The translations under genes and the position numbers were made by a program. This document shows positions 1 through 64,000 of a stretch of DNA of 64,000 nucleotides, piece by piece. Where the stretch lies: NCBI GenBank assembly GCA_947383145.1, contig CANDCH010000001.1, positions 310,001-374,000 of the forward strand, written 5' to 3'. Source of the DNA: an uncultured bacterium. GTDB lineage: Bacteria > Bacillota > Clostridia > Oscillospirales > Oscillospiraceae. Under the pieces are notes generated by a model that had not been told where the DNA came from, made no database searches, and saw nothing but the letters and a program-made list of their open reading frames with translations. Within the stretch, counting starts at the first letter, position 1; each line of letters begins with the position of its first letter.

Positions 1-123
1 GTTGCAGGGAGCCCCGCCGGGGTTGGCCTCAAACAGGGCGTTGCCCTGGCCGCTGAGGCCGTTTTCCGTAAAGTCGATGAGCAGTTCGCCCAACGCGGTC
101 ACGTCAAATTTTTTGTCAGCCAT
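1..123 (-). CDS. PfkB-family sugar kinase, N-terminal fragment
   Basis: Only the first 41 codons are in the window; the gene runs off the left edge. The visible N-terminus has the ALGELLIDF start and the NPGGAPCN segment typical of fructokinase-like PfkB carbohydrate kinases, which use ATP to phosphorylate a sugar. A strong AAGGAGG ribosome binding site precedes the ATG. The gene starts 12 bases after the ileS stop codon, so it is probably co-transcribed with ileS. The substrate cannot be told from this fragment; fructose is a guess from the family. Confidence 0.8.
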   Translation of the reverse strand, partial: MADKKFDVTALGELLIDFTENGLSGQGNALFEANPGGAPCN

Positions 124-135
124 AATGGTCCCTCC

Positions 136-2943
136 TTATTCGCCCAGTACGGCGGCGCAGCGGCCGCACAGCTCCGCGTGGCGGCCCGGCGCGCCGATGC
201 CCTCGTCGTGGTTCCAGCACCGGGGGCACTTGGGGGCCTCGGACAGCTTCACGGACACGGTGGCGTCCACATTCGGATCGGCGGGCTCGCCGTCCCGCTT
301 GACCACCGTCACCTTGGACACGATGAACAGGGACGCCAGATCCGCCTCGTCAAAACCGGGCAGGACCTTCCCGGCCTCCCAGGCCGCGTAGGCTTTCTCC
401 GGCAGATGGAGCGTGACCTCCGCGTCCTGGTTCTTTTTAATGCCCTGTTCGCGGGCGTTCTCCAGGGCCTTGAGCACCACGTCCCGCACGCCCTGAAGCT
501 CCTCCCAGCGGGCGGTCTCCGCCTCGTCCAGCGCCAGCGCCGGGTCGTAGTCCGGGATATCGTTGAACAGCACGCACTCGGGGTCGTCCCCAGTTCTGTG
601 GGCCATCTCAGTCCAGATCTCCTGGCTGGTAAAGGCCAGGATGGGAGCCAGCATCCTGGTCATGCCGTCCAGGATGAGGTACAGGGCGGACTGGGCGGAG
701 GCCCGGCCCGCGTCGTCCCCGCAGTACAGCCGGTCCTTGATGATGTCCAGGTAGAAGTTGGACATGTCCACCACGCAGAAGCTGTAAATGGCCCGGTAGA
801 CGGTGTGGAACTCGTAGGCGTCGTACCCCGCCCGGACGTTCTTCACCAGGTTGTTGAAGGCCGCTACGGCCCACTTGTCCAAATCCAGCATGTCTTTGAC
901 CGCCACGGCCTGGTCCGGGTCGAAGCCGTCCAAATTGCCCAGCATGTACCGGGCGGTGTTGCGGATCTTGAGGTACGCCTGGGAGAGCTGCTTCATGATC
1001 TCCTTGGAGATGCGCATATCCTGGGTGTAGTCGGCGGAGGACACCCACAATCTCAGCATATCCGCGCCGTAGTCCTTGATGACCTCGTCGGGGGAGACCG
1101 CGTTGCCCAGGGACTTGTGCATGGCCTTGCCCTCGCCGTCCACCGTCCAGCCGTGGGTGATGATCTGCTTGTAGGGCGCGATGCCGTTGCAGGCGATGGA
1201 GGTGAGCATGGAGGACTGGAACCAGCCCCGGTACTGGTCGCCCCCCTCCAGGTACACGTCGGCGGGGTACTGGAGGTTATCCCTCTGGTCCGCCACGGCG
1301 GCCCAGGTGGAGCCGGAGTCGAACCACACGTCCATGATGTCGTTCTCCTTGGAGAACTCCGCCCCGCCGCACTTGGGGCATTTGAATCCGGCGGGGACCA
1401 GCTCCCCGGCGGGCTTGTCAAACCACACGTTGGAGCCGTGCTCCCGGAACAGCTCCGCCACGTGGGCGATGGTCTCGGGGGTGACGACGGCCTCGCCGCA
1501 GCCGTCGCAGTAGAACACCGGGATGGGCACGCCCCACACCCGCTGGCGGGAGATGCACCAGTCGCTGCGCTCGGTAATCATGGACACCATGCGCTCCTTG
1601 CCCCAGGCGGGGTGCCAGGAGATGGAGTCGCAGGACTTGACGGCCTGATCCTTGATGGCGTCCACGGAGCAGAACCACTGCTCCGTGGCCCGGTAGATGA
1701 TGGGCTGCTTGCACCGCCAGCAGTGGGGATAGGAGTGGGTGATTTGGGCCTTGGCCAGCAGGAAGCCCTCGTTTTCCAGGTCGGCCACCACCATGTCGTT
1801 CCCCTTGGCGTAGAACTGGCCGCCGTACCGGGCGTCGGTCATGACCCCCTTGGCGTTGACGGGGACAGGCACGCCGATGTGGGTCAGCCCCGCGCCGTCA
1901 TACCGCTGGCACACGTCGAAGTCCTCCGCGCCGAAGCCGGGGGCGGTGTGGACGCAGCCGGTGCCCGCGTCCAGGGTCACGTGGTCTCCGTTGAGAATCA
2001 CGGAATCCTGATCCAGCAGGGGGTGCTTGGCGACCATCAGCTCGAAGTCGGACCCCTTGAGGGTGGCGAGAACCTTGCACGCGGCAAAGTCCAGACCGGC
2101 CTGCTTGCACACCCCCTCCGCCAGCTCCTTCGCCATGATATAGACCTCGCCGTTGGGGGCCTGGAGGAGCACATAGTCGAACGCGGCGTTGAGGGAGATG
2201 GCGGCGTTGCCGGGGATGGTCCAGGGGGTGGTGGTCCAGATGACAAAGAAGAGCTTGCTGAGATCGCAGTACCGCCCCAGCTTCCCCTTGTCGTCCTTCA
2301 CCGGGAACTTCACGAAAATGGTGGTGCAGGGGTCCTCCTGGTAATCGATCTCCGCCTCCGCCAGGGCGGTCTGGTCGTGGGGGCACCAGTAGACGGACTT
2401 CATGCCCTTGTAGATCAGGCCCTTTTCCGCCATCTTGCCGAATACCTCGATCTGCTTGGCCTCAAACTCGGGCAGCAGGGTGATATAGGGGTTCTCCCAT
2501 TCGCCCAGCACGCCCAGCCGCTGGAACTGCTCCGTCATGCGGCCCACGTACTGGGTGGCGAACTCCCGGCACTTGTCCCGGAACTCGGGGACGGACAGCT
2601 CCTCCCGCTTCACGCCCTTGTCCTTGAGGACGGCGGTCTCGATGGGCAGGCCGTGGGTGTCCCAGCCGGGGACGTAGGGGGCGCAGCAGCCCGTCATGTT
2701 TTTGTACTTGACGATGATATCCTTGAGGATTTTGTTCATGGCGGTGCCGATGTGGATGTTGCCGTTGGCGTAGGGGGGGCCGTCGTGGAGGACGAACTTG
2801 GGCTTGCCCGCGTTCTTGTCCATCAGCTTGCGGTAGGTGATCTTCGCCCATTCCGGGTTGAGCAGCTCGGGCTCCCGCTTGGGCAGGCCCGCCCGCATGG
2901 GGAAATCTGTCTTGGGCAGGTGTACGGTCTGGTTGTAGTCCAT
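136..2943 (-). CDS. ileS: Isoleucyl-tRNA synthetase
   Basis: Cytoplasmic class I synthetase that charges tRNA-Ile with isoleucine. The 935-residue length fits bacterial type I IleRS. The HIGH signature appears as HIGT at residues 64-67, and the KMSKS loop appears as AMHKS near residue 608, a variant I have seen in clostridial IleRS. A C-terminal zinc site is formed by CPRCW and CGRC in the last 30 residues. The ATG follows a clear AGGAGG. It lies 12 bases downstream of a small zinc-ribbon gene and behind an isoleucine T-box, so expression should rise when uncharged tRNA-Ile accumulates. Confidence 0.98.
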   Translation of the reverse strand: MDYNQTVHLPKTDFPMRAGLPKREPELLNPEWAKITYRKLMDKNAGKPKFVLHDGPPYANGNIHIGTAMNKILKDIIVKYKNMTGCCAPYVPGWDTHGLPIETAVLKDKGVKREELSVPEFRDKCREFATQYVGRMTEQFQRLGVLGEWENPYITLLPEFEAKQIEVFGKMAEKGLIYKGMKSVYWCPHDQTALAEAEIDYQEDPCTTIFVKFPVKDDKGKLGRYCDLSKLFFVIWTTTPWTIPGNAAISLNAAFDYVLLQAPNGEVYIMAKELAEGVCKQAGLDFAACKVLATLKGSDFELMVAKHPLLDQDSVILNGDHVTLDAGTGCVHTAPGFGAEDFDVCQRYDGAGLTHIGVPVPVNAKGVMTDARYGGQFYAKGNDMVVADLENEGFLLAKAQITHSYPHCWRCKQPIIYRATEQWFCSVDAIKDQAVKSCDSISWHPAWGKERMVSMITERSDWCISRQRVWGVPIPVFYCDGCGEAVVTPETIAHVAELFREHGSNVWFDKPAGELVPAGFKCPKCGGAEFSKENDIMDVWFDSGSTWAAVADQRDNLQYPADVYLEGGDQYRGWFQSSMLTSIACNGIAPYKQIITHGWTVDGEGKAMHKSLGNAVSPDEVIKDYGADMLRLWVSSADYTQDMRISKEIMKQLSQAYLKIRNTARYMLGNLDGFDPDQAVAVKDMLDLDKWAVAAFNNLVKNVRAGYDAYEFHTVYRAIYSFCVVDMSNFYLDIIKDRLYCGDDAGRASAQSALYLILDGMTRMLAPILAFTSQEIWTEMAHRTGDDPECVLFNDIPDYDPALALDEAETARWEELQGVRDVVLKALENAREQGIKKNQDAEVTLHLPEKAYAAWEAGKVLPGFDEADLASLFIVSKVTVVKRDGEPADPNVDATVSVKLSEAPKCPRCWNHDEGIGAPGRHAELCGRCAAVLGE

Positions 2944-2955
2944 GGGTGATTCCTC

Positions 2956-3198
2956 CTATTTTACCTCTTGTGGTTTGACAGCTTGTGAGGGCCGTTCCGG
3001 CCGCTGGGCGCAGAATTCGCAATAGGGGCTGGAGCAGGGTTTCTCCGTCCAGATATCGCAGACCGGACAGTACATGGCGTCATACTGCCTGGAAAACGAC
3101 GCCTGTCCCCCACATTTTGGACAGCTCCCCGGGTGGCGTTCAGGGGAGAGCTTCACTGTGTGAAATCGGCGCTGTACTGCCTCTTCTTCCGGTCTCAT
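2956..3198 (-). CDS. Small zinc-ribbon protein co-transcribed with ileS
   Basis: An 80-residue protein with four cysteine pairs or near-pairs (CPKC, CPVC, CSSPYC, CEFC), which suggests a double zinc ribbon. I do not recognise a named family. The ATG at 3196-3198 is chosen because AAAGGAGCGGGG lies just upstream and because earlier in-frame starts would fall inside the T-box terminator. It is the first gene after the isoleucine T-box and 12 bases before ileS, so its expression must follow isoleucine charging. A role in nucleic-acid or tRNA handling is only a guess from the fold. Confidence 0.7.
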   Translation of the reverse strand: MRPEEEAVQRRFHTVKLSPERHPGSCPKCGGQASFSRQYDAMYCPVCDIWTEKPCSSPYCEFCAQRPERPSQAVKPQEVK

Positions 3199-3211
3199 GA
3201 TATCCCCGCTC

Positions 3212-3248
3212 CTTTCCAAATAAAAACGCCCCTGCCCCCAAACGGAGA
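3212..3248 (-). terminator. T-box intrinsic terminator
   Basis: Reading the minus strand, CGCCTTTGTCTCC pairs along 13 positions (several G:U) with GGGGGCAGGGGCG, followed directly by TTTTTATTT. This is the off-state hairpin of the isoleucine T-box. Confidence 0.85.
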
Positions 3249-3490
3249 CAAAGGCGCAAACCTCTGCGGTACCACTCCAATTCCGTAACAAATTACGGCA
3301 CTCGTATGCGCTGTAACGGGCACACCCGGCGGGGCTTACTGGCCTGACTGTCTGAAACAGTCGCGTTCAGTCCGCGGCTCCCAGGGGATATTCGCCGGGT
3401 CCGCCCCGCCGCCCTCCCACCGTGCGGGCGGCTCTCTGAGGGGGTTCCTCCGGTTACTCGTCCTGTTCAAAGCCTCTGAAAATTTACTTA
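3220..3490 (-). ncRNA. Isoleucine T-box leader
   Basis: On the minus strand the leader contains the T-box core GGAGTGGTACCGCAG (about 3264-3278), matching the consensus AGGGTGGNACCGCG that pairs with the free CCA end of uncharged tRNA. Stem I features are visible: GACGAGTAA (AG bulge side), an AGAGAG distal loop, and GAATATCCCC with the Ile codon ATC at 3387-3389 as the likely specifier. It ends in a long G:U-tolerant terminator hairpin. The target genes, zinc ribbon and ileS, fit the ATC specifier. Confidence 0.9.
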
Positions 3491-3496
3491 CCCTAT

Positions 3497-3523
3497 ATTA
3501 TAGGCGGGCCGGGGATTTGTCAA
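3497..3523 (-). promoter_or_regulatory. Promoter of the T-box/ileS operon
   Basis: Minus-strand TTGACA (3518-3523) and TATAAT (3497-3502) separated by 15 bases. The spacing is a little short but both hexamers are perfect. Confidence 0.75.
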
Positions 3524-3729
3524 CCGTTTTCACAGATAAAACTTCACAAAAAACGCGGCCCTCCCGTCCCGCGCCGCCGACGACCGCCCCGGAGCGGACG
3601 GCCCGCCCCGGAGGCGCAGTATATGGACCCTTCCCGCCTCTCGGTGACCAGACACAAGCGGCAGCGCAAATAGGAGCATCAGCGTCGAAAGCCCCACGCG
3701 CCGGAAGGTCAAAGCAAGCCTATCCTGTC

Positions 3730-3886
3730 GGGCTCTCCCGTAAACAGGGGGATTCTTAGGGGGAAAGCCGCCTGTGAGCGAGGGAGCGCCCTTTGCTCCC
3801 GAAGCCGAACCGGCGGATTGCCCCCTAAGCATTCTCTTTGGGTACTTTCTCTCATGGGAGAGAAAGTACCCCGCCGGAGGCCATCC
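3730..3886 (-). repeat. Structured intergenic element, copy A
   Basis: Full-length copy of a composite element, in inverted orientation to copy B at 4870-5016. On the minus strand it reads: flank CCTCCGGCGG, palindrome GGGTACTTTCTCTC / GAGAGAAAGTACCC (3840-3871), the tail CCAAAGAGAATG, a long second hairpin closed by CTTAGGGGG and CCCCCTAAG (3755-3763 with 3821-3829) containing an inner GGGAGC/GCTCCC hairpin, then CCCCCTGTTTACGGG. No credible gene overlaps it. Function unknown. Confidence 0.8.
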
Positions 3887-3899
3887 CCGCCGGGGATGG

Positions 3900-4844
3900 T
3901 CAAGCCCGCACAGCCTGAAACGCGTGCCACCCGCCCCGCTCCAAATGCCTTGTGACCGCAAGGCCGTTGACCTCGAGGGCGGCCTTGACCTCCTCCTGCC
4001 TCCCGTCGATGACGCCGGAGGCGAGAAACACCCCGTCCGGGGTCATGAACTCCCCAGCCCTCGCCGACAGGGGAATGATGACGTCCGCCACGATGTTGGC
4101 CAGCACCACCCGGTTTTGCCCCGGCTTCAGCCGCGCCGCCAGCTTTTTGTCGCCGAGCACATCCCCGGCGTATACGCTGAGCCGGTCCGGGCCGACGCCG
4201 TTGAGGGCGGCGTTCTCAAAGGCCACGTCCGCCGCCTTGGGGTCGATGTCCACCCCGGCGGCCCGGCCGGCGCCCAGGGCCAGGGCGGCGATGGCCAGAA
4301 TGCCGGACCCGCAGCCCAGGTCCAGCACCCGGTCGCCGGGGCGCAGCGCCTCCTCCAGCAGCTCCAGGCACAGCTGGGTGGTGGGGTGGGCCCCGGTGCC
4401 GAAGGTGAGGCCGGGATTCAGATACAGCGGCGTGCGCCCCTCCGGCACGGGCTCCCCCCGCATCCAGTCGGGAACGATGTACACCCGCCGCCCCACCGGG
4501 ATGGGCTGGTAGTACTTCTGCCAGGAGGTGGCCCAGTCCTCCTCCCGCAGGGAGACGGTCTGGGGCTCGTACTCCTCCAGCCCCGCCAGATACCGCCGGA
4601 GCTGGTTTTGCCCGTCCGCGTCGTCCGGGACGTAGAACTTCACCCGGCTGGCCCCCTTCATGCGGGCGGCCAGGTCCTCGTCCACATAGTCCCAGTACTG
4701 CCGGTTCTGCTCCAAAAAGCGGAGGAAATCCCCCTCTTCCTCCACCACCAGCCCGGACATGCCGTTGGCGGTGAGGACGCCGCACACCCGGTCCAGCTGT
4801 TCCGCCGGGACGGGCAGGGTCACTTCTAACCACGTATCGCTCAT
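3900..4844 (-). CDS. prmA: Ribosomal protein L11 methyltransferase
   Basis: SAM-dependent enzyme that trimethylates ribosomal protein L11. The C-terminal half carries the Rossmann motif VLDLGCGSGILAIAA and the post-motif VLANIVADVI typical of PrmA, and it ends in ERGGWHAFQ as the family does. The start is the ATG at 4842-4844, preceded by AAAGGAGCG; a longer frame upstream would translate the neighbouring palindrome and is not credible. At 314 residues it matches the family. The gene stands alone between two inverted copies of a structured repeat, so it may move or be insulated as a unit; that is inference. Confidence 0.95.
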   Translation of the reverse strand: MSDTWLEVTLPVPAEQLDRVCGVLTANGMSGLVVEEEGDFLRFLEQNRQYWDYVDEDLAARMKGASRVKFYVPDDADGQNQLRRYLAGLEEYEPQTVSLREEDWATSWQKYYQPIPVGRRVYIVPDWMRGEPVPEGRTPLYLNPGLTFGTGAHPTTQLCLELLEEALRPGDRVLDLGCGSGILAIAALALGAGRAAGVDIDPKAADVAFENAALNGVGPDRLSVYAGDVLGDKKLAARLKPGQNRVVLANIVADVIIPLSARAGEFMTPDGVFLASGVIDGRQEEVKAALEVNGLAVTRHLERGGWHAFQAVRA

Positions 4845-4869
4845 GGGACGCTCCTTTCTGGAGGCCCGG

Positions 4870-5016
4870 CCTCCGGCGGGGTACTTTCTCTCCCATGAGA
4901 GAAAGTACCCAAAGAGAATGCTCAGGGGGATGCCCTCCGGGCGGACATGGCCCCAACGACGGGCCATGTCCTTTAGTCGGGCCTCCCCCTGAGAACCCCC
5001 TTTACGGGGGACGCCC
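4870..5016 (+). repeat. Structured intergenic element, copy B
   Basis: Same architecture as copy A but on the plus strand: flank CCTCCGGCGG, palindrome GGGTACTTTCTCTC / GAGAGAAAGTACCC (4879-4910), CCAAAGAGAATG, a second hairpin closed by CTCAGGGGG (4921-4929) and CCCCCTGAG (4985-4993) with an inner 11-bp stem GGACATGGCCC/GGGCCATGTCC, then CCCCC-TTTAC-GGGGG. Relative to copy A the closing stem has changed T:A to C:G, a compensatory substitution. Confidence 0.8.
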
Positions 5017-5111
5017 TATACGGCGGGCAGGTCCATACCCTTCCGGCGCGTGGGGAGTACGACTGGCGCCACCCCATTGGCGCTGCCGCCTGTGTCCGGG
5101 CACTGTCAGGC

Positions 5112-5160
5112 GGGCAGGACCCACCGCCCGCGCCTGGGGGGCGGGCGGTGGGTCCTGCCC
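5112..5160. repeat. Perfect 20-bp hairpin beside parS
   Basis: GGGCAGGACCCACCGCCCGC (5112-5131) and its exact reverse complement (5141-5160) enclose a 9-base loop. No T-run follows on either strand, so it is not a normal intrinsic terminator. It lies between structured element B and the parS site, downstream of the minus-strand gene at 5215. Confidence 0.8.
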
Positions 5161-5186
5161 GGGGCAATCCCCGGCCCGGCGGGCGG

Positions 5187-5202
5187 TGTTTCACGTGAAA
5201 CA
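5187..5202. promoter_or_regulatory. parS: parS centromere-like site
   Basis: The 16-base palindrome TGTTTCACGTGAAACA is identical to the bacterial parS consensus bound by ParB/Spo0J. It is intergenic, 12 bases beyond the stop of the gene at 5215. Known parS sites cluster near the replication origin, which places this window there by inference. Confidence 0.92.
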
Positions 5203-5214
5203 TCCGTTTGTATC

Positions 5215-5529
5215 CTATTTCACCTTGATCTGCTTCACGCCGTCCAGGCGGATCAGCTTCTCGCACTGGTTCTTTTTGCCCTCGTTGGCCAGCACCAGGG
5301 CCCAGTCCTCGTCGGCGTCCAGGATTTTGCACTGTTTTCCCATGATGTCCCCGTCGCCGGTCTCCAGGGTGAGCTCCACAATTTGGCCCACCTGCTTGCG
5401 CACCTGGTCCCCCAGCCCCGCCGTCCCGCCGGGGCGGATGCCGTTTTCCCTTAAAATCCGCTCCAGCCGGCGTATCTTTCCGTACAGTCCAAGGACAAAA
5501 ACAAAGGCAAATAATCCAAAGTATTCCAT
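5215..5529 (-). CDS. Small membrane-anchored protein, unknown function
   Basis: 104 residues. The first about 17 residues form a hydrophobic segment (FGLFAFVFVLGLYG), followed by a basic stretch and a soluble domain of about 80 residues rich in charged residues and beta-like segments. I do not recognise the family. The soluble part ends in the pattern CEKLIRLDGVKQIKV; similar wording (regulation of a stored constant, ALVLANEG, LIRLDGVKQI) recurs in the C-terminal part of the XRE regulator just upstream, so the two may be related. It starts 13 bases after that regulator and is surely co-transcribed with it. Confidence 0.7.
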   Translation of the reverse strand: MEYFGLFAFVFVLGLYGKIRRLERILRENGIRPGGTAGLGDQVRKQVGQIVELTLETGDGDIMGKQCKILDADEDWALVLANEGKKNQCEKLIRLDGVKQIKVK

Positions 5530-5542
5530 CGTCCGGCCCCCC

Positions 5543-6034
5543 TCAGTTCAGCTCCAGGGGAGAGCGGCGGGGCGTCTCTCCGTCCTGGAGGAAGGTGATG
5601 GTGCTGATGGCGGACAGTGGGATGAGCCGTACCTCGTTCTTCTGCGGCTTCTTTTGGTTCACCACGACTTCCACATTGGCCCAGGCCCCGTCGAAGTCCT
5701 GGATCACGCACCACTCGTGGACCACGGGCATTCCGTCGCCCTCGTAGAAGGTCAGCTTCACCCTTTTCCCTTGGGCCTGCTTCAGCAGCCGGGTCACCGG
5801 GTCCCTCACCGGGATACCCTTCTCGTCCACCCCGTCCTGGAGCAGGTAGTCGCAGCTCACCTCCAGAAGCTGGGCCATGCGCACAAGCTTGTCCGTCTCC
5901 GGGTAGGCCGCGCCGGACTCCCATCGGCTCACCGCCTGCCGGGTCACGCCCAGCTTTTCCGCCAGCTGCTCCTGGGTCAGGTTGCGGGCCCTGCGGGCCT
6001 CCGCCAGCTTGTTTCCTAAACTCATTAAACTCAT
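5543..6034 (-). CDS. XRE-family transcriptional regulator
   Basis: 163 residues. The N-terminal helix-turn-helix (about residues 7-60: LAEARRARNLTQEQLAEKL, then TRQAVSRWESG) is a textbook XRE/Cro domain. The rest is a small beta-rich domain of unknown ligand. The ATG at 6032-6034 follows GAGGTGAT; the longer open frame upstream lacks a ribosome binding site and crosses a probable operator. It forms a two-gene unit with the membrane protein at 5215-5529 and probably represses itself through the palindrome at 6049-6075. Confidence 0.85.
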   Translation of the reverse strand: MSLMSLGNKLAEARRARNLTQEQLAEKLGVTRQAVSRWESGAAYPETDKLVRMAQLLEVSCDYLLQDGVDEKGIPVRDPVTRLLKQAQGKRVKLTFYEGDGMPVVHEWCVIQDFDGAWANVEVVVNQKKPQKNEVRLIPLSAISTITFLQDGETPRRSPLELN

Positions 6035-6048
6035 GGTATCACCTCGTT

Positions 6049-6075
6049 GATTTGATGTGTTCAGCATATCAAATC
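6049..6075. promoter_or_regulatory. Probable autoregulatory operator
   Basis: Perfect inverted repeat GATTTGAT - 11 bases - ATCAAATC located 15 bases upstream of the XRE start codon. Position and symmetry suit binding of an XRE dimer; the link to this regulator is inference. Confidence 0.6.
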
Positions 6076-6129
6076 CGGGCCGTTTCACCAGCGTTTTCCT
6101 GTTTCCAAATGCAACGCCGCGGTTGCGTT

Positions 6130-6897
6130 TCAGCGATCCGCCCGGTACGGGCCGGGGGGATCGTCCGCCTCCTGATCCGCCAGCTCCTTCAAGGTGACCG
6201 CGTAGGCCTCCCGCTCGTAGGGCAGGACGGGGAGCTGTTCCGGCAGCTCCCACCCCTTGGCCTCAAACAGGCGGCGGATGAGAAAGTCGGTGAAATCCGG
6301 GTTTTTCACCAGGATGGGACCCGTCAGGTGGGTGGCGAATATGTTGCCGGATACATAGCCCTCCTCCGGGCCCCCGTCTCCGGCGTTGCCGGGGCCCCGC
6401 TCCACCAGCTCAAACAGGGGGGTGGTCACCCCGTAGGTGTCGGAGCACTTGTTCATAAAGCCCACCACAAAGCTCCCCCACAGAGAGGTGCGGGCCACCA
6501 CGTCCTCCGGGGCCCGATAGCCCGTCTCCTCGGTGGTGAAGTCCGCGAACCCCAGGCAGGGCCACACCTTGCCGGTGTCCTCCTGGGTGATGGACGCGCC
6601 GATGAGCTCCATGGCGCTGCCGGTGAACAGGAGGACGGCCCCCCGGTCTATCGCGGCCTTCAGCGCCTCTTTATGGGGCAGCAGGGCGGCCAGCGCCGCC
6701 TTCTGGGTGCGCTCCGTGCCCGCGCCCATATAGATGAAGTCCGCCCGCTCGAAGGCCGGCGTATCCTCGAACAGGGCGGTCTCCACCGCGGCGGACACCC
6801 CCATGGCCTCCAGGTGGCGGCGGAGCACCGCCACGTTGGCGTACTCGCCGTACAGGGACATGCAGTCGGGATACAGGTGTAAAATCATCAATTCCAT
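6130..6897 (-). CDS. gatD: GatD-like glutamine amidotransferase subunit, catalytic Cys absent
   Basis: 255 residues, 13 bases downstream of murT, the usual order for the lipid II isoglutaminyl synthase pair in which GatD releases ammonia from glutamine and MurT uses it to amidate lipid II. The GatD fold is recognisable (LHLYPDCMSLYGEYANV start, GTERTQKAALA, GPILVKNPDF end). The nucleophile region reads LLFTGSAMELIG, where canonical GatD has AICGGFQLLG, so Thr92 replaces the catalytic cysteine. The expected histidine motif FHGPIL reads THLTGPIL, with His190 shifted. The subunit may be inactive as a glutaminase or use another chemistry. Start ATG at 6897. Confidence 0.8.
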   Translation of the reverse strand: MELMILHLYPDCMSLYGEYANVAVLRRHLEAMGVSAAVETALFEDTPAFERADFIYMGAGTERTQKAALAALLPHKEALKAAIDRGAVLLFTGSAMELIGASITQEDTGKVWPCLGFADFTTEETGYRAPEDVVARTSLWGSFVVGFMNKCSDTYGVTTPLFELVERGPGNAGDGGPEEGYVSGNIFATHLTGPILVKNPDFTDFLIRRLFEAKGWELPEQLPVLPYEREAYAVTLKELADQEADDPPGPYRADR

Positions 6898-6910
6898 GCC
6901 GTTTCCCTCC

Positions 6911-8242
6911 TCAATCCCGCTCTACATGAGACAGCAATTTATCCCGGTCGGAGAAGCAGGTGACCACGTACACGTCCTCGTCCCCGTTCTCCCTCAGGTA
7001 CTCCGCCGCGGCGGCGATGCGCTCGCCCACCTCGATCCGGTCCGCCGGAATATGGCTGTACTTGAACCGCACCGCCAGGTCGTTGCAGTACTTTCCGTAC
7101 AGCATCACCCTTTGCACCTGGGGGCAGTTCAGCCGGTCGAAGTCGATGTCCCACAGCCAGCTGGTCTCCCCGGTGAAGTACTTCCGGCTGATGTCGTCCA
7201 CAATCACCAGCACCGTGCAGGGCTTTTCCGCCGCGGCGATATAGGCCAGGTTCGTGTCGTAGGCCACCGAGTTCTCGTGCTTGGAGGTGAGCAGGGTGCC
7301 CCGGTGGTTCCCCAGACGGAAGGTAATCACCCGCCCGTTTTTCAACAAATAGTTGTCAATCACACCGGCCATGACGCCGGGGGCCGTCCCCGCCAGGGCG
7401 CACACCGACCAGGCCGCCAGAATGTTGTACACGTTGTAGATGCTCTTGAAGGCCAGGGAGATATCCGTCTCGCCGTTGATGGTGAGCTTCCCCTCCCTCA
7501 AGTCCAGGGCGGTGACGGTGAAATCCGTCTCATGCCGCCTGTGGCCGCAGGCGGGGCAGGCGTAATGGCCGATGTGGGCATAGTGGTAACAGGAGTACTC
7601 CATCCGCCCCTTGCACACCGGGCACCGGGCGCCGTCGTGGTAGGCCCCGCGGTGCTCCTTCGTGCTCACGGAGCACTCGTCCAGGCCGAACCACTTCACT
7701 TTGTCCGCCTCGTGGTCCCGGGCGAGGCAGGACGCCAGGGGATCGTCGGCGTTGAGCACCAGGGTGGTCTCCGGGAAGACGGCGGCCTTGACGGCGTCGT
7801 ACACCCATTCCGGGTGGCCGTTGCGGGTGAGCTGGTCCCGGTACAGGTTGGTGACGGCGAAGTGGGTGGGGTGGAACCACCGAAAGGTGTGGCGGGCATA
7901 GCGCTCGTCGCTCTCCAGCAGCAGCACATCCCCCCGCATTCTGCCCCCCAGGGTGCAGTGGGACAAAATCAGAGTGGCCACCCCCTCGGTCTGGTTGGAG
8001 CCCTCCTTGTTGTAGACCACCCGCCTGCCGTCCGCCGTCAGGATGGCGGCGATCATCTCCACGGTGGAGGTCTTGCCGTTGGAGCCGGTGACGGCGATGA
8101 CATGGGCGGGCAGCTTCACCCGGCCCAGCGCGTCCGGGCACACCTTCAGGGCGAACTGCCCCGGCAGGGAGCTGCCCTTGCCCATAAGCCCGCCCACAAA
8201 GCGCAGGAGCTTGCACACCACAATGGCCAAGAATAATTTCAT
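6911..8242 (-). CDS. murT: MurT-like Mur ligase (lipid II amidation)
   Basis: 443 residues. A Mur-ligase ATP-binding loop GSNGKTST lies at residues 53-60, with NKEGSNQTEG and the ATDLYRDQ-like segment NLYRDQL typical of MurT. A zinc ribbon of the CPVC...CPAC type lies around residues 205-245, and a C-terminal DUF1727 domain follows. The start at 8240-8242 has AAGGAAGGG upstream; a start 14 codons earlier lacks one. MurT normally amidates the D-glutamate of lipid II using ammonia from GatD. Here the partner GatD lacks its cysteine, so free ammonia or another partner may be used; that is inference. Confidence 0.92.
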   Translation of the reverse strand: MKLFLAIVVCKLLRFVGGLMGKGSSLPGQFALKVCPDALGRVKLPAHVIAVTGSNGKTSTVEMIAAILTADGRRVVYNKEGSNQTEGVATLILSHCTLGGRMRGDVLLLESDERYARHTFRWFHPTHFAVTNLYRDQLTRNGHPEWVYDAVKAAVFPETTLVLNADDPLASCLARDHEADKVKWFGLDECSVSTKEHRGAYHDGARCPVCKGRMEYSCYHYAHIGHYACPACGHRRHETDFTVTALDLREGKLTINGETDISLAFKSIYNVYNILAAWSVCALAGTAPGVMAGVIDNYLLKNGRVITFRLGNHRGTLLTSKHENSVAYDTNLAYIAAAEKPCTVLVIVDDISRKYFTGETSWLWDIDFDRLNCPQVQRVMLYGKYCNDLAVRFKYSHIPADRIEVGERIAAAAEYLRENGDEDVYVVTCFSDRDKLLSHVERD

Positions 8243-8277
8243 TCCCAACCCTTCCTTTTCTCGAATTGTATCCATCC

Positions 8278-8413
8278 TTGTCACGCTTCAATTGGCCGCG
8301 CGGCCAGGTCGCTTTCCCTTCGTCTCGGATCAAATCCGCGCCGCTTTGCGGCGCTGGGTTTTTATCCTCGCTGCGGTCCAAGCTCTCTTGCGCGGTTACC
8401 GTCGCGCTTCCTC
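8278..8413 (-). repeat. CAAAACCC-type intergenic repeat, copy 1
   Basis: Aligns along its whole length with the 136-bp tandem unit after hfq (17137-17408). Shared blocks on the gene strand: GAGGAAGCGCGA right after the upstream stop codon, CCGCGCA, CTTGGA-CGCAGCGA, a core hairpin (8331-8363), GGCCGCGCGGCCAAT and GCGTGACAAGG. It separates the GyrI-like gene from murT. Confidence 0.75.
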
Positions 8414-8887
8414 TCACAGTCGTTTGAATGGGAAGTACAAATAAAGCTGCCCGCCCTCCGCCGGGCGCTGGCACTCCTGCACCGCCCCGGCCAGGAACAG
8501 CCCCCGACGCGCAAGCTCCTCCAGCCCGGCCCGGAACGCGGCGGCGTAGTCCCCCTCCGCCCGGACCCGCAGGCAGGCGAAGGCGGGCAGGGTCCATTTT
8601 GTCCAGCCCTCCGGCGGCTGGGCGCCGGAGGCTGCCTGGACGCCCGCCAGATACAGCCCCCGGGTGAAGCCGTCCTCCCAGGGCAGGAAGGCGCGGGACA
8701 GGTCGCTCATCGCCCCCCAGAAGCCCACGGGCGCGCCGCTTTCGTCCCGCAGGGCCAGCGCCTCCACCTCGCCGAACCGGGCGTTGGCCCGCTCCCACAG
8801 GGCGGGGGCGGGATTGTGCCCCGGCCATGCCTCGCCCTCCATGCCGATGACGGAAAAGGCGGGCAGCTCACAGGTCATCAGTTCCAT
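8414..8887 (-). CDS. GyrI-like / effector-binding domain protein
   Basis: 157 residues, a single stand-alone domain resembling the SOUL/GyrI effector-binding fold (ELPAFSVIGMEGEAW start, PEGWTKWTLPAFACLRV, a two-fold repeated pattern). Such proteins bind small hydrophobic or cationic compounds. The ATG at 8885-8887 has AGGGAGGGCGG upstream. It follows the AAC(6')-like gene by 14 bases, and such a pairing suits a small-molecule response, but that is inference. It ends directly against a dispersed repeat. Confidence 0.7.
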   Translation of the reverse strand: MELMTCELPAFSVIGMEGEAWPGHNPAPALWERANARFGEVEALALRDESGAPVGFWGAMSDLSRAFLPWEDGFTRGLYLAGVQAASGAQPPEGWTKWTLPAFACLRVRAEGDYAAAFRAGLEELARRGLFLAGAVQECQRPAEGGQLYLYFPFKRL

Positions 8888-8901
8888 TCTACCGCCCTCC
8901 C

Positions 8902-9336
8902 TCATAATCGTTTGGTAAAGCAGACAATCCGGTTGGCCTCGGCAAAGCCCGCCGCCAGATGGAAGGCGGCACTGTCCCGGTTGTCCAGCTCGCAGTCGCT
9001 GGCGAACTCCGCACAGCCCCGGTCCCTGGCCCACTCCTCGCAGGCGGCCAGCAGGGCCTTCGCCGCGCCCCGCCGCCGGAACCGCTCCCGGACGTAGACG
9101 CCCTCCAGATAGCCCACCGGGCTGGTCTGCGTGCCCTCCACGTAGTCCCGCCGGAGCTGGCACTGGGCAAAGCCCGCCGGCGCGCCTTCCTCCAGGGCGA
9201 GAAAGACCGCGCACTCCATGGGAGACAGCGCCTCCCACTCCGCCAGCAGCTCCCCCGGCCCGTGCCCCGGAAACAGCTCGTCCGCCAGGGCGGCGGCCTG
9301 GGCCAGGGTCTCACCACTCGCTCTCGTAATCACCAT
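8902..9336 (-). CDS. AAC(6')-like GNAT acetyltransferase
   Basis: 144 residues with the GNAT fold. The order of motifs, [21 protein letters not shown] then [17 protein letters not shown] (acetyl-CoA loop RRRGAAK) and [17 protein letters not shown], closely follows aminoglycoside 6'-N-acetyltransferases (typical [19 protein letters not shown]). The gene overlaps mnmG by 7 bases and belongs to the same operon. It could be an intrinsic aminoglycoside-modifying enzyme or a housekeeping relative with a different substrate; sequence alone does not decide. Confidence 0.75.
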
Positions 9337-11201
9337 GTGGTTTTCTCCAAGTATATCATCAATGCGGTCACATCCGCCGGGGACACCCCGGACACCCGGG
9401 ACGCCTGCCCCAGATTCAGCGGCCTGATCTTGTCCAGCTTCTGCCTCGCCTCCAGCCGCAGGCCCTGGATGGACAGATAGTCCGCGTCCGGGGGCAGGGG
9501 CCTGTCCTCCAGCCTGCGCAGCTCCTCCACCTGCCGGTTCTGACGGTCGATGTAGCCCTGGTACTTGACCGAAATTTCCACCTGCCCGGTGATTTCCCGG
9601 GAAAGGGCGGGCCTGTCCGGGTCAAAGGGGGCCAGGTCCCCGTAGGCCAGCCGGGGACGGCGGAGCAAATCGACCAACCGCGCCCCGTGGGGGCAGGGGG
9701 GCTCCCCCTTCTCCTCCAGGAGCCTGTCCAGCGCGGGGGAGGGGGCCGCGCCCGTGTGCTCCAGCCGGCGTATCTCCCGGTCCACGGCGGCGTACTTCTC
9801 CTCAATCCGGGCCAGCCGTTCCCCGCTCACCAGCCCGACCCGGCGGCCATAATGGGCCAGCCGCCGGTCGGCGTTGTCCTGCCGGTGGATGAGCCGGTAC
9901 TCCGTCCGGGAGGTCATCATTCGGTAGGGCTCATTGGTGCCCTTGGTCACCAGGTCGTCGATGAGTACCCCGATATAGCCGTCCCCCCGGGTCAATACCA
10001 AGGGTGGTTCTCCTCTGATTTTCAACGCGGCGTTGACCCCCGCCACCAGCCCCTGGGCGGCGGCCTCCTCGTAGCCCGACGAGCCGTTGAACTGCCCCGC
10101 CCCATACAGGCCGGGGATTTTTTTGCACTCCAAAGTGGGCAGGAGCTCCGTGGGATCCACGCAGTCGTACTCGATGGCGTAGGCGCACCGGGTCATCTCC
10201 GCCCGCTCCAGGCCGGGGACGGTGTGGAGCATTTCCACCTGCACCTCCTCCGGCAGGGAGGAGGAAAACCCCTGGATGTACAGCTCCTCGGTGTTCAGCC
10301 CCATGGGCTCGATGAACAGCTGGTGCCGGGGCTTGTCCGCGAAGCGCACCACCTTGTCCTCAATGGAGGGGCAGTACCGGGGCCCCACCCCCTCGATCAC
10401 CCCGGAGAACAGGGGGGAGCGGTGGAGGTTGTCCCGGATCACCTTGTGGGTGGCCTCGTTGGTGTAGGTGAGATAGCACACCGCCCGGTTTTCCGGGGCC
10501 GCCTCCGTCTCAAAGGAGAAGGGCGCGGGGTCCTCGTCCCCCGGCTGGACCTCCATTTTGGATAAGTCCACGCTGCGGCGGTTCACCCGGGGGGGCGTGC
10601 CCGTCTTGAAGCGGCGGAGGTCCAGCCCCAGCTTTGTCAGGCAGTCCGTCAGGGGCAGGGCGGCGGCCATGCCGTCGGGCCCGGAGTCCCGGGCGACCTC
10701 CCCCACGATGGTGCGGCCCCCCAGGTAGGTGCCGGTGGCAACCACCGCCGCTTTTACCCGATAGACCGCCCCGGTGGCCGTCGCCACGGCGGAGACGGCC
10801 CCGTTTTCGGTCAAAATCTCGGTGACCTCCGCCTGTTTCACCCACAGGTTTTCCTGGAGCTCCAGGGTGTGCTTCATCACCTCCTGGTAGCGGCGGCGGT
10901 CCGCCTGGGCCCGGAGGGACCACACGGCGGGGCCCTTCCCCCGGTTGAGCATCCGGTACTGGATGCAGGCCCGGTCGGCGGCGCGGGCCATCTCGCCGCC
11001 CAGGGCGTCGATCTCCCGGACCAGATGGCCCTTGCCGGTGCCGCCCACGGCGGGGTTGCAGGGCATGTTGCCCACCGCGTCCAGGTTGATGGTGAAGCAG
11101 ACGGCTTTCAGCCCCATCCGGGCGGCGGCCAGGGCGGCCTCGATGCCCGCGTGGCCCGCGCCGACGACGGCGATATCAAATTGTCCGGCGTCATAGTACA
11201 T
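9330..11201 (-). CDS. mnmG: tRNA uridine-34 carboxymethylaminomethyl enzyme MnmG (GidA)
   Basis: 623 residues, standard for the long MnmG form. FAD-binding GAGHAG near residues 14-19, the signatures [21 protein letters not shown] and [11 protein letters not shown], and [18 protein letters not shown] are all intact. With MnmE it installs the cmnm5 group on wobble uridine. mnmE is not in this window. The start has GGGGTGAGG upstream. In many bacteria mnmG sits near the origin with parAB; here a parS site lies 4 kb away. Confidence 0.98.
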
Positions 11202-11223
11202 AAAATATGCCTCACCCCTGTAT

Positions 11224-12120
11224 TCACGCTCCGATTGGGCGCACCATGGTCACCACCGCCAGCTCCGGCCGGTTGAACAGCCGGAACCCTTTGAAGGGCA
11301 CGGTGTTGTTCCCCAGGCCCCGGGAGACGAACAGGGTGCTGTCCCCCGCGGTGTACACCCCGGAGGTCCAGGGAGGGAACAGCCGCCGGTCGGCGCCGAT
11401 GAGCCCGCCGAAAAAGGGCAGGCGGACGATGCCCCCGTGGCCGTGGCCGGACAGGACGAAGTCATACCCCGCGTTGGCGTACTGGCCGAAGCGGTCGTTG
11501 CGGTGGGCCAGCAGCAGGGTGAACAGGCCGGGGGCGTCCTCCCGTATGCGGGCCCGGAGCTCCTCCGGCGTGGTCTGGTCGGCGTAGCCGTTGGGGTCGT
11601 CCACCCCGGCCAGCACGACCGCCTCTCCGTCCCGCTCCAAAATTTCGTATCGATTGGACAACACCGTTACCCCGCACTGATCGAGCAGGCCCTTCAGCTC
11701 CCTCACCGCGCCCGAGCCCAGGGCCCACTCATGGTTCCCGGTGACATAGTACGCCGGGGCGATGGCGGCCAGCCCCCGGGCCAGGGCGGGGACCATGTCC
11801 AGCTGGCTCTTCTGGTCGATGAGGTCGCCGGTGATCACAATCAGGTCGGGGTCCTCCGCCTGAACCCGCTCCAGCAGCTCCCGGCTTCCCTCGCCGTACT
11901 CGTGGCCGTGGAGGTCGGACAGGTGGACCAGCTTGAAGCCGTCAAAGCTCCGGGGCAGGCCGGGCAGCTCCGCCTGGGCATGGGTGGTCTGAAGCCCCCA
12001 GCACTGCCATTGGAACCAGAACCAGCCCCCCGCGGCCAGAACCAGCAGGGCGGCCAGCCAGACCAGCGGGCGGCGCCGGCTCCGGCGGCGGGCCGCGCCC
12101 CCCCGGTCAGTCGCCGTCAT
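11224..12120 (-). CDS. Membrane-anchored metallophosphoesterase (YkuE/YaeI type)
   Basis: 298 residues. An Arg-rich N-terminus is followed by one transmembrane helix (about residues 20-40), placing the catalytic domain outside the membrane. All calcineurin-like metal motifs are present: SDLHG, TGDLID, TGNHE, a downstream LLLAHR and SGHGHGG. YkuE relatives act on UDP-2,3-diacylglucosamine-like or cell-wall-linked substrates; the substrate here is unknown. Its first codons overlap the end of the helicase gene by 14 bases, so the genes are translationally coupled. Confidence 0.88.
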
Positions 12121-13954
12121 GGAGGTAGTAGGGCCGCATCAGGCTCTTGTGCTGGGTGGAGTCCTTCTGGCGGTCGGAGCGGAGGGGGGGCTCCACGGGC
12201 CGGGGCCCGCCGTCCCTGCGGCGGCGCTTTTTCCCGGCCAGGGAGGGGGGGAGCGCCGGCTCCTTGGGGGCGGGGACGGGCGCGCCCTGCTTTTTGCCCC
12301 GGCGGCGGGGGCGGGACTGCTGAGGGCCGGCCTCCCTGTCCCGTTTTTCCTGACCGTCCGGCCGGGGCTGGGCGCGGGGGACGGGACGCCGGGGGGCCAG
12401 AAGGCGGGCGGTGGCGTCCATGACGACGTCGGAATCCAGTGGGTTGGGCTTGTGGAAGTCGGTGATGGGCACGGAGGGCTGGTCGGGCAGCGTCTCATGG
12501 ATGCGCCCCTGCCGCACCCCCCGCCCCACCGGCCTGTCCCGGAGGACGAGGGGCTTCTCCTCCCGGGCGGGGGCGGCCTCCGGGGCCTGGACCTCCTGCG
12601 CCCCGCCGGACCTTTTTCGGCGGCGCTTTTTCTTCCGGGCGGGCTCCGCCTCCTCCCCGGGGATGGGGGCCGCTGCCGCCGGAGCGGCCTCGTTTTTCCG
12701 CTCCTCCGCCCTGGCCCTGTTTTCCATATCCCTTTGGCGGCGCTTCTCCTTGGCGGCGGCCCGGGCCTCCGCGTCCTCGGCGTTGACGGGACGGCCGTTT
12801 TTGTCCTTTCGGGGCGGGTCGAAGTTCTCCATGGGGAAGGGGTGGCCCTCCACCACCGGAATGGGCCGTCCCAGCAGCTTTTCAATGGCGCGCAGCTCGT
12901 CCTTCTCGTCGAACTGGCAGAAGGAGACGGCCTCCCCCTCATGTCCCGCCCGGCCGGTGCGGCCGATGCGGTGGACATAGGTCTCGGGCACGTCGGGCAG
13001 GTTGTAGTTGAACACAAAGGGGAGCTGGTCGATGTCGATGCCCCGGGCGGCGATGTCGGTGGCGGCCAGCACCCGCACCCGGCCCGCCTTGAAGTCGGAC
13101 AGGGCCTGGACCCGGGCGGTCTGGCTCTTGTTGCCGTGGATGGCGGCGGCGGAGATGCCCCGCTTCATCAGGTCCTGGGCGATGCGGTTGGCCCCGTGCT
13201 TGGTGCGGGAGAACACCAGGGCGGAGGTGATCTTCCGCTCCTCCATGAGGTGGGCCAGCAGCTTGGTCTTATTGGCCTTGTCCACGTAGTACAGGGACTG
13301 CTTGACGGCCTCCACCGGGGAGGACACCGGGTCCACCGCCACCCGCGCGTAGTCGCGGAGCAGGCCGTTCACCAGCCCCATCACCTCCGGGGGCATGGTG
13401 GCGGAGAAGAACAGGGTCTGCTTTTGGGCGGGCAGCAGCTTCAGCACCCGCCTCACGTCGTGAATGAAGCCCATGTCCAGCATCCGGTCCGCCTCGTCCA
13501 GCACAAAGATCTCGATGCGGGACAGGTCCAGCAGCCCCTGGCCGTGGAGGTCCAGCAGGCGGCCCGGCGTGGCCACCAGGATGTCCAGCCCCCGCTGGAT
13601 GGCGTCCACCTGGGGTTGTTGTCCAACCCCGCCGAAAATCACGGCGGAGCGCAGGGGCAGGTTGCGGCCATAGGCCAGGAAGCAGTCCTGAATCTGGATG
13701 GCCAGCTCCCGGGTGGGGGTGAGGACCAGCGCCCGGATCACCCTGGGCTTTGGGACGGCCTTGCTCAGCCGCTGGAGGATGGGGGCGGCGAAGGCGCAGG
13801 TCTTGCCGGTGCCGGTCTGGGCACAGCCCAGCACATCCCGCCCCGCCAGGGCGGGGGGGATGGCTTTGCGCTGAATGGGGGTGGGCTCGGTGTAGCCCTC
13901 CTGGGTGAGGGCCTTCAGAATGGGGGCGGTAAGCCCCAGGTCGCGAAAATTCAT
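12107..13954 (-). CDS. rhlE: DEAD-box RNA helicase, RhlE-like
   Basis: 615 residues. All helicase motifs are visible: Q motif [48 protein letters not shown], then the C-terminal RecA lobe with [12 protein letters not shown] and [10 protein letters not shown]. After residue about 375 comes a 240-residue low-complexity tail rich in Lys, Arg, Pro and Ala (for example RKKKRRRKR), probably RNA-binding. The family remodels rRNA or mRNA structures. Gene symbol by similarity to RhlE, moderately sure. Confidence 0.93.
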
Positions 13955-14041
13955 TGTGATTCGTCCTATTCTAAAATTGTCTTGTGGGGCCGGAGGGCGG
14001 CCTTGCGGGGAAGGAAGGGGAAGAGGGCTGTCCCGGCGCCG

Positions 14042-14554
14042 TCACGCCGGACGGACGTCCCCTGCCAGCGCGCGTTTTACGGCCTCCACCGTCTCCGCCA
14101 GGCTCTGCCCCCCGGCCGGGACGGTGATGTGGGCGCAGGCCTCGTACAGGGGGACCCGATAGCGGTACGCGCCTGCCAGGGTCTGGCCGGGGGAGAGGGC
14201 GATGCCCCTGGACGCCTGGTTGTGGATGCGCCCCGCCGCGTCCTCCAGGGACAGCTGGAGGTAAACCACCGTGCCCAGCCGCCGCATGTGGGCGATGGAC
14301 TCCTCCCGGCACACGCAGCTGCCGCCGGGGGCCACCACCGTTCCCCGGCAGTCCAGGGAGCAGATGGCGTCCCGCTCCAGGTCCAGAAACCGCTCCACGC
14401 CCCGGGTGTCGATGAGTTGCTGGAGCACGGCGCCCTCCCGCTCCTGAATGAGCAGGTCCACGTCCAGAAACTTCATCCCCAGGGCCTTGGCCAGCACCAC
14501 GCCCACGGTGCTCTTGCCGGCCCCGGGCATCCCGATGAGAATTATATTGTCCAT
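14042..14554 (-). CDS. aroK: Shikimate kinase-like protein
   Basis: 170 residues, the length of shikimate kinase. Walker A GMPGAGKST is at residues 8-16 and the shikimate-binding DVD at 31-33. The usual FRxxE shikimate motif reads FLDLE (residues 56-60), so the substrate-contacting arginine is Leu57, and the GGG motif reads GGS. A lid-like YRYRVPLY is present near the end. No other aromatic pathway gene is near. It may be a true shikimate kinase variant common in Clostridia or a kinase for a related substrate. It is transcribed from its own promoter and leads into rhlE. Confidence 0.7.
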   Translation of the reverse strand: MDNIILIGMPGAGKSTVGVVLAKALGMKFLDVDLLIQEREGAVLQQLIDTRGVERFLDLERDAICSLDCRGTVVAPGGSCVCREESIAHMRRLGTVVYLQLSLEDAAGRIHNQASRGIALSPGQTLAGAYRYRVPLYEACAHITVPAGGQSLAETVEAVKRALAGDVRPA

Positions 14555-14620
14555 TCCTGCGCCCCCTCAACCGCGTCCCGCCGCCGGAGTCCAGAATCAG
14601 GAGTCCGGCGTAATCGTGAT

Positions 14621-14649
14621 ATTATACCAGAAAAGCGCGGCGGTAGCAA
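14621..14649 (-). promoter_or_regulatory. Promoter of the aroK-rhlE-mnmG gene run
   Basis: Minus-strand TTGCTA (14644-14649), 17-base spacer, TATAAT (14621-14626) with an extended TGG just before it. Confidence 0.75.
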
Positions 14650-14734
14650 GGGAGAACTTGGGGAATCCCCGCCCGCCCGGGGGCGTCTGGGCAAAATTCC
14701 TGGGCTGGGCCCGCGCCCCCGCAGCCGCCGGGGC

Positions 14735-14770
14735 AAAAAGAGCGCCCGTCCCCTCGGGACAGGCGCTCTC
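14735..14770 (-). terminator. Terminator after the PilZ gene
   Basis: Minus strand: AGAGCGCCTGTCCC - GAGG - GGACGGGCGCTCT followed by TTTTT, 28 bases after the PilZ stop. Confidence 0.85.
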
Positions 14771-14797
14771 GGCCGCTGTGAGAATGCCGGAGGCGGC

Positions 14798-15508
14798 TCA
14801 GCCGCCCCGCACCCAGATCTGCCGGTTGCCCACCTGGATGTTGTACAGCGTCCGGGTGAGGTCGGTGAGCTCGGCCTCCTTCAGCTGGGCGTAGAGGAAG
14901 CCGTAGCGGAACCGGCCGGGGCTGGGCTCGGTCACGCGGATGATCTCCCCCAGAAACTCCATAGGGGCGTAGTCCGCCAGCTCCACCTTCAGGCGGAGCA
15001 CCTCGTCCTCGGCGTGGAGGTACTCCGACTCCACGCAGGCTCCCCCGGTGCTGATGTCCAGCAGGGTGCACGGCTCCGGGTTCTTGCGGGCCTCGTCCCC
15101 CTGGGCAAACAGGGTGGCGGGCACGTTGATGCGCAGCCGGAAATTGTGCCGCTGCTCGGGGAAGTTTTTCACCTTCACGTCCTTGATGCGGCACACCACC
15201 CGGTTGGACTCCTGCACGGTGCCCCGCAGGTAGAACTGGGTCATGGCCTCGTTGACGCCCTTGACGACCACGGAGGAGCCCACCTCCCGGGTGCCGAAGG
15301 ACAGCGCCCCGGGCAGCCGCTCCAGGGTCAGGGTGGCCTCGCTGGGGATATACCCGGACAGCCGCCCGGTGAGCACCTGGGCCCCCTCCGGCGTCTCCAC
15401 CTCCAGCGTCATGCCGCTGTACAGCTCCGGCAGCGTGCCCGGCGCCTCATACTCCTGCTCCTCCGTATAGTCATCCGAACGCCCCAGCAGCGAAGAAAAA
15501 AAGCCCAT
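14798..15508 (-). CDS. PilZ-domain protein, putative c-di-GMP receptor
   Basis: 236 residues with a YcgR-like layout: an N-terminal beta domain (about 25-110) followed by a PilZ domain. The c-di-GMP signature is intact: R120-x3-R124 (RHNFR) and D151-x-S-T-G-G. Such proteins tune motility, surface polymer export or adhesion according to c-di-GMP. No flagellar or cyclase gene is in the window. The start at 15508 is chosen because the earlier in-frame start lacks a ribosome binding site. The gene is transcribed alone, divergently from miaA. Confidence 0.88.
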   Translation of the reverse strand: MGFFSSLLGRSDDYTEEQEYEAPGTLPELYSGMTLEVETPEGAQVLTGRLSGYIPSEATLTLERLPGALSFGTREVGSSVVVKGVNEAMTQFYLRGTVQESNRVVCRIKDVKVKNFPEQRHNFRLRINVPATLFAQGDEARKNPEPCTLLDISTGGACVESEYLHAEDEVLRLKVELADYAPMEFLGEIIRVTEPSPGRFRYGFLYAQLKEAELTDLTRTLYNIQVGNRQIWVRGG

Positions 15509-15579
15509 GGGTATATCCCGCCCTCTCGTCAATGCCCGGCGCGGCCGCGCGGGGCAGAATTTCAATGCTCTACCTGAGA

Positions 15580-15609
15580 ATTATAACCGCTCCCGCCCGC
15601 AAATGTCAA
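15580..15609 (-). promoter_or_regulatory. Promoter of the PilZ gene
   Basis: Minus-strand TTGACA (15604-15609), 18-base spacer, TATAAT (15580-15585). Confidence 0.75.
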
Positions 15610-15633
15610 TACCCCCTGGCGCTGTTTGGGCTG

Positions 15634-15662
15634 TTGTAATCTCTGGCAGGATGCGCTATAAT
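15634..15662 (+). promoter_or_regulatory. Promoter of miaA
   Basis: TTGTAA (15634-15639), 17-base spacer, TATAAT (15657-15662). It lies upstream of both copies of the miaA start region. Confidence 0.7.
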
Positions 15663-15686
15663 AGTAAAATCCAACAGACAACAAAA

Positions 15687-15737
15687 GCCCGCCGGGAGGT
15701 TTTCATGAATCCCAACATCCTTGTCATATGCGGGCCC
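15687..15737 (+). repeat. Direct repeat, copy 1 of the miaA start region
   Basis: A 51-base stretch identical to 15878-15928. It contains the ribosome binding site GGGAGG, an ATG and the first 11 codons of miaA. Confidence 0.95.
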
Positions 15738-15899
15738 GCCCCATGCCGCTGCGCGGCACGGGGACCCCTTGATTTATCCTGCGCGGGCGGAATGAATCCG
15801 CCCCGCGCCAAGGTTTTGCTCCGCAAAACGCTTGTACGGCGCTTCGCGCCGCCCCACTTCGCGGGGCCCTGCCGTGGGCCCGCCGGGAGGTTTTCATGA
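15705..15899 (+). CDS. Upstream ORF made by duplication of the miaA start
   Basis: 64 codons. It begins with the same ribosome binding site, ATG and first 11 residues (MNPNILVICGP) as MiaA, then diverges into a 140-base GC-rich insert rich in small inverted repeats. Its TGA stop overlaps the true miaA ATG in the sequence ATGA (15896-15899), which would couple the two translations. The peptide is probably not functional itself; the arrangement may set miaA expression. Not a conserved gene as far as I can tell. Confidence 0.45.
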   Translation: MNPNILVICGPAPCRCAARGPLDLSCAGGMNPPRAKVLLRKTLVRRFAPPHFAGPCRGPAGRFS

Positions 15900-15928
15900 A
15901 TCCCAACATCCTTGTCATATGCGGGCCC
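15878..15928 (+). repeat. Direct repeat, copy 2 (true miaA start)
   Basis: Second copy of the 51-base repeat, 191 bases downstream of the first. It holds the ATG used by the intact miaA reading frame. Confidence 0.95.
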
Positions 15929-16840
15929 ACGGCCTCCGGCAAAACCGCCCTGGCCGTGGAGCTGGCCCTGCGGCTGGGCGGGGAGGTGGTGTCCGCCGAC
16001 TCCATGCAGGTCTACCGCCGCATGGACATCGGCACCGCCAAGCCCACGCAGGAGGAGATGCGGGGCGTCCCCCACCACATGCTGGACGTGGCCGGCCCGG
16101 AGGAAAGCTACTCCGTGGCCCGGTATGTCGCGGAGGCGGTCCCCGTGGTGGACGGCATTCTGGCACGGGGGCGGCTGCCCATTGTGGCCGGGGGGACGGG
16201 GCTGTACATCGACCATTTGATTGCCGGACGGCGGTTCGCCCCCTTCGCGCCGGACAGCGGCCTGCGGGAGGAGCTCCAGCGGCGGGCGCGGGAGGAGGGC
16301 CTGCCCGCCCTGCGGGAGGAGCTGGCGCGGACCGACCCGGAGGCCGCCGCCCGCATCCACCCCAACGACGAAAAACGCACCATCCGGGCCCTGGAGGTCT
16401 TTCTCTCCACGGGGAAAACCATCACCCAGCACGACCGGGAGAGCCGCGCCCTGCCCAACCGCTACGCCCCCCTGACCATCGCGCTGAACTTCCGGGAGCG
16501 CCCCTGGCTGTGGGAGCGCATCGACCGCCGGGTGGACGAGATGATGGACCGGGGGCTGGAGGGCGAGGTACGGGCCCTGCTGGCCTCGGGGGCGCCCCGG
16601 GAGGGCACCGCCATGCAGGCCATCGGCTATAAGGAGATCGCGGCGGCCCTTCTGGCGGGCCGCCCCGCCGCGGAGGGAGCCCAGGAGGTGAAGCTCCGCT
16701 CCCGGCAGTACGCCAAGCGGCAGCTCACCTGGTTCCGGCGGAATAGGGAGGCCCACTGGTATTTTTGGGAAAAAATTCCTGATCTGCCCGCCGCCGTCCA
16801 TTTTTCGACACAACTTGTCAAAGACAGTGGATTACAATAA
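15896..16840 (+). CDS. miaA: tRNA dimethylallyltransferase
   Basis: 314 residues. MiaA transfers a dimethylallyl group to A37 of tRNAs that read UNN codons. The P-loop GPTASGKT (residues 10-17), SADSMQVYRRMDIGTAKP, the GGTGLYI motif and the C-terminal RQYAKRQLTWFRR tRNA-contacting stretch are all intact. The ATG at 15896 follows GGGAGG; an identical initiation region lies 191 bases upstream but runs into a stop. hfq follows 57 bases later, the widely conserved miaA-hfq order. Confidence 0.97.
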   Translation: MNPNILVICGPTASGKTALAVELALRLGGEVVSADSMQVYRRMDIGTAKPTQEEMRGVPHHMLDVAGPEESYSVARYVAEAVPVVDGILARGRLPIVAGGTGLYIDHLIAGRRFAPFAPDSGLREELQRRAREEGLPALREELARTDPEAAARIHPNDEKRTIRALEVFLSTGKTITQHDRESRALPNRYAPLTIALNFRERPWLWERIDRRVDEMMDRGLEGEVRALLASGAPREGTAMQAIGYKEIAAALLAGRPAAEGAQEVKLRSRQYAKRQLTWFRRNREAHWYFWEKIPDLPAAVHFSTQLVKDSGLQ

Positions 16841-16897
16841 ATACACAAAAGCGCATGGCCGTTTCCGCGCTTCTAAAAAAAGAAGGAGTGTATTTAC

Positions 16898-17152
16898 ATG
16901 AGCCTTACATCCACTGTCTCCGCCGTCAAGCAGCCCAACATCCAGGACGCCTTTTTGGCCAGCGCCCGCCGCGCGGCCGCCCGTGTCACCGTATTTCTCA
17001 TGAACGGCTACCAGCTCCGGGGGGTCATCACCGCCTTTGATCCCTATGTGGTGGTGGTGGTGTCCGACGGCCGGCAGCAGGTGATCTACAAGCACGCCAT
17101 CTCCACCATCGCCCCGGAGCACCCGGTGGAGCTGGAGGAAGCGCGAGGATAG
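16898..17152 (+). CDS. hfq: RNA chaperone Hfq
   Basis: 84 residues. Sm-fold motifs are clear: the N-terminal QDAFL, VTVFLMNGYQLRG (Sm1) and YKHAIST (Sm2, the YKHA poly-U site). Hfq forms a hexameric ring that helps small RNAs pair with mRNAs. It follows miaA. The last four codons and the stop (EARG-stop, 17138-17152) lie inside the first unit of a 136-bp tandem repeat, so the C-terminus was probably altered or fixed when the repeat arrived. Confidence 0.96.
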   Translation: MSLTSTVSAVKQPNIQDAFLASARRAAARVTVFLMNGYQLRGVITAFDPYVVVVVSDGRQQVIYKHAISTIAPEHPVELEEARG

Positions 17153-17408
17153 CCGCGCAGGGACGCTTGGAGCGCAGCGAAAGCAAAACCCCAAGGCCCG
17201 CAAAGCGGGACTGGGTTTTGCTTGAGGCGCAGCGAAAGCGGCCCGGCCGCGCGGCCAATCCGAGCGTGACAAGGAAGCGCGAGGATAGCCGCGCAGGGAC
17301 GCTTGGAGCGCAGCGAAAGCAAAACCCCAAGGCCCGCAAAGCGGGACTGGGTTTTGCTTGAGGCGCAGCGAAAGCGGCCCGGCCGCGCGGCCAATCCGAG
17401 CGTGACAG
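17137..17408. repeat. Tandem 136-bp repeat after hfq (two units)
   Basis: Units 17137-17272 and 17273-17408 are almost identical. Each holds a core hairpin (17184-17220 and 17320-17356) that on the minus strand reads CAAAACCC, CCCGC-TTT-GCGGG, GGGGTTTTG, then TCGCTGCGCTCCAAGC. A GGCCGCGCGGCC palindrome lies near the other end. Related copies are at 8278-8413 and 58484-58675. The first unit overlaps the hfq stop codon. Nothing else is seen between hfq and the gene at 17457. Confidence 0.9.
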
Positions 17409-17456
17409 CGGATTCACACCGCCCGGTATTCAGAGAGAAAAAGGACTGATATCAAG

Positions 17457-18725
17457 TTGAAAGAGAGCACCCTGGCCACAAAATTCATGATCGCCATTTT
17501 ATGCCTGGGCGTGGCCGCCTACCTGGCCGTTTACCTCTTCCACGGCTGGGACGAAGGCGTGGCCACCACCCGGGCCTACGCCTACTCCCTGGACGCCGGC
17601 TGTGAGGCGGTGGGCATTCTGGTGCGCGAGGAAACCCCCCTGTCCGCCGGCGGCACGGGCTATGTGGACCAGATTCTGGCGGAGGGGGCCAAGGCCGCCG
17701 CCGGGGACCCGGTGGCCCTGCTGTACAGCGACCCCTCCGCCCTCACCACCCGGCAGTCCATCCGCACCCTGGAGGCGGAGATCCAGCAATTGGAGTACGC
17801 CCTCAGCTCAGGCGCCCAGACCGCCGGCGCCGCCCAGCTGGACGCCCAGGTTATCTCCTCCATCGCCGCCCTGCGCGCCCTGGCCGCCCGGGGGGACCTC
17901 ACCGCACTGGAGGACTCCGCCCTCCACCTGCGCTCCATGGTCTTCAAGCGGGATTACGCCTACGGCGACACCGCCGCCGCGGGCCAGCTGAGCCAGCTCA
18001 TCGCGGACAAGCGGGCCCAGCTGGAGCAGCTGAACAGCTCCCTGAGCCAGGTGTCCACCACGGTATACGCCCCCATGTCCGGCGTGTTCTCCGCCGGGGC
18101 GGACGGCTGGGAGGAGGCGGCCTCCCCGGATATTCTGGACGGGCTCACCGCGGGAAGCCTGTCCGCGCTGCTGAAGGAGCAGCACAGCCCCGCCCCCTCC
18201 TCGGTGGGAAAGCTGGTCACCGGCTCCACCTGGTGGTTCGCCGCCCTGCTGGAGGGCGCGGACACCGGCCTCCAGGCCGGACGGCGGTATGCGCTGAACT
18301 TCTCCGGGGACTATTTCGGGCAGATCGTCATGACCCTGGAGCGGATCGCCCTGGAGGAGGACCAGACCCTGGCCGTCTTCTCCTGCCGCTCCCATCTGGC
18401 GGACACCGCCATGCTTCGGATTCAGACGGTGGACGTGATCACCCAGACCCTGGAGGGCATCCGCATTCCCCGGAAGGCCCTGCGGGTGGAGACCGTGCAG
18501 GAGGAGCAGGAGGAGGAGGACGGCGTTCCCCGGGAGGTCAACCGCTACTATGTGTTCACCGTAATCCGCTCTCAGGCCTGGAAGCAGGAGGTGGAGGTGC
18601 TGTACACCGACCCCTCCTTCTACCTGGTCCGTCCGGCGAACCCCGCCGCCGCCAACCGGCTGCGGCCGGGTGACGAGGTCATTCTGAACTCCTCCGGCAT
18701 TTACGACGGAAAGGTAGTGCGCTGA
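17457..18725 (+). CDS. HlyD-like membrane-anchored adaptor protein
   Basis: 422 residues starting at a TTG. One N-terminal membrane helix (about residues 8-27) is followed by an extracytoplasmic part: a biotinyl-lipoyl-like segment (GYVDQILAEGAKAAAGDPVALLYS), a coiled-coil stretch rich in Ala, Leu and Gln (about 95-200), and a beta-rich C-terminus with GIRIPRKALRVE, as in HlyD/RND membrane-fusion proteins. No transporter gene is adjacent. It heads a yggS-sepF-divIVA cluster, so a division or envelope role is more likely than efflux. The start codon is uncertain; AAAAAGGA lies about 12 bases upstream. Confidence 0.75.
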   Translation: MKESTLATKFMIAILCLGVAAYLAVYLFHGWDEGVATTRAYAYSLDAGCEAVGILVREETPLSAGGTGYVDQILAEGAKAAAGDPVALLYSDPSALTTRQSIRTLEAEIQQLEYALSSGAQTAGAAQLDAQVISSIAALRALAARGDLTALEDSALHLRSMVFKRDYAYGDTAAAGQLSQLIADKRAQLEQLNSSLSQVSTTVYAPMSGVFSAGADGWEEAASPDILDGLTAGSLSALLKEQHSPAPSSVGKLVTGSTWWFAALLEGADTGLQAGRRYALNFSGDYFGQIVMTLERIALEEDQTLAVFSCRSHLADTAMLRIQTVDVITQTLEGIRIPRKALRVETVQEEQEEEDGVPREVNRYYVFTVIRSQAWKQEVEVLYTDPSFYLVRPANPAAANRLRPGDEVILNSSGIYDGKVVR

Positions 18726-18817
18726 GCCGCCGCAGGCGGCGCGGATAAATTCCAGCGCATAAACCCCGGGGCCCCGCGAACAGGCAAAGCCCCGCGGCAA
18801 TAGGAGGCTGCTGTCAT

Positions 18818-19531
18818 ATGGATTTGAGAGAGAAAATCGCCGGGCTCCGGGCGGGCATGGACGCCGCCGCCCGGGCCGCGGGCCGGGACCCGGCAGACGT
18901 AGCCCTGCTGGCCGCCACCAAAACCCAGAGCTCGGACGCCATCCGCGCCGCCATCGCCGCCGGCGTGACGCTGTGCGGGGAGAACCGGGTGCAGGAGCTC
19001 GACGCCCACCTGGCGGACGGCGCCTACGCCGGGGCGTCGGTCCACTTCATCGGCCACCTCCAGACCAACAAGGTGAAGCACGTGGTGGGCCGGGTGGCGC
19101 TGATCCACTCCATCTCGTCGGAAAAGCTGCTCCGGGCCGTCTCCGCCCAGGCGGACAAGCTGGGGCTGGTCCAGGACATCCTGCTGGAAATCAACCTGGC
19201 GGGGGAGGCGTCCAAGTCCGGCTTCCCGCCGGAGGAGGCCCTGCCCGCCGCCGCCCTGTGCGCCCAGCTGTCCGGCGTCCGGCTCCGGGGACTGATGTGC
19301 ATCCCCCCCGCGGCGGCGGCTCCGGGAGAAAATCTTCCCTATTTTCAAAAATTGCGCCAGTTGGCTGTTGACATAACGGGGAAAATATTAGATAATAGGA
19401 TAGATATGGACGTGCTTTCCATGGGGATGAGCGGCGACTGGCCCGACGCCATTGCCGCGGGCTCCACCTGCATCCGCGTTGGCTCCGCTCTATTCGGGCC
19501 CCGCCCGCCTATGTCGCCTCGGAAGGACTGA
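18818..19531 (+). CDS. yggS: PLP-homeostasis protein YggS/YlmE
   Basis: 237 residues. The fold-type III PLP-binding lysine lies in AATKTQ (Lys35), and CGENRVQEL, HFIGHLQTNKVK, the SMGMSGDW phosphate-binding segment and RVGSALFG are all intact. The protein binds pyridoxal phosphate and keeps its free pool balanced rather than catalysing a known reaction. It precedes sepF, the ylmE-ylmF order of Gram-positive division clusters. Confidence 0.95.
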   Translation: MDLREKIAGLRAGMDAAARAAGRDPADVALLAATKTQSSDAIRAAIAAGVTLCGENRVQELDAHLADGAYAGASVHFIGHLQTNKVKHVVGRVALIHSISSEKLLRAVSAQADKLGLVQDILLEINLAGEASKSGFPPEEALPAAALCAQLSGVRLRGLMCIPPAAAAPGENLPYFQKLRQLAVDITGKILDNRIDMDVLSMGMSGDWPDAIAAGSTCIRVGSALFGPRPPMSPRKD

Positions 19532-19574
19532 CCCTCGGTTACTTCCCTGATTCACCTGAAGGGAGACTGTCAAT

Positions 19575-20042
19575 ATGAGCTTATTTGATGAACTCAAGCG
19601 CCTCGCGCGCCCCTATGAGGACGAGGAGGACGACGAGTATGAGGAGGATTTCACCCCGGTGAGCAGCCAGAAGGACCCCCCCAGGGACCGGGACCGCGAC
19701 CGCGACCGGGAGCGGGACCGCGAGCCGGACCGCCGCAACAACAAGGTGGTCAACATCCACACCACCACCCAGCTCCAGGTGGTGCTGGTGAGCCCCACCC
19801 GGTTCGAGAACGCCTCCGAGATCGCCGACCACCTGCGGGACAAGCGCACCGTGGTGCTCAACCTGGAGCAGACCGACAAGAACATCGCCCGCCGCCTCAT
19901 CGACTTCCTGTCCGGCGTGGCCTACGCCAACGAGGGCACCATCAAGAAGGTGGCGTTGTCCACCTACATTATCACCCCCTACAACGTGGAGATTCTGGGC
20001 GACCTCATCGACGAGCTGGAAAACAACGGCCTGTATTTTTGA
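19575..20042 (+). CDS. sepF: Cell division protein SepF
   Basis: 155 residues. Layout: a short amphipathic N-terminal helix (MSLFDELKRLA) that binds membrane, an acidic stretch, a linker of alternating Arg and Asp (about residues 37-52), then the conserved SepF domain with VVLNLEQTDKNIARRLIDFLSG. SepF polymerises on the membrane and anchors FtsZ. The RD-repeat linker is unusually regular. Divisome neighbours yggS and divIVA support the call. Confidence 0.95.
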   Translation: MSLFDELKRLARPYEDEEDDEYEEDFTPVSSQKDPPRDRDRDRDRERDREPDRRNNKVVNIHTTTQLQVVLVSPTRFENASEIADHLRDKRTVVLNLEQTDKNIARRLIDFLSGVAYANEGTIKKVALSTYIITPYNVEILGDLIDELENNGLYF

Positions 20043-20061
20043 CATAAGGGGGACTTGACCG

Positions 20062-20802
20062 ATGATGACACCGCAGGAGGTGGCCAGCCACTCCTTTGCC
20101 AAGGCCACCCTGGGGGGCTATAACCTGGCCCAGGTGGACGAGTTTCTGGACGAGCTCACCGAGGACTACGCCGCCCTTTACAACGAGAACGCCATTCTGA
20201 AAAACAAACTGAAGGTGCTCAGCGACACGGTGGAGGAATACCGCGCCACCGAGGCCACCATGCGCAAAACCCTGCTTGCCGCCCAGCAGATGGCGGACGC
20301 CATGGTGAGCGACGCGGAGAAGAAGCGCGCCGAGCTGGTGGGGGAGGCGGAGCACAACGCCCAGGCCCGGGTGGACGAGCTGAAGCAGGCCGTGGCCGCG
20401 GAGGAATTCCGGCTGAAGCAGGCTCAGGAGTCCACCGCCGCCTACGTGCGCAAGCTGGCCCAGGCCCACGAGGAGGAGCTGGCTTTCCTGTCCAACCTGG
20501 GCAAGCTGGTGCCCCCGGAGGCGGCCGCCGCCGTGAAGAACGACCCCTCCGCCGAGATCAAGGCGGCGCTGGACGCCAAGGCCCGGGAGGAGGAGCAGGC
20601 TCAGGCTCAAGCCCAGGCACAGGCCCAGCAGGCCGCGGCTCAGCCGGCCGCCCCCCGGCTGGTGGCGGTGGGCCCCGACGACGATATCCCCCCCATGCCC
20701 CCGGAGCTCGCCGCCCAGGGGCAGGACGAGTTTGAGCTGGACCCGGACGCCACCCGGCGGTATACCGATTTGAAGTTCGGGAAGGACTATCAGATTCAAT
20801 GA
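20062..20802 (+). CDS. divIVA: DivIVA-domain protein
   Basis: 246 residues. The N-terminal membrane-binding domain is clear (PQEVASHSFAKATLGGYNLAQVDEFLDEL), followed by a long coiled coil (about 30-155) and a Gln/Ala/Pro-rich tail with an (AQ)n run near residue 195. DivIVA marks curved membrane at poles and septa and recruits partners. It starts 19 bases after sepF and ends at a terminator. Confidence 0.95.
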   Translation: MMTPQEVASHSFAKATLGGYNLAQVDEFLDELTEDYAALYNENAILKNKLKVLSDTVEEYRATEATMRKTLLAAQQMADAMVSDAEKKRAELVGEAEHNAQARVDELKQAVAAEEFRLKQAQESTAAYVRKLAQAHEEELAFLSNLGKLVPPEAAAAVKNDPSAEIKAALDAKAREEEQAQAQAQAQAQQAAAQPAAPRLVAVGPDDDIPPMPPELAAQGQDEFELDPDATRRYTDLKFGKDYQIQ

Positions 20803-20805
20803 CAT

Positions 20806-20844
20806 AAAAAGGAGAAGCTGAGGCCATCCCCGCTTCTCCTTTTT
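20806..20844 (+). terminator. Terminator after divIVA
   Basis: AAAAAGGAGAAG and CTTCTCCTTTTT form a 12-bp stem with a 15-base loop; the 3' arm supplies the T-run. Confidence 0.85.
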
Positions 20845-20865
20845 ACATATGGGAGGCGGAGTGCG

Positions 20866-21024
20866 GTGAAAAAATCTTGGCTGGACGTGGTAGACCAGAT
20901 CTGGGAGATCATCGACATCCGCGGCGCTTATATAGATTGGATTCGTGACAAGCCCCTGTGGGTCAAAATCGTCCCGCCGCTGATCCTTCTGGCCCTCTAT
21001 CTCCTGATGCTCTTCCTCCCATGA
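20866..21024 (+). CDS. Small single-pass membrane protein
   Basis: 52 residues from a GTG start, with GGGAGG eight bases upstream. The N-terminal half is amphipathic (KKSWLDVVDQIWEIIDIRG) and the C-terminal third is a strongly hydrophobic helix (IVPPLILLALYLLMLFLP). I do not recognise it. It lies 22 bases after the divIVA terminator, so it may be read through from the division cluster. The good ribosome binding site and coherent hydropathy support a real gene. Confidence 0.6.
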   Translation: MKKSWLDVVDQIWEIIDIRGAYIDWIRDKPLWVKIVPPLILLALYLLMLFLP

Positions 21025-21164
21025 AAACGCCAAAAGCTCACTACGGTTCACTCCCCCCAGTTTGTTATTAAAAATTTATCCTGGACAATATATGGCTTGC
21101 TATGTTAAGATAAGATTGTGAGAGTATCGGATTAAACGTTGAATTGGAAAGGAGGCTGCGCGTC

Positions 21165-21662
21165 ATGAAAAAGCGTTTTTTGTATTCAGTGCTGCCACTG
21201 CTGTTGCTTCTGACGTTCAGCGGAGGCGTGGTGGAAGCTCAGGCCATGGAGGGCCCCATTGAGAGTCCCTGCCGCTCTGTGGACACGGGCATGGCCGTGC
21301 CGGTGGATGAATTCGGGTCGCCGGAGTGGTTTACCGCCATGCAGGAGATGTGTCGGCGTCACGCCGGGGACCCCTGCGGCAGCTATCATACCCAGTTGAG
21401 TTTTTTCAGCAGCTACGGCTGTGACGACATTTGCTGCACAAACCCCAGCCATTTCCACTGGTGTCCGTCCACCTGCGAATATCCCGAGCATTTCCACAGT
21501 GAGGCTGAATACCGCAGCGCCGGAGCGGCACAGGCTCCGCCCTGCCCCTGCCACAGCACCCCCGCTTACCCGCTCCTGCCCGAAGAGGAGGACGTTTACT
21601 GGCAGACTGTCCGGGAAGCTTGGCTCTCCGGCGCCTCCCGCGCCCTTCCCTTCGCCGGTTAG
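21165..21662 (+). CDS. Secreted Cys/His-rich protein, unknown function
   Basis: 165 residues. A signal peptide is clear (MKKRF, hydrophobic LLPLLLLL-type core, cleavage probably after EAQA near residue 27). The mature part has about 11 cysteines and 9 histidines packed in its middle, for example CDDICC, SHFHWCP, CEYPEHFH and CPCH, suggesting a disulfide-bonded and possibly metal-binding domain. No family recognised. The ATG at 21165 has AAAGGAGG upstream. It is a single gene ended by its own terminator. Confidence 0.75.
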   Translation: MKKRFLYSVLPLLLLLTFSGGVVEAQAMEGPIESPCRSVDTGMAVPVDEFGSPEWFTAMQEMCRRHAGDPCGSYHTQLSFFSSYGCDDICCTNPSHFHWCPSTCEYPEHFHSEAEYRSAGAAQAPPCPCHSTPAYPLLPEEEDVYWQTVREAWLSGASRALPFAG

Positions 21663-21675
21663 CTGGCAGCATTAA

Positions 21676-21701
21676 GCGCCCCCTCCAGGGGGGCGCTTTT
21701 T
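21676..21701 (+). terminator. Terminator of the Cys/His-rich protein gene
   Basis: GCGCCCCC-TCCA-GGGGGGCGC followed by TTTTT. Confidence 0.9.
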
Positions 21702-21727
21702 CTGCGCGCCGTTCCTCACAATAAACC

Positions 21728-21751
21728 GGCCCCCCGCCGGAGCGGGGGGCC
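21728..21751. terminator. Hairpin between convergent genes, probable gap terminator
   Basis: GGCCCCCCGC-CGGA-GCGGGGGGCC, a perfect 10-bp stem. CTTTT follows on the plus strand and GGTTTATTG on the minus strand, so it may act in both directions. Confidence 0.6.
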
Positions 21752-21774
21752 CTTTTCACGGTTTTGACCGCAGA

Positions 21775-22842
<1,068 letters not shown>

Positions 22843-22869
22843 CTATCGGGCGCGCAAAAGGAAGGGGTA

Positions 22870-22887
22870 TTGTGAAAAATTTTTCAA
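22870..22887. promoter_or_regulatory. Rex-like operator upstream of gap
   Basis: TTGTGAA-AAAT-TTTTCAA: a perfect left half of the Rex consensus TTGTGAA-N4-TTCACAA and a 5/7 right half. It sits about 30 bases upstream of the gap -10 box. gap is a known Rex target in Clostridia; the site is inference from sequence. Confidence 0.5.
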
Positions 22888-22983
22888 ACTTTTTTCTCAC
22901 GCCTTTGGCAAAATGGAAGATTTCGGGCATTTTCCCCCTCCGTCTTCCACAAAGCGGAAATTCCCCCGCCTTGACAGGGCTGG

Positions 22984-22989
22984 TATAAT
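22984..22989 (+). promoter_or_regulatory. Extended -10 promoter of the CLC gene
   Basis: TGGTATAAT, an extended -10 element 41 bases before the start codon. The TTGACA nearby is only 7 bases away and cannot be its -35. Confidence 0.55.
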
Positions 22990-23029
22990 GGTGCGGTGAG
23001 AAAACGGGAAAGCAGAGGGGGACTCCGCC

Positions 23030-24298
23030 ATGGTAAAACTGCTGGAAAAAAAGCTTCTGGGCGCTCTGCCCACCCTCCGGGCGCTGGGGCAGTGGCTGGT
23101 GCTGGCGGGGCTGGCGGGGCTGGCCTGCGGACTGGCGGGGGCGGCCTTCACTTGGTGCGTGGCCCAGGCCGCGGCCCTGCGCGCCGCCCACCCCTGGCTG
23201 CTGTTGTGCATGCCCCTGGCGGGGCTGGCCATCGTGTTCAGCTACCGCGCCGCCGGCATGGAGAACGACAGCGGCACCAACCAGATCATTGCCAGCGTCC
23301 GGGGCGGGGAGCGGCCCCCGGTGCGGCTGGCCCCGCTGATCTTCCTGGGTTCGGCGCTCACCCATCTCACCGGCGGCAGCGCCGGCCGGGAGGGGGCCGC
23401 CTTACAGATCGGCGGCAGCATCTCGGCGGGGGTGGGGCGGCTGCTCCGCCTGGGGGACCGAAACACCAACACCATCATCCAGTGCGGCATGGCGGGGCTG
23501 TTCTCCGCCCTGTTCGGCACCCCTCTCACCGCCACCGTGTTCGCCATGGAGGTGGTGAACGTGGGCCATTTCCGTTACGCCGCCCTGTTTCCCTGCCTGC
23601 TGTCCGCCCTCGTTGCCGACTCCATCCCCCGGCTGCTGGGCCTGCCCGCCGAGGCGTACCGCCTGTCCGGCCTGCCGGACCTGGGGCCGCTCCCCATGCT
23701 CCAATGCGGGGCGCTGGCCGTCCTGGCGGCGCTGGTGTCCATCGCCTTCTGCGCGCTCATGCACCAGGCTGCCCATCTCTACAAGACGTATCTCCCCAAC
23801 CAGTACCTGCGGGCCGTGGCCGGGGCCGTTCTGGTCGTCGTCCTCACCGTGATCGAGGGCAGCGGCGACTACAACGGCGCGGGGGGCCACGTCATTGAGC
23901 TGGCGGTGGAGGGACAGGTCCGCGTCCCCTGGGCCTTTTTGCTGAAAATGCTGTTCACCGCCCTCACCCTGGGGGCGGGCTTCCGGGGGGGCGAGATCGT
24001 CCCCACCCTGTTCATCGGCTCCACCTTCGGCTGCGCCGTGGGGCCGCTGCTGGGGCTGGACCCCGCCTTCGCCGCCGCCGTGTCCATGATCGCCCTGTTC
24101 TGCGGCGTGGTGAACTGCCCCCTGGCCTCCATCTTCCTGGCCGTCGAGCTGTTCGGCGGGGAGGGCCTGCTGTTCTTCGCCCTGGCCTGTTCGCTGAGCT
24201 TCCTGGTCAGCGGGCGGTACTCGCTGTATTCCAGCCAGAACATCGTGTACTCCAAGCTGGAGGCCCGGCTGGACGATCAATATCAGAAAGGAAGTTAA
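23030..24298 (+). CDS. CLC-family anion channel/antiporter with atypical pore motifs
   Basis: 422 residues, about ten hydrophobic helices. The CLC fold is clear from GGSAGREGAALQIGG (residues 115-129) and GFRGGEIVPTLFIGSTFGC. The pore motifs differ from canonical Cl- channels: GSGIP is NDSGTNQ (about 79-85) and GREGP is GREGA. Such changes are seen in the fluoride-exporting CLC-F clade, so F-/H+ antiport is possible; no fluoride riboswitch is visible upstream. The glutamate of GREG (Glu121), the gating residue, is kept. It is divergent from gap. Confidence 0.88.
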   Translation: MVKLLEKKLLGALPTLRALGQWLVLAGLAGLACGLAGAAFTWCVAQAAALRAAHPWLLLCMPLAGLAIVFSYRAAGMENDSGTNQIIASVRGGERPPVRLAPLIFLGSALTHLTGGSAGREGAALQIGGSISAGVGRLLRLGDRNTNTIIQCGMAGLFSALFGTPLTATVFAMEVVNVGHFRYAALFPCLLSALVADSIPRLLGLPAEAYRLSGLPDLGPLPMLQCGALAVLAALVSIAFCALMHQAAHLYKTYLPNQYLRAVAGAVLVVVLTVIEGSGDYNGAGGHVIELAVEGQVRVPWAFLLKMLFTALTLGAGFRGGEIVPTLFIGSTFGCAVGPLLGLDPAFAAAVSMIALFCGVVNCPLASIFLAVELFGGEGLLFFALACSLSFLVSGRYSLYSSQNIVYSKLEARLDDQYQKGS

Positions 24299-24302
24299 AC
24301 CC

Positions 24303-25160
24303 ATGCTGAGACTGTTACAGGAATCGGAATTTGACCGTTACATTGAGTTTGCCTACGGTTTGGCCCTGGACCCCGCCCGGTCGGGCTACCCCACCTACTG
24401 CGACGGCATGAAAACCAAACAGGATTTCATCGACCGAACCCGGAAATCCCTGGACCGCCCCGGCGAGGACGTCCTGCTGTTTGTGGTAGACGGGGAGGCG
24501 GAGGGCCTCATCGCCTTTGAGCACCCGGAGGAGGAGCGCTACCTCCACACCCACACCTTCAACATCCGCCGGGATACCGGGAGGGCCCTGGCGGAGTTTG
24601 TGGACTACTGCCGGGCGCGGTGGCCGGGGTTCACCCTGGACCTGGGCTTTCCGGCGGAGAATGCGGAGGCCCTGGGCTGGCTGGAGGGGCGGGGCGTGCC
24701 CTGCAATGAGCGGTCCTGGAACTTCCTGCTGAATCTGGACGGGTACGAGCCCCTGCCGGAGGACCCGTCCGTGCGGCGAATCACGGCGGAGAACTTCGAG
24801 GACTTCGCCGCCGTCCACCGCCAAATTCAGGGGGATATGTATTGGAACTGCGACCGGGTGCGAAACACCCTGGACAGGTGGGCAATTTTCGTCGCCGGGG
24901 CAGGGGAAGCCGCCGGGGAGGTGCTCATGACCCTGGACGATGATCCCCATCAGGAGATTTTCGCCCTGGAATTCGCGGACGGGCAGTATCACGGAGAGGC
25001 GTTCCGGGGACTGCTCACCGCCGCGCTGAACTGCCTGAAGGCCCGCGGGACGAAATGGCTCACCTTCTTCGTGGACGAGGGCGCTCCCGAGGGGGAGGCG
25101 CTGCGGACGCTGGGTTTCCGGCTGGTGGGGACGTTCGTCTGCCACCGGCTGGCGCTGTAA
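24303..25160 (+). CDS. GNAT-like protein, probably tandem acetyltransferase domains
   Basis: 285 residues. The second half resembles a GNAT domain (VRRITAENFEDFAAVHRQIQGDMYWN, then EALRTLGFRLVGTFVCHRLAL at the end), and the first half may be a degenerate copy. The acetyl-CoA loop is not canonical in either half. Substrate unknown. It starts 4 bases after the CLC stop, with AAAGGAAG inside the CLC end, so the two genes are co-transcribed. Confidence 0.65.
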   Translation: MLRLLQESEFDRYIEFAYGLALDPARSGYPTYCDGMKTKQDFIDRTRKSLDRPGEDVLLFVVDGEAEGLIAFEHPEEERYLHTHTFNIRRDTGRALAEFVDYCRARWPGFTLDLGFPAENAEALGWLEGRGVPCNERSWNFLLNLDGYEPLPEDPSVRRITAENFEDFAAVHRQIQGDMYWNCDRVRNTLDRWAIFVAGAGEAAGEVLMTLDDDPHQEIFALEFADGQYHGEAFRGLLTAALNCLKARGTKWLTFFVDEGAPEGEALRTLGFRLVGTFVCHRLAL

Positions 25161-25173
25161 CGGGTCCGCTGAC

Positions 25174-25228
25174 TGCCTCCGGCGGGTTCCTTTTTCTCGA
25201 GAGAAAAAGGAACCGAAAAAGAGCTTGA
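25174..25228 (+). repeat. Variable palindrome element, copy C
   Basis: Flank TGCCTCCGGCGG, palindrome GGTTCCTTTTTCTC/GAGAAAAAGGAACC (25185-25214), then GAAAAAGAGCTTG. Same layout as copies A, B, D and E but with different stem bases. Confidence 0.75.
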
Positions 25229-25259
25229 AACGGCCCTGTCCGAAGGGACAGGGCCGTTT
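25228..25259. terminator. Hairpin between convergent genes
   Basis: AAACGGCCCTGTCC-GAAG-GGACAGGGCCGTTT, a 14-bp perfect stem immediately before the XRE stop codon. Likely a shared terminator of the GNAT-like and XRE genes, although T-runs are short. Confidence 0.6.
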
Positions 25260-25260
25260 G

Positions 25261-25488
25261 TCAGCGCTTCGCGGCGGGGTAAGGCTCCCTCACGTCCGTG
25301 CGCCCCAACAGATAATCTACGCTCGTCCCATAGTAGTCGGCCAGCCTGATTAAAACGTCTGTGGGGATGTCCCGTTTGCCAAGCTCATACTGGGAATAAC
25401 AAACCTGTGAGCAGTTCAAATATGCCGCAAGGGCCGCCTGTTTCAAATCCGAATCTTCCCTCAAATCGCGGATTCTCCTATACGCCAT
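25261..25488 (-). CDS. Small XRE-family regulator
   Basis: 75 residues, one helix-turn-helix domain (RIRDLREDSDLKQAALAAYLN, SQYELGKRDIPTDVLIRLADYYG, VDYLLGRTD), typical of stand-alone phage- or plasmid-type repressors. The start at 25486-25488 is set by GGAAGGAG. Divergent from a small ribbon-helix-helix gene with 107 bases between them, so it probably controls both. The two genes are lower in GC than their neighbours and look like a small acquired module; that is inference. Confidence 0.88.
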   Translation of the reverse strand: MAYRRIRDLREDSDLKQAALAAYLNCSQVCYSQYELGKRDIPTDVLIRLADYYGTSVDYLLGRTDVREPYPAAKR

Positions 25489-25547
25489 TTGTGTACTCCT
25501 TCCAAAGTGAAAGCATACACAAAGTATAGGTAAAGCATTTTGTTTTA

Positions 25548-25576
25548 TTGACTTATAGCTCAAAATGCTCTATGAT
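25548..25576 (+). promoter_or_regulatory. Promoter of the RHH gene
   Basis: TTGACT (25548-25553), 17-base spacer, TATGAT (25571-25576), in the divergent intergenic region. Confidence 0.7.
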
Positions 25577-25595
25577 TGCCTTGAGGTGATTTCAG

Positions 25596-25757
25596 ATGGC
25601 CAAAGAAACGAAAAGAAGGGTTTCCGTTTTAATGTCCGAGGAGCTATACCGGCAATTGGAAGCGCAGGCGGAACATTCCGGGCGCTCCCTTTCCTCTTAT
25701 ATTCGGCAGGTTCTGAAATGGCATCAATCGTATCTGCGCCAATTCAGACAAGCATAA
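25596..25757 (+). CDS. Ribbon-helix-helix (CopG/Arc-like) small protein
   Basis: 53 residues. The pattern of a short beta strand (KRRVSVLMS), helix EELYRQLEAQAEHSG, turn RSLSSYIRQVLKWH matches RHH DNA-binding proteins such as CopG or antitoxins. The ATG has TTGAGGTGA upstream and a good promoter. No toxin gene follows; a terminator comes 10 bases later. It may be the remains of a mobile element or a regulator paired with the divergent XRE protein. Confidence 0.75.
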   Translation: MAKETKRRVSVLMSEELYRQLEAQAEHSGRSLSSYIRQVLKWHQSYLRQFRQA

Positions 25758-25766
25758 ACGGCGGCA

Positions 25767-25799
25767 AGGGCCTGTCCATTTGGACAGGCCCTCGTTTTT
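25767..25799 (+). terminator. Terminator of the RHH gene
   Basis: AGGGCCTGTCC-ATTT-GGACAGGCCCT followed by CGTTTTT. The stem resembles the hairpin on the other side of the XRE/RHH pair. Confidence 0.85.
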
Positions 25800-25804
25800 C
25801 GGGT

Positions 25805-26215
25805 TCACTCATCAATGTTGATTACTTCGACTCCATCCTGATTGCTGGACACAGCATAGATCATGCTGCTCTCGTCAGCCCTCGCTGTCTTTCTAATAGT
25901 TCCATCGGGAAAATAATCCACAATATACCGGGCGGAATCCAATCTGTAATCCACCACCAGTACCTCATCGACCATTTCAATTGACAAAATCTGAGCTCCC
26001 TCCGGAACATAGGCATTCTCAGGCGGCTGGCTGTACGGCCCGGGATTCCTGCCGCACCACTCCAGCTCCCGGGTCAGGGAGAGGTCTACGCCAGCCTCCA
26101 CAGTCACCGCGGGCTCGGACTCTCTGAGGAAAAAAAACCACGCCGCAACAAACAAAACAATGACTACGGACAGGCAGAGCAGGATACCAGCGCCAGGACG
26201 AAAAAATCTTTTCAT
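25805..26215 (-). CDS. Single-pass membrane protein, unknown function
   Basis: 136 residues. A basic N-terminus and one transmembrane helix (about residues 10-32, GILLCLSVVIVLFVAAWFFF) precede an extracytoplasmic domain of about 100 residues with alternating hydrophobic strands (ILSIEMVDEVLVVDYRL, YIVDYFPDGTIRKT). No family recognised. The ATG at 26213-26215 follows GAGGAGG. It starts 17 bases after obgE and is probably the last gene of that operon. Confidence 0.7.
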   Translation of the reverse strand: MKRFFRPGAGILLCLSVVIVLFVAAWFFFLRESEPAVTVEAGVDLSLTRELEWCGRNPGPYSQPPENAYVPEGAQILSIEMVDEVLVVDYRLDSARYIVDYFPDGTIRKTARADESSMIYAVSSNQDGVEVINIDE

Positions 26216-26232
26216 TTCCGCGCTTCCTCCTC

Positions 26233-27516
26233 TCACCGCTGGTACTCAAACTCCAAATTATACAAACACACGGCGTCCCCGTCCTGGACGCCCAGGTCCT
26301 CCAGCTGCTGATAAACCCCGGCGTCCCGCAGCTTCCGCTCGAACCAGTTGCGGCTCTCGTAGTCCCCGAAGTTGACGTTGGCCATGAGCTGGCGCAGCCA
26401 GGGCCCGTCCACCAGCCAGGTGCCGTCCTCGTCCCGGACGATTTCCAGGGCGGCGGAGGTGTCCACCTCGGGGGGGCGCTCCACGTAGGTGGGCTCGTAC
26501 ACGGTCACCGGGGGCAAGGCGGACAGCTCCGCCGCCGCCGCGTACATCAGCTCCCGCGTCCCCTGATGGGTGGCGGCGGACAGCTCGAACAGGGGGCACC
26601 CCTTGGCCTCCACGTGGGCGCGGAGCTTTTTCAGCAAATCCGGGTCCTCCATGATGTCCACCTTGTTGGCGGCCACGATCATCCGGCGGGAGGCCAGCTC
26701 GGGGGACCAGCGCGCCAGCTCCTGGCAGATGGCGTCAAAATCAGCCACCGGGTCCCGCCCCTCGGAGCCGGACACGTCCACCACATGGATGAGCAGGCGG
26801 CAGCGGTCCACGTGGCGCAGGAAGTCGTGGCCCAGCCCCGCGCCGTCCGCCGCCCCCTCGATGATGCCGGGGATGTCGGCCAGCACGAAGGACGTGCCCT
26901 CGTCCACCGCCACCACCCCCAGGTTGGGGGAGAGGGTGGTGAAGTGGTAGTTGGCGATCTTGGGCTGCGCCCTTGTCACCACGCTGAGCAGGGTGGACTT
27001 GCCCACGTTGGGGAAGCCCACCAGCCCCACGTCCGCCAGCAGCTTCAGCTCCAGCAGGACCTCCCGGTACTGCCCCGGCAGGCCCGCCTTGGCAAACCGG
27101 GGGGCCTGCCGGGTGGGGGTGGCGAAGTGCTGGTTGCCCCAGCCCCCGTTGCCCCCCCGGGCCAGCACGAAGTCCTCCGGGCCGGACATGTCGCAGATGA
27201 TCTCTCGGGTCTCCAGGTCCCGCACCACGGTCCCCCTGGGCACCCGGATCACCAGGTCGTTCCCATCCTTGCCGGAGCACCGCTTGCCTTGGCCGTCCTT
27301 TCCGTTCTCGGCGGCGTATTTGCGCTTGTAGCGAAAGTCCATCAGGGTGGACATGTGGGGGTCCACCCGCAGGACGATGTCGCCTCCCCGGCCGCCGTCC
27401 CCGCCGTCGGGCCCGCCGGAGGCCACGTACTTCTCCCGGTGGAAGGCCACGGCCCCGCCGCCCCCCGCCCCCGCCCGGACGGTGATCCGGGCGGTGTCAA
27501 TGAATTGATTGGCCAT
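26233..27516 (-). CDS. obgE: GTPase ObgE (CgtA)
   Basis: 427 residues. Glycine-rich Obg domain (GGGGAVAFHREKYVA, GGDGGRGGD), G1 GFPNVGKST, G3 DIPG, G4 NKVD, G5 SAA, then a C-terminal OCT domain as in Firmicutes Obg. It assists 50S ribosome assembly and stress control. In most Firmicutes obg directly follows rpmA; here rpmA is closed by a terminator and five genes lie between. Confidence 0.97.
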   Translation of the reverse strand: MANQFIDTARITVRAGAGGGGAVAFHREKYVASGGPDGGDGGRGGDIVLRVDPHMSTLMDFRYKRKYAAENGKDGQGKRCSGKDGNDLVIRVPRGTVVRDLETREIICDMSGPEDFVLARGGNGGWGNQHFATPTRQAPRFAKAGLPGQYREVLLELKLLADVGLVGFPNVGKSTLLSVVTRAQPKIANYHFTTLSPNLGVVAVDEGTSFVLADIPGIIEGAADGAGLGHDFLRHVDRCRLLIHVVDVSGSEGRDPVADFDAICQELARWSPELASRRMIVAANKVDIMEDPDLLKKLRAHVEAKGCPLFELSAATHQGTRELMYAAAAELSALPPVTVYEPTYVERPPEVDTSAALEIVRDEDGTWLVDGPWLRQLMANVNFGDYESRNWFERKLRDAGVYQQLEDLGVQDGDAVCLYNLEFEYQR

Positions 27517-27543
27517 AAGGCCCTCCTTTTTCGTAAAACAGTT

Positions 27544-27981
27544 TTAAAGCAGCCCCTCGAAGAAGCGCCGGGCGTTTTCCAGGTCGGCCTGGTCCGGGTG
27601 GCCCTTGCTGGTGCCGCCCACCAACTTGAAGGGGCCGAAGGTGTTGAAGCCCTTGCAGCCGAACTCCCCGGCGACAGCGGCGGACTTCTCCCGGACCGCC
27701 GCCGCGATGGACTTGGCTCCGCCCAGTCCGGCGTAGGTATACAGGAAAAACACCCGCTTCCCCTCCGGCAGATTCTTCCGGGCAAAGTCCAGCACATCTG
27801 GGTGGAAGCTCCCGCCGTAGATGCCGGAGGCGAAGCCGATCAGGTCATACTGCCCCATATCGGCCTGCTTCTGCGCGGCGGCGTCGATGAGGGTCACGTC
27901 ATGCCCCTGGGCCACGGCCTCCACCAGCTTTTTGGTGTTGCCGTGGTGGCTGGAGTGATAGACAATTGCGGTTTTTCCCAT
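27544..27981 (-). CDS. Flavodoxin-like protein
   Basis: 145 residues. The FMN phosphate loop appears as SSHHGNT (residues 10-16), with FASGIYGGSFH and YAGLGG forming the isoalloxazine-binding loops as in short flavodoxins. It would carry low-potential electrons or serve as a flavoprotein reductase partner. It lies between an O-acetyltransferase gene (5 bases upstream) and obgE. Electron partners are not evident. Confidence 0.88.
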   Translation of the reverse strand: MGKTAIVYHSSHHGNTKKLVEAVAQGHDVTLIDAAAQKQADMGQYDLIGFASGIYGGSFHPDVLDFARKNLPEGKRVFFLYTYAGLGGAKSIAAAVREKSAAVAGEFGCKGFNTFGPFKLVGGTSKGHPDQADLENARRFFEGLL

Positions 27982-27986
27982 GATAA

Positions 27987-28613
27987 TCAGTCCTCCCGGC
28001 CGTTCAGCTGTTTCCAGTCGATTTTCCGGCCCTTGAAGTAGTATTCCCGGTCACGCTCGTTTATCTCCCGCAGGATTTTGCAAGGGTTTCCCGCGGCCAC
28101 CACGTTGGCGGGCAGGTCTTTCGTCACCACGCTGCCCGCGCCCACCACCGTGTTGTCCCCGATGGTCACGCCGGGCACCACGATCACCCCCGCCCCCAGC
28201 CAGCAGTTGCGGCCGACGCGCACCGGGGCGTTATACTGGTACACCCGCTCCCGCAGCTCCGGGAGGATGGGGTGGCCCGCCGTGGCAATGACCACGTTGG
28301 GGCCGAACATGGTATAGTCCCCCACGTAGATGTGGGTGTCGTCCACAAAGGTGCCGTTGAAGTTTACATAGACGTAGTTTCCAAAGTGGATGTGCTTCCC
28401 GCCCCAGTTGGCGTGGAAAGGGGGCTCAATGTAGCAGCCCTCGCCGACCCCGGCGAACATCTCACGGAGCATCGCCGCCCGCTTGTCCAGCTGGGTGGGG
28501 CGGGTCTGGTTGAAGTCATAGAGCCTGTCCAGCCGCTGGAGCTGCTCCTCCATAATGGTTTCGTCCATGGGGAGGTACAGGTCCCCGCTGTGCATTTTTT
28601 CCCGGATGTCCAT
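27987..28613 (-). CDS. Maltose/galactoside O-acetyltransferase family protein
   Basis: 208 residues. Left-handed beta-helix hexapeptide enzyme of the LacA/Maa type: N-terminal MDIREKMHSGDLYLPMDE and RAAMLREMF helices, the catalytic TAGHP histidine (AGHPI), GRNCWLGAGVIVVPGVTIGDN and VVTKDLP. It acetylates sugars with acetyl-CoA. The ATG at 28611-28613 has GTGAGGG upstream; an open frame extends further but without a ribosome binding site. It follows a GNAT gene by 10 bases. Confidence 0.93.
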   Translation of the reverse strand: MDIREKMHSGDLYLPMDETIMEEQLQRLDRLYDFNQTRPTQLDKRAAMLREMFAGVGEGCYIEPPFHANWGGKHIHFGNYVYVNFNGTFVDDTHIYVGDYTMFGPNVVIATAGHPILPELRERVYQYNAPVRVGRNCWLGAGVIVVPGVTIGDNTVVGAGSVVTKDLPANVVAAGNPCKILREINERDREYYFKGRKIDWKQLNGRED

Positions 28614-28623
28614 AGCGTTTCCC

Positions 28624-29076
28624 TCACAAATCCAGTTGATAGATGCGGTGCCGGGGGATGCCCTCGTACCAGGCGAAGTAGTCCCGGGGCATTTCGCAAA
28701 TCTCCAGCAGCCGCCCGCCCAGCTTTTCAATGGTGCGGTAAGAGGCGGCGTTGTCCTCCGCGCAGGTGAGATAGAGCCGCTTCATCCCGTGGAACCGGGC
28801 CACGTCCAGCACCAGCTCACAGGCCCGGCGGGCATAGCCGCGGCCGCGGGCCCCCTCGTCCACCTCATAGCCGATGTGGCCGTTATAGTAGGTGTGGTAA
28901 TTATCCCCGATGCGGATGCTGATTTTCCCCACGGGGACGCCCTCCGCCACAATGTCGTAATAGTAGTAGGGGAGCCGTACCCTGCCAGCGTCTGATGTCT
29001 CCCGGAGGCGCAGGGCGAAGTCCCCGCCGCCCAGCTGGTCAAAGCGGCTGTTGAAGGGGAAGGCCATCCGGCTCAC
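28624..29076 (-). CDS. GNAT acetyltransferase
   Basis: 150 residues with a complete GNAT domain: GHIGYEVDEGARGRGYARRACEL holds the acetyl-CoA loop RGRGYA, and CAEDNAASYRTIEKLGG is motif B. Resembles RimJ/RimL-type N-acetyltransferases. The start codon overlaps the preceding stop in ATGA; a second ATG three codons later is also possible. Substrate unknown. Confidence 0.85.
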   Translation of the reverse strand: MSRMAFPFNSRFDQLGGGDFALRLRETSDAGRVRLPYYYYDIVAEGVPVGKISIRIGDNYHTYYNGHIGYEVDEGARGRGYARRACELVLDVARFHGMKRLYLTCAEDNAASYRTIEKLGGRLLEICEMPRDYFAWYEGIPRHRIYQLDL

Positions 29077-29564
29077 CCCCGGCGGCGGGCGTGCACGTTA
29101 CTGTTCACCCGCCAGGTTCCGTCCTCCAGCACGGTGCAGTTCTGCCAGTGGAAGGCGTCCTCCTCAATTTTGACAAACACCCACTTCCCGTTGGGGTTGT
29201 CGGCGGGGGTGCCCACCAGCCTGTCCCCCTCCCTCACGAAGGTGAGCAGGCGGACGTGCCCCTGGCAGCAATAGGCCATGTCGTAGCGGCCCTCCCTGGC
29301 GTTGAACATCCGCAGGGCCGCGCCGTACTCCCCGTCGGGCTGGGGGTTGTCCGCCCGTGTGGCCCGGGAGGGGCAGATGAACAGGTCCTCAACGCCCGCC
29401 CCGTTGAGGGCACGGCGGAACAGCCACTCTCCCTGGACGGTACGCCCGCCGCCCAGGCCGTCGGTATAGGTGAAATCCCAGTCCCCCAGCAGGGGGGCGA
29501 ACCAGTCAAACTCCGGGGGAATCTGGTTCTCCCCGGCGGTCAGGGCCTCGAAAAAAGCGTCCAT
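29073..29564 (-). CDS. Conserved hypothetical protein, lipocalin-like beta domain
   Basis: 163 residues. The pattern FDWFAPLLGDWDFTYTDG, EWLFRRALNGAGVEDLFICPS, YDMAYCCQGHVRLL and DGTWRVNSNV is that of a small beta-barrel (DUF1579/THAP4-like) protein; I am not certain of the family. No signal peptide, so cytoplasmic. It overlaps the next GNAT gene by 4 bases (ATGA) and is 17 bases from the small membrane protein upstream. Confidence 0.7.
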   Translation of the reverse strand: MDAFFEALTAGENQIPPEFDWFAPLLGDWDFTYTDGLGGGRTVQGEWLFRRALNGAGVEDLFICPSRATRADNPQPDGEYGAALRMFNAREGRYDMAYCCQGHVRLLTFVREGDRLVGTPADNPNGKWVFVKIEEDAFHWQNCTVLEDGTWRVNSNVHARRRG

Positions 29565-29581
29565 GCCGCGTCCTCCTGCCC

Positions 29582-29758
29582 CTATTCGCCGCCCTGGTCC
29601 TTGGAGAGGCTGAGGGCCACCCCGAACACGCCCGCGATGAGTGCCAAAATATCCAGAATCAGCGTCACCAGGCCGTCCGCCGACATTCCGACCAGCGCAA
29701 GGAGGATTCCGAACAGGATAAAAACAATTCCCTGGGATTGCAGCAGGTTTCTTCTCAT
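29582..29758 (-). CDS. Small two-helix membrane protein
   Basis: 58 residues. Two hydrophobic helices (GIVFILFGILLALVGMS and LVTLILDILALIAGVFGVAL) joined by a short loop, ending in KDQGGE. The start has AGAAAGGAGCC upstream. Unknown function. It comes directly after the rpmA terminator and begins the gene run that leads to obgE. Confidence 0.7.
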   Translation of the reverse strand: MRRNLLQSQGIVFILFGILLALVGMSADGLVTLILDILALIAGVFGVALSLSKDQGGE

Positions 29759-29778
29759 ATCTACGGCTCCTTTCTGTT

Positions 29779-29814
29779 AAAAAGGCCGCGAACGGGGAAC
29801 CGTCCGCGGCCTTT
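29779..29814 (-). terminator. Terminator after rpmA
   Basis: Minus strand: AAAGGCCGCGGACGG-TTCC-CCGTTCGCGGCCTTT followed by TT, one mismatch in a 15-bp stem. It separates the ribosomal operon from the genes leading to obgE. Confidence 0.8.
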
Positions 29815-29818
29815 CGGT

Positions 29819-30103
29819 TTACTGCGCGATTTCTACGATGGAGACCTGCTTGCGGTCCTTGCCCAGGCGCTCGAACTTCACCTTGCCGTCCTTCAGGGCG
29901 AACAGGGTGTCGTCGCTGCCCTTGCCCACGTTGACGCCGGGGTGGATGTGGGTGCCCCGCTGGCGCACCAGGATATTGCCCGCCAGCACAAACTGGCCGT
30001 CGCCGCGCTTCACGCCCAGGCGCTTGGCCTGGGAGTCGCGGCCGTTCTTGGTGGAGCCGCCGCCCTTTTTGTGGGCGAAGAACTGGATATTGAGCTTCAG
30101 CAT
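29819..30103 (-). CDS. rpmA: Ribosomal protein L27 with cleavable N-terminal extension
   Basis: 94 residues. Large-subunit protein whose N-terminus reaches the peptidyl transferase centre. It starts with [10 protein letters not shown] before [14 protein letters not shown]; in Firmicutes this leader is removed by the protease Prp after FFA, and prp is the adjacent gene here. The core ([28 protein letters not shown]) is standard. The ATG at 30101-30103 follows AAAGGACG; a start eight codons earlier is not needed. Confidence 0.98.
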
Positions 30104-30140
30104 AGTCGTTTCCGTCCTTTCTGTCAAAGGTTAAAGGAAC

Positions 30141-30488
30141 TCAGTCCTTTTCGTCGTCGTCATTGAGCAAAACGATGAGATTTTCGGGGTATTCCTCCCC
30201 CATGGCCTGGAGGTAGACCATCAGGCCCGCCAGCAGGTTCTGACAGGTGTGCTCGTTGGCCTCGTCCAGCTTGGCGGGGAGCCTGAGGGAAATGCGGGCG
30301 TCCGCCTCGCTGGCCTTCACCGGGGCCCCCAGGCCCAGCACCTCGTTGACAGTGCACTCGGTGAGCCCCACGGCGGCGGAGACGGCGGCGCACACAATGT
30401 CCGCGCCCGCCTCGGCGTACCCGCTGTGGCCCTCCACCAGAAAACCGTCGATGCGGTCATCCGCGCTGTGGAAGGTTACGGTGGTCAT
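30141..30488 (-). CDS. prp: Ribosomal-processing cysteine protease Prp
   Basis: 115 residues. The Prp catalytic pair is visible: His21 in GHSGYAEAG and Cys33 in DIVCAAVS. The enzyme cleaves the N-terminal extension of L27 so that it can function in the ribosome. Its position between rplU and rpmA is the conserved Firmicutes order, and L27 here has the target sequence. Confidence 0.96.
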   Translation of the reverse strand: MTTVTFHSADDRIDGFLVEGHSGYAEAGADIVCAAVSAAVGLTECTVNEVLGLGAPVKASEADARISLRLPAKLDEANEHTCQNLLAGLMVYLQAMGEEYPENLIVLLNDDDEKD

Positions 30489-30501
30489 ACCGCCTGTCCC
30501 C

Positions 30502-30813
30502 TCAGGCGTTGACCTTGGTGATCTCCACCTTGGTGTAGGGCTGACGGTGGCCCTGACGGCGGCGGTAGTTCTTTTTGGGCTTGTACTTGAACACCAGCAC
30601 CTTCTTGCCCTTGCCGTTCTTCACCACGTTGGCGGTGACGGAGGCGCCGTCCACAGCGGGGGCGCCAAAGGTGGCCTTGCCGCCGTCCAGGACGGCCAGA
30701 ACCTTGTCGAAGGTGACGGTTTCGCCGGCTTCCGCGTTCAGCTTCTCGATGTAGAGGGTGTCGCCCTCGGCCACCTTGTACTGCTTGCCGCCGGTCTCAA
30801 TGATCGCGTGCAT
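30502..30813 (-). CDS. rplU: Ribosomal protein L21
   Basis: 103 residues. [18 protein letters not shown] at the start and [15 protein letters not shown] near the end are the family signatures. The ATG at 30811-30813 follows AAAGGAGTG. First gene of rplU-prp-rpmA, about 90 bases downstream of a strong promoter. That untranslated stretch could hold an L21 leader, but I could not fold it with confidence. Confidence 0.98.
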
Positions 30814-30912
30814 ATCTGCACTCCTTTCCTTTATTACGGGCTCGCTGTCGGGGGCGGGGCGCGCTGCCCTCTTCTCTGTGGAAAAACCACACCCGGTCAA
30901 TGCGGCCCTGAT

Positions 30913-30941
30913 AGTATATCAATCAAATGTCGTAAAGTCAA
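30913..30941 (-). promoter_or_regulatory. Promoter of rplU-prp-rpmA
   Basis: Minus-strand TTGACT (30936-30941), exactly 17 bases, TATACT (30913-30918). Confidence 0.85.
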
Positions 30942-30948
30942 GAGGATT

Positions 30949-32499
30949 TCATGTCTTTTGCGGAATTTTGCCGCCGCCTGCGCGCCCCGCCAGCTCCGCC
31001 TGGAAGTCCGCGGCGGCCCGCTTGGACGCCGCCGCCTTGTCCCAGCCGTCCAGATACTCCCTGGCGTACTTGGGGTTGCTCAGCCGGACGATGCTCCGGC
31101 TGTCCGGGTCCACCAGCTTGGTGATCCCCCCCGCCCCCAGGGACAGCACCGTTTGCAGCTCCTCCATCATTACGATATTATAGACGCACACGCCCCCCGG
31201 CCTGGTCCAGCCCACGTTTTCAAAGGAGCCGGACATATACTTCTGCCGGTACAGGTAGTAGGGGGCGTATCCCGCCCCCCGCAGGCGGTCCGCCGCCAGG
31301 GCCAGCATGTCCTCCACCTCCCGGGGGGCGGGCAGGTCCCCGCCCTCCCCGGCGAGCCGGGAGCCCTTTTTCAGCGCAAGGGTGTGCACCGTGATGTTGG
31401 CGGGCCCCAGCTCCAGCACCCGGTTCAACGTGCGGCCGAACCCCTCCGGGGTGTCGGCGGGCAGTCCGGCGATGAGGTCCATATTCACCAGTCCGCCGAA
31501 CCGCTCCTCCGCCAGCGCCATGGCCCCCACAATTTCCGCCGCGGTGTGGGCCCTCCCCATGGCCCGGAGCACGTGGTCCTCCATGGTCTGGGGATTGATG
31601 GAAATTCTTTGGACGCCGTGGAGCTTCAGCGCGTCCAGCTTGTCCGGCGTGATGGTGTCCGGCCTGCCCGCCTCCACAGTGAACTCGGCGCATCGCTCCA
31701 TGGGCAGATACCGCTCCACGGCGGACAGAATTTTGTGGAGCTGGGGGGCGCTCAGGGTGGTGGGGGTGCCGCCCCCCATATAGGCGCAGGAGATGTGGAG
31801 CCCCCGCTCCCGCAAAAGCGCCCCGGCCAGCTCGATCTCCCGGCACAGGGCGTCCGCGTAGGGGTCCACCAGGGCCAGGGAGCCCTTGATATCCGACGAG
31901 ATGAAGGAACAGTAGGCGCACCGGGTTGGGCAGAAGGGAATGCCGAGATACAGGGCAAGCCCGTCCCGCTCCAGCCCCCGGCCCGCCTCCAGGGCGGCCT
32001 GGGCGCACTCCACCGCCAGCGCCGCCCTGGACGGGGACACCCGGTAGACCTGCCGCAGCTCCCGTTCCGCCTGCTTTAGGGTTTTGCCCGCCAGCAGGGC
32101 CCGGGTGGGCAGCTTCACGGGCCGCACCCCGGTGAGGGACCCCCAGGGCAGCTCATGGCCCAGCAGGGCGGTCCCCGCCTTGTAAAAGGCCCGCTTCAGC
32201 GCGTGGGAAACGGTGTGGTACACCTGCTCCTCCGGCTCGTCCAGCTTCTCCGCAAGGAACCCGGACGCGGCGTTATATTCTCCTTCCGGGCGGAACACCA
32301 GGGCGTTCACCCGGGCGTATTTCTTCCCCCGCCGCAGGGAGAACAAAACGGCGTTCCGCTCCGCCGCCGCCCGCGTCTGGGGGCCGGAGGAATGCTCCGG
32401 CCTCTCCCCAGGAAACAGGGTGAGCATCATCTGCTCGGCGGGGTAGCGGAAGCGCTCCGGGCCCCAGGGCCAGCCGGTTTCCGAAAACCAGAGCTTCAT
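30949..32499 (-). CDS. hemZ: Radical SAM protein HemZ (coproporphyrinogen dehydrogenase-like)
   Basis: 516 residues. The radical SAM cluster motif CPTRCAYCSF is followed by GGGTPTTL and the HemN-like pattern FTVEAGRPDTI and RISINPQTM. A 180-residue N-terminal domain is typical of HemZ. Whether it oxidises coproporphyrinogen is uncertain for this subgroup, and no other haem gene is nearby. The ATG at 32497-32499 overlaps the MBL gene stop (ATGA), so the genes are translationally coupled. Confidence 0.88.
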   Translation of the reverse strand: MKLWFSETGWPWGPERFRYPAEQMMLTLFPGERPEHSSGPQTRAAAERNAVLFSLRRGKKYARVNALVFRPEGEYNAASGFLAEKLDEPEEQVYHTVSHALKRAFYKAGTALLGHELPWGSLTGVRPVKLPTRALLAGKTLKQAERELRQVYRVSPSRAALAVECAQAALEAGRGLERDGLALYLGIPFCPTRCAYCSFISSDIKGSLALVDPYADALCREIELAGALLRERGLHISCAYMGGGTPTTLSAPQLHKILSAVERYLPMERCAEFTVEAGRPDTITPDKLDALKLHGVQRISINPQTMEDHVLRAMGRAHTAAEIVGAMALAEERFGGLVNMDLIAGLPADTPEGFGRTLNRVLELGPANITVHTLALKKGSRLAGEGGDLPAPREVEDMLALAADRLRGAGYAPYYLYRQKYMSGSFENVGWTRPGGVCVYNIVMMEELQTVLSLGAGGITKLVDPDSRSIVRLSNPKYAREYLDGWDKAAASKRAAADFQAELAGRAGGGKIPQKT

Positions 32500-33128
32500 C
32501 GCCTTCCCATGGCCGCCCGGAGGCAGCAGTTGGTCTGCCGCTCCCGCTCCAGGGTGGACCGCCCCTCGTGGCCGGGGAGCACCTGATAATCTCCCTTCAG
32601 CTCCCCCAGCCGCCGGAGGGAGGCCATGAGCTGCCCCTCGTCGCCGCCGGGGAAGTCGGTGCGGCCCATGGAGCCCTCGAACAGGGTGTCCCCGGTGAAC
32701 AGCACGTCCCCCGCCCGCAGGGTGACGGAGCCGGGGGTGTGGCCGGGGGTCTCCAGCACCTCCACCCGGACCTCCGCCACGTCGATCACGTCCCCCTCCC
32801 GGTAGGGCGTGATGTTCCCGAAGGAGCGGACGGTGGGGAAGCGCTCGCCGAACATCGTGGAGAAATCCCCCTCGCCCAGGTCGGCGGGGTGGCAGTAGAC
32901 GGGCAGGTCCGGCCACTCCTCCCGGAGGCCGGGTATGCCCAGGATGTGGTCGAAATGGCCGTGGGTGAGGAGCACAGCCGCCCCCTCCAGCCCCTTGTCC
33001 ACCATCCACCGGGCCACCTGCTCCCCCTGGTCGCCGGGGTCCACAATGCCGCACCGGAAACCGCCGTTTTTTCGGAAAATATAGCAGTTTGTGCCGATCT
33101 GCCCCAGCCGGAGCACGCTGATTTCCAT
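32496..33128 (-). CDS. MBL-fold metal hydrolase (glyoxalase II-like)
   Basis: 210 residues. Metallo-beta-lactamase motifs THGHFDHI, the TPGHTPGS histidine, GDTLF and LPGHEG are intact, giving the binuclear metal site. Resembles small hydroxyacylglutathione hydrolase-like proteins of Firmicutes, which often sit beside hemZ. Cytoplasmic; substrate not known. It overlaps hemZ by four bases. Confidence 0.92.
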   Translation of the reverse strand: MEISVLRLGQIGTNCYIFRKNGGFRCGIVDPGDQGEQVARWMVDKGLEGAAVLLTHGHFDHILGIPGLREEWPDLPVYCHPADLGEGDFSTMFGERFPTVRSFGNITPYREGDVIDVAEVRVEVLETPGHTPGSVTLRAGDVLFTGDTLFEGSMGRTDFPGGDEGQLMASLRRLGELKGDYQVLPGHEGRSTLERERQTNCCLRAAMGRR

Positions 33129-33186
33129 AACATCACCTCAACTGTTTTGTTCCCCTCCATCATACGATATTTGCGCGCGTTTGTAA

Positions 33187-33219
33187 ATAAAAACCGTCCG
33201 GCCCAAGGCGCGGACGGTT
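33187..33219 (-). terminator. Terminator after rluD
   Basis: Minus strand: AACCGTCCG - 10 bases - CGGACGGTT followed by TTTATTT, 33 bases after the rluD stop. Confidence 0.85.
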
Positions 33220-33251
33220 CTTCCCGGCGCGGCGGAGGCGCCCCGCCCCGC

Positions 33252-34163
33252 TCACCGCAGGCCGTACCGCCTCAGCGCCGCGGTAAACCATTCCGGCAGG
33301 GGGGCCTCCACCTCCATCCGCTCCCCGGTGGCCGGGTGGGTAAAGGTGAGCCGGGCCGCGTGGAGGCACTGGCCCGCCAGACCGGGGACGGGCTTTTTGG
33401 CCCCGTACACCGTGTCCCCCAGCAGGGGGTGGCCCAGGTGGGCCATGTGCACCCGGATCTGGTGGGTGCGGCCCGTCTCCAGGCGGCAGGTGAGGTGGGT
33501 ATACCCGTTCTGCGTGTCCACCACCCGCCAGTGGGTGACGGCCTCCCGGCCTCCGGGGACTACGGCCATCCGCTTGCGGTCGGTTTTGTGCCGCCCGATG
33601 GGGGCGGAAACGCAGCCGCTATCCTCCCGGAAGCTCCCCGCCGCCACGGCGTGGTACAGCCGGAAGAGGGTGTGGTCCTGGAGCTGAGCGGCCAGGGACA
33701 GATGGGCCCGGTCGTTCTTGGCGGCGATGACGAGGCCGGAGGTGTCCCGGTCGATGCGGTGGACGATGCCCGGGCGCAGCGCCCCGTTGATTCCGGACAG
33801 GCTGTTTTTGCAGTGATATAACAGCGCGTTTACCAGCGTGCCGTCGGGGTGCCCCGGCGCGGGGTGGACCACCATCCCCGCCGGCTTGTTCACCACAATC
33901 ACGTCGCCGTCCTCATAGGCCACGTCCAGGGGGATGTCCTGGGGAATCAGGTCCACGGCCTGGGGCTGGGGAGGGGTGACGAGCACCCGGTCCCCCGGCC
34001 GGAGCCTGGCGTTTTTCCTCAGCGGCGCGCCGTCCAGGGTGATCCGCCCCTCCTCCAGCCAGCGCTGGGCGGCGGACCGGGTGAGGCCCTCCAGGGCGGC
34101 GGACAGCACCGCGTCCGCCCGGCCCGATTCAGCCACCGTCAGGGGGAAGCTCGCCGGCTCCAT
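33252..34163 (-). CDS. rluD: Pseudouridine synthase RluD
   Basis: 303 residues. An N-terminal S4 domain (AAQRWLEEGRITLDG, RPGDRV) precedes the RluA-family catalytic domain with HRIDRDTSG; Asp138 is the catalytic residue. Modifies uridines of 23S rRNA helix 69 in related bacteria. The start is the ATG at 34161-34163, nine bases after AAGGAGG; an ATG three codons earlier touches the ribosome binding site. Its 5' end overlaps lspA by 35 bases, the common lspA-rluD arrangement. Confidence 0.95.
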   Translation of the reverse strand: MEPASFPLTVAESGRADAVLSAALEGLTRSAAQRWLEEGRITLDGAPLRKNARLRPGDRVLVTPPQPQAVDLIPQDIPLDVAYEDGDVIVVNKPAGMVVHPAPGHPDGTLVNALLYHCKNSLSGINGALRPGIVHRIDRDTSGLVIAAKNDRAHLSLAAQLQDHTLFRLYHAVAAGSFREDSGCVSAPIGRHKTDRKRMAVVPGGREAVTHWRVVDTQNGYTHLTCRLETGRTHQIRVHMAHLGHPLLGDTVYGAKKPVPGLAGQCLHAARLTFTHPATGERMEVEAPLPEWFTAALRRYGLR

Positions 34164-34629
34164 CGGCCCCATCCTCCTTTTTCTCCTCCTTGCCCACGTA
34201 CACCCACACGTAGAGGAACAGCAGTGGCACCCCCACTGTGATGCAGCAGTCCGCCACGTTGAACACGGCGAACTCCATAAACGTGGTCTGGAACATGTCG
34301 GTGACAAAGCCGAAGAGCGCCCGGTCGATGAGGTTTCCCAGTCCCCCCGCCAGCACCAGGGCGGCGGAGAACAGGCCCAGGCGGTTTTTGAAGAAGCCCT
34401 TCGCCATCAGGGCGCACATCGCCAGCACCACCACGGCGGAGGTGAGGGTGAGCAGCCAGGTGTGCTGGCGCAGGAGGGAGAAGGCCGCGCCGGTGTTCTG
34501 GACATAGGTGAGCTCCAGCAGGTTGGGAATGAAGGGAACCGTCCCCCCCAGGGGGATGTTGGCCCGCACCAGATACTTCACGAGCTGGTCGAGCGCCGCC
34601 AGGGCGGCGGCGAGGATGGCGTAAAACAT
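34129..34629 (-). CDS. lspA: Lipoprotein signal peptidase (signal peptidase II)
   Basis: 166 residues with four transmembrane helices. Catalytic aspartates are Asp102 (GNLIDR) and Asp127 (FNVADC); NTGAAFS is also conserved. It cleaves the signal peptide of lipidated prolipoproteins, such as the foldase-like lipoprotein encoded at 54279. It lies 4 bases after the HAD gene and overlaps rluD. Confidence 0.96.
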   Translation of the reverse strand: MFYAILAAALAALDQLVKYLVRANIPLGGTVPFIPNLLELTYVQNTGAAFSLLRQHTWLLTLTSAVVVLAMCALMAKGFFKNRLGLFSAALVLAGGLGNLIDRALFGFVTDMFQTTFMEFAVFNVADCCITVGVPLLFLYVWVYVGKEEKKEDGADGAGELPPDGG

Positions 34630-34633
34630 GGGA

Positions 34634-35290
34634 TCAGCCTTTCAAATTTGATAGATACGGAATAACCTCGTCCAGGGAGCGCAGCACCGCCGCCGCCCGC
34701 TCCAAAATCCGCTTTTCCGGCGTTTTCAGGTCGGGGACGCAGATCACCGGGATGCGGGCGGCGCAAGCGGCCCGGATGCCCGCCTCGCTGTCCTCCAGCA
34801 CCAGGCAGTTCTCCGGGGCCTCCCCCAGCTTTTCGCAGGCCCTCAAAAACACATCCGGGGCGGGCTTGCCCCGCTCCACCTCCCCGGCGAACACAAATTG
34901 CTGAAAATAATCTTCGATCCGATGCTGGTTCAGCAGGTTCAGCGCCCGGTCCCGGGTGCTGGACGAGGCCATGGCGATCCCCCGCCCCGTCTCCCGGAGG
35001 TAGGCCAGCAGCTCCTTTGCCCCTGGCTTCAGGGCCACCCCCTGGGCGTGGAGCTCCTCCTCCCGCCGGAAAATCCGCTCCAGCGCCTCCGCCGCCGTCC
35101 AGGGCAGCCGGTAGGCCTCCACCAGATGGGCGGCGTTGGCGGTCTCCGGCTTGCCGCAGAATTCCCCGGTATACTCCTCCAGGGTGAAGTCCCGGCCAAA
35201 GCCCGCCAGAATCTCCTGGAGAATCCGGTAAGAGACCGTTTCCGTGTCCACCAGCAGGCCGTCCAGGTCGAAAATCACTGCGTTCACCAT
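34634..35290 (-). CDS. HAD-superfamily phosphatase/phosphomutase (beta-PGM-like)
   Basis: 218 residues. HAD motif I FDLDGLLVDTE, motif II ASSS, Lys in KPAPD and motif III LEDSEAGIRAA are all present, with a helical cap domain after motif I. This subtype includes beta-phosphoglucomutase and sugar-phosphate phosphatases; the exact substrate is unknown. It is in a tight minus-strand run with lspA. Confidence 0.9.
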   Translation of the reverse strand: MVNAVIFDLDGLLVDTETVSYRILQEILAGFGRDFTLEEYTGEFCGKPETANAAHLVEAYRLPWTAAEALERIFRREEELHAQGVALKPGAKELLAYLRETGRGIAMASSSTRDRALNLLNQHRIEDYFQQFVFAGEVERGKPAPDVFLRACEKLGEAPENCLVLEDSEAGIRAACAARIPVICVPDLKTPEKRILERAAAVLRSLDEVIPYLSNLKG

Positions 35291-35306
35291 GGATGCTTCC
35301 CCCCGT

Positions 35307-35891
35307 TTACCGAATATGTCCCAGCTGCACCGCCAGCCGGTCCAGCCCCTTTCGGAGCCGCCCCCGCCGGTCCGGGTCCAGCGTCAGGCCGCACAGCGCC
35401 CCCACGGCCTCCGCCGCCTGGGATATGCTCAGGCCGTCCGTGTCGATCTTTTCCTCCGTAACCTGGGTTTCAAAGGCGTCCAGGCAGCGTCCGATCTGTT
35501 GATACCCCCAGGAGCCGGGGCGCTCCAGCCGGGAGGCCAGCCGTTTTTCCAGCGTCTCCCGTCCGGCCCAGAGGATGAAATGCCGCACCTGGTGCTTTTT
35601 TGCCAGAGCGCCCACCAGTTCCTCATAATAGTCCCGGCTGGTGACGGTCATGGGCACAATGATGTGCCCGCCGTACCGGGCGGCGGCGTAGTCCAGCATC
35701 TCCAGGTTGAAGGAGCGCCACATGGGAAATCGCTGGAAGTCGTCCCGCTCCAGGCCGGGGGGCAGGTTGTCCCGGATGAAGAACCCGGCGTTCTCCGGGT
35801 CGTAGACATAGGAGCCGGGGAGGCGGCGGCGGAGCTCATAGGCGGTCTGGGTCTTGCCCGCGCCGAAGGCGCCGTTGAGCCAGATGATCAT
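35307..35891 (-). CDS. tmrB: TmrB-like ATP-binding protein (tunicamycin resistance family)
   Basis: 194 residues, close to the 197 of Bacillus TmrB. The start MIIWLNGAFGAGKTQTAYEL contains a P-loop, followed by SYVYDPENAGFF, DDFQRFPMWRSFN, HIIVPMTV and the end LDRLAVQLGHIR, all matching TmrB as I remember it. TmrB binds tunicamycin at the membrane and confers resistance. The ATG overlaps the stop of the Sel1 gene (ATGA). It could also be a nucleotide kinase-like protein with another role. Confidence 0.85.
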   Translation of the reverse strand: MIIWLNGAFGAGKTQTAYELRRRLPGSYVYDPENAGFFIRDNLPPGLERDDFQRFPMWRSFNLEMLDYAAARYGGHIIVPMTVTSRDYYEELVGALAKKHQVRHFILWAGRETLEKRLASRLERPGSWGYQQIGRCLDAFETQVTEEKIDTDGLSISQAAEAVGALCGLTLDPDRRGRLRKGLDRLAVQLGHIR

Positions 35892-36274
35892 GGGTCCGGC
35901 ACGCCCAGCTCCCGGCACTTTTCCAGCGCCAGAGCGTGGCCCTGCTCCGCCGCCCGGCGGTACCAGTCCTTCGCCCCCTCCAGGTTGGGCGCGGTCCCGG
36001 TCCCCTCCTCATAGAAGCACCCCAGATTATACTGCCCGTCCCGGTCGCCGTGTTCCGCCGCCCGTTTCGTCCAGATAAACGCCTGAGTCAAATCTTTTCC
36101 CACGCCCAGGCCCTCATAATAGAAATATCCCACCTGGCATTCCGCCAGGGGGTAGCCGCCTTCCGCCAGCGGCAAATGGCCCTGGAAGCACTTCTCATAC
36201 TGCTTTGTTTTGAAATATTCCTCGATCAGACGGTTACATTCGTCCAATTCCCTGCTTGGTTGATAGTAGCCCAT
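35888..36274 (-). CDS. Sel1-repeat protein
   Basis: 128 residues with two or three Sel1-like (TPR-related) repeats: AECQVGYFYYEGLGVGKDLTQA, DGQYNLGCFYEEGTGTAPNLEGA and the start of a third. Such repeats mediate protein contacts. The ATG at 36272-36274 is preceded by GAGAGGA. Coupled by a 4-base overlap to tmrB. Partner unknown. Confidence 0.85.
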   Translation of the reverse strand: MGYYQPSRELDECNRLIEEYFKTKQYEKCFQGHLPLAEGGYPLAECQVGYFYYEGLGVGKDLTQAFIWTKRAAEHGDRDGQYNLGCFYEEGTGTAPNLEGAKDWYRRAAEQGHALALEKCRELGVPDP

Positions 36275-36303
36275 GTTTACCCGTCCTCTCTGAACAAATG
36301 GTT

Positions 36304-36453
36304 TTACAGCCATTGGATAAAGGCGGTCTTAGATGTGTCACCACATTTTCCACGAGGGCATAGGGCCGAATGCTCCGGCACCGACGTCTCGTGGAGGGAC
36401 AGGTATAATTCCAAAATCGCGCCCAAATCCTCACGCCTCGCCTCGCGTACCAT
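36304..36453 (-). pseudogene. Truncated GNAT acetyltransferase remnant
   Basis: The reading frame from 36453 gives MVREARREDLGAILELYLSLHE, a typical first 22 residues of a GNAT enzyme (split in quotation here: MVREARREDL, GAILELYLSL, HE), but similarity stops about residue 30 and a stop follows at residue 49. No ribosome binding site precedes it. It lies after the nfn terminator and looks like a decayed gene. Confidence 0.5.
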
Positions 36454-36476
36454 AGCAACCGCCTCACAAAATATAG

Positions 36477-36500
36477 CTGCCGGAGCTCTCGCCCCGGCAG
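36477..36500 (-). terminator. Terminator after nfnB
   Basis: Minus strand: CTGCCGG - 10 bases - CCGGCAG, then CTATATTTTG. Confidence 0.7.
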
Positions 36501-36517
36501 TTATGATAGCACACCTT

Positions 36518-37930
36518 TTATTTCTTGGCAAGGGCCTCGTCGATGGCCTTCGCCGCGGTCTTGCCCGCGCCCATGGCCAGGATCACCGTGGCCGCGCCGG
36601 TGACCGCGTCGCCCCCGGCGTACACGTTCTCCCGGCTGGTGAGGCCGTTCTCATCGGCGATGATGCCGCCCCACTTCTCGGTCTCAAGCCCCTGGGTGGT
36701 GGACTTGATGAGGGGATTGGGGCTGGTGCCCAGGGCCATGATGACGCAGTCCAGCTCGATGTCGAACTCGCTGCCCTGTTTCACGATGGGGCGGCGGCGG
36801 CCGGAGGCGTCGGGCTCGCCCAGCTCCATCTCCACGCAGCGGATGCCCGCCACGGAGCCGTTCCGGGGGTCCCTGGGGTCGTCCGGGTTGTGATAGCCCA
36901 GGATCTCGGTGGGGTTGGTGAGGGTCTTGAAAATGACGCCCTCCTCCTTGGCGTGCTCCACCTCCTCAGCCCGGGCGGGGAGCTCCGCCTCGGAGCGGCG
37001 GTAGACGATGTACACCTCGGCCCCCAGGCGCTTGGCGCACCGGGCGGCGTCCATGGCCACGTTGCCGCCGCCCACCACGGCCACCTTCGCGCTGTGCTGG
37101 ATGGGGGTGTCGGCGCCGTCCTTGTAGGCCTTCATCAGGTTGATCCGGGTGAGGAACTCGTTGGCGGAGTACACGCCCTTGAGGTTCTCGCCGGGGATGT
37201 TCATAAACTTGGGCAGGCCCGCGCCGGAGCCGATAAACACCGCCTCGAAGCCGAACTCCTCCTTCAGCTCGTCGATGGTGATGGCCCGGCCGATGACCAT
37301 GTTGGTCTCCACCTTCACCCCCAGCTCCTTGAGGGTGTCCACCTCCTTCTGCACGATGGCCTTGGGCAGGCGGAACTCGGGGATGCCGTACACCAGCACG
37401 CCCCCCGCCAGGTGGAGGGCCTCGAACACGGTGACCTCATAGCCCTTCCGGGCCAGGTCGCCCGCGCAGGTCAGGCCCGCCGGGCCGGAGCCGATCACCG
37501 CCACCTTGTGGCCGTTGGGGGCGGGCTTCTGGGGCTTCTCGGTGGCGTTGGCGTTGTGCCAGTCGGCCACGAACCGCTCCAGCCGGCCGATGCCCACGGG
37601 CTCGGCCTTGATGCCCCGGACGCACTTGGCCTCGCACTGGCTCTCCTGGGGGCACACCCGGCCGCACACGGCGGGCAGGGCGGAGTCCTTGGCGATGATC
37701 TGGTAGGCGGCCTCAAAATCGCCCTCGGCGACCTTGGCGATGAACTCGGGAATGTCGATCTGGACGGGGCAGCCGGACACGCAGGGGCGGTGCTTGCAGT
37801 TCAGGCACCGCTGGGCCTCGTCGATGGCCTGCTCCCTGGTGTAGCCCAGGGCCACCTCGTTGAAGTTGCAGGCCCGCACCTGGGGGTCCTGGTGGGGCAT
37901 GGGGTTCTTATCGGGTCTCATGTTGGCCAT
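36518..37930 (-). CDS. nfnB: NfnB: NADPH-side subunit of bifurcating transhydrogenase
   Basis: 470 residues. N-terminal [4Fe-4S] cysteines (CLNCKHRPCVSGCP, CGRVCPQESQCEAKC) precede two Rossmann domains: GSGPAGLTCA for FAD and GGGNVAMDAAR for NADPH. This is the GltD-like NfnB subunit. With NfnA it couples ferredoxin, NADH and NADPH by flavin-based electron bifurcation. If no NfnA were present it could be called glutamate synthase small subunit, but the next gene upstream decides. It begins one base after nfnA ends. Confidence 0.93.
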   Translation of the reverse strand: MANMRPDKNPMPHQDPQVRACNFNEVALGYTREQAIDEAQRCLNCKHRPCVSGCPVQIDIPEFIAKVAEGDFEAAYQIIAKDSALPAVCGRVCPQESQCEAKCVRGIKAEPVGIGRLERFVADWHNANATEKPQKPAPNGHKVAVIGSGPAGLTCAGDLARKGYEVTVFEALHLAGGVLVYGIPEFRLPKAIVQKEVDTLKELGVKVETNMVIGRAITIDELKEEFGFEAVFIGSGAGLPKFMNIPGENLKGVYSANEFLTRINLMKAYKDGADTPIQHSAKVAVVGGGNVAMDAARCAKRLGAEVYIVYRRSEAELPARAEEVEHAKEEGVIFKTLTNPTEILGYHNPDDPRDPRNGSVAGIRCVEMELGEPDASGRRRPIVKQGSEFDIELDCVIMALGTSPNPLIKSTTQGLETEKWGGIIADENGLTSRENVYAGGDAVTGAATVILAMGAGKTAAKAIDEALAKK

Positions 37931-37931
37931 C

Positions 37932-38774
37932 TTACTTTACCTCCTGCTTGAACAGGTTGCACGCCGCTTCATAGGCGTGGCGCTCAAAGTCCTTGTACAT
38001 GGCGCCCCGGGCCATGGCCTCGTCGAAGTCCACCTTGTGGCCGTCGAACTCGGGGCCGTCCACGCAGGCGAACTTGGTCTCGCCGCCCACGGACAGGCGG
38101 CAGCCGCCGCACATGCCGGTGCCGTCGATCATGATGGGGTTCATGGACACCACGGTGGGGATGTCATACTGTTTGGTGAGCTGGCACACGAACTTCATCA
38201 TAATCACCGGGCCGATGGTGATGACCCGGTCGTACTTCGCCCCCGCCTCGATCTGCTCTTTCAGCAGGTCGGTGACCAGGGCCTTCTTGCCGTAGGACCC
38301 GTCGTCGGTGCCGATGATGAGGTTGGTGGAGGCGGCCTTGAACTCCTCCTCCAGGATGACCAGGTCCTTGTTCCGGAAGCCCACGATCAGGTCCACGTGG
38401 CAGCCCACGTCGTGGAGCTTCTTGGCCACGGGGTAGGCGATGGCAGTGCCCACGCCGCCCCCGACAACGGCCACCCGCTTGAGGCCCTCGGTCTCGGTGG
38501 CGCGGCCCAGGGGGCCCACAAAGTCCTGGAGGGACTCCCCCTCCGACCTGTGGTTGAGCTTTTCGGTGGTGGCCCCCACCACCTGATAGATGATGGTGAC
38601 GGTGCCGCGCTCCCGGTCGAAGTCGGCGATGGTCAGGGGGATGCGCTCCCCCTCCTCGTCCACCCGGAGGATGATGAACTGGCCGGGCTCGGCTTTCCGG
38701 GCCACGGCGGGGGCCTCGATCTCCATCAGGGACACGGTGGGATTGAGCACCCGTTTTTTCACGATCCGATACAT
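37932..38774 (-). CDS. nfnA: NfnA: NADH/ferredoxin-side subunit of bifurcating transhydrogenase
   Basis: 280 residues. Ferredoxin-NADP reductase-like: FAD domain with RIPLTIADFD, NAD domain with VGGGVGTAIAYP, and a C-terminal [2Fe-2S] site formed by GTGMCGGC and KFACVDGPEFDGH. Pairs with NfnB to oxidise two NADPH while reducing ferredoxin and NAD+, or the reverse. This supplies reducing balance for butyrate fermentation. It has its own promoter with a Rex-like site over the -10 box. Confidence 0.93.
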   Translation of the reverse strand: MYRIVKKRVLNPTVSLMEIEAPAVARKAEPGQFIILRVDEEGERIPLTIADFDRERGTVTIIYQVVGATTEKLNHRSEGESLQDFVGPLGRATETEGLKRVAVVGGGVGTAIAYPVAKKLHDVGCHVDLIVGFRNKDLVILEEEFKAASTNLIIGTDDGSYGKKALVTDLLKEQIEAGAKYDRVITIGPVIMMKFVCQLTKQYDIPTVVSMNPIMIDGTGMCGGCRLSVGGETKFACVDGPEFDGHKVDFDEAMARGAMYKDFERHAYEAACNLFKQEVK

Positions 38775-38833
38775 AGCTTCTCCTCTTTCCTATGGATATC
38801 AGCGCCCCCGCGAAGCGGTACGCCATGGGCTGA

Positions 38834-38851
38834 TTGTGAACATTATAACAC
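38834..38851. promoter_or_regulatory. Rex-like operator over the nfn -10 box
   Basis: TTGTGAA-CATT-ATAACAC: a full left half-site of the Rex consensus and a weaker right half (5/7 against TTAACAA). It overlaps the -10 box of nfnAB. Inference from sequence only. Confidence 0.4.
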
Positions 38852-38870
38852 TCTGTTCCCCATCCGTCAA
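38842..38870 (-). promoter_or_regulatory. Promoter of nfnAB
   Basis: Minus-strand TTGACG (38865-38870), 17-base spacer, TATAAT (38842-38847). Confidence 0.85.
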
Positions 38871-38912
38871 TTTCAATCCGCTGGAAATTGCCCTGCGGAT
38901 CACCCAAAACGC

Positions 38913-38943
38913 AAAAAAAGAGGACTGACGCGGTCAGTCCTCT
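38913..38943 (-). terminator. Terminator of the gene at 38958
   Basis: Minus strand: GAGGACTGAC-CGC-GTCAGTCCTC followed by seven T. Confidence 0.92.
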
Positions 38944-38957
38944 CAGTCGTCCGCCTT

Positions 38958-39302
38958 TCAGAACGCCACCACCCGCAGAATCACCGCCAGCGCAGCCGCG
39001 GCCACCCCCGCGGTGGAGGCCAGCTCGGCCAGAACGGCCGCCCGATGGCTCTTCCGGAGCCGGGGGGCGGGGACGGACAGCTCCGGCTCCTCCAGGCTCT
39101 CATATGCCCCGGCGTCCCAATCCGCCTCCTCCCGGGCCGTCAGCTCCGGGTTGGCGGCCCGCCAGGCGTTCAGGTCGATGACATTGTCCGCCGCCGGGGC
39201 GGCGTCCCGCCGGGTCTGGCGCACCAGAGAAGCCCCGCCGTCAAACCCCGAGGCCATGGCGCTGTCGTTCCAGGTGGTGAAGGTGTAATAAGCTGTGTTC
39301 AT
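38958..39302 (-). CDS. Hypothetical protein with C-terminal membrane helix
   Basis: 114 residues. The first 90 residues are polar and acidic (for example VIDLNAWRAANPELTAREEADWDAGAYE, which I read as two shorter pieces, VIDLNAWRAANPEL and TAREEADWDAGAYE), followed by a basic patch and a hydrophobic tail (AAVLAELASTAGVAAAALAV) that may anchor it. No family recognised. The ATG has AGGAGGCTTTG upstream. Transcribed alone and ended by a strong terminator. Confidence 0.6.
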   Translation of the reverse strand: MNTAYYTFTTWNDSAMASGFDGGASLVRQTRRDAAPAADNVIDLNAWRAANPELTAREEADWDAGAYESLEEPELSVPAPRLRKSHRAAVLAELASTAGVAAAALAVILRVVAF

Positions 39303-39485
39303 GGCTCAAAGCCTCCTCGTCTCTTAGGATGGATTCAGCATACCATCCGGCGGGTCCCATAAAACGGACTATTCTTTCGCGGGCCGGGGCGCTGTCTCGG
39401 CGGTTTGTTTTACTATTCTCTATAATAATATATTCGTTCGATGCTGTCAAGGGTATTTGAGAAATTTTGTTCGATTCTGGAACAA

Positions 39486-39519
39486 AATTTCACCCCCGGC
39501 GCGAACCGGGGGTGAAATT
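39486..39519 (-). terminator. Terminator of the M23 peptidase gene
   Basis: AATTTCACCCCCGG - 6 bases - CCGGGGGTGAAATT, a 14-bp stem, followed on the minus strand by TTGTTCC, seven bases after the stop codon. Confidence 0.75.
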
Positions 39520-39526
39520 GGGCAGT

Positions 39527-41251
39527 TTACCGCAGATAGTTCCGGGGATTGACGCTGGTGCCGTTGATGCGCACCTCAAAGTGGCAGTGGGGGCCGCTGG
39601 CGTTGCCGGTCATGCCCGCCTTGGCGATGATCTGGCCCTGGTAGACCTTCTGACCCACGCTCACCAGGACGGAGGAGTTGTGGGCGTAGTAGGTGACGTA
39701 ACCGTTGTCGTGGCGGATGGCCACCAGGTTGCCGTAGCTGCCGCTCCAGCCCGCCTTGATGACGGTGCCGCCGTCGGCGGCCTTGATGCCTGTGCCGGTG
39801 CGGCAGGCGATGTCCAGACCCAGGTGGAAGTCGTAGCTGCCCCACAGGTTGCGTCCGCCGAAGTTGGAGGTGATGGACCCCCGCACCGGCCAGATGAAGT
39901 AGCCGTTGGAGGCGGTGACGGGCCTGGGGGTGGTGCCGGTGTAGGCGTAAGTGGTGGTGGGCTCCTTGAGGGTCTCGGCGGCGACGATCTCCCGGCTCAC
40001 CTCCACGCCGTTGACGTAGGTGACGTGGGCGCTGACCCGCTCCAGGCCGTCCTCGCCCTGCTCCTTCACCTTGGTGTCGCCCACGTAGAGGTCGGCGGTC
40101 TCAATATACTCCACGGGGCTGGGAATCTCCTGCTCATAGGTCTCGTCGGTGACGTTCTCCACCGACAGGTAGGGCACCGCCTTCTGGATGACCAGCTCCT
40201 GGTCCACCCACAGCTTATCCACCATCACGTCCGGGTTGAGAACGGACAGGTCGTTGGGCCACATATCCAGGGAGTAGGCGATGGCGTTGAAGGTATCCCC
40301 CTTCTTGACGGTGTAGGTGGCCTGCTCCACCTTCAGGGCGTGGAGAGTCTCCCGGATGGAGTCCACGTTGAACCTGGTGTTGGAGGGCAGCTCAATGGGG
40401 TAGACCTCCACATCCTCCACGAACTCATAGCGGATGGTGTCGGCGGTGAGGTAGGGCTGGGCCACCTCGTCCAGCAGGTTGTACAGCACGTCCTGGTCGG
40501 GGGCGTAGCCCAGCTCCGCGCCGCCCACCCGCAGGCCGTAGGCGGTGGTCAGCGCGCCCACGTCCTGGAACAGGGTTTCCTCAATCTGGGCGGCGTCGCT
40601 GAGGGCGTCGGGGGTGACGTACACCGGGGTCATGGAGATCTCGGCGTTGTAGTCGTACCGCTCCCCCAGGATGTCGGAAGCCCGGGACTCCACGCCGCTG
40701 ACGATGGCGTCCTTCTCGTCGGGGCTGGACACCACCCCCACCTCCTGGCCGTTTACGGCCAGGGCATAGGCCCGGGTGTAGCTGCCGTTGAAAACGGCGG
40801 CGCACACCGCCAGCGCCGCCACCGTGAGGTACAGCAGCGGAGAGATTGGGTGCCGCTCCACCACGCCCCGTACCTTGGCCGCGGCCTGGGACAGCCGCTC
40901 CCGGCCCCCGGCGGCGGCGGAGCACACCCGGTCCCAGCCGTCTCCGGCGGCGGAGCGCAGGTTCCGGGCGTTCTGTCCGGCCCTCTCCTTCAGGGAGGCC
41001 CCGTTCAGCGCGGCCCTGGCCCTCCTGGTGAGGGCGGCGGGGCTGTGCTTTTCCTTTTTGGCCTGGGCGGCCCGGGCCTTGGCGGCCTCCCGCTCGGCCC
41101 GCTTCTCCGCCGCCTCGGCCTCCTCGATATATTTCCTCCAGGAGCGGGGCTGCTCCCCCCCCGCGCTCTCCTTTGCGTTTTCCGGGCCGGCTGCGCCGGC
41201 CCCCTGGGTGATCTTCTCCTGGTCCCTCTGATCTCTCTCGGTCTGCTTCAC
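39527..41251 (-). CDS. Membrane-anchored M23 (LytM) peptidase with LysM and G5 domains
   Basis: 574 residues from a GTG with AGGAGGG upstream. Residues 1-130 are a cytoplasmic, charged, Ala/Lys/Glu-rich coiled-coil-like region. One membrane helix follows (about 137-160). Outside lie a beta/alpha region, a LysM (TYTVKKGDTFNAIAYSL), a G5-like domain (VENVTDETYEQEIPSPVEY split as VENVTDETYE, QEIPSPVEY) and the C-terminal M23 domain with HLGLD and HCHFE zinc ligands. The active motifs are intact, so it should cut peptidoglycan cross-links. The cytoplasmic extension is unusual for this family. Confidence 0.93.
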   Translation of the reverse strand: MKQTERDQRDQEKITQGAGAAGPENAKESAGGEQPRSWRKYIEEAEAAEKRAEREAAKARAAQAKKEKHSPAALTRRARAALNGASLKERAGQNARNLRSAAGDGWDRVCSAAAGGRERLSQAAAKVRGVVERHPISPLLYLTVAALAVCAAVFNGSYTRAYALAVNGQEVGVVSSPDEKDAIVSGVESRASDILGERYDYNAEISMTPVYVTPDALSDAAQIEETLFQDVGALTTAYGLRVGGAELGYAPDQDVLYNLLDEVAQPYLTADTIRYEFVEDVEVYPIELPSNTRFNVDSIRETLHALKVEQATYTVKKGDTFNAIAYSLDMWPNDLSVLNPDVMVDKLWVDQELVIQKAVPYLSVENVTDETYEQEIPSPVEYIETADLYVGDTKVKEQGEDGLERVSAHVTYVNGVEVSREIVAAETLKEPTTTYAYTGTTPRPVTASNGYFIWPVRGSITSNFGGRNLWGSYDFHLGLDIACRTGTGIKAADGGTVIKAGWSGSYGNLVAIRHDNGYVTYYAHNSSVLVSVGQKVYQGQIIAKAGMTGNASGPHCHFEVRINGTSVNPRNYLR

Positions 41252-41421
41252 GAAATGTCCCTCCTATTGCTGATGGTTTGTGGGAAACCGTACCGCCGGC
41301 GCTCCTTGGGAAAAACGCGCGCCGGACGCTGCCCGTGCAATTCAAAGCGGGTCCGCCGCTTTTGAGCCGCCCTGAATTGTAACAAGAAATCCGAAAAGAG
41401 TTACAAAACGGTTACAGGTTT

Positions 41422-41450
41422 ATCTTACACTGTTTTGTCCCATTCGTCAA
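41422..41450 (-). promoter_or_regulatory. Promoter of the M23 peptidase gene
   Basis: Minus-strand TTGACG (41445-41450), 17-base spacer, TAAGAT (41422-41427). The leader down to 41252 is about 165 bases and GC-rich; I looked for a c-di-AMP riboswitch and did not find its core. I see no gene in 41451-41660. Confidence 0.75.
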
Positions 41451-41660
41451 CCCCTGAATTGTCCGGCGCAGGCAGGTTTTCCCCCGGGCGGGATGGCATA
41501 TCTTGTTGTCTTTTGGCGGATGGGCGGGAGGGACGGCACATTTTGTGGGGCTCTTGGCGGAACCAACAAAAATGAGTCCGATTTTTCGTCCTTCTGCCAA
41601 GCCCCTTGACAGCGCGCCCCCAATGACATACAATAGAAGCGCCGCAAAGTGAATGGAATA

Positions 41661-41758
41661 TCACAGGGGCGCTGGGAGCATTCCCGGCTGTGATGTGGAA
41701 CGAATTGCAGTTCCCGGTCCCTCGTACCTGATCCGGGTAATGCCGGCGTAGGAAGTGA
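41661..41758 (+). ncRNA. TPP riboswitch
   Basis: The thi-box core ACCTGATCCGGGTAATGCC and GGCGTAGGAAGTGA is near-identical to the consensus, and CAGGGGCGC at the 5' side matches the other conserved arm. TCAC (41661-41664) and GTGA (41755-41758) close helix P1. Thiamine pyrophosphate binding should switch off thiT. Confidence 0.95.
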
Positions 41759-41793
41759 ATCCGACAAGATGGGCCGTTGTCGTTTCTCTCGCT

Positions 41794-41833
41794 TACCGCA
41801 TTGCACCGTTTGCATTGCGGTATACTTATTTTT
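41794..41833 (+). terminator. TPP riboswitch terminator
   Basis: TACCGCA-T-TGCA / TGCA-T-TGCGGTA hairpin followed by TACTTATTTTT, just before the thiT ribosome binding site. Confidence 0.75.
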
Positions 41834-41847
41834 AGGAGGAACGACAC

Positions 41848-42408
41848 ATGAAGAACGTAAACCAAACCACCCGGATGCTCTGTGAGGGAGCGGTGTCCAT
41901 CGCTCTGGCGTATGCCCTCACCTTTGTGGAGTTGGACTTGTGGTTCCAGGGCGGTTCCATCAGCGCCGCCATGATCCCCATCATCCTCTTCGCCGTGCGC
42001 TGGGGGGCGGGCTGGGGCATCGCCGCCGGTCTGGCCTTCGGCACGCTGAAGTATTTCCTGGGCCTGGACAGTTTTGTAATCAGCTGGGTCTCCATCGTTT
42101 TTGACTACACCGGCGCCTACGCCATGGTGGGACTGGCCGGACTGTTCAAGCGCAAAGCCAGCCTCGTCCCCGTGGCGGCGCTGGTGGCGGGCGCGGCCCG
42201 GTTCATCGTGCACTATATCAGCGGCGTCACCGTCTACGCCGAGTGGATGCCGGAGACGTTTATGGGCATGGCCATGACCTCCCCCTTCTTCTACTCCGCG
42301 CTGTATAACGGCGGCTATATGCTCCCCAGCACGCTCCTGGCCGTGGTAGTGTGCGCGGCGCTGATGAAGCCTCTGAGCAAATTCCTCAACGGGGAAGATT
42401 TGAAATAA
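41848..42408 (+). CDS. thiT: Thiamine ECF transporter substrate-binding component
   Basis: 186 residues, six hydrophobic helices. The ThiT pattern is clear: TRMLCEGAVSIALAYALTF, WFQGGSISAAMIPI, AVRWGAGWGIAAGL, VFDYTGAYAMVGLAGLF and RFIVHYISGV..Y.EW. Energised by shared ECF ATPases encoded elsewhere. Located directly behind a TPP riboswitch, which confirms thiamine as substrate. ATG after AGGAGGAACGACAC. Confidence 0.96.
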   Translation: MKNVNQTTRMLCEGAVSIALAYALTFVELDLWFQGGSISAAMIPIILFAVRWGAGWGIAAGLAFGTLKYFLGLDSFVISWVSIVFDYTGAYAMVGLAGLFKRKASLVPVAALVAGAARFIVHYISGVTVYAEWMPETFMGMAMTSPFFYSALYNGGYMLPSTLLAVVVCAALMKPLSKFLNGEDLK

Positions 42409-42420
42409 GGACTGATTTCT

Positions 42421-43233
42421 GTGGGCAAATTCGACGGCGTGCTCTTCTTCTCGGACTACGACGACACCTTATATAACAGCGCCCACACCGTCTCGCCCGA
42501 GAACCGCGCCGCGATTCGGTACTTCATGGACAACGGCGGTTGGTTCTCCATCGCCACCGGTCGGGCCCACCGCACCTTCACCCCGCAGATCGAGCGGGAG
42601 GGGCTGCTGTTCAACGCCCCGGTGGTGCTGGGCAACGGCGCGGCCATCTACGACTACGCCTCGGACCGTTACCTGCTGGACAGCGCCCTGCCCAAGGAGG
42701 CCCCCGGCCTGCTGGCGCGGCTGTGCGGGGAATTTCCCGCCCTGGGGTTTGAGGCGTACCACGGCGAGGACATCTACGTCCACAACCCCAACCGGGTCAC
42801 CCGGGAGCACCTGGCCAAGGTGGGGGGAACCCAGATTCAGCGCCCCATCGGGGAGATGCCCACCCCCTGGACCAAGGTGATTTTGCAGCAAGACGAGCCC
42901 TATTTAAAGGAGGTGCAGGCCCGCCTCCTGGAGCTGTGGGGGGAGCGCTGCGAGGCCATCTTCTCCAACCGCCATCTGCTGGAGGTCACCGCCAAGGGCT
43001 GCAACAAGGGAACCATGGCGGCCAAGGTGGCGGACCTGCTCTACGTCGACCGCAAAAACCTCTACTGCATGGGGGACAACGCCAACGACATCCCCATGCT
43101 GGCCCTGTCCGCCATCCCCTTCGCCCCGGCCAACTGCGCCCAGGCGGTGCGGGACTGGGGGGCCCGGATTCTGGGGCACTGCGACGAGCACGCCGTGGCC
43201 CAGGCCATCGAGATTCTGGACGGCATTTATTAA
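42421..43233 (+). CDS. Cof-type HAD phosphatase
   Basis: 270 residues from a GTG start. HAD motifs: FSDYDDTLYN (nucleophile Asp), ATGRA, Lys in GCNKGTMAA and GDNANDIPML, with a C2-type cap between. It follows thiT by 12 bases and shares its TPP riboswitch, so a role as a thiamine (pyro)phosphate or related phosphatase is plausible; that is inference. Confidence 0.88.
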   Translation: MGKFDGVLFFSDYDDTLYNSAHTVSPENRAAIRYFMDNGGWFSIATGRAHRTFTPQIEREGLLFNAPVVLGNGAAIYDYASDRYLLDSALPKEAPGLLARLCGEFPALGFEAYHGEDIYVHNPNRVTREHLAKVGGTQIQRPIGEMPTPWTKVILQQDEPYLKEVQARLLELWGERCEAIFSNRHLLEVTAKGCNKGTMAAKVADLLYVDRKNLYCMGDNANDIPMLALSAIPFAPANCAQAVRDWGARILGHCDEHAVAQAIEILDGIY

Positions 43234-43234
43234 A

Positions 43235-43264
43235 GGAAGCCCCCGCCGCGCGGCGGGGGCTTCC
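43235..43264 (+). terminator. Terminator of the thiT operon
   Basis: GGAAGCCCCCGCCG-CG-CGGCGGGGGCTTCC followed by TCTTCCTTT. Confidence 0.85.
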
Positions 43265-43321
43265 TCTTCCTTTATTCACGCGGGAAAGCAGGGCGCCGGG
43301 ACCGGCGGGGAGGGGAGCGCT

Positions 43322-43903
43322 TCACTTCCCCTCCAGGAAATAGGAGGCCTCCATATCGGCGGTGGCCAGGGCGAAGGCCAGGGGGTACTGCGTCAGCGCC
43401 TGACCCACCATCCGGCTGTCCTCCGTGCCGGAAAAGCCCATGTGCCAGCGGATGGCCATGGCCTCCTCCCGGGTGAGCCGCATGAAGCCGGAGATGATGT
43501 ACACGCTCTTCTCCCCGTGGCCGTAGGGGAGCTTGTCCTCATAGAAGAAGGCGGGCACCTTCTCCCACTTGCCGGTGGCGTCGTCCTTGACGTTGCGGGT
43601 GCCCGCCTTGTAGCACCCGATCTTGCACAGGTCGTGGAGCAGGGCGGCGATGGCCGCCGACTCCATGGGGTAGTCCAGGCCGTACACCTCCTTCACCCGG
43701 TCCCGGGCCAGATAGGCCTCCAGGCAGCGGAACACGTTCACGCTGTGGTCGCACAGCCCCCCGGCGTAGGACCCGTGGTAGCGGGCGGAGGCGGGGGCGG
43801 TGAAAAAGTCGCTCTTGTTCTCCAGGTAGTCCAGCAGCTCGGCGGACCCCTCCCGGTGGATGTGCTCGGTGTAGATCTGGATGAATTCCTCTTTTCCCGG
43901 CAT
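43322..43903 (-). CDS. HD-domain hydrolase
   Basis: 193 residues. The HD signature is LLHDLCK with the upstream histidine in GGLCDHSVNVFRCLE and a later histidine in IRWHMGF, which together bind a metal pair. Related proteins hydrolyse nucleotides or phosphodiesters. Start ATG with AGGAGGTTGCATC. Transcribed alone; substrate unknown. Confidence 0.85.
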   Translation of the reverse strand: MPGKEEFIQIYTEHIHREGSAELLDYLENKSDFFTAPASARYHGSYAGGLCDHSVNVFRCLEAYLARDRVKEVYGLDYPMESAAIAALLHDLCKIGCYKAGTRNVKDDATGKWEKVPAFFYEDKLPYGHGEKSVYIISGFMRLTREEAMAIRWHMGFSGTEDSRMVGQALTQYPLAFALATADMEASYFLEGK

Positions 43904-43920
43904 GATGCAACCTCCTCGTT

Positions 43921-43979
43921 CTGCCTCCGGCGGCCCGCTTTTTCTTTGTAAAGAAAAAGCGTGGCGAAAAGAAACCTTT
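43921..43979 (+). repeat. Variable palindrome element, copy D
   Basis: Flank CTGCCTCCGGCGG, palindrome CGCTTTTTCTTT-GT-AAAGAAAAAGCG (43936-43961), then TGGCGAAAAGAAACC. Same layout as the other copies with another stem sequence. Confidence 0.7.
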
Positions 43980-44041
43980 CATCCGCGTGATTTCAAGCGC
44001 TCCCTGCCGGACGGCTTTTGCGTATGCCCGCATTATAGCAG

Positions 44042-44070
44042 AAAAAGGCGCCGGGGGCAACCCCGGCGCC
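44042..44070 (-). terminator. Terminator of the 45-residue protein gene
   Basis: Minus strand: GGCGCCGGGG-TTGC-CCCCGGCGCC followed by TTTTT, just after the stop codon. Confidence 0.9.
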
Positions 44071-44073
44071 TGG

Positions 44074-44211
44074 TCATTCCTGATTTTCGTTCTTGGGCTT
44101 GTACCGCTCGTCACCGGATTCGATCCAAAGAAGAAAGTCCGCAATCTCGGTGTCCGTCCACCCCTTGGCCCGCAGGCCCAAAATCAGCCTCGCGTTCTCC
44201 TGCATATTCAT
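44074..44211 (-). CDS. Small helical protein, unknown function
   Basis: 45 residues: MNMQENARLILGLRAKGWTD, then TEIADFLLWIESGDERYKPK. The pattern LILGLRAKGWTDTEIADFLLWIE looks like a short helix-turn-helix, but too small to assign (quoted here as LILGLRAKGW and TDTEIADFLLWIE). The start has AAAGGAGTGGG upstream and a perfect terminator follows, so it is a real, separately transcribed gene. Confidence 0.7.
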   Translation of the reverse strand: MNMQENARLILGLRAKGWTDTEIADFLLWIESGDERYKPKNENQE

Positions 44212-44273
44212 TGAACCCACTCCTTTCTGTTTTTATGATAGCATATCAGGAAACGAAAAACAAGAAAATTTCG

Positions 44274-44305
44274 GCCGCCGCCCCGCAAAAGCACAGGGCG
44301 GCGGC
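44274..44305 (-). terminator. Terminator of the ABC transporter operon
   Basis: GCCGCCGCCC - 12 bases - GGGCGGCGGC, followed on the minus strand by CGAAATTTTCTTG. Confidence 0.65.
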
Positions 44306-44349
44306 TTTCAAGTTATCATGGATGGGGTTCGCGGCCCCGGGCGGGGGCC

Positions 44350-46347
44350 TCACTCCGCCGGCACGGCGGTGGGCACAGGCTTCTGGGTGGGCGCCTCAGC
44401 CGGCTCATCCCTCGCCGCGCCGTCCGTCCACACCGATTTCACGGAGGACTGGGCGGGGGGATTCATGCCCTCCCCGGCCCCCCTGGCGGCGAGCTCCTCC
44501 AGCGCCGCCAGGGTGCTGGACGCCCCGTCCCCCACGGTGATCTCCACAAAGCACAGCGACCCGTCGCCGTTCTCCGCCCGGAATTGGAGGCTCCTTCCCT
44601 CCTCCGGCGGATACTGGCCCGCCTGGGCCAGGGACCGCAGGCCGATGCGGCCCGCCTGGAAGTCCTCCTCCACCGCGTCCAGCAGGGCCCGGGCGTCCGC
44701 GCCGTAGAAATAGGTGTCCTCCACCCGCTCTCGGTAGCCCTCCTCCTCGTCGTAGGCGAACTGGTCATACCTCACCTGGGACAGCCGCCAGCCCGGCTGG
44801 GCCAGGTTTTCCTCCATCCCGTCGAAGTTGTAGGCCGTCCAGTACAGCTCCCGGTCCTGATACAGCCGCTCCACCGCCCAGGCGGCGGTGCCCTCCTGGT
44901 CCGCCTGAGCCGGGTCCAGCCACAGGTTGTGATACCACCGGGACAGGGTGGAGCCGTCCTTCATCTCATAGTTCACCTGGAGGGTGAAGTTCACCGGCAG
45001 GTCGGTGGACATGGAGCCCCTGAGTCCGTGGTAAAACTCCCGCTGGTCCACCGCCGCCCGGTGGAGGTCTGCCACCCGGGCGATGGTCTCCGGGTTATCG
45101 CACATCCACACATCGAGCCTGTCCGCGCCGTCCCCCAGGGACACGGCGTTGAGCCCGGAGAGGGACACGGATTTCACCTGGTCCGGGTCGGGAATCCGGG
45201 TCTCGAAGCCGGTGACGTCGAAGGCCACCCCGCAGAACAGGGCGATGAACACGGCGGACACCGCCGCCGCCCCCTTCCACTTGGAGAACACCCGGAAGGA
45301 TTTGTCCAGCAGCATCTGGGCGGCGAAATATCCGATCACGCCCCAGATGAGAATGGATACGGTCATGCCAAGCTCCTCAGTCCGCAGGACATAGGCGGTG
45401 CCCATGCCGAAGGCCAGCCCAGCGCAGACGGCCACGCCGTACTTGAACACCGGGCGCATGCACCGCACCGACACCACGTCCCCGGCGCTCTCCAGCCGCC
45501 GCGCCCGGTAGATCAGGAAGGAGCCCGCGGCCAGCGCCGCCGCCGCCGCGGCATACACCGCCACGGCCTTCAGTCCATGGGTCTCCCACACCTGCCGGCC
45601 TGCGTTCACGCCGTCCGGCCAGCACCAGAAGGCATACACGCCGCGGCCCAGCTTCCACGCTGGGGTGAGCCACCAAACCGCGCTGTCCGCCCAGAACGCC
45701 ACATCGTTGAACCCGTAATAAAAGGAGTTCAGCACCGTGTAGGCCAGCCCCCGCACCCCCAGGGCGAACACGTTGAACACCCCGTAGAACACGGGCAGGG
45801 CAAGGATGTGCCCGGTGAACATGCCGCAGAACACCGCCATGGAGTAGAAGAAGAAGCACTCCCCGCAGGAAACGGCCAGCCAGAACCCCAGCCCCGGCAG
45901 GAACACCGCGCCCCCCGCGGCCTCCACGGCCAGGGTGAGCAGGAAGATCACCAGGTTGGGCACAATCAGGAAGGCCAGCCCCGCCAGATAGTGGGTGAGG
46001 AACAGGGCCTCCCGCCGGACGGGCAGGGCGCCGAAGAAGTTGGCCGACCGGGGGTTATAGAGGTGGCTGCACACCGCCATGGCGGCCAGCAGGCCGAAGA
46101 CCGCCGCCAGCACCAGGGCCAGCTCGGCCATGTTGGGCACCGTCTGCCGGCCAAAGTTTACCAGGTAGCCGCCCTCCATCCCCATGCGGCGGTTTCCGGC
46201 GTCCAGCTGGAGCAGCATCAGCCCCCCCAGCGGCAGGATCACCAGCCAGATCACGGAGTACACGCCCCAGACGGGCCAATACCGCAGGACCGTCTTTTTG
46301 AACACGGGCCAGTTGAAAAGCTTAAAGGACGATGTCCCGGACCGCAT
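44350..46347 (-). CDS. ABC-2 type transporter permease with C-terminal extracellular domain
   Basis: 665 residues. About ten hydrophobic segments fill residues 20-390 (for example YSVIWLVILPLGGLMLL, ELALVLAAVFGLLAAMAV), followed by a soluble region of about 280 residues ending in a Pro/Thr/Glu tail. It is the membrane partner of the ATPase encoded just upstream, with which it overlaps by 26 bases. The ATG at 46345-46347 has GGAGGTGAGG upstream. Such GntR(YtrA)-regulated ABC systems often respond to cell-wall antibiotics; cargo unknown. Confidence 0.85.
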   Translation of the reverse strand: MRSGTSSFKLFNWPVFKKTVLRYWPVWGVYSVIWLVILPLGGLMLLQLDAGNRRMGMEGGYLVNFGRQTVPNMAELALVLAAVFGLLAAMAVCSHLYNPRSANFFGALPVRREALFLTHYLAGLAFLIVPNLVIFLLTLAVEAAGGAVFLPGLGFWLAVSCGECFFFYSMAVFCGMFTGHILALPVFYGVFNVFALGVRGLAYTVLNSFYYGFNDVAFWADSAVWWLTPAWKLGRGVYAFWCWPDGVNAGRQVWETHGLKAVAVYAAAAAALAAGSFLIYRARRLESAGDVVSVRCMRPVFKYGVAVCAGLAFGMGTAYVLRTEELGMTVSILIWGVIGYFAAQMLLDKSFRVFSKWKGAAAVSAVFIALFCGVAFDVTGFETRIPDPDQVKSVSLSGLNAVSLGDGADRLDVWMCDNPETIARVADLHRAAVDQREFYHGLRGSMSTDLPVNFTLQVNYEMKDGSTLSRWYHNLWLDPAQADQEGTAAWAVERLYQDRELYWTAYNFDGMEENLAQPGWRLSQVRYDQFAYDEEEGYRERVEDTYFYGADARALLDAVEEDFQAGRIGLRSLAQAGQYPPEEGRSLQFRAENGDGSLCFVEITVGDGASSTLAALEELAARGAGEGMNPPAQSSVKSVWTDGAARDEPAEAPTQKPVPTAVPAE

Positions 46348-47224
46348 AGTCCTCACCTCCCATTTCATAGATAAAGATCTCCTCCAGGGTCAGGGGCAGG
46401 GCCTCCAGGAACAGGGGGGCCAGCGGCCTGAACCGCTCCTCCACCTCTCCGGCGCTCCCCCGGACGATGTAGGTATACACCCGCCCCACATTGCTGGCGT
46501 GGATGACCTCCAGCCCGCCGGGCAGGGCCGGGGGCTTCTCGGTCTGGAACGCGGCCTGGAGCTTGACGGTGCCCCCCTGCAGATCGGACAGGGACCGCTC
46601 CAGGGCCACCTTCCCGCGGCTGAGCAGCCCCACGTGGTCGCACACGTCCTCCAGCTCCCGTAAATTGTGGGAGGACACCAGCACCGTGGTGCCCCGCTCC
46701 GCCACGTCCCCCATGAGCAGGGACCACACCTGGCGGCGCATGACGGGGTCCAGGCCGTCCACCGGCTCGTCTAAAAGCAGGTAGTCCGGCTTGCAGCTCA
46801 GGGCCAGCCAGAAGGCGGCCTGCTTCTGCATCCCCTTGGACAGGCGGCGGATGGGCCGCTTTTCGTCCACAGCCGGGAAGGCCTCCTTCAGCTTGGCGTA
46901 GCGGTCCATGTCGAAGCTGGGATAGATCCCCCGGTAGAGCTTCATCATGTCCCGGGTGGAGGCGGAGGTGAAGTAGTACAGCTCGTCGGGTATGACCGCC
47001 ATGCGGGTCTTGAGGGCGGGGTTCTCATAGACGGGGGCGCCCTCCAGCAGGATTTCGCCGGAGTCCTGGCGATAGGCGCCGCACAGGTGGCGCAGGATGG
47101 TGGACTTGCCCGCGCCGTTGGGCCCCACCAGCCCGTAAATGGCGCCCTTGGGCACCGTCATGGTCAGCCCGTCCAGGGCATGGAAGCCGTCGAAGCTTTT
47201 GACCACATTTTTCACTTCAATCAT
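46322..47224 (-). CDS. ABC transporter ATP-binding protein
   Basis: 300 residues. Walker A GPNGAGKST (about residues 34-42), signature RLSKGMQKQ, Walker B YLLLDEP, and the switch histidine in VSSHNL. C-terminal extension of about 90 residues typical of YtrB/EcsA-like ATPases. It is 2 bases from the GntR gene and overlaps the permease gene. Confidence 0.95.
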   Translation of the reverse strand: MIEVKNVVKSFDGFHALDGLTMTVPKGAIYGLVGPNGAGKSTILRHLCGAYRQDSGEILLEGAPVYENPALKTRMAVIPDELYYFTSASTRDMMKLYRGIYPSFDMDRYAKLKEAFPAVDEKRPIRRLSKGMQKQAAFWLALSCKPDYLLLDEPVDGLDPVMRRQVWSLLMGDVAERGTTVLVSSHNLRELEDVCDHVGLLSRGKVALERSLSDLQGGTVKLQAAFQTEKPPALPGGLEVIHASNVGRVYTYIVRGSAGEVEERFRPLAPLFLEALPLTLEEIFIYEMGGEDYAVRDIVL

Positions 47225-47226
47225 GG

Positions 47227-47604
47227 TTATCCCTCCTTGTCACGCTGCGCCTGTTCGCGGCGGCTCCGCGTTTCGATCTCCTCCCAGCTCACCCCCAGGT
47301 AGGCCAGCTCCTGGAGGATGGCGTCCAGCTGCCGGAGCAGCTCCTCCCGCCGCCTGCCGGACACGTCCTGGGGCAGCGCGGCAAAGCACCCCTTCCCCGG
47401 CACCGAGTAGGCGTAGCCCTCCTGCTCCAGGGACTCATAGGCCCGCTGGATGGTGTTGGGGTTGATGGCCAGCTGGCCCGCCATGGCCCGGACGGAGGGC
47501 AGCTTGTCCCCCGGCGGAATGGCCCCCGTGATGATGAGACGGCGCAGGCCGTCCCGGACCTGTTCATAAATGGGGCGGCCGTCCCGGTAATTCAGGCTGA
47601 GCAT
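47227..47604 (-). CDS. GntR-family regulator, YtrA type
   Basis: 125 residues. The winged helix (RPIYEQVRDGLRRLIITG, LPSVRAMAGQLAINPNTIQRAYESLEQEG quoted as LPSVRAMAGQLAINPN and TIQRAYESLEQEG) is of the YtrA subfamily, with a short C-terminal dimerisation helix. Start at 47602-47604 after GAAAGGAGG. It heads the ABC operon and likely represses it through the palindrome at 47635-47655. Confidence 0.93.
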   Translation of the reverse strand: MLSLNYRDGRPIYEQVRDGLRRLIITGAIPPGDKLPSVRAMAGQLAINPNTIQRAYESLEQEGYAYSVPGKGCFAALPQDVSGRRREELLRQLDAILQELAYLGVSWEEIETRSRREQAQRDKEG

Positions 47605-47634
47605 GGCCCCGCCTCCTTTCGGAATTGTATTAAC

Positions 47635-47655
47635 TGTACTATATGTTCTAGTACA
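47635..47655. promoter_or_regulatory. YtrA-type operator
   Basis: TGTACTA - 7 bases - TAGTACA, a perfect inverted repeat lying just downstream of the -10 box of the GntR-ABC operon, well placed to block transcription. Confidence 0.75.
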
Positions 47656-47658
47656 ATT

Positions 47659-47687
47659 ATCATAGCATGGGGCGCGCCCCTTGTCAA
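47659..47687 (-). promoter_or_regulatory. Promoter of the GntR-ABC operon
   Basis: Minus-strand TTGACA (47682-47687), 17-base spacer, TATGAT (47659-47664). Confidence 0.85.
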
Positions 47688-47735
47688 GCAAGAAAAATTT
47701 TCCGAATTTTACAGATTAAAATTTGCGAAAGGTGG

Positions 47736-47764
47736 CTGACAACGGAGCTTACACCTGCTATAAT
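47736..47764 (+). promoter_or_regulatory. Promoter of the HD-domain gene at 47849
   Basis: CTGACA (47736-47741), 17-base spacer, TATAAT (47759-47764). Confidence 0.8.
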
Positions 47765-47848
47765 GTTTATGAACGGCCCTACATAGGGGCGTAAAGTGTA
47801 AAAAAATGACTCATTTCACCACTTAATTACAGAAAGGGGTCTTTTCCT

Positions 47849-48343
47849 ATGTCCAAGCACGATTTGAACGCCGCCGCCTTCCTGGACTGCGTGGGCTCCC
47901 TGCTTGACAGCAGCCAGGTCAGCTCCATGAAGCGCTGGCGGCACCATTTCTCCATCACCTGCTACCAGCACTCCCTGTTTGTGTCCTATGTGGCCTTCCG
48001 GCTGGCCCGCCGCTTCGGCTGGGACTACCGGGCCGCCGCCCGGGCGGGCCTGCTCCACGACCTGTACCTGTACGACCCCGCCGACGGCTCCGCCCACCCG
48101 GGCAACCAGTGCCTGGACCACCCGGAGTTCGCCCTGCGCAACGCCCAGGCCCTGTGCCCCGACCTGTCCGAAAAGGAGAAAAACGCCATTGTGTCCCACA
48201 TGTTCCCCCTGGCGGTCCACCTGCCCCGGTGCCGGGAGGCGCTGGTGGTGAACATCGCGGACAAGGTGTGCGCCACCCTGGAGGTGGCCCACCTGTACCA
48301 GACCCGGCGGGTCCAGCGCTGGCTCCCCCTGCCCGCGGCCTGA
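47849..48343 (+). CDS. HD-domain protein
   Basis: 164 residues. HD motif GLLHDLYLYD preceded by YQHSLFVSYVAFRLARR and followed by DHPEFALRNA and VSHMFPL, giving the four metal-ligand histidine/aspartate positions. Close to small HDc hydrolases of Clostridia. Start after AGAAAGGGG. Substrate not known. The gene stands alone before prs. Confidence 0.88.
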   Translation: MSKHDLNAAAFLDCVGSLLDSSQVSSMKRWRHHFSITCYQHSLFVSYVAFRLARRFGWDYRAAARAGLLHDLYLYDPADGSAHPGNQCLDHPEFALRNAQALCPDLSEKEKNAIVSHMFPLAVHLPRCREALVVNIADKVCATLEVAHLYQTRRVQRWLPLPAA

Positions 48344-48468
48344 GCTGAGCCGCGGCGGGCGTCTTCGACACAATCACCGCTTTTCCGCCATTTTCCTCCC
48401 TGTGTTTCGTGAAATGTGACAATTTTTCCAAAGTGTGAAAAATCTCTTCAAAAAATCCTGATTTCTGG

Positions 48469-48474
48469 TATAAT
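48469..48474 (+). promoter_or_regulatory. Extended -10 promoter of prs
   Basis: TGGTATAAT with a weak TTCAAA 16 bases upstream. Confidence 0.6.
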
Positions 48475-48570
48475 ATTTCTGTCGCAGTCTGCTTCCCGCC
48501 CTGTTGGGGAAGTTGAAATATGAGCTGAGCACAACCATTACGATTGAATTAAGAGAGGAAGATGGGAAGC

Positions 48571-49536
48571 ATGATCTCACACGGCAAGGATCTGAAGATT
48601 TTCTCAGGCAGCTCCAACAAGGCCCTGGCCCGGGACATCTGCAAGGAGCTGAGCATCCCCCTGGGGAACGCCGAGACCGGCGCTTTCTCCGACGGCGAAA
48701 ACTTCGTGTCCATCTTTGAGACCGTCCGGGGCTCCGACGTGTTCGTGGTCCAGTCCACCAGCTCCCCGGTAAACGACAACCTGATGGAGCTGCTCATCAT
48801 GATCGACGCGCTGAAGCGGGCCAGCGCGGGGCGCATCACCGCCGTGATTCCCTATTTCGGCTACGCCCGGCAGGACCGCAAGACCAAGCCCCGGGACCCC
48901 ATTTCCGCCAAGCTGGTGGCCAATCTGATCACCCGGGCGGGGGCGGACCGGGTGCTGACCATGGACCTCCACGCCAACCAGATCCAGGGCTTTTTCGACA
49001 TTCCGGTGGACAATCTGATGGGTTCGCCGGTGTTTGTGGACCATTTCTTCCGCCGCTTCGCCCCGGTGCACGGGGAGACCATGGTGGTCTCCCCCGACGT
49101 GGGCAGCGTGGCCCGGGCCCGTTCCTTCGCCCAGAAGCTGGATATGCCCATGGCCATCGTGGACAAGCGCCGCCAGAAGGCCAACTCCTCCGAGGTGATG
49201 AACATCATCGGCGACGTCACCGGCAAGAACGTGATTCTGCTGGACGACATGGTGGACACCGGCGGGTCCCTGTGCCACGCGGCCAAGGCCCTGGTGGAGC
49301 TGGGCCGCGCCAAGTCGGTCACCGCCTGCGCCAGCCACGGGGTGCTCTCCGGTCCGGCCATCGACCGCATCAACGAGTCCGTGCTGGACGAGGTGGTGTT
49401 CCTGGACACCATTCAGCCCCGGGAAAACATCGGGGAGCTGTGCCCCAAGATCAAATACCTGTCGGTGGCCCACCTCTTTGCCGAGGCCATTGAGCGCATT
49501 TACGAGGAGCGCTCCGTGTCCAAGCTCTGGTGCTGA
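48571..49536 (+). CDS. prs: Ribose-phosphate pyrophosphokinase
   Basis: 321 residues. Makes PRPP from ribose-5-phosphate and ATP for purine, pyrimidine, His, Trp and NAD synthesis. [17 protein letters not shown] (ATP-binding flexible loop), [12 protein letters not shown] and the PRPP loop DDMVDTGGS are intact. An ATG nine bases earlier (48562) is only two bases from a GAGAGGA and the later ATG at 48571 is better spaced, but either is possible. Confidence 0.97.
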
Positions 49537-49599
49537 CGCCGGGGCAAGCTGCGTATTCCTCGCTTCCGCGCCCGCGCGAAAGCCCACTCACAGCGCTGC

Positions 49600-49644
49600 C
49601 CCTCCTCTCCCCACAAAGCCAAAGGGCGGCTTTGCGGAGCCCCA
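49600..49644 (+). repeat. CCTCCTC-type short repeat, copy 1
   Basis: CCTCCTCTCCCCACAAAGCC AAAGGGC GGCTTTG-type hairpin (AAAGCC/GGCTTT), with the same sequence again inside the putative Mn2+ riboswitch (55641-55690). It lies in the prs-pth intergenic region, which otherwise holds only other GC-rich repeat fragments. Confidence 0.65.
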
Positions 49645-49742
49645 TAAGGCGTGGAGCCGTCGTGAGCGGGGCGGATGGAGCGCGGCGAGGGCAAAAGCCC
49701 GGCCGCCGCGCCAGACTACAGATTTAACAGAGAGAGAAACTC

Positions 49743-49769
49743 CGCTCCAGGGCCTTGCCCTGGAGCGGT
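49743..49769 (+). terminator. Terminator before pth
   Basis: CCGCTCCAGGGC-CTT-GCCCTGGAGCGG followed by TTCTTCC, 25 bases before the pth start. May terminate prs transcripts or attenuate pth. Confidence 0.6.
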
Positions 49770-49793
49770 TCTTCCCTGCCCGGAGGTGTTTGT

Positions 49794-50381
49794 ATGCTGT
49801 TTCAAAAAAAGCTCCCCGTGTCCTGGCTCATCGTGGGCCTGGGCAATCCGGGGGACAAGTACGAATATACCCGCCACAACGCGGGCTTTCTGGTGGCGGA
49901 CGAGCTGGGGGAGCGGGGAGGCTTCCCCATTCAGCGGCTGAAGTTCAAGGCGCTGACCAACGCCGCCGCCATCGGCGGGCAGGGGGCGCTGGTGATGAAG
50001 CCTGTCACCTACATGAACCTGTCCGGCGAGGCGGCGGGGGAGGCTGCCCGGTTCTACAAGCTCCCCCCGGAGCGCGTGCTGGTGATCTCCGACGACGTGG
50101 ATCTGCCCCTGGGCAAGCTGCGTATTCGGACGGGCGGCTCCGCCGGGGGCCACAACGGGCTGAAGAGCGTCATCCAGCACCTGGGCACCGACCAGTTCCC
50201 CCGGCTGAAGGTGGGGGTGGGGGGCAAGCCCCACCCGGACTACGACATGGCGGACTGGGTGCTGGGCAGGCTCCAGGGCGCGGACAAAAAGGTGATGGAC
50301 GAGGCGGTGAAGCGGGCCGCCGACGCGGTGGAGTGCCTCCTGCGGGACGGCCCTCAGACGGCCATGAACAAGTTTAATTAG
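49794..50381 (+). CDS. pth: Peptidyl-tRNA hydrolase
   Basis: 195 residues. GLGNPG (residues 15-20), catalytic His28 in TRHNAGF, VMKPVTYMN, the SDDVDLPLG aspartate and SAGGHNGLKS are all intact. Releases peptides stuck on tRNA. The ATG at 49794 has GGAGGTG upstream. It is followed by mfd, the common pth-mfd order. Confidence 0.97.
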   Translation: MLFQKKLPVSWLIVGLGNPGDKYEYTRHNAGFLVADELGERGGFPIQRLKFKALTNAAAIGGQGALVMKPVTYMNLSGEAAGEAARFYKLPPERVLVISDDVDLPLGKLRIRTGGSAGGHNGLKSVIQHLGTDQFPRLKVGVGGKPHPDYDMADWVLGRLQGADKKVMDEAVKRAADAVECLLRDGPQTAMNKFN

Positions 50382-50470
50382 AAGCGGGGCGGAGCGGACA
50401 GCGCGGACGCTTGGAACGCGGCCCGCTTTGCAAACCAGGAAGCGCCCGATCCCCATAATTGAGGTGACCC

Positions 50471-53400
50471 ATGAAACTGTTATTGAACATCCTGGATACG
50501 GTGCCCGAGTTCGCCCGCCTGACGGCGGACCTGGAGGCGGGCCGCTCCCCAGTGGAGGTGGCGGGGCTGTCCCCGGTACACCGGGCCCACTTCGCGGCGG
50601 GGCTGCTGGACCGGCTGGACCGCCCGGTGGTGCTGGTGTGCGCCGGCGAGGACGAGTGCGCCCGGCTGGCGGCGGATGTGACCGCCCTCACCGGGACGCC
50701 CTCCGTCATGATCGGCGCCCGGGAGTTTTTGTTCCACGACGGGGCGGTGGCCTCCCGGCAGTGGGAGCACCGGCGGCTGGCCGCTTTCCGCGCCATGGCC
50801 CAGGGAGGGGCCAGGCTCATCGCCGCCACGGCGGAGGGGCTGTTGCAGCGCACCCTCCCTCCCGAGGAGCTGGCCGCCCACGTGGTGGAGGTGGACGCCA
50901 AGGGGAGCTACGACCTGGACGGGCTGGCGGACCGTCTGGCGGCCCTGGGCTACACCCGGTGCCATCAGGTGGAGGGGGTGGGGCAGTTCGCCCTGCGGGG
51001 CGGCATCCTGGACGTGTTCTCCCCCGGCGCGGACGACCCCGTTCGGGTGGAGTTCTGGGACCGGGACGTGGACTCCATGGGCCCCTTCGACGTGTCCTCC
51101 CAGCGGCGGGTGGGGCGGCTGGACCGGGCGGAGTTCCTGCCGGTGAGCGAGCTTCTGCCCCTGCGGGACGAAAACGGGAATTGGACGCGCCCGGGGGACC
51201 GGCAGCTCCCCGCCCGGTACAAAGCCCTGGCCACCGCCGCCCACCACCTGCCTCCGGACGCCGTGGTGTGCCTGTCCGAGTCCAGCCGGGTGGCGGAACG
51301 GGGCAAAAACTGGCTGTGGCAGCTGAATGAGGACGTGAAAACCCTACTGGAGGCGGGAAAGCTGGACGGAAAGCACGCCCGGTTCGCCGCCACCCTGGAG
51401 GAGCTGATGGCGGAGCTGTCCCGCCGCGCCCTGTGCTTCCTGGACTCCTTCACCACCTCCAATCCCCCCCTGCCGCCCCGGGACATTCTCACCGCCCAGG
51501 GCCGCCAGCTGTCCTCCTTCGGGGCCAGTCTGGACGCGGCGGCGGCGGATCTGACCCAGCTGCAAAACGCCAATACCGCCGCGGTGGTGCTGGTGGGCAG
51601 CGAGCAGCGGGCGCTGAACCTGCAATCCCTGCTGCGGGAGCGGAAGATCCGTTCCGCGGTGGACTTCCAGCTCCACGAGCTCCCCCAGCCCGGGGGGATC
51701 ACCATCGCGGTGGGGGGGCTGTCGGCGGGCTTTGACTACGGGGGCTGCCCCTACGCCGTGCTCACCGAGGGGGGCGGCGAGCCCAAGCGGCGGGGCAAGC
51801 GCCTCAAGCACGCCGCGGACCGCCGGAAGGTGGACTCCTTCACCGACCTGTCCCCCGGAGATCTCATCGTCCACGAGCACCACGGCATCGGCCGGTTCGT
51901 GGGCATGGTGAAGATGACGGTGGACGGGGTGGACAAGGACTACGTCAAGCTGGCCTACGCCGGGGCGGACGTGCTCTACCTCCCCGCCACCCAGTTGGAC
52001 GCCATCGCCAAATACATCGGCGCCGGGGACGACCCGGAGACGAAAAAGCTGTCCAAGCTGGGGGGCGGGGAGTGGGAAAAGGCCAAGACCCGCACCCGCA
52101 AGGCTGTCAAGGATCTGGCCAAGGGGCTGATCCAGCTCTACGCCCAGCGCCAGCGCCAGCCCGGATACGCCTTCGCCCCCGACTCCCCCTGGCAGAAGGA
52201 GTTCGAGGAGGACTTCCCCTACGACGAGACGGAGGACCAGCTGCGCTCCATCCGGGAGATCAAGGGGGACATGGAGGCCCCCCGGCCCATGGACCGGCTG
52301 CTGTGCGGCGACGTGGGCTACGGAAAAACCGAAGTGGCCCTCCGGGCGGTGATGAAGTGCGTGCTGGACGGCAAGCAGGCCGCCATTTTGGTGCCCACCA
52401 CCGTGCTGGCGAGGCAGCACTACCTCACGGCCCGCTCCCGGTTCGCCAAGTACCCGGTGGAGATCGAGGTGGTCAGCCGGTTCCGCACCCCCGCCCAGAT
52501 GAAAAAGGCCCTGGCCGGGGTGGAGAACGGGTCGGTGGACCTGCTCATCGGCACCCACCGGCTGCTGCAAAAGGACGTGCAGTTCAAGGATCTGGGGCTG
52601 CTGGTGGTGGACGAGGAGCAGCGCTTCGGCGTCACCCACAAGGAGCGCTTGAAGGAGCTGTCCAAGCAGGTAGACGTGCTCACCCTGTCGGCCACTCCCA
52701 TCCCCCGCACCCTGAATATGGCGCTGTCCGGCATCCGGGACATGTCCGCCATCGAGGAACCCCCCTCCAACCGCCAGCCGGTGCAGACCTACGTGCTGGA
52801 GCACGACTGGGGGGTGCTGGCGGACGCCATGCGCCGGGAGCTGGAGCGGGGAGGGCAGGTGTACTACCTCCACAACCGGGTGGACACCATCCAGCGCACC
52901 GCCGCCCGGATCAAGGAACTGCTGGGGGAGGACGCGGCGGTGGCGGTGGGCCACGGCAAGATGAGCCAGGAGGAGCTGTCCGACGTGATGACCCGGGTAT
53001 CCGACGGGGAGGTGGACGTGCTGGTGTGCACCACCATCATCGAGACGGGCATCGACATCGCCAACGTGAACACCCTCATCATCGAGGACGCGGACAAAAT
53101 GGGTTTGAGCCAGCTCCACCAGATCCGGGGCCGGGTGGGCCGGTCCCCCCGGCGGGCCTACGCCTATATGACCTACCGGCAGGGCAAGGTGCTCACCGAG
53201 ATTGCCGCCAAGCGCCTGTCCGCCATCCGGGAGTACGCCGAGTTCGGCTCCGGGTTCAAAATCGCCATGCGGGACCTGGAGATCCGTGGGGCGGGCAACC
53301 TGCTGGGCCCGGAGCAGTCCGGGTTCCTCATGAGCGTGGGCTACGACCTCTACCTGAAGCTGCTGGAGGAGGCGGTGCTGGAGGAGAAGGGGGAGAAGCC

Positions 53401-53866
53401 CCAGCGCCCGCCGGAGTGCACGGTGGACCTGACGGTGTCCGCCTCCATCCCGGACCGGTACGTGCCCGACGCGGGGCAGCGGATGGACCTGTACCGGCGC
53501 ATCGCCCGGGTGCGCACCCAGGAGGACGGCGACGACATCACCGACGAGCTCATCGACCGCTTCGGGGACCCGCCCCGGCAGGTGAACGCCCTGATCTCGG
53601 TGGCCCTGCTCCGGGGGCAGGCGGCGGAGTGCCGGATCACGGACATCTCCCAGAAGGGGGCCTCCCTGGTCTTCACCCTGGACGGGTTCAGCCTGGAGCA
53701 CATCGCCGCCCTGGCGGGGCAGTACCCCGGCCGGATGCTGTTCTCCCCCGGGGAGCCTCCCGCCCTCACCCTGAAGCTGCGCCGCACCGACGACCCCCTG
53801 CGCGTGGCCGCCCAGGCGGTGGAGCGGTACAGGGCCCTGCTGGCCCCGGCGAAAAAGGAACCCTAG
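50471..53866 (+). CDS. mfd: Transcription-repair coupling factor Mfd
   Basis: 1131 residues. UvrB-like N-terminal domain, RNA-polymerase interacting domain (around LIVHEHHGIGRFVGM), then the RecG-like translocase with GDVGYGKTEVALRA, DEEQRFGV, SATPIPRT and GRVGRSPRRAYAY, and the C-terminal TRCF domain. It removes stalled polymerase and recruits UvrA. It starts 89 bases after pth; a short piece resembling the dispersed repeats lies between. Confidence 0.98.
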   Translation: MKLLLNILDTVPEFARLTADLEAGRSPVEVAGLSPVHRAHFAAGLLDRLDRPVVLVCAGEDECARLAADVTALTGTPSVMIGAREFLFHDGAVASRQWEHRRLAAFRAMAQGGARLIAATAEGLLQRTLPPEELAAHVVEVDAKGSYDLDGLADRLAALGYTRCHQVEGVGQFALRGGILDVFSPGADDPVRVEFWDRDVDSMGPFDVSSQRRVGRLDRAEFLPVSELLPLRDENGNWTRPGDRQLPARYKALATAAHHLPPDAVVCLSESSRVAERGKNWLWQLNEDVKTLLEAGKLDGKHARFAATLEELMAELSRRALCFLDSFTTSNPPLPPRDILTAQGRQLSSFGASLDAAAADLTQLQNANTAAVVLVGSEQRALNLQSLLRERKIRSAVDFQLHELPQPGGITIAVGGLSAGFDYGGCPYAVLTEGGGEPKRRGKRLKHAADRRKVDSFTDLSPGDLIVHEHHGIGRFVGMVKMTVDGVDKDYVKLAYAGADVLYLPATQLDAIAKYIGAGDDPETKKLSKLGGGEWEKAKTRTRKAVKDLAKGLIQLYAQRQRQPGYAFAPDSPWQKEFEEDFPYDETEDQLRSIREIKGDMEAPRPMDRLLCGDVGYGKTEVALRAVMKCVLDGKQAAILVPTTVLARQHYLTARSRFAKYPVEIEVVSRFRTPAQMKKALAGVENGSVDLLIGTHRLLQKDVQFKDLGLLVVDEEQRFGVTHKERLKELSKQVDVLTLSATPIPRTLNMALSGIRDMSAIEEPPSNRQPVQTYVLEHDWGVLADAMRRELERGGQVYYLHNRVDTIQRTAARIKELLGEDAAVAVGHGKMSQEELSDVMTRVSDGEVDVLVCTTIIETGIDIANVNTLIIEDADKMGLSQLHQIRGRVGRSPRRAYAYMTYRQGKVLTEIAAKRLSAIREYAEFGSGFKIAMRDLEIRGAGNLLGPEQSGFLMSVGYDLYLKLLEEAVLEEKGEKPQRPPECTVDLTVSASIPDRYVPDAGQRMDLYRRIARVRTQEDGDDITDELIDRFGDPPRQVNALISVALLRGQAAECRITDISQKGASLVFTLDGFSLEHIAALAGQYPGRMLFSPGEPPALTLKLRRTDDPLRVAAQAVERYRALLAPAKKEP

Positions 53867-53876
53867 GGGCCCCGGA

Positions 53877-54204
53877 GTCGTGCTGCGAAGCCTCCGCAAC
53901 CTGTAGTCGTGCTGCGAAGCCTCCGCAACCTGTAGTCGTGCTGCGAAGCCTCCGCGACGGGCCCTAAGCCCTCCGACTGCGCCAAAACCCTTCCGGCGCT
54001 CCGCGCCTCCTTGGGCTTTTGGCTCCGCTCCGGCCTTAGTCCCCTGCTCCCGGCTTCTCCGCAACCTGTGTCGTGCTGCGAAGCCTCCGCGACGGGCCCT
54101 AAGCCCTCCGACTGCGCCAAAACCCTTCCGGCGCTCCGCGCCTCCTTGGGCTTTTGGCTCTGCTCCGGCCTTAGTCCCCTGCTCCCGGCTTCTCCGCAAC
54201 CTGT
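53877..54204 (+). repeat. Nested tandem repeats after mfd (29 bp x2, 135 bp x2)
   Basis: Two 29-bp units (53877-53905, 53906-53934) are followed by two 135-bp units (53935-54069, 54070-54204) that differ by one base I noticed; each 135-bp unit begins with a 29-bp-like motif GTCGTGCTGCGAAGCCTCCG. Each 135-bp unit has a core CAAAACCC, GGCGC-TCC-GCGCC, GGGCTTTTGG (53993-54022, 54128-54157) like the repeat family behind hfq. No gene in this stretch. Confidence 0.92.
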
Positions 54205-54206
54205 AT

Positions 54207-54235
54207 TTGCATTTTCCGGCCCGATGATGTATAAT
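54207..54235 (+). promoter_or_regulatory. Promoter of the foldase-like lipoprotein gene
   Basis: TTGCAT (54207-54212), 17-base spacer, TATAAT (54230-54235), starting just after the last repeat unit. Confidence 0.85.
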
Positions 54236-54278
54236 GGGCCTTGTTGGTCAAAAATTCACCGCATGATTGGAGAATAAC

Positions 54279-55457
54279 ATGAAAATTTGGAAACGACTTC
54301 TGGCCCTGACCCTGTCCGGGGCCATGGCCCTCACCCTGTTTGCCTGCGGCAGCGGCGACGCCAACCCCTCCGGCGATCCCTCCGCCGCCCCCTCCGGGTC
54401 CCCGGCCCCCGCCGCCTCCGGCGAGCCGGACGCCAGCGCCACCCCGGAAATTGTGGCCGACCTGACCCAGGGGGCGCTGGAGTTCTCCGCCGGGGTGAAG
54501 CCGGACGACGTGCTGCTCACCGTCAACGGGGACGAGATGCCCGCCGACCTGTTCCTGTACATGCTGGCCATGAACTGCGCCAATATGCAGTCCTATCTGC
54601 CCTATTTCGGCATGACCCTGGCGGATGTGGCGGACACCCTGTTGGATGAGACGGTGTCCCTGGCCTCCTACCACCAGCTGCTCCGGCAGAAGGCGGCGGA
54701 GCTGGGCTGCCTGCCCACCGACGCCCAGAACGCCGAGATCGACCAGCTCGCGCAGGAGGCGGACCTGGAGTCCACCGCCGCCTTCTGGGAGCTGTCCGAC
54801 AGCAGCGCCCGGTACATTTTCTCCCTGAACACCTACTATTACAACGTGCTGGAGGCCGTCACCCACGAGCCCAGCGAGGAGGAGCTGAACGCCCTCCTGG
54901 CGGAGCAGAAGGTGTACCGGGTGAAGCACATCCTGCTCAAGACGGTGGACGACAGCAAGCAGCCCCTGGCGGAGGACGTGATCGCCCAGAAAAAGACCCA
55001 GGCGGAGGACCTGCTCTCCCAGCTCCAGGGGGCGGAGGACCTGCCCGCCAAGTTTGACGAGCTGATGATGGCCCACAGCGAGGACAATCCCCAGAACAAC
55101 CCCGACGGCTACCTGGCCAAGTCCGGCGACATGGTGGCCCCCTTTGAGGAGGCGTCCCTGGCCCTGGAGGAGGGCGGCCTGTCCGGCATCGTGGAGAGCG
55201 AGTTCGGCTATCACATCATCCTGCGCCTGCCCCTCGCCGAGGAGGACGTGGCGGAATACCGGGAGAACTTCCGCGTTGACGCCATGGAGAAAACCGTGGC
55301 CCAGTGGCAGGAGGCGGCGGTGGTCACCCGGGCCGCCGCGCTGGACGGCCTGGATGTGGACAGCTTCTACAACCGGCTCAACGCCTATCAGGTGGCCCTG
55401 GCGGAGCAGAACGCCGCCGCCGAGAGCGCCCCGGTGGAGAGCGGCGGGGTGGGATAA
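54279..55457 (+). CDS. Lipoprotein with PPIC-type foldase domain (PrsA/SurA-like)
   Basis: 392 residues. A lipobox (LTLFAC, Cys23) ends the signal peptide and a Ser/Pro/Ala linker follows. A SurA-N-like helical region and a parvulin-like domain (VKHILLKTVDDSKQ, NNPDGYLAKSGDMVAPFEEA quoted as NNPDGYLAKS and GDMVAPFEEA, FGYHIILRLPL) follow. These are surface prolyl isomerases that fold exported proteins. ATG has TTGGAG upstream. A charged region after the linker holds the first half of a second, incomplete helix bundle. Confidence 0.9.
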   Translation: MKIWKRLLALTLSGAMALTLFACGSGDANPSGDPSAAPSGSPAPAASGEPDASATPEIVADLTQGALEFSAGVKPDDVLLTVNGDEMPADLFLYMLAMNCANMQSYLPYFGMTLADVADTLLDETVSLASYHQLLRQKAAELGCLPTDAQNAEIDQLAQEADLESTAAFWELSDSSARYIFSLNTYYYNVLEAVTHEPSEEELNALLAEQKVYRVKHILLKTVDDSKQPLAEDVIAQKKTQAEDLLSQLQGAEDLPAKFDELMMAHSEDNPQNNPDGYLAKSGDMVAPFEEASLALEEGGLSGIVESEFGYHIILRLPLAEEDVAEYRENFRVDAMEKTVAQWQEAAVVTRAAALDGLDVDSFYNRLNAYQVALAEQNAAAESAPVESGGVG

Positions 55458-55497
55458 ACCCCCGGGGCGGCCGTTCGGTCCGGCGCTGATTTTCCTC

Positions 55498-55526
55498 TTG
55501 ACAGCTCCCCCCAATTCTGGTATCAT
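55498..55526 (+). promoter_or_regulatory. Promoter of the Mn2+ riboswitch transcript
   Basis: TTGACA (55498-55503), 17-base spacer, TATCAT (55521-55526). Confidence 0.85.
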
Positions 55527-55537
55527 CTTCCCAATGT

Positions 55538-55711
55538 GATAGGGGAGTAACCGGCGGGCATGTCCCGTTGCGTTGGCCAACAGCAAGGCAATGCGCCTGG
55601 TCTTCGCCGGCACAAACTGCGCTTGCTCGCGCTTCGTTGTGCCTCCTCCCCCCAAAAAGCCAAAGGACGGCTTTGTGGGGACCCCGAGGATGAAACGGTA
55701 AGACCTATCCA
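55538..55711 (+). ncRNA. yybP-ykoY (manganese) riboswitch
   Basis: GATAGGGGAGTAAC at the 5' end and AAGACCTATC at the 3' end are the yybP-ykoY hallmarks (GGGGAGUA and AAGACCU), and GATAGG/CCTATC form helix P1. CCGGCG (about 55551) and CGCCGG form P2, and GGCACAA/TTGTGCC form P4. It is followed by a terminator and a cation-transporting P-type ATPase, a known target class. Between P4 and P1 it carries an extra hairpin that is also a dispersed repeat. Confidence 0.78.
55641..55690 (+). repeat. CCTCCTC-type short repeat inside the riboswitch, copy 2
   Basis: Matches 49600-49644 over about 40 bases (CTCCTC, CCCCA, AAAGCCAAAGG, CGGCTTTG, GGGG). It forms its own hairpin, so it could be accommodated between P4 and P1 without breaking the aptamer. 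Confidence 0.65.
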
Positions 55712-55740
55712 CAGCGTAAAGCTGTGGATAGGTCTTTTTT
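55700..55740 (+). terminator. Riboswitch terminator
   Basis: AAGACCTATCCACAGC - GTAAA - GCTGTGGATAGGTCTT followed by TTTT. The left arm contains the 3' strand of P1, so aptamer and terminator exclude each other; ligand binding should favour read-through. Confidence 0.92.
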
Positions 55741-55822
55741 CTTTCCCCGCTTGTCCCTTCCCTATCATTCGACCCACAAAATGGTATAGCTTAATGGAGT
55801 ACAGAAAAGGAGTTGTCTGACC

Positions 55823-58456
55823 ATGAGCCAATGGTATGCCAAGACCCCCGGCCAGGTCCTCAGCGAGCTGGACACCGGCCGCTCCGGCCTCTCCCCCCGG
55901 CAGGCGGAGGAGCGGCTGAAGCAATACGGTCCCAACAAGCTGGCCGGGGCCCCGAAAAAGCCCCTCTGGGCCAGGTTTCTGGACCAGATGCGGGACCCCA
56001 TGATTCTGGTGCTGCTGGCCGCGGCGGCGCTGTCCCTGCTGTCGTCGGGGGGAGAGGACTGGGTGGAGGCGGTCATCATCCTGGTGATCGTGGCGGTGAA
56101 CGCCTGCATTTCCATCTCCCAGGAGGACAGCGCGGAAAAGGCGCTGGAGGCCCTGCAAAAGATGTCCGCGCCCCTGGCCAAGGTGATCCGGGGCGGGGAG
56201 CAGCTCCGGCTGGAGACCGACGCCCTGGCGCCCGGGGATATCATCGTGCTGGAGGCCGGGGACCTGGTGCCCGCCGACGCCCGGATTCTGGAGTGCGCCA
56301 ACCTGAAGGCGGACGAGTCCGCCATGACGGGGGAATCCGTGCCGGTGGAGAAGGGGGCGGACGGGGTGCTGCCCGAGGGGACGGCCCTGGGGGATCGGAG
56401 CAACATGGTGATCTCGTCCACGGTGATCACCAACGGCCGGGCGGTGTGCGTGGTGACGGACACCGGCATGAACACCGAGGTGGGCCGCATCGCCGGAATG
56501 CTCATGGGGGAGGAGGACACGTCCACCCCCCTCCAGCGGAAGCTGGCGGAGATCTCCAAAACCCTGTCCTTCGTGTGCCTGGCGGTGTGCGCGGTGATGT
56601 TCGGGGTGGGGATGCTGTACCACCGGCCCATTCTGGAGATGCTCATGGCGGCGGTGTCCCTGGCGGTGGCCGCCATCCCGGAGGGCCTGCCCGCCATCGT
56701 CACCATCGTGCTGGCCCTGGGGGTGCAGCGGATGGTGCGCCACAACGCCATCGTGAAAAAACTCCCGGCGGTGGAGACCCTGGGCTGCGCCGGGGTGATC
56801 TGCTCGGACAAGACGGGCACCCTGACCATGAACCGCATGACGGTGCAGCAGGTGTGGACCTCCGGGGACCGGCACCGCCGGGAGGCGCTGGTCATCGGGG
56901 CGCTGTGCAACGACACGCTGCTCACCCTGGGGGAGGACGGCAGGCCAAAAACCGCCGGCGACCCCACGGAGACCGCCTTTGTGGACGCGGCGCTGGCGGA
57001 CGGCCTGGACAAAAACGCCCTGGAGCGGGAGCTGCCCCGGGCGGCGGAGCTGCCCTTCGACTCGGACCGCAAGCTGATGAGCACCGTCCACCCCCTGCCC
57101 GGCGGCGGCTACCGGGTGATGGTGAAGGGGGCCCCCGACGTGCTGCTGTCCCGGTGCACCCACATGCTGGCGGGGGACGCGGTCCCCCTCACCGCCGCCC
57201 TGGCCCGGGATGTGGAGGGCGCCAACGCCTCCATGGCGGACCAGGCCCTGCGGGTCCTCGCCTGCGGGTATAAAGACATCAAAATATTACCCGCCGGAGA
57301 GCTTTCCAGCCAGGAACTGGAGGCGGGCCTCACCTTTGTGGGGCTGGTGGGCATGATCGACCCGCCCCGGCTGGAGGTAAAGGACGCGGTGGCCCGGTGC
57401 TACGCGGCGGGCATACGGCCGGTGATGATCACCGGGGACCACAAGCTCACCGCCGTGGCCATCGCCAAAGAGCTGGACATCTTCCGCCCCGGCGACCTGG
57501 CCATCACCGGGGAGGACCTGGATTTCATGCCCCAGGAGCTGCTGGAGCAGGACGTGGACAAATTCGCGGTATACGCCCGGGTGACGCCGGAGCACAAAAT
57601 GCGCATTGTGAAGGCGTGGCAGAAAAAGGGCATGGTGGTGGCCATGACGGGGGACGGGGTGAACGACGCCCCGGCGCTGAAGGTGGCGGACATCGGCTGC
57701 GCCATGGGGGTCACGGGCACCGACGTGGCAAAGGGCGCGGCGGACATGATCCTGACGGACGACAACTTCGCCACCATCGTCAAGGCGGTGGAGCAGGGGC
57801 GGGGCATCTATTCCAACATCAAGAAGGCCATCCACTACCTGCTGTCCTGCAACATCGGGGAGATTGTGACGCTGTTCCTGGCCACCCTGTTCAACTTCCA
57901 CCAGCCGCCCCTGGTGGCGGTGCAGCTGCTGTGGCTGAACCTGGTGACGGACTCCCTCCCCGCCCTGGCCCTGGGGATGGAGCCGGTGGAGCCGTCGGTG
58001 ATGGAGGAAAAGCCCCGCTCCGCGTCGGAGCCGCTGTTCACCAGGGCGTTCTCCCTCCGGCTGGCGTGGCAGGGGCTGATGGTGGGCCTGCTGACCCTGG
58101 CGGCCTACTGGCTGGGGGAGTATGTGCTCAGCGACCCCGCCCTGGCGGACGCCACCGCCAACACCATGGCCTTCGCCACGCTGACCTTCTGCCAGCTCTT
58201 CCACGCCTACGACGTGCGCAGCGAGACCCAGTCCATCGCCCGCGTCGGGCTGCTCACCAATCCGGCCATGAACAAGGCGTTTCTGGTGGGCATGGCGCTG
58301 CAATTGGCGGTGCTGCTGGCCCCTCCCCTTCAGGCGGTGTTCCAGGTGTGCGCCCTGAGCGGCGTGGAGTGGCTGGTGGTGCTGGGGCTGTCCCTGACGC
58401 CCCTCATCATCTGCGAGCTTGAGAAAGCAATCCGGAGAGGCGGAAAACAATCATAA
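55823..58456 (+). CDS. P-type ATPase, Ca2+/Mn2+ type
   Basis: 877 residues. N-terminal cation ATPase domain, TGES (actuator), CSDKTGTLT with phosphorylated Asp329, KGAPDVLL nucleotide domain, TGDGVNDAPALK and about ten membrane helices. Metal-binding residues are PEGLP in M4 and NLVTDSLPALALGME in M6, placing it with type IIA (PMCA/SERCA-like) pumps. The Mn2+-type riboswitch upstream suggests it exports manganese, perhaps with calcium. ATG after AAAAGGAG. Confidence 0.95.
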   Translation: MSQWYAKTPGQVLSELDTGRSGLSPRQAEERLKQYGPNKLAGAPKKPLWARFLDQMRDPMILVLLAAAALSLLSSGGEDWVEAVIILVIVAVNACISISQEDSAEKALEALQKMSAPLAKVIRGGEQLRLETDALAPGDIIVLEAGDLVPADARILECANLKADESAMTGESVPVEKGADGVLPEGTALGDRSNMVISSTVITNGRAVCVVTDTGMNTEVGRIAGMLMGEEDTSTPLQRKLAEISKTLSFVCLAVCAVMFGVGMLYHRPILEMLMAAVSLAVAAIPEGLPAIVTIVLALGVQRMVRHNAIVKKLPAVETLGCAGVICSDKTGTLTMNRMTVQQVWTSGDRHRREALVIGALCNDTLLTLGEDGRPKTAGDPTETAFVDAALADGLDKNALERELPRAAELPFDSDRKLMSTVHPLPGGGYRVMVKGAPDVLLSRCTHMLAGDAVPLTAALARDVEGANASMADQALRVLACGYKDIKILPAGELSSQELEAGLTFVGLVGMIDPPRLEVKDAVARCYAAGIRPVMITGDHKLTAVAIAKELDIFRPGDLAITGEDLDFMPQELLEQDVDKFAVYARVTPEHKMRIVKAWQKKGMVVAMTGDGVNDAPALKVADIGCAMGVTGTDVAKGAADMILTDDNFATIVKAVEQGRGIYSNIKKAIHYLLSCNIGEIVTLFLATLFNFHQPPLVAVQLLWLNLVTDSLPALALGMEPVEPSVMEEKPRSASEPLFTRAFSLRLAWQGLMVGLLTLAAYWLGEYVLSDPALADATANTMAFATLTFCQLFHAYDVRSETQSIARVGLLTNPAMNKAFLVGMALQLAVLLAPPLQAVFQVCALSGVEWLVVLGLSLTPLIICELEKAIRRGGKQS

Positions 58457-58483
58457 ACGACGGTTCCGGCCGGGGCGTGCCCG

Positions 58484-58675
58484 TTGTCACGCTGCAAAGC
58501 GGCCAGGTTCTCGCCTTCGGCTCGGTCGGCGATGGGCGTTTGCCACCGGCAAACATCGCCATTCGGTCGCTTTCGCTCCGTCTCGGGCAAAACCCGCCTG
58601 CCGCTGCGCGGCGGCTGGGCTTTTCCCCTCGTTCCGTTCCAAGCTCCCTCACTGTCCGCTTTTTCGCGCTTCTTT
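58484..58675 (+). repeat. CAAAACCC-type intergenic repeat, copy after the ATPase gene
   Basis: Shares GTTGTCACGCT at one end, core CAAAACCC, GCCGC-TGC-GCGGC, GGGCTTTT (58588-58624), then CCTCGTTCCGTTCCAAGC and TTTCGCGCTTCTTTG at the other, in opposite orientation to the copy behind hfq. No gene in 58457-58686. Confidence 0.72.
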
Positions 58676-58686
58676 GAATTTGCCTG

Positions 58687-58715
58687 TTGCAATTTTGGCC
58701 CCACCAGTTTATAAT
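58687..58715 (+). promoter_or_regulatory. Promoter of the thiolase/CoA-transferase operon
   Basis: TTGCAA (58687-58692), 17-base spacer, TATAAT (58710-58715). Confidence 0.85.
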
Positions 58716-58730
58716 GATAATGTTAGTCAG

Positions 58731-58752
58731 AATCTTAACAATCGTTAGGATT
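58731..58752. promoter_or_regulatory. Imperfect palindrome in the thiolase leader
   Basis: AATCTTAAC-AATC-GTTAGGATT, one mismatch per arm, just after the transcription start. Could be an operator for a redox or CoA-responsive regulator; the regulator is not known. Confidence 0.4.
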
Positions 58753-58803
58753 TTGGCAAAGTGAACGAGCCAATAAAATATTTTAATTTGGAGGTTGATT
58801 CCC

Positions 58804-60063
58804 ATGAAAGAGTTATACGTGGTCAGCTGCTGCCGCACCGCCGTGGGCTCCTTTGGCGGAAGCCTGAAGGACACCCCCGCCACCGACCTGGGCGCCGTCG
58901 TGGTGAAGGAGGCCCTGAACCGGGCCAACGTGAAGCCCGAGCAGGTGGACGAGGTCATGTTCGGCTGCATCCTGACCGCCGCCCAGGGCCAGAACCCCGC
59001 CCGCCAGGTGGCCATCAAGGCCGGCGTGCCCTTCAACGTCCCCGCCTACACCGTGGGCATGGTGTGCGGCTCCGGCATGAAGTCCGTCATCGAGGCCGCC
59101 CGGGCCATCCGCTCCGGCGACGCGGAGATCGTGGTGTGCGGCGGCACCGAGAACATGAGCGCGGCCCCCTTCGCCTCCATGGACGCCCGCTGGGGCGCCC
59201 GCATGGGCGACAAAAAGCTGGTGGACACCATGATCAAGGACGGCCTGTGGGACGCCTACAACAACTACCACATGGGCACCACCGCCGAGAACATCTGCGA
59301 CATCTGGGGCATCACCCGCGAGGAGCTGGACGCCTTCGCCGCCTCCTCCCAGCAGAAGACCGAGGCCGCCCAGAAGGCCGGCCGTTTCGACGATGAGATC
59401 GTCCCCGTGATGGTCAAGAAGAAGAAGGAACTGGTGGAGTTCAAGGTGGACGAGTTCCCCAAGGCCGGCGTCACCGCCGAGGGCATCGCCAAGCTGCGCG
59501 GCGCGTTCCCCGTGGGCCCCGAGGGGGTTGAGGACGAGGTCGTTCACACCTTCGAGGTGACCAAGGTCCATGAGGCCGACACCAAGAAGCACGTCCAGCG
59601 GGTCACCGCCGCCAACGCCTCCGGCATCAACGACGGCGCGGCCGCCATCGTGCTGGCCTCCGGCGAGGCGGTGGAGAAGTACGGCCTGAAGCCCATGGCC
59701 AAGCTGGTGAGCTGGGGCCACGGCGGCGTGGACCCCAAGATCATGGGCGTGGGCCCGGTGCCCGCCTCCCGGGACGCCATGGCCAAGGCCGGCCTGACCA
59801 TCCAGGATATGGACCTGGTGGAGGCCAACGAGGCCTTTGCCGCCCAGTCCATCGCCGTGGCCCGGGAGCTGGACTTCGACATGAGCAAGGTCAACGTCAA
59901 CGGCGGCGCCATCTCCATCGGCCACCCCGTGGGCGCCTCCGGCGCCCGGATCATCGTCACCCTGCTCCACGAGATGGAGAAGCGGCCCGAGGCCAAGAAG
60001 GGCCTGGCCACCCTGTGCATCGGCGGCGGCATGGGCGTCGCCACCATCTTCGAGAAGTGCTGA
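58804..60063 (+). CDS. thl: Acetyl-CoA C-acetyltransferase (thiolase) with an internal insert
   Basis: 419 residues, about 25 longer than typical thiolases. Active Cys88 in VCGSGMKS, the HPVGASGA histidine and C-terminal LCIGGGMG are intact. An extra stretch around residues 237-265 separates AF and VTAANASGINDG, where standard enzymes go directly from AFKKDG to TVTA. It condenses two acetyl-CoA to acetoacetyl-CoA, the first step towards butyrate. ATG after GGAGG. Operon with the CoA-transferase (15 bases later). Confidence 0.96.
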   Translation: MKELYVVSCCRTAVGSFGGSLKDTPATDLGAVVVKEALNRANVKPEQVDEVMFGCILTAAQGQNPARQVAIKAGVPFNVPAYTVGMVCGSGMKSVIEAARAIRSGDAEIVVCGGTENMSAAPFASMDARWGARMGDKKLVDTMIKDGLWDAYNNYHMGTTAENICDIWGITREELDAFAASSQQKTEAAQKAGRFDDEIVPVMVKKKKELVEFKVDEFPKAGVTAEGIAKLRGAFPVGPEGVEDEVVHTFEVTKVHEADTKKHVQRVTAANASGINDGAAAIVLASGEAVEKYGLKPMAKLVSWGHGGVDPKIMGVGPVPASRDAMAKAGLTIQDMDLVEANEAFAAQSIAVARELDFDMSKVNVNGGAISIGHPVGASGARIIVTLLHEMEKRPEAKKGLATLCIGGGMGVATIFEKC

Positions 60064-60078
60064 TTTTCGGGGTCTGAT

Positions 60079-61419
60079 ATGGATTACCAGGCGCTTTACA
60101 AAGAGAAGCTCACCACCGCCGAAGAGGCGGTGAAGGCAGTCAAATCCGGCGACTGGGTGGACTACACCTGGTGCACCAACCACCCCGTGGCGCTGGACCG
60201 CGCCCTGGCCGCCCGCAAGGACGAGCTGTTTGACGTGAAGGTTCGGGGCGGCGTCACCATGTGGATGCCCGAGATCGCCAAGGCGGACGACGCCGGGGAC
60301 CACTTCACCTGGAACTCCTGGCACTGCTCCGGGGTGGACCGCAGGATCATCTCCAAGGGCATGGGCTATTTCTCCCCCATCCGCTACTCCGAGCTCCCCC
60401 GCTTCTACCGGGAGAACATCGACGTGGACGTGGTGATGGTGCAGACCACCCCCATGGACGCCCACGGCAACTTCAGCTTCGCCCTGGCGTGCTCCCACCT
60501 GAAGGACATGATGGACAAGGCCAAAACCATCATCGTGGAGGTCAACCAGAACATGCCCTGGGTGTACGGCCTCACCGGCAGCGAGATCAACATCAGGGAC
60601 GTGGATTTCGTGGTGGAGGGGGACAATCCCCCCGTGGCCCAGCTGGGCGGGGGCGGCGAGCCCTCGGACGTGGACAAGGCGGTGGCCAACCTGATCGTGC
60701 CCCAAATTCCCAACGGGGCCTGCCTCCAGCTGGGAATCGGCGGCATGCCCAACGCGGTGGGCTCCATGATCGCCCAATCCGACCTGACGGACCTGGGCGT
60801 TCACACCGAGATGTATGTGGACGGCTTTGTGGACATCGCCCTGGCGGGCAAGATCACCGGGCGGCGGAAGAACCTGGACAAGGGCCGCCAGGTGTACGCC
60901 TTCGCGGCGGGCACCCAGAAGCTGTACGACTACGTGGACCGCAACCCGGACGTGATGGCGGCTCCCGTGGACTACACCAACGACGTGCGGGTGCTGGCCC
61001 AGCTGGACAACTTCATCAGCATCAACAACGCCATCGACCTGGACCTGTTCGGGCAGGTCAACGCGGAGTCGGCGGGCCTGAAGCACATCTCCGGCACCGG
61101 CGGGCAGCTGGATTTCGTCATGGGCGCGTACCTGTCCCGCGGCGGCAAGAGCTTCATCTGCCTGTCCTCCACCGTCGCCGGCAAGGACGGCACGGTGAAG
61201 AGCCGCATCGTGCCCACCCTGGCCCAGGGCTCCATCGCCACCGACCCCCGGTCCTGCGTGCAGTACCTGGTCACCGAGTACGGCATGGTGAACCTGAAGG
61301 GCCTGTCCACCTGGGAGCGGGCGGAGGGCATCATCGGCATCGCCCACCCGGACTTCCGGGAGGAGCTCATCGCCAGCGCGGAAAAAATGGGCATCTGGCG
61401 CAGGAGCAGCAAGCGCTGA
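60079..61419 (+). CDS. but: Butyryl-CoA:acetate CoA-transferase
   Basis: 446 residues. Family I CoA-transferase: Glu244 in [10 protein letters not shown] is the likely catalytic residue, with [21 protein letters not shown] and [17 protein letters not shown]. The pattern is closest to the But enzyme of gut butyrate producers ([18 protein letters not shown]), although 4-hydroxybutyrate CoA-transferases are related. It turns butyryl-CoA and acetate into butyrate and acetyl-CoA. Co-transcribed with the thiolase; other butyrate genes (hbd, crt, bcd) are outside the window. Confidence 0.88.
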
Positions 61420-61443
61420 GCCTCTACATACCTGGCACAACAA

Positions 61444-61481
61444 AAGGCCCCGCACGGCGCAAACCGTGCGGGGCCTTCTTT
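61444..61481. terminator. Bidirectional terminator
   Basis: AAGGCCCCGCACGG-CGCAAA-CCGTGCGGGGCCTT with T-rich tails on both strands. It serves both the CoA-transferase and the AraC gene. Confidence 0.88.
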
Positions 61482-62323
61482 CAGCCATTCGCCTTGACCA
61501 CGGGAATCCACACCTCGAACCGGGTGCACTCCGGGTTGAGGTAGACCTCCACATCCGGCCCCTCGGCGTACTCATAGCCGGAGGTGGGCAGCCACTCCGT
61601 CACCACCCGCCGTTCCAGCGCCTGGACGGCGGCCGCGCCGCCGTCTCCCTCTCCGGGAAACACCGCCCAGGTGAAGGCGGGAACCGTATACTCCTCCAAT
61701 CCCTCCCCCGCCGGGGCGGAGGAGGCCGCAGCGATATAATACCGGGAGCCGTCCTCCCCGCCGCACACCCCCAGCAGGCCCCTGGGCTCGCCGTCCATCA
61801 AGGCGGCCAGCCGGGGGATGGTGCCGTCCGCCGCCGCCCGGCCCCACAGCTGGGGCACGCATTGGAAGTTCTCCTCCAGGTCCCTTTTCAGGGGGGCGGA
61901 CACCCCCACAATGCGGAACGCGTCCCTTTTTTCGATCCGGTATTCCATTTCTTCCACTCCTTGTACAATGATAGCGAAGCGCAGCGGCGGATGGCTCTTG
62001 AGCACCGCCCCCGGCGCCTTTGCCCCCGAGGGGGGCAGGCCGTGCACCGCCTGAAACGCCCGGTTGAAGGCGGTGGGAGAGCTGTAGCCGTATTTCAGGG
62101 CCACGTCCACAATTTTCTCCCCGCTCTGCAGGTCCGCCGCCGCCCGGGACATCTTCCGGCGGCGGACGTACTCCGACAGCGGCACCCCGGCCAGCAGGGT
62201 GAACATCCGCTGGAAGTGGTAGGGGGAACAGCAGGCGGTTTTCGCCGCCGCCCCCAGGTCCGGGGCCTCCAGATGCTCCTCCAGGTATTCCACGGCCCGG
62301 TTGAACCGATTGATCCATTCCAT
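61481..62323 (-). CDS. AraC-family regulator with GyrI-like ligand domain
   Basis: 280 residues. Two helix-turn-helices at the N-terminus (LGAAAKTACCSPYHFQRMF and VALKYGYSSPTAFNRAFQAVHG, the latter quoted as VALKYGYSS and PTAFNRAFQAVHG), then a GyrI/effector-binding domain to the end. This is the SoxS/Rob-like layout that responds to drug-like ligands. Start at 62321-62323 after AAAAGGAGCGAGG. A TATACT -10 box lies about 30 bases upstream. Confidence 0.9.
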   Translation of the reverse strand: MEWINRFNRAVEYLEEHLEAPDLGAAAKTACCSPYHFQRMFTLLAGVPLSEYVRRRKMSRAAADLQSGEKIVDVALKYGYSSPTAFNRAFQAVHGLPPSGAKAPGAVLKSHPPLRFAIIVQGVEEMEYRIEKRDAFRIVGVSAPLKRDLEENFQCVPQLWGRAAADGTIPRLAALMDGEPRGLLGVCGGEDGSRYYIAAASSAPAGEGLEEYTVPAFTWAVFPGEGDGGAAAVQALERRVVTEWLPTSGYEYAEGPDVEVYLNPECTRFEVWIPVVKANG

Positions 62324-62419
62324 ATGCCTCGCTCCTTTTTCGTTAGCTAACTTGGGTATAGTATACTCCAAACCCTTCGGTTTTGTCCTCTCTTTTTCAG
62401 AACAAAAATAGAGAGGGCA

Positions 62420-62512
62420 GGGCCCTGCCGGGGGCGGTGCGTTCTCTCATGTGAGAGAACGCACCCAAAGAGAACATTTAGGGGGCAATCCGCCGGTTCG
62501 GCTTCGGCGCTT
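62420..62512 (+). repeat. Variable palindrome element, copy E
   Basis: Flank CTGCCGGGGGCGG, palindrome GTGCGTTCTCTCA-TG-TGAGAGAACGCAC (62437-62464), then CCCAAAGAGAACATTTAGGGGGCAATCCGCCGG-type sequence shared with copy A for about 45 bases before it diverges. It is a partly truncated copy of the composite element. Confidence 0.75.
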
Positions 62513-62516
62513 TTGT

Positions 62517-62541
62517 TGAAACCAACCGGGCCCTTTTCGTG
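62517..62541 (+). promoter_or_regulatory. ECF-type promoter of the sigma factor gene
   Basis: TGAAAC, 15 bases, CGTG: resembles the sigma-W-like pattern TGAAAC-N16-CGTA, so the sigma factor may activate itself. Confidence 0.45.
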
Positions 62542-62590
62542 TTATGATAGATGAAAAGCGTTTTTCAAGTTTGCCATGAAAGAGGGTGGT

Positions 62591-63160
62591 ATGGTGAAAG
62601 AGGAACAATTGGTGAAGGCCCTGCGCCGGGGAGAGCTGTCCGCCCTGGAGGCGCTGATGGACCGCTACACGCCCTATGTGTCCTCGGTAATCTCCCGGAT
62701 TCTGCGGGGACGGGGGGCGGACGCGGAGGAGTTGACCGCCGACGTATTCCTGGCCGCCTGGGACAACCGGGACAAGCTGCGCCCCGGCGGGGTCAAGGGC
62801 TGGCTGGGGGCGGTGGCCCGGAACAAGGCGTTCAACCTGCTCCGGGCGGCCCGGGAGCATCTGCCCCTGGAGGAGGACGCGCTGCTTTTGGAGGCGGACG
62901 GCCCCGACCGGGAGCTGGACAAAAAAGAGACGGCCCGCATCGTCAACAGGGCCCTCTCCCGGCTGGACCGCCCCCAGCGGGAGCTGTTCGTCCGGCACTA
63001 CTACTACGGCCAGACCGTCCAGGAGGCGGCGCTGGCCATGGGGCTGAACCTGTCCACCGCCAAGACCTGGCTGCGCCGGGGGCGGGAGGAGCTGAAAACA
63101 ATCTTGGAAAAGGAGGGCTACGGACATGAAGCGGCTGGAGATTTCCAGGCTCATGGATGA
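62591..63160 (+). CDS. ECF sigma factor
   Basis: 189 residues. Region 2 (ALMDRYTPYVSSVISRILRGRGADAEELTADVFLAAW quoted as ALMDRYTPYVSSVI and ADAEELTADVFLAAW) and region 4 (LPAPQR-like LDRPQRELFVRHYYYG, LNLSTAKTWLRRGREEL) are both clear. The start at 62591 has GAGGGTGG upstream. It overlaps the next gene by 35 bases, the usual sigma/anti-sigma arrangement. Confidence 0.93.
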   Translation: MVKEEQLVKALRRGELSALEALMDRYTPYVSSVISRILRGRGADAEELTADVFLAAWDNRDKLRPGGVKGWLGAVARNKAFNLLRAAREHLPLEEDALLLEADGPDRELDKKETARIVNRALSRLDRPQRELFVRHYYYGQTVQEAALAMGLNLSTAKTWLRRGREELKTILEKEGYGHEAAGDFQAHG

Positions 63161-63875
63161 GTACACGGACACGGAGTTTTTCCCCGAGGGGGGGAGCGCC
63201 GCCAATCCCCAGGCGGTGAGGGGCTGGGTTTTGGCCAACGCCAAGGCCCCGGCGGCGAAAAAACGGGCGCCCGGGAGAAAAAAGCTGCTGCTGGCGGCGG
63301 CGCTGGCGGCGGTGATGGTGGCGCTGGCGGGGGCGGGGCTGCCCTCCGTGATTTACCGGCTGGCCGCGGGCGGCACGCTGGAATTTATGGAGGACGCCGA
63401 GAGCCGGACGGTTACCTACCGCCAGGGGAACCCCCCCATCGCGCTGGAGGACGGGCGGCTGTACTTCGTGCTGGACGGACAGCACACCGACCTCACCGGC
63501 CAGATCAGCGAGGACACGCCCTATCTCTATGACGCCGGCGACCCGGAGCAGGACCTGGTCTGCTATCTGATTCTGGGCGGCACGCCGGACAATTACGGCT
63601 GGATGGAGTGGACCTCCGTCCCCGACCCCTTCACCCCCAGCGAGTCCATCCGCCTGTCGGACGGAAGCGGACGGCTGTGCAGCTATGATTACACCTACAC
63701 CATCCACGGCGGGAGCGAGAACCAGGAGTCCTACACCTCCGGCGGAACTGGAGTCGGGACCGTCGCCTGGGAGGCCGGCCGGTTCCGCCCCTGGCTGCTG
63801 GCCGGACTGGAGGAGCTGGGCATTCCCTATGAAATCGTCCCGCCTGAAAAAATCACTACCTTTTCCAGCCCATAG
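63126..63875 (+). CDS. Putative anti-sigma factor, single-pass membrane protein
   Basis: 249 residues. A cytoplasmic N-terminus of about 55 residues (basic end KKRAPGRKK), one membrane helix (about 53-75: LLLAAALAAVMVALAGAGL), and an extracytoplasmic beta-rich domain (DGRLYFVLDGQHTDLTGQIS, YDAGDPEQDLVCYLIL). The overlap with the sigma gene supports anti-sigma function by context; I see no zinc-binding HxxxCxxC motif. Ends at a terminator. Confidence 0.7.
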   Translation: MKRLEISRLMDEYTDTEFFPEGGSAANPQAVRGWVLANAKAPAAKKRAPGRKKLLLAAALAAVMVALAGAGLPSVIYRLAAGGTLEFMEDAESRTVTYRQGNPPIALEDGRLYFVLDGQHTDLTGQISEDTPYLYDAGDPEQDLVCYLILGGTPDNYGWMEWTSVPDPFTPSESIRLSDGSGRLCSYDYTYTIHGGSENQESYTSGGTGVGTVAWEAGRFRPWLLAGLEELGIPYEIVPPEKITTFSSP

Positions 63876-63882
63876 ATGATAT

Positions 63883-63910
63883 AATGGACTCCCCCGCCGG
63901 GGAGTCCATT
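63883..63910 (+). terminator. Terminator of the sigma/anti-sigma operon
   Basis: AATGGACTCCCC-CGCC-GGGGAGTCCATT followed by TGCGTTTT. The remaining bases to 64000 hold nothing I can assign. Confidence 0.85.
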
Positions 63911-64000
63911 TGCGTTTTGCGGGAGACGCCCCGGCGGTGCACCCCGGAGGCGCAGCACCGTGGGCCGCAGTCGTCTCCAGTGTTTGGACACCGGCGGCAG

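Follow-up and report, generated by a model that had tools for sequence, protein, structure and literature searches.

Structured copies flanking prmA are single arms of a large dispersed Oscillospirales repeat family whose matched changes suggest selection on a pseudoknotted triple helix

The window analysed here, 64,000 nucleotides from an uncultured bacterium of the Oscillospiraceae (contig CANDCH010000001.1, positions 310,001 to 374,000), contains a prmA gene located between two structured sequence copies, A on the minus strand and B on the plus strand. The locus raises the question of what such copies are: structures selected as RNA or as DNA, or the two ends of a mobile cassette carrying the gene that they enclose.

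Layout of the copies and extent of the family

The two inverted copies flanking prmA, reported in a first-pass annotation of the sequence, were recovered both from the sequence itself and as the inverted repeat I1. Their proposed three-part layout (palindrome, long hairpin and short C/G hairpin) is present, and it missed a conserved 3′ domain. Because this domain comes after the short C/G hairpin, the spans first assigned to the copies (3730–3886 and 4870–5016) were too short, and the HMM matches extend further (Table 1). In the alignment, A and B have a common layout over about 270 bp, hereafter an arm, composed of an outer hairpin (H0), the palindrome H1, a short linker (L3), the long hairpin H2, the short C/G hairpin and the 3′ domain. 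Both copies fold better than all of their 200 shuffles (z of −6.8 for B and −4.6 for A). A recent single duplication, which could also have produced the pair, does not explain it, since B is closer to copies in two other species (78% identity, query positions 41–246) than to A (73%, query positions 9–259).

Table 1. Coordinates of the arms, their parts and other features in the window
Feature	Position	Strand	Basis or remark
Copy A, whole arm	3605..3893	−	H0 side (3893) beside the prmA stop, tail end at 3605; HMM match 3605–3881 and alignments
A, hairpin H1, 14 bp, minus-strand loop CCAT	3840..3871	−	sequence, fold
A, third strand AAAGAG mirroring the 3′ arm of H1, with the loop-complementary triplet ATG	3830..3839	−	
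A, long hairpin H2, CTTAGGGGG...CCCCCTAAG	3755..3829	−	fold, pair counts
A, TCCCC, mirroring the 3′ arm of H2	3748..3752	−	its T is opposite a G-C pair, off the triple code
prmA, between A and B, not part of the element	3900..4844	−	
Copy B, whole arm	4860..5142	+	begins just upstream of the prmA ribosome-binding site; HMM match 4869–5142 and alignments
B, hairpin H1, 14 bp, loop CCAT	4879..4910	+	sequence, fold
B, third strand AAAGAG with the loop-complementary triplet ATG	4911..4920	+	
B, long hairpin H2, CTCAGGGGG...CCCCCTGAG	4921..4993	+	fold, pair counts
B, CCCCC third strand (4996–5000), alternatively the short C/G hairpin of the first-pass annotation	4996..5010	+	
B, conserved 3′ domain (TTCCGGCGC, GCTGCCGC, GCGCCT)	5011..5142	+	alignments
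Lone H1-like palindrome, then AAAAAGAG, mirror of the palindrome 3′ arm	25179..25224	+	
Copy E, partial arm	62428..62510	+	minus-strand arm follows just beyond the window, tail from 63941
T-box leader, upstream of ileS	3241..3479	−	Rfam
136-bp exact tandem duplication with GAGCGCAGCGAAAGC...GAGCGTGACAA	17136..17407		inverted relative at 8275..8413
51-bp exact direct repeat	15687..15737 and 15878..15928		191 bp from start to start
TPP riboswitch	41655..41771		Rfam
Tandem array, 29-bp and 135-bp periods (GTCGTGCTGCGAAGCCTCCGCAAC)	53858..54204		

Used as a DNA query, B matched nine places in the genome of the window (E ≤ 3e-5) and 23 of 60 genomes, its own included, when 12 candidates were scored in each. 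A covariance model of the H1–H2 core (R1), built from 36 copies and scoring the H1 and H2 pairs together with plain sequence, has matches in 37 of the 42 genomes of the window's genus (E ≤ 1e-5), the richest of which contains at least 85 among 86 candidates scored. In the order, it detected 40 of the 295 sampled genomes, corresponding to 27 of 148 genera (E ≤ 1e-4; 12 candidates scored per genome). An exact H1 pattern retrieved 110 stretches in genome contigs named as uncultured bacterium, Oscillospiraceae, Clostridia, Clostridiales or Bacillota. A scanner based on architecture only gave 173 matches when run over 2.22 million positions, both strands counted, of fetched DNA, which the fetching itself had enriched in elements, and none in 0.68 million positions of first-order shuffles. 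A phage, plasmid or virus origin was rejected, as B had no match among phage or plasmid records and two exact H1 patterns had none in viral contigs.

The annotator knew no named element of this composition, and neither do the resources that we searched. No Rfam family reached the gathering cut-off over A or B in a search of the whole window, nor with permissive E-values for B, whose best sub-threshold match is a microRNA model, and literature searches, judged from their listings except for PMC4666352, returned no description of this repeat class.

Matched changes in stems, loop and third strands

The change of the pair closing H2 from T-A to C-G, on which the initial claim of covariation was based, is genuine: the two columns read TA in 103, CG in 14 and CA in 9 of 129 copies. 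Strong covariation is seen in H1 and in the outer part of H2 across these 129 distinct full-length copies. An alignment of 75 of 98 non-redundant copies misaligned H1 types of unequal length; pair counting was consequently limited to one H1 type (36 of the 75), and copies of the remaining types were analysed with a parser. Pairing in the three helices amounts to 99.3% over these 36 copies (34 distinct rows), and double-change cells number 69 versus 22.1 in shuffles, a value reached by none of 500 shuffles. The number of further pair types (13 versus 14.3) showed no excess, the only one of five measures that was not above the shuffles.

A second kind of matched change links the H1 loop to a strand outside the hairpin. 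Read in reverse complement, the triplet located just 5′ of H2 gives the three final bases of the loop, in the versions ACG/CGT, GCG/CGC, ACA/TGT, ATG/CAT, CCG/CGG and GCA/TGC (127 copies listed, 126 with a four-base loop), suggesting a pseudoknot. This rule is obeyed in all 126 parsed copies out of 129, one of the others yielding no hairpin and two no H2 start with the pattern applied. It holds in 48 of 48 distinct modules, versus a mean of 12.8 and a maximum of 24 in 5000 triplet swaps. In the alignment A3, all three pseudoknot pairs show 100% pairing, every departure altering both sides. In the H0 hairpins of units from one genome (G020, loci L165 and L166), the loop also seems to be repeated as its complement just downstream (TCTCGC/GCGAG and TCCCGC/GCGGG).

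Each of the two hairpins is accompanied by a mirror of its 3′ arm. L3 starts with the mirror of the H1 3′ arm (AAAGAG for the stem CTTTCTC, AAAGAC for CTTTCTGC and AAAAGG for CTTTTCC), and the mirror of the H2 3′ arm lies 3′ of H2, from which it is separated by about two bases, mostly AA. A mirror strand is parallel to the purine strand, which excludes it as an alternative Watson–Crick partner, and it fits the requirement of a T.A-T / C.G-C triple helix. In 129 copies of the window's genus, the H2 triple (purine-strand base, partner and third-strand base) is on code in 118 (G-C-C in 85, A-T-T in 33) and off code in 11 (A-C-C in 6, G-C-T in 4, including copy A, and A-C-T in 1). Among 77 distinct stems, 45 conform to one register pattern, in which A faces T in 20, G faces C in 24, G faces T in one (copy A) and A never faces C. 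Mirrors of mixed C/T composition of at least 5 nt occur in 34 of the 77 stems, versus a null mean of 18.5 and a maximum of 27 in 2000, in a test on related copies that was picked, like the register pattern, after the alignments and the swap result for mirror length had been viewed. The latter gave a small excess in raw length (5.08 versus 4.74, maximum 5.01 in 500), small because CCCC is common to most arms. Exact mirrors are mostly 5–6 bases long in these stems, which come mostly from the window's genus (longest mirror of at least 6 in 32, at most 5 in 45). They are longer in the units of another genus, g7, with 10 and 9 nt in the two arms of a unit: AGGGAGAGGG with TCCCTCTCCC in one arm (one base shorter in some copies) and GGGGAGAAA with CCCCTCTTT in the other. 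Counter-examples with A in place of the expected T in the H2 third strand were found in two genera (L227 and L229).

Both rules were also scored in 19 loci outside the training set (L220–L238, three of them from the window's own genus) found by R1, which scores neither rule. Eighteen were parsed, 15 of which have a loop complement of at least three bases, and the pseudoknot and mirror scores were both above all 3000 swaps, in a count that includes several loci per genus (five of g7, three of the window's own genus and two of g52). L221 has no loop complement; the low scores of L228 and L233 come from different stem limits set by the parser. When each other genus was represented by a single locus (n = 10), the mirror mean was reached by none of 5000 swaps and the pseudoknot mean by 15 of 5000, a weaker result for the pseudoknot in a test that reuses the same automatic parse, including its errors. 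Both rules hold in other genera despite unlike sequence. Covariation, loop pairing and mirror strands bear out the proposed selection on structure more strongly than had been claimed, and these matched changes suggest selection on a triple helix with a pseudoknot, which most likely consists of single-stranded DNA.

The preference for DNA comes from two features. G.T cells represent 0.8% of 1536 in H1 and 0.6% of 1161 in outer H2, versus 6.2% of 96 pairs in a small control of eight tRNAs from the same loci; A-C cells (2.1%) exceed G-T cells (0.6%) in H2, giving a weak strand preference for G.U. Within an arm, the third strand is made of purines at H1 and of pyrimidines at H2, and the reverse is true on the other strand. 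The passages on RNA in Holder et al. (2015; PMC4666352) state that intrastrand triplexes of the pyrimidine type occur in RNA and that purine-motif ones cannot form, in which case only DNA could form both triplexes at once. From rare G.T pairs and triplexes of opposite motif, we infer that folded single-stranded DNA is favoured over RNA.

Units, orientation and signs of movement

Among 108 arms scoring at least 25 bits in the 110 contig stretches, 62 belong to convergent inverted pairs; of the unpaired ones, 29 have room for a partner and 17 are close to a stretch end. Arms that neighbour each other within 1.5 kb are convergent in 31 cases, divergent in none and in the same direction in seven; three divergent neighbours lie 2.6–2.7 kb apart. 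The typical unit consists of two arms with tails inward and measures about 0.5–1.4 kb, the interiors of convergent pairs being 34–88, about 133, 233, 529–599, 672 or 744–745 bp long. A small XRE helix-turn-helix protein or DUF6809 is encoded within some of the larger interiors. Of the 38 H1 matches in genus g7, 32 are arranged as 16 convergent pairs spaced by 448–461 bp. Among the neighbour pairs listed under 3 kb, none that converge have an interior longer than 1.5 kb, and a larger autonomous unit was not found. At the end of the window (62428–64000), copy E and a minus-strand arm just beyond it flank a sigma-factor-like gene and may form a convergent unit that carries this gene as cargo.

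In one genome (G017), consistent differences separate the two arms of a unit, so that the unit is polar and seems to multiply as a whole, and inspection by eye shows H1–L3 cassettes swapped between otherwise similar units. Outside some units of the same genome (L176, L178, L179 and L180) lies a remnant of another H0–H1 end, cut near the hairpin tip, as if ends had been replaced via breakage at the tip and recombination. In g7 (L239–L258), units are flanked by further shared hairpins in varying combinations, forming a BIME-like mosaic.

Presence and absence were observed at one orthologous site: in G042 and G089, two convergent genes are separated by a unit of about 750 bp, whereas in G070 and G134 the same gene pair has only a terminator-like hairpin. 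No target-site duplication is visible there (flanks about 94% identical) and the unit takes the place of the hairpin, so that the difference may also reflect loss in two species. At another locus, the unit has opposite orientations in G070 and G042, and at one L255 locus the element marks the point at which synteny with G070 is lost. The family is a widespread, structure-coded and probably mobile repeat.

Two candidate mobilisers, the Y1 and IS110 transposases, have no simple link to copy number, each being absent from several high-copy genomes. The Y1 transposase (PF01797) has no match in the window's genome; it is present in 16 of the 42 genus genomes (drafts, 69–95% complete) and absent from G027, G028, G036, G017 and G006, five of the seven richest genus genomes with 37–57 R1 matches each. 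DEDD_Tnp_IS110 is present in G027, G028 and G017, is represented only by a sub-cut-off fragment in the window's genome and was not found in G020, G036, G060 and G002.

Inverted copies on both sides of a single gene had suggested the ends of a cassette carrying prmA, an idea that we reject as barely credible after the wider comparison. A and B have their tails outward, opposite to the 31 convergent pairs, and the prmA neighbourhood exists without them. The gene is present in 40 of the 42 genus genomes; the gene upstream of it is the same in 9 of 15 readable relatives, with no element between, and an arm beside the prmA start occurs only in the window's genome among the 16 of 23 genus loci that are readable downstream. 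The downstream gap of these 16 loci contains a plus-strand element in the window's genome, G015 and G033, a minus-strand one in G031, G022 and G036, a remnant in G014 and nothing in nine. A and B are best read as separate solo arms. Sequence similar to the tandem duplication at 17136–17407 was also seen downstream of prmA in G022 and beside an element copy (flank of L048); together with its inverted relative, it perhaps represents a second repeat family.

Competing explanations and known systems

The explanation that we favour, with confidence evenly balanced between its being right and wrong, is that of a non-autonomous mobile repeat family, with A and B as two of its solo arms; each arm would fold as single-stranded DNA into two consecutive intramolecular triple helices recognised by an enzyme acting in trans. 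In the first triplex, a purine third strand would lie along H1 and be held in place by pairing with the H1 loop; in the second, a pyrimidine third strand would lie along H2. In the usual unit of two facing arms, the folded DNA at each end would be bound by the enzyme, and the unit would thereby be moved or copied. Several points weigh against this explanation: the short triplexes in the window's genus, the protonation that C-rich third strands require, the 11 off-code H2 triples among 129 copies (copy A included), the A in place of T in L227 and L229, the missing loop complement of L221, the lack of a readable target-site duplication at the one present/absent site and the failure to find an enzyme.

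Part of the same observations could be expected if one strand were transcribed and folded as a triple-helix pseudoknot RNA, a reading that we consider doubtful while giving it appreciable weight. On the complementary strand, H1 has the geometry of an H-type pseudoknot with a U-rich loop in the major groove, as in telomerase RNA and SAM-II, and the excess of A-C over G-T cells in H2 would correspond to G.U on that strand. Against it, G.U-type cells are rare on both strands, no promoter-like site is present inside A or B, the same intergenic site holds either orientation, and the two triplexes of an arm are opposite in motif, the purine motif being reported, in the passages of PMC4666352 on RNA, not to form there. 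Perfect stems with few G.T cells would also suit palindromes without function, kept perfect by template-switch correction during replication and spread by recombination, as would the exchange of terminal H1 cassettes among near-identical units (judged by eye) and the synteny break at an element; template switching within a hairpin does not match a loop to an outside strand, and parallel mirror repeats kept in step across genera are left unexplained, making this reading improbable.

A role as an intergenic bidirectional terminator or stabiliser of mRNA 3′ ends appears highly improbable. Several units do lie directly 3′ of stop codons, and one occupies the position of a terminator-like hairpin that relatives have between convergent genes, but in A and B no terminator-like site covers H1 or H2 (the T tail is weak in two matches found at the H0/H1 edge), B is located directly upstream of a ribosome-binding site, and neither a pseudoknot nor mirror strands would be required for such a role.

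Returning to folded single-stranded DNA, its fullest form, mobile DNA with ends read as a pseudoknot-clamped double intrastrand triplex and kept across the order by a base-triple code, is a tentative proposal, somewhat more likely to be wrong than right. To our knowledge, such end recognition is known for no transposon. If true, it would provide comparative (covariation) evidence for selection on intrastrand triplex DNA in bacteria, and would account for an abundant repeat class of Oscillospirales, undescribed in our literature searches and also located at a synteny break. The copies of earlier triplex repeats are highly alike, as described in the relevant part of PMC4666352, and therefore cannot by themselves show triplex selection; here, the sequence differs and the triple code is kept, so that triplex selection would be testable with a few oligonucleotides.

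Several known systems resemble this family in part. REP/BIME elements are likewise palindromic intergenic repeats, with inverted pairs and a mosaic of modules. REP/BIME elements themselves are marked by a GTAG-type tetranucleotide 5′ of the hairpin foot. They differ in needing a RAYT (Y1) transposase, which was not found here in the window's genome or in five of the seven richest genus genomes. MITEs are also short, mostly non-coding sequences with terminal inverted repeats, many copies and presence or absence at orthologous sites, whereas the present arms are about 270 bp long with an internal tertiary code, no autonomous partner was seen, and no duplication was read at the one site. Telomerase RNA and SAM-II form H-type triple-helix pseudoknots, in which the hairpin loop pairs with a distant strand and the linker lies along the stem as a third strand. 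The arms share this arrangement and differ in being dispersed and nearly strictly Watson–Crick, in having a second triplex of opposite motif, and in lacking an Rfam match above cut-off. The PIT, BoxC and TM_ECO motifs (Holder et al., 2015; PMC4666352) are, in the parts of that work which describe them, dispersed intergenic repeats on both strands with a predicted intrastrand triplex, five cases being in inverted pairs (Hoyne and Maher, cited there). They correspond to one 37-nt motif with copies highly alike, in a search described there as limited to a hairpin with a mirror third strand of at least six bases (PMC4666352), a mirror length found here in genus g7 (9 and 10 nt) and in 32 of the 77 distinct stems overall, the other 45 falling short of it. 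As far as that description goes, the difference is one of architecture: the present family combines two triplexes of opposite motif with a loop pseudoknot, is organised in units and keeps its code in diverged sequence.
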